Positions 1 to 5,020 of a stretch of DNA of 5,020 bases are shown here, piece by piece. The notes beneath the pieces are model-generated. The model worked only from the letters and a program-made list of their open reading frames with translations, ran no database searches and was not told the DNA's origin. A program made the translations under genes and the position numbers. This stretch comes from a bacterium (lineage in GTDB: Bacteria > Blakebacterota > Blakebacteria > Blakebacterales > Blakebacteraceae): the NCBI GenBank assembly GCA_025774615.1, contig JALGVQ010000192.1, positions 1-5,020 on the forward strand, in the 5' to 3' direction. Numbering within the stretch: the stretch's first letter is position 1; the number at the start of each line of letters is the position of its first letter.

Positions 1-713
1 ATGGTGTTGAATGTCTCCGCCAGCGCGCCGATCTCGTCGGTTGTCTCTACTTCCACCATTTCCCCGAAATCTCCCTCACCGATCCTCTGCGCGGCTGATC
101 TGAGACGCTCGATCGGGCTGATGATATTCTTTGCCAGGAGAGCAGCGACGAGTGAGCCGATGAGGATTGCCATGAAACCGAGTGCCACGATCCCCTGCCG
201 ACGCCGGCTCTCGCTCCTGCTGGTGTCTTCTTCGTGGAATCCCACCAACAGGGTGCCCAGGTGGGTATCGAAATCGATGACCGGTTTGACGAAGATCCTC
301 ATTTCCTGCCGGCGGTTGTCGGTCATGTGGAATGTCGCTGACGATCGGTTGTTGAGAGCTTCGATGACTTCGCTGCGCTCAAGGACAGGTTCCATCAAAA
401 CGCTATCAAGAGTGTAATGGACCCGCCTGCCGGATGAATCGAGAAAGGCGGCAAAATACGCTACATTCCGGCTCACCAGATCACCCAGTTCCTTGTCGAC
501 CTCAGTATCTTCACCTGTCTCCAGCAGTCTCACTACCCGCTGGACCGTCCCGGCCACGATCTCGTCAGTCCGGAGCAGGGCGGTGTCAGCCAGTTCTCTG
601 ATCTGGGAAAAACCGAGCAGTGTAAGGACACCACCCAGCAGAATCAGGATCAGAATGATCATGCCACTGATGACCTTGCCGCGCACGGAGTCGAAGAAGG
701 CCAATCGGATCAC
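1..713 (-). CDS. Two-TM HAMP-domain sensor protein, N-terminal part (C-terminus beyond left edge)
   Basis: Reading from 713 down to 3 gives 237 codons without a stop; the gene continues past the window edge. Residues about 13-35 form a first membrane segment (core IILILILLGGVL). Residues about 38-172 form a hydrophilic, presumably periplasmic, sensing region I cannot assign to a named family. Residues about 174-194 form a second membrane segment (core GFMAILIGSLVAALLA). A HAMP linker follows from about 195, with the typical ISPIERL, GDF and DEIGALAETFN elements. The start is GTG at 713: it overlaps the stop of the binding lipoprotein gene (GTGA) and has GAGGG at 724-720, six bases upstream. 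HAMP proteins of this shape end in a histidine kinase, chemoreceptor, cyclase, diguanylate cyclase or phosphatase module; the output domain is not visible, so the class is undetermined. Tight coupling to a solute-binding lipoprotein suggests that the two may act together in sensing, which is inference. Confidence 0.87.
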   Translation of the reverse strand, partial: MIRLAFFDSVRGKVISGMIILILILLGGVLTLLGFSQIRELADTALLRTDEIVAGTVQRVVRLLETGEDTEVDKELGDLVSRNVAYFAAFLDSSGRRVHYTLDSVLMEPVLERSEVIEALNNRSSATFHMTDNRRQEMRIFVKPVIDFDTHLGTLLVGFHEEDTSRSESRRRQGIVALGFMAILIGSLVAALLAKNIISPIERLRSAAQRIGEGDFGEMVEVETTDEIGALAETFNT

Positions 714-2275
714 TGCCAGCCCTCTTTCGAAACAGATGAATATGTCCAGTCAGCGAAGGGGCCGGGATCCAGTGACTCTTCGATGACTTCGGAAGACAGG
801 ATCAGGAAGGACTTCAGATCGGCCAGCGGGATACAGGGCACCTGGTCGGCGATCCATTCGACCGCCAACCGAAAATATTCCCGTCGCTCATCGTCATCCA
901 CGGAGGTATTCGCCCGTTCGAGGAGCTCGACGAACTTGTCTCCATCCATGCGGAAGAGCCCATTGCTGCCGTCCGGATTCGAACGCCCATAGATCTCATA
1001 CAGGAAACTGTACAGATCTCCATTATCCGTCGCATATCCATCGAGGTTGAGGTTCCATTCACCTTGCCTCAACAACTCATTATAGGTGCTGAATGACTCG
1101 ATAAATTCCTGCTTGATATCGAGACCGTACCCGATGAGTCTCTCCCTCAGGATATGGGATAATAGCTCGGTCTCCTCCGGATCGGTTGCCAGTGAGCGAA
1201 GGTACTTCAGTTGCCCTATCTCTCTGGTGATCTCCTGGCTGAAGAGATCAGCAGCGCGGTCGGGATTGATAGTCGGAGCCAGTGGGCCTCTGAGATCGGG
1301 CTCAAGACCTTCTCCGACGAAAAACCACATCACCTCCCCGGCCCGCCCCCAGCGCTCCTTGACGATCTCCCTGGTATCAAGAGCCATCGCCAGAGCACGG
1401 CGCATATTCACATCGCTGAATGGAGGCTGCTGGTTGTTGATGCCCAGCACCAGCCACCCACGACGCGTGACCACCTTCAGAACCATCCGGTCAGTAAGGT
1501 TGAACCGACCGTCTGATGAAACCCCGATGTTTTCCGCGATATCCGCTTTACCCTCATCAATCGCATCAAGTTTCTCATCATCGTCGAAGTATCTCGTGAA
1601 CCCGATCCTGTCAGGAATCGCCCGAGCACCCCAGTACCGGTTGTTCCTTTCAAGCAGGACCGTCCCCCGCCCCGGAGAGAACTGCTTTACCCGGTAGGGG
1701 CCGGTTCCGATCGGAGGAGTGTGGCCTGGTCCCTCACCCAACTCTTTTTTGATGATCGGAGCGAGGAATGGTGTCGTCAGCGTCCTCAGGAGCGAGTAAT
1801 GAGGCACCGGGATCACGATCTCCAGTGTCAGATCGTCGAGAGCCCGGATGGTGATCGGATGCCCCAGCTGATCGGATGAAGTTCCCACCCAGAGGAGACC
1901 CTCCTCCTCGAAATCGAGTATCCGCTGAAGACTGTACACCACATCGTATGCGGTCAATCTATCACCATCATGAAAGAGGACGTCCTCACGGAGATGGATG
2001 GTGAGACAGGTATACGAAGTATCATAGATATAATCATCCGCCAGATGCGGAAGGATCTCTCCCTCTTCATTCTGGCGGAAGAGGGATTCGTAGAGATGGG
2101 CTCCGATCCTCCTGCCGACCAGATCTCCTGAGAGCACCGGATCGATTTGCTCCGGCATTTCATCGACAGCTATACGGAGTGTCCTGTCGCCACTACCACA
2201 TCCGCTGAGCAGAAGGAGAGCACAGACATAGGACCAAGTACAACGGCGGACGGCGGATATCCTGAACGCTTTCAT
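710..2275 (-). CDS. ABC-type solute-binding lipoprotein, family 5 (OppA/DppA/NikA-like)
   Basis: The 521-residue product belongs to the extracytoplasmic solute-binding protein family 5 (SBP_bac_5), which binds oligopeptides, nickel or similar ligands for ABC importers or sensors. From ATG 2275 it starts MKAFR, has a basic n-region, a short hydrophobic stretch and the lipobox LSGC with the lipidated Cys at residue 26. Family signatures follow: LTIHLREDVLFHDGDR then LTAYDVVYS at about 91-115, IGTGPY at about 189-194, RNNRYWG at 210-216 and VNMRRALAMALD in the second half. The length is normal for the family and no frameshift is seen. An in-frame GTG at 2305 has AGGGA five bases upstream (2315-2311) and would add ten residues; ATG 2275 lacks a clear ribosome site but gives the more typical signal peptide, so the start is unresolved. 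No permease or ATPase gene lies beside it, and its stop overlaps the HAMP sensor start. The ligand is unknown. Confidence 0.94.
   Translation of the reverse strand: MKAFRISAVRRCTWSYVCALLLLSGCGSGDRTLRIAVDEMPEQIDPVLSGDLVGRRIGAHLYESLFRQNEEGEILPHLADDYIYDTSYTCLTIHLREDVLFHDGDRLTAYDVVYSLQRILDFEEEGLLWVGTSSDQLGHPITIRALDDLTLEIVIPVPHYSLLRTLTTPFLAPIIKKELGEGPGHTPPIGTGPYRVKQFSPGRGTVLLERNNRYWGARAIPDRIGFTRYFDDDEKLDAIDEGKADIAENIGVSSDGRFNLTDRMVLKVVTRRGWLVLGINNQQPPFSDVNMRRALAMALDTREIVKERWGRAGEVMWFFVGEGLEPDLRGPLAPTINPDRAADLFSQEITREIGQLKYLRSLATDPEETELLSHILRERLIGYGLDIKQEFIESFSTYNELLRQGEWNLNLDGYATDNGDLYSFLYEIYGRSNPDGSNGLFRMDGDKFVELLERANTSVDDDERREYFRLAVEWIADQVPCIPLADLKSFLILSSEVIEESLDPGPFADWTYSSVSKEGWQ
720..724 (-). 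promoter_or_regulatory. Ribosome binding site of the HAMP sensor, inside the end of the lipoprotein gene
   Basis: GAGGG lies six bases before the GTG at 713 and falls within the last codons of the upstream gene. Together with the four-base GTGA stop/start overlap it decides the sensor start and points to translational coupling. The next in-frame ATG (codon 18) lies inside the first membrane segment, which makes it an unlikely start. Confidence 0.6.
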
Positions 2276-2320
2276 TTGGAGACTATAGCCGAAGATCAGG
2301 CACACCTCTATCCCTGTGAA

Positions 2321-2358
2321 ACCCCCACGGTTAAGGAGACAATCTCGACCGTGGGGGT
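2321..2358 (-). terminator. GC-rich hairpin with 11-bp perfect arms, terminator- or attenuator-like
   Basis: ACCCCCACGGT (2321-2331) and ACCGTGGGGGT (2348-2358) are perfect inverted copies, and the interior can add a 4-bp GAGA/TCTC stem (2336-2339 with 2343-2346) closed by a three-base loop. On the minus strand the stem runs into GGGGGTTTCAC, so the U-tract is only three bases; on the plus strand there is none. It sits just upstream of the lipoprotein gene (15 bases before GTG 2305, 45 before ATG 2275). It may be a weak or partial terminator that lowers expression of the lipoprotein and sensor, or an mRNA-stabilising or processing structure. The hairpin is certain; termination is not. Confidence 0.4.
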
Positions 2359-2381
2359 ATCTTCCGATGTGTTTGGAAGAT

Positions 2382-2399
2382 CAGCGGCAGCTGCCGCTG
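2382..2399. repeat. Perfect 18-bp palindrome
   Basis: CAGCGGCAGCTGCCGCTG is identical on both strands with no central spacer. As RNA it can form a seven-pair stem with an AGCU tetraloop; as DNA it has the symmetry of a dimeric regulator site. The symmetry ends exactly at these boundaries (flanking T/T does not pair). Its place in the row of hairpins favours an RNA role, but an operator cannot be excluded. Confidence 0.75.
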
Positions 2400-2404
2400 T
2401 CGGT

Positions 2405-2506
2405 TCAGTTACAACTGACCCAGAGACGGCTCGCTGCACCGGTGCTCGCGACGAACGCTGCCATGAAACTGCCCAGTCTTAGTATGCGGTTTATCAATGT
2501 ACGCAT
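2405..2506 (-). CDS. Small peptide reading frame (33 aa) translationally coupled to the radical SAM gene
   Basis: The ATG at 2506-2504 shares its A with the TGA stop of the radical SAM gene (TGATG), a classic coupled arrangement, and AAGGGG lies about ten bases upstream. The predicted 33-residue peptide begins MRTLINRILRLGS, four arginines with no acidic residues. It continues with a small-residue, mildly hydrophobic stretch FMAAFVASTGAAS and ends RLWVSCN with a single Cys and Trp. This resembles a short signal or leader segment followed by a 7-9 residue tail; cleavage after TGA or GAA would be compatible with signal peptidase I. It could be a ribosomally made peptide substrate of the neighbouring enzyme, a secreted signal peptide, a small membrane-associated protein or a chance frame. 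I do not recognise a family. Its stop codon is inside an inverted repeat that begins the hairpin row. Confidence 0.5.
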   Translation of the reverse strand: MRTLINRILRLGSFMAAFVASTGAASRLWVSCN

Positions 2507-3987
2507 CAGGAGTTTACCCCTTTATCGATTGAGAACGTGGACGATTGTGTGGACGATTGTAGTGGAGCTTCGTAGTTAGTCAGGTCGATCCTCGCCTCTT
2601 CCGTACGACAGGAACGCCCGGAGAAAAAAATCCTGAACCGGTTTCTGATGTTTTTTCTGAACAATCTCAGGTGAGCCGGAAAGAGCTTGACGACACTTAC
2701 CCCGGGAAGGATGTACTTCAGGAGCAGATGGAACAGCTTCGAGAGATATCGCACCTTCCAGTCGTGGATGGTAAAGGTACAGTCGATATAGTCACCCTCG
2801 AGGCGTCCTTCAGAGGTCAGGCGGTCATGGAAGGGCGTACCTTTATAGACGATGACCCTGTTCTCTATCGAGAGGACATTCCCCCGGGGACCCCAGAGGT
2901 GCTGAGTGTCCTGAAGGAATGACAGATTCGCGCGTACATCCCCCATTTCAGTGTATGGATCGAAGAAGATGAGTCCCATAATGAAGTTGATACCGAGATC
3001 GTGGAGGATCTCCAGTGATCGTCTGTTTTCGGCGACCGAGGTGTGCTTGTCGCATGCGTCGAGTTGATTCTGACTGCCCGATTCAACGCCGACAAAGACC
3101 GATCGCAAGCCTGCAGCTTTCAGTGTTCCGAAGAGTTCCGGTTCGATGCTGTCGGCGCGGGCGAAGATCGAAAAGGGGACATCCCAGCCCCGGTCGATAA
3201 GGGCCTGAGCGAAGGACATCGTGTCCTCCCGGCCTTTCCTGCCCGGCCCGATAAACTGATCATCGAGGAATTTCATCTCCACTCCCGGGAATCGGGCGGT
3301 GAGTTCCTCCATCTCCCCGATCACGCTCTCAATCCCACGCTGTCGCCAGCCAGGCCCTCCCTGGGCACGGTAGAACGAGGCGATGGAACAGAACGCGCAA
3401 TTGGCGTAACATCCCCGCGCCCGCACCATGTGCAGGGTCCCACCCATCTCAATGATCCGCTGCGTATGATCCCTCACTGGCCTGGGCAGGGAATCGAGGT
3501 CCTTCTCGAGACAGCGAGCCGGATTGCGGCGTATATCGCTCCCCTCTCTGAAACTGATACCATCTACCTGCTCGGAATCGTCCCCTGATTCCCAGCGTTT
3601 CAGCAATTCCACCAGGGTAATGTCCCCTTCTCCGCGTACAACAACGTCGAGTTCGGGCCATTCCCGCAGCAGGATCTCGTCGTTGAAGGTCGGGAAATGT
3701 CCACCGACCACTATGCGACTTCGCAGTCCATCCTGCTTCAGTCTGCGAATAAGATGGAGGGTCCGGCGGGCGTTGTAGGAAAGAAGGCTGACACCCAGCA
3801 CATCGGGATCGCGTCTGATGATCTCCCGACCCAGACGCCGGTATGACCATCCCTCAAGATGCGTGAGGATGGTCTCGGTCTCGAATCCGGCCTGCCGTGT
3901 GGAAGCGGCGAGGGCGGCGATACCGATGTTCTCATACAGTTCGGGAACACCATCACGCTGTGCCGGATCAACCAGGAGTATGTTCAT
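2506..3987 (-). CDS. B12-binding-domain radical SAM protein (BchE-like architecture)
   Basis: This complete 493-residue protein starts MNILLVDPA. Residues about 1-135 are a Rossmann-like cobalamin-binding domain with DVLGVSLLS at 62-70 and VVGGHFPTF at 93-101; the classical DxHxxG histidine motif is not evident, as is common in radical SAM members. The radical SAM core follows with CYANCAFC, the CX3CX2C iron-sulfur ligands being C193, C197 and C200. KFLDDQF (239-245) and VGVESGSQ (299-306) are further family landmarks. The protein is expected to be cytoplasmic and to cleave S-adenosylmethionine to a radical; many relatives are methyltransferases or cyclases on diverse substrates, and none can be named here. 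Residues about 410-455 form a basic, hydrophobic C-terminal extension, and the extreme tail holds QSSTQSST. ATG 3987 is preceded by the G-rich GGGTGG about six bases upstream. The stop overlaps a small peptide frame, which makes that peptide a candidate substrate (inference). Confidence 0.95.
   Translation of the reverse strand: MNILLVDPAQRDGVPELYENIGIAALAASTRQAGFETETILTHLEGWSYRRLGREIIRRDPDVLGVSLLSYNARRTLHLIRRLKQDGLRSRIVVGGHFPTFNDEILLREWPELDVVVRGEGDITLVELLKRWESGDDSEQVDGISFREGSDIRRNPARCLEKDLDSLPRPVRDHTQRIIEMGGTLHMVRARGCYANCAFCSIASFYRAQGGPGWRQRGIESVIGEMEELTARFPGVEMKFLDDQFIGPGRKGREDTMSFAQALIDRGWDVPFSIFARADSIEPELFGTLKAAGLRSVFVGVESGSQNQLDACDKHTSVAENRRSLEILHDLGINFIMGLIFFDPYTEMGDVRANLSFLQDTQHLWGPRGNVLSIENRVIVYKGTPFHDRLTSEGRLEGDYIDCTFTIHDWKVRYLSKLFHLLLKYILPGVSVVKLFPAHLRLFRKNIRNRFRIFFSGRSCRTEEARIDLTNYEAPLQSSTQSSTFSIDKGVNS
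2537..2560. repeat. Perfect 12-bp tandem duplication inside the radical SAM gene tail
   Basis: GTGGACGATTGT occurs twice head to tail at 2537-2548 and 2549-2560. Because the unit is a multiple of three it keeps the frame and encodes the doubled tetrapeptide QSST QSST near the C-terminus of the radical SAM protein. Identity at the DNA level suggests a recent slippage duplication in a poorly constrained tail. Confidence 0.9.
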
Positions 3988-3993
3988 CAGCTT

Positions 3994-4017
3994 CCACCCC
4001 CCCTGGGGCTGCAGCCC
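3994..4017 (-). promoter_or_regulatory. Translation start region of the radical SAM gene: palindrome, G7 run and weak ribosome site
   Basis: On the minus strand the perfect palindrome GGGCTGCAGCCC (4006-4017) is followed by CA, a run of seven G (4003-3997) and TGG, six bases before ATG 3987. GGGTGG is the only plausible Shine-Dalgarno match. The CCC of the palindrome and the next C can pair with the G-run, so the ribosome site could be masked by local structure. Function is inferred. Confidence 0.35.
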
Positions 4018-4070
4018 GACTCATTGATTATCGATACCTGCTGGCTACCTGCCGGTCCGGACATCGGAGG

Positions 4071-4101
4071 GTATAAGCGCAACTCCCGTGCCAGCTGTCA
4101 C
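4071..4101 (-). promoter_or_regulatory. Weak sigma-70-like promoter candidate for the radical SAM operon
   Basis: GTGACA (4101-4096) matches TTGACA at five of six positions. TTATAC (4076-4071) is only a loose -10 match, and the spacer is 19 bases, longer than ideal. It would start transcription about 75-80 bases before the radical SAM ATG. This is a pattern match only. Confidence 0.18.
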
Positions 4102-4125
4102 CCGATACTACCACAAGCCAGCTGT
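4090..4125. repeat. Direct repeat pair GCCAGCTGT with 27-base period
   Basis: GCCAGCTGT occurs at 4090-4098 and 4117-4125 in the same orientation, followed by CA and TCA. The core CAGCTG is self-complementary, so each copy could be a half or full site for a regulator. The repeat is short and may be chance. Confidence 0.3.
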
Positions 4126-4176
4126 TCATGAGGTCTGAGGCCGGATATCACTATCTGAGGAGGAAAACAGGTCGCC

Positions 4177-4204
4177 CGGACTGCATGATACATAGTGCAG
4201 TCCG
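4177..4204. repeat. Inverted repeat with perfect 9-bp arms, operator- or hairpin-like
   Basis: CGGACTGCA (4177-4185) and TGCAGTCCG (4196-4204) are exact inverted copies separated by ten bases. The arm centres are 19 bases apart, close to two helical turns, as expected for a dimeric regulator. The minus-strand hexamer TATCAT (4190-4185), five of six to the -10 consensus, lies at the inner edge of one arm, but no good -35 is spaced correctly. As RNA it is a nine-pair hairpin with no adjoining U-tract on either strand. Confidence 0.55.
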
Positions 4205-4282
4205 AACAGAGAGAATTGCCCGGAAACAGCAATAAAGAGTTGATATCAGTGGTTAGATGGATCAGGCAGCTGGCGGGACATT

Positions 4283-4332
4283 CTGCACGACGTATTGTGC
4301 AGCACACCGTGGACAGAAACGGTGCACAATAC
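4283..4332 (-). repeat. Bulged 14-bp stem-loop after the cyclase stop, with a competing hairpin
   Basis: GTATTGTG (4292-4299) pairs with CACAATAC (4325-4332) and CACCGT (4305-4310) with ACGGTG (4319-4324), giving 8 plus 6 pairs separated by a five-base bulge (4300-4304) with an eight-base loop. CTGCAC (4283-4288) can instead pair with GTGCAG (4297-4302), which uses part of the same strand, so the two structures exclude each other. The large stem begins about 18 bases after the cyclase TAA (minus strand), where a 3'-end structure would be expected. There is no U-tract, so it is not a canonical intrinsic terminator. Confidence 0.5.
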
Positions 4333-4350
4333 AGCCCGATATGGCCACTA

Positions 4351-5020
4351 TTACTTCGTGGTCATGGTGAATACACCGTCCCACTCGTCAGAGGGCGGCT
4401 TGGAGAGATACTCCTGGCACCGGATCAGATTCATCCTGCTCGGTCCGTCGTCGGGATCCATCTGTACGAGTTCGTTGAAGATATCGAGCGCGTCTGCGAA
4501 TTCCCGTTCCCGGTACATCATGAGCCCCATTTCATATCGTTCCAGCATGCCCGAGAACCCGGCCGGGATCCCCACATCAGTTGTTTCGAGTACTTCAAAT
4601 ATACGAACCGGTTGTTCCTTTCCCTTCACCCGGATCATATCGAGCTCACGACAGATCATCTCACCACGGAGCTGTTCAAATGTCATCTCGCTGATGCAGA
4701 TGTTCGTGCCGTAAGCTTTGTTGGCACCCTCCAACCGTGATGCGAGGTTCACATTATCCCCCATCACCGTGTAGTCCATGACGTGCCGACTGCCCAGGTT
4801 TCCAATGAGCATGATACCCGTATTGAGCCCTATCCTGACATGGAGTTCCGGCCGCCCTTCAGCCTCCCATACAGGCCTCATTTCGGCCAGTTTACGCTGC
4901 ATCTGCAGAGCTGCCATGCAACCGCGCCAGGCGTGATCTTCATACGGAACCGGGGCCCCGAATTCGGCCATCATCGCATCACCATCATACTTGTCGATGA
5001 TGCCACCCTCATTGAACACG
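4351..5020 (-). CDS. Class III adenylate/guanylate cyclase, C-terminal part (N-terminus beyond right edge)
   Basis: The frame is open to the right edge; 223 codons are visible and the gene starts outside the window (GTG at 5019 is an internal Val). IIDKYDGDAMMAEFGAP carries one metal-binding Asp (GD, visible residue 14) and the Lys of DKY that usually contacts the adenine base. HVRIGLNTG and MDYTVMGDNVNLASRLEG follow, with Thr84 at the second base-selecting position and the transition-state Asn91 and Arg95. These residues favour cAMP synthesis. The first metal Asp lies outside the window. The tail (about 157-223) has a TPR-like segment YEMGLMMYREREFADALDIF and ends DEWDGVFTMTTK, a tail typical of CHASE2-type bacterial cyclases, so an N-terminal CHASE2 sensor is plausible but unseen. 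TAA is followed in frame by TAG. It precedes the radical SAM gene by 363 bases, so co-transcription is uncertain. Confidence 0.93.
   Translation of the reverse strand, partial: VFNEGGIIDKYDGDAMMAEFGAPVPYEDHAWRGCMAALQMQRKLAEMRPVWEAEGRPELHVRIGLNTGIMLIGNLGSRHVMDYTVMGDNVNLASRLEGANKAYGTNICISEMTFEQLRGEMICRELDMIRVKGKEQPVRIFEVLETTDVGIPAGFSGMLERYEMGLMMYREREFADALDIFNELVQMDPDDGPSRMNLIRCQEYLSKPPSDEWDGVFTMTTK

Follow-up and report, generated by a model that had tools for sequence, protein, structure and literature searches.

The window, i.e. the whole stretch of DNA that was analysed (5,020 nucleotides), is an entire contig from a bacterial phylum represented by four genomes in our collection. The following genes and features were identified along it:

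Positions 3 to 713, minus strand: N-terminal part of a membrane histidine kinase with a HAMP domain (53.6 bits), running off the contig
Positions 710 to 2275, minus strand: SBP_bac_5 solute-binding lipoprotein (PF00496, 191 bits; lipobox LLSGC), proposed co-sensor
Positions 2321 to 2358, minus strand: strong hairpin with a short run of T behind it, which may act as a terminator between the peptide and binding-protein genes (RNA fold of 2280-2404, z-score -6)
Positions 2405 to 2506, minus strand: gene of a 33-aa peptide, proposed signal precursor (kept in the sister species; two other phyla have short genes at the corresponding position)
Positions 2506 to 3987, minus strand: B12-binding radical SAM enzyme of 493 aa (PF02310 and PF04055 over cut-off; CxxxCxxC at residue 193)
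Positions 2517 to 2522, minus strand: AAGGGG, likely ribosome-binding site of the peptide gene, about ten bases upstream of its ATG
Positions 4078 to 4093, minus strand: sigma54 promoter-like site TGGCACGGGAGTTGCG, assigned to the radical SAM-peptide unit and matched at 16/16 bases by the sister species
Positions 4182 to 4199, no strand assigned: proximal enhancer-like palindrome (partner pair with the same spacing in sister locus L080)
Positions 4284 to 4301, no strand assigned: distal enhancer-like palindrome (counterpart TGCACAATATATTGTGCA in L080)

The minus-strand frame read from position 2506 to 2405 encodes MRTLINRILRLGSFMAAFVASTGAASRLWVSCN. Its ATG and the stop codon of the radical SAM gene share one A (TGATG), and the original prediction of a 33-aa frame coupled in this way and preceded by AAGGGG at about ten bases proved correct in its coordinates, with the minus strand as the coding one. 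The frame was compared with the sister species, i.e. the second species of the window's genus, known from a metagenome-assembled genome (G001, record JALGWK010000069.1, loci L033 and L080) in which the gene neighbourhood is the same as in the window. There, a peptide frame (MRNLMHRMINLTRFMAAFVASTGAASRVWISCN) lies directly behind the radical SAM stop (L033:4766-4867). Start, stop, length and frame are kept and 23 of the 33 residues are identical; within the last 20 codons 18 residues are identical, W29, C32 and N33 being retained. The ratio dN/dS is about 0.12 for codons 14-33, indicative of purifying selection, whereas dN is close to dS for codons 1-13, a contrast that points to a variable basic N-terminus followed by a constrained C-terminal part. 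None of the alternative frames of this stretch retains as many residues between the two species. Silent sites of the radical SAM gene are strongly diverged between them (dS 1.63, first 300 codons), and one serine of the peptide was retained through a change from AGC to TCA, in which all three bases differ. The recurrence of the frame with W, C and N kept and a low dN/dS, which had been proposed as a check, was therefore observed in the sister species, and neither loss nor breakage of the frame at the orthologous locus, either of which had been named as grounds for rejection, was seen there. Codons 18-22 (window 2441-2455, TTCGTCGCGAGCACC) are identical at every base in both species while the surrounding silent sites differ, which may reflect chance or a constraint at the nucleotide level.

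Short frames are common, and the possibility that this one arose by chance was weighed using dinucleotide shuffles of the intergenic region: a frame of 25-60 codons preceded by a ribosome-binding site appeared in 2.1% of them, and one with a Met-Arg start in 0.3%. A chance origin is countered by the sister species, which keeps the frame with its start, stop and length and shows a low dN/dS in the C-terminal part, and by the short coupled genes of two further phyla (see below). We regard it as extremely improbable overall and, for the window's genus, as refuted by the conservation of the frame with low dN/dS in the sister species. On this comparative evidence the 33-codon frame is a real, conserved protein-coding gene. 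The other two genomes of the family, at only 63-72% completeness, gave no match to the peptide or the enzyme. The peptide had no match in Pfam or NCBIfam, and searches against plasmids, phages and viral contigs returned either nothing or matches with E values of at least 4. With a peptide profile, only weak matches (best E 0.001) were found outside the genus among 386 diverse genomes, none resembling a coupled peptide gene. A weak second match in the window's own genome was attributed to chance, as it overlaps a KamA-like radical SAM gene on the opposite strand. Rfam returned nothing in the window and one tRNA in L033.

The enzyme encoded upstream of the peptide scored over the Pfam cut-off for both of its domains (B12-binding 69.5 bits, Radical_SAM 42.9 bits). 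Cysteines C193/C197/C200 are invariant in an alignment of 8 sequences, and the protein, having both domains and the CxxxCxxC motif, belongs to the B12-binding radical SAM enzymes. Its top NCBIfam model was rSAM_ApyD (119.8 bits, cut-off 750), almost tied with BchE (116.8 bits, cut-off 481), and all its matches to named B12-radical SAM equivalogs (ApyD, BchE, HpnR and others) fell far under the curated cut-offs. No RRE model was present among its Pfam and NCBIfam matches. In the sister species, the radical SAM gene (L033, within 3346-4759) carries a 47-nt gap relative to the window that breaks its frame, which counts against a signalling function. This gap may be an assembly error or a sign of decay; an assembly fault is possible since the protein beyond the gap is still 73% identical.

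Searching the 386 diverse genomes with the enzyme revealed two relatives that aligned over more than 90% of the query, one in G060 (about 44-45% identical) and one in G200 (39%). These genomes represent two further phyla, G060 being the sole genome of its phylum in the collection and G200 one of six. In G060, a gene for a 30-aa peptide (MRKMYRLISLVASIVFALCTIQRYPPLTAA), preceded by AAAGGAGGTGAAAGGA, lies ninety bases past the radical SAM stop; in G200, a gene for a 28-aa peptide (MRSLISFTRWFIRVMNGDATVRVSSFGL), preceded by AAAAGGAGGTAAAA, lies twelve bases past it. Each is the single short gene behind the enzyme, with a Met-Arg start and a Shine-Dalgarno site; the ribosome-binding position of the peptide reads GGAGGT in both genomes and CGGGGG in the sister species. 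A short gene was then defined by an ATG, a Shine-Dalgarno motif, a length of 20-60 codons and a distance of at most 150 bases from the radical SAM stop. By these criteria, which were fixed after the cassette loci had been seen and applied to the loci at hand as controls, a short gene was present at 4/4 cassette loci vs 2/49 other B12-radical SAM loci (Fisher p 5e-5 with all four cassette loci, 4.5e-4 with one genome per lineage). Neither of the two scoring control loci looks genuine, as one frame overlaps the next gene in another frame and the other begins 141 bases away. When shuffling was done region by region, such a frame appeared in 0.3-2.4% of cases. The presence of a short gene behind the relatives from two further phyla, compared with its rarity at the other loci, ties the peptide to this enzyme subfamily.

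The original prediction of a precursor peptide beside a radical SAM enzyme is supported by these data, i.e. by the frame conserved in the sister species and by the short genes that follow the relatives in the two further phyla. A conserved ribosomal precursor gene lies beside a candidate modifying enzyme, and by these defining features the pair can be classified, from sequence, as a B12-radical SAM enzyme beside a putative RiPP precursor. The peptides share no common core between phyla, having only length, Met-Arg start and net positive charge in common, and those of G060 and G200 are known from one genome each; both points weigh against a signalling role. Two further radical SAM relatives (36-38% identical), in G176 and G399, have neither such a peptide gene nor the binding protein and were placed outside the cassette. 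Repeating the diverse-genome search around G060 left the sample largely unchanged, and no cassette was added from the phyla of G060, G200, G176 and G316.

The cassette was found in four genomes only (the window's, the sister species, G060 and G200), which belong to three phyla. Genes for an SBP_bac_5 protein and a membrane histidine kinase follow the peptide gene in the same direction and order, and a gene for a sigma54-type response regulator comes next on those contigs that extend far enough. The CxxxCxxC motif is found in all three cassette enzymes. The full order, which unites putative signal-synthesis genes, sensor and regulator in one locus, was observed in the sister species and G060, and a partial one in the window and G200, where the contigs end. 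The G200 contig ends inside the kinase gene and leaves no regulator in view, which counts against a signalling role. The binding protein has a lipobox in the window, the sister species and G060, and a hydrophobic N-terminus without a lipobox in G200. The window kinase and its complete counterpart in the sister species share 49% identity; the HAMP domain was detected by Pfam in the window, the sister species and G060 (together with a Cache domain in the latter) and by eye in G200. The regulators of the sister species and G060 are 45% identical. Among the kinases that were compared by BLAST, each cassette kinase has its best match outside its genus in another cassette kinase. For the binding proteins, the best partner outside the genus is that of G060 in the case of the window, the sister species and G200; the G060 protein itself has E. 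coli DppA as best partner, just ahead of the G200 protein. In the tree, the cassette binding proteins did not group into a single clade, which speaks against signalling, although the tree is compatible with such a clade.

Among named solved structures, the best matches of the cassette binding proteins were dipeptide-, heme/AI-2- and oligopeptide-binding proteins; the predicted structure had a mean pLDDT of 50, too low for a fold search. The neighbouring genes examined in the sister species and G060 include no permease, i.e. the binding protein is not encoded there with the permease genes of an SBP_bac_5 ABC transport system. Near other radical SAM loci, no SBP_bac_5-like gene was found, the sole match being the sister species itself. 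No exporter or protease is encoded in the cassette, which counts against a secreted signal.

Alternatively, the peptide could be a RiPP precursor with a non-signalling role, as an antimicrobial, a metallophore or a redox cofactor; binding protein, kinase and regulator would then merely control its production by sensing something else, e.g. a nutrient. A conserved C-terminal part behind a variable N-terminus is closer to cofactor precursors of the PqqA kind than to the variable cores of antimicrobials. Family-5 proteins also bind nickel, heme and agrocinopines, a breadth that counts against a peptide signal, and binding-protein/kinase pairs without a radical SAM gene exist elsewhere in these genomes. 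Such a purpose is harder to reconcile with the linkage of peptide and binding-protein genes across three phyla, and neither a transporter nor an immunity gene was seen nearby; peptides that differ wholly between phyla are moreover incompatible with a shared cofactor. We consider this explanation unlikely. The larger unit, which the original prediction had not included, combines the binding protein and the kinase with a sigma54 regulator, a promoter that matches it and enhancer-like sites, and it points towards a signal more than towards an antibiotic or a cofactor.

The promoter-like site TGGCACGGGAGTTGCG upstream of the radical SAM gene is identical in the window and the sister species amid an otherwise diverged spacer. 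The two palindromes, of the form TGCACNATNNATNGTGCA, lie 101-102 bp apart and start about 106 and about 208 bases before it; we take them to resemble NtrC sites. A second set, composed of two palindromes 103 bp apart and a perfect sigma54 site, is present in the sister contig (L080:4749-5013) right behind the cassette regulator gene and before genes for a receiver and a second kinase, and is probably a second target of the cassette regulator. A further 750 kb of the window's genome, on other contigs, contained only one isolated palindrome of such quality, no pair and three sigma54 cores. A perfect sigma54 site also lies in G060, about 60 bases before the receiver gene that starts the operon and precedes the radical SAM gene. 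The G200 locus yielded no sigma54 site, which is a point against the signal interpretation. From the shared sites we infer autoinduction, i.e. that the regulator may control the radical SAM-peptide unit. An adenylate/guanylate cyclase gene precedes the cassette in both species (window 4351-5019; L080:11516-13117, there with CHASE2), outside the radical SAM-peptide sigma54 unit and on the far side of the sigma54 site.

Behind the peptide gene, G060 has a strong hairpin at the place equivalent to that of the window, so that radical SAM enzyme and peptide are probably co-transcribed, separately from the sensor genes. Since neither hairpin was listed in a consensus terminator scan (loop limit 8), both are predictions from folding alone. 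These hairpins would also suit an enzyme that makes a small-molecule or lipid signal, beside which the peptide would be a small accessory protein that regulates enzyme or kinase, or else a leader peptide tuning expression of the binding-protein gene; BchE and HpnR, which act on non-peptides, score about equal to ApyD. Conservation of the last 20 codons at the residue level nevertheless exceeds the needs of an attenuator, and the strong Shine-Dalgarno sites in G060 and G200 suggest that the product itself is wanted. The peptides of the other phyla are unrelated in sequence, which argues against an accessory protein. We judge this explanation to be quite improbable.

We somewhat favour the interpretation of the peptide as a signal precursor that would be modified by the enzyme, exported, sensed by the binding protein with the kinase and fed back through the sigma54 regulator; attenuator, cofactor-only and chance explanations were ranked lower. 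Under this signal model, the active regulator would cause the sigma54 promoter to transcribe the genes for enzyme and peptide. The enzyme would most likely modify the conserved C-terminal part FMAAFVASTGAASRxWxSCN (in the window peptide, FMAAFVASTGAASRLWVSCN); C-methylation, the commonest B12-radical SAM reaction, is our guess as to the chemistry. The modified product would leave the cytoplasm and be captured by the membrane-tethered family-5 binding protein, which would act as co-sensor with the adjoining histidine kinase and alter its activity. The kinase would signal to the sigma54 response regulator encoded next, and the regulator would act via the paired palindromes upstream of the radical SAM-peptide unit on its sigma54 promoter, closing a positive feedback loop. 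More tentatively, the cassette may represent a new class of peptide autoinduction in uncultivated bacteria, in which a lineage-specific B12-radical SAM-modified peptide would be read by a histidine kinase and its family-5 binding protein and would feed back via a sigma54 enhancer-binding regulator.

Several known systems share parts of this arrangement. In the aminopyruvatide RiPP pathway, the B12-radical SAM enzyme ApyD beta-methylates the penultimate Tyr of ApyA, near its C-terminus (PMC10635010). The cassette likewise has a B12-binding radical SAM enzyme beside a small precursor and a proposed modification near the peptide C-terminus, but its ApyD score is far below the cut-off and signalling genes replace the P450, MNIO, methyltransferase and separate RRE protein. 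Streptococcal RaS-RiPPs (streptide, tryglysin) are under Rgg/SHP quorum sensing, in which the pheromone SHP is a separate peptide acting through Rgg regulators (PMC13361665). They also link radical SAM-modified small peptides to cell-cell signalling, whereas in our model the sensor, a binding protein with a kinase, would have the modified peptide itself as ligand. LuxP-LuxQ is an example of a binding protein working with a histidine kinase (PMC8534201), as is proposed here; adjacent genes for a solute-binding protein and a kinase are not always functionally linked (PMC11113362), which counts against a signalling role. The cassette differs from LuxP/LuxQ by its SBP_bac_5 protein and by the adjoining dedicated peptide and putative modifying enzyme. 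LuxP, which senses AI-2, is a member of a different family of binding proteins. The ComQ-ComX-ComP-ComA locus unites modifying enzyme, kinase and regulator; it has a prenyltransferase, no binding protein and a LuxR-type regulator. ComX of Bacillus is described in PMC5331326 as a modified peptide pheromone with an isoprenylated Trp. The cassette resembles that locus in combining a modified peptide pheromone, as proposed, with its enzyme, kinase and regulator, and differs in its radical SAM enzyme instead of a prenyltransferase, its additional binding protein and its sigma54 instead of LuxR-type regulator. Among the results listed by literature searches of open-licence papers, no title or abstract described such a gene combination; as evidence of novelty this is weak.

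Most known modified peptide pheromones come from Gram-positive bacteria. If the proposed model is true, B12-radical SAM chemistry yields peptide signals in poorly sampled phyla, and a ligand class is suggested for the transporter-less family-5 binding proteins beside histidine kinases, of which these genomes hold several more. The conserved cassette also provides a genome-mining rule for short precursor genes, which tend to escape annotation, and can be tested directly through co-expression. Further SBP_bac_5 genes (L101, L104, L105, L106), from G060 and the genus of the window, directly precede genes for kinase-like membrane sensors, which suggests a wider class of family-5 binding-protein/kinase sensors. 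In the window's own genome, a different radical SAM-like gene lies behind another SBP_bac_5 gene (L098).
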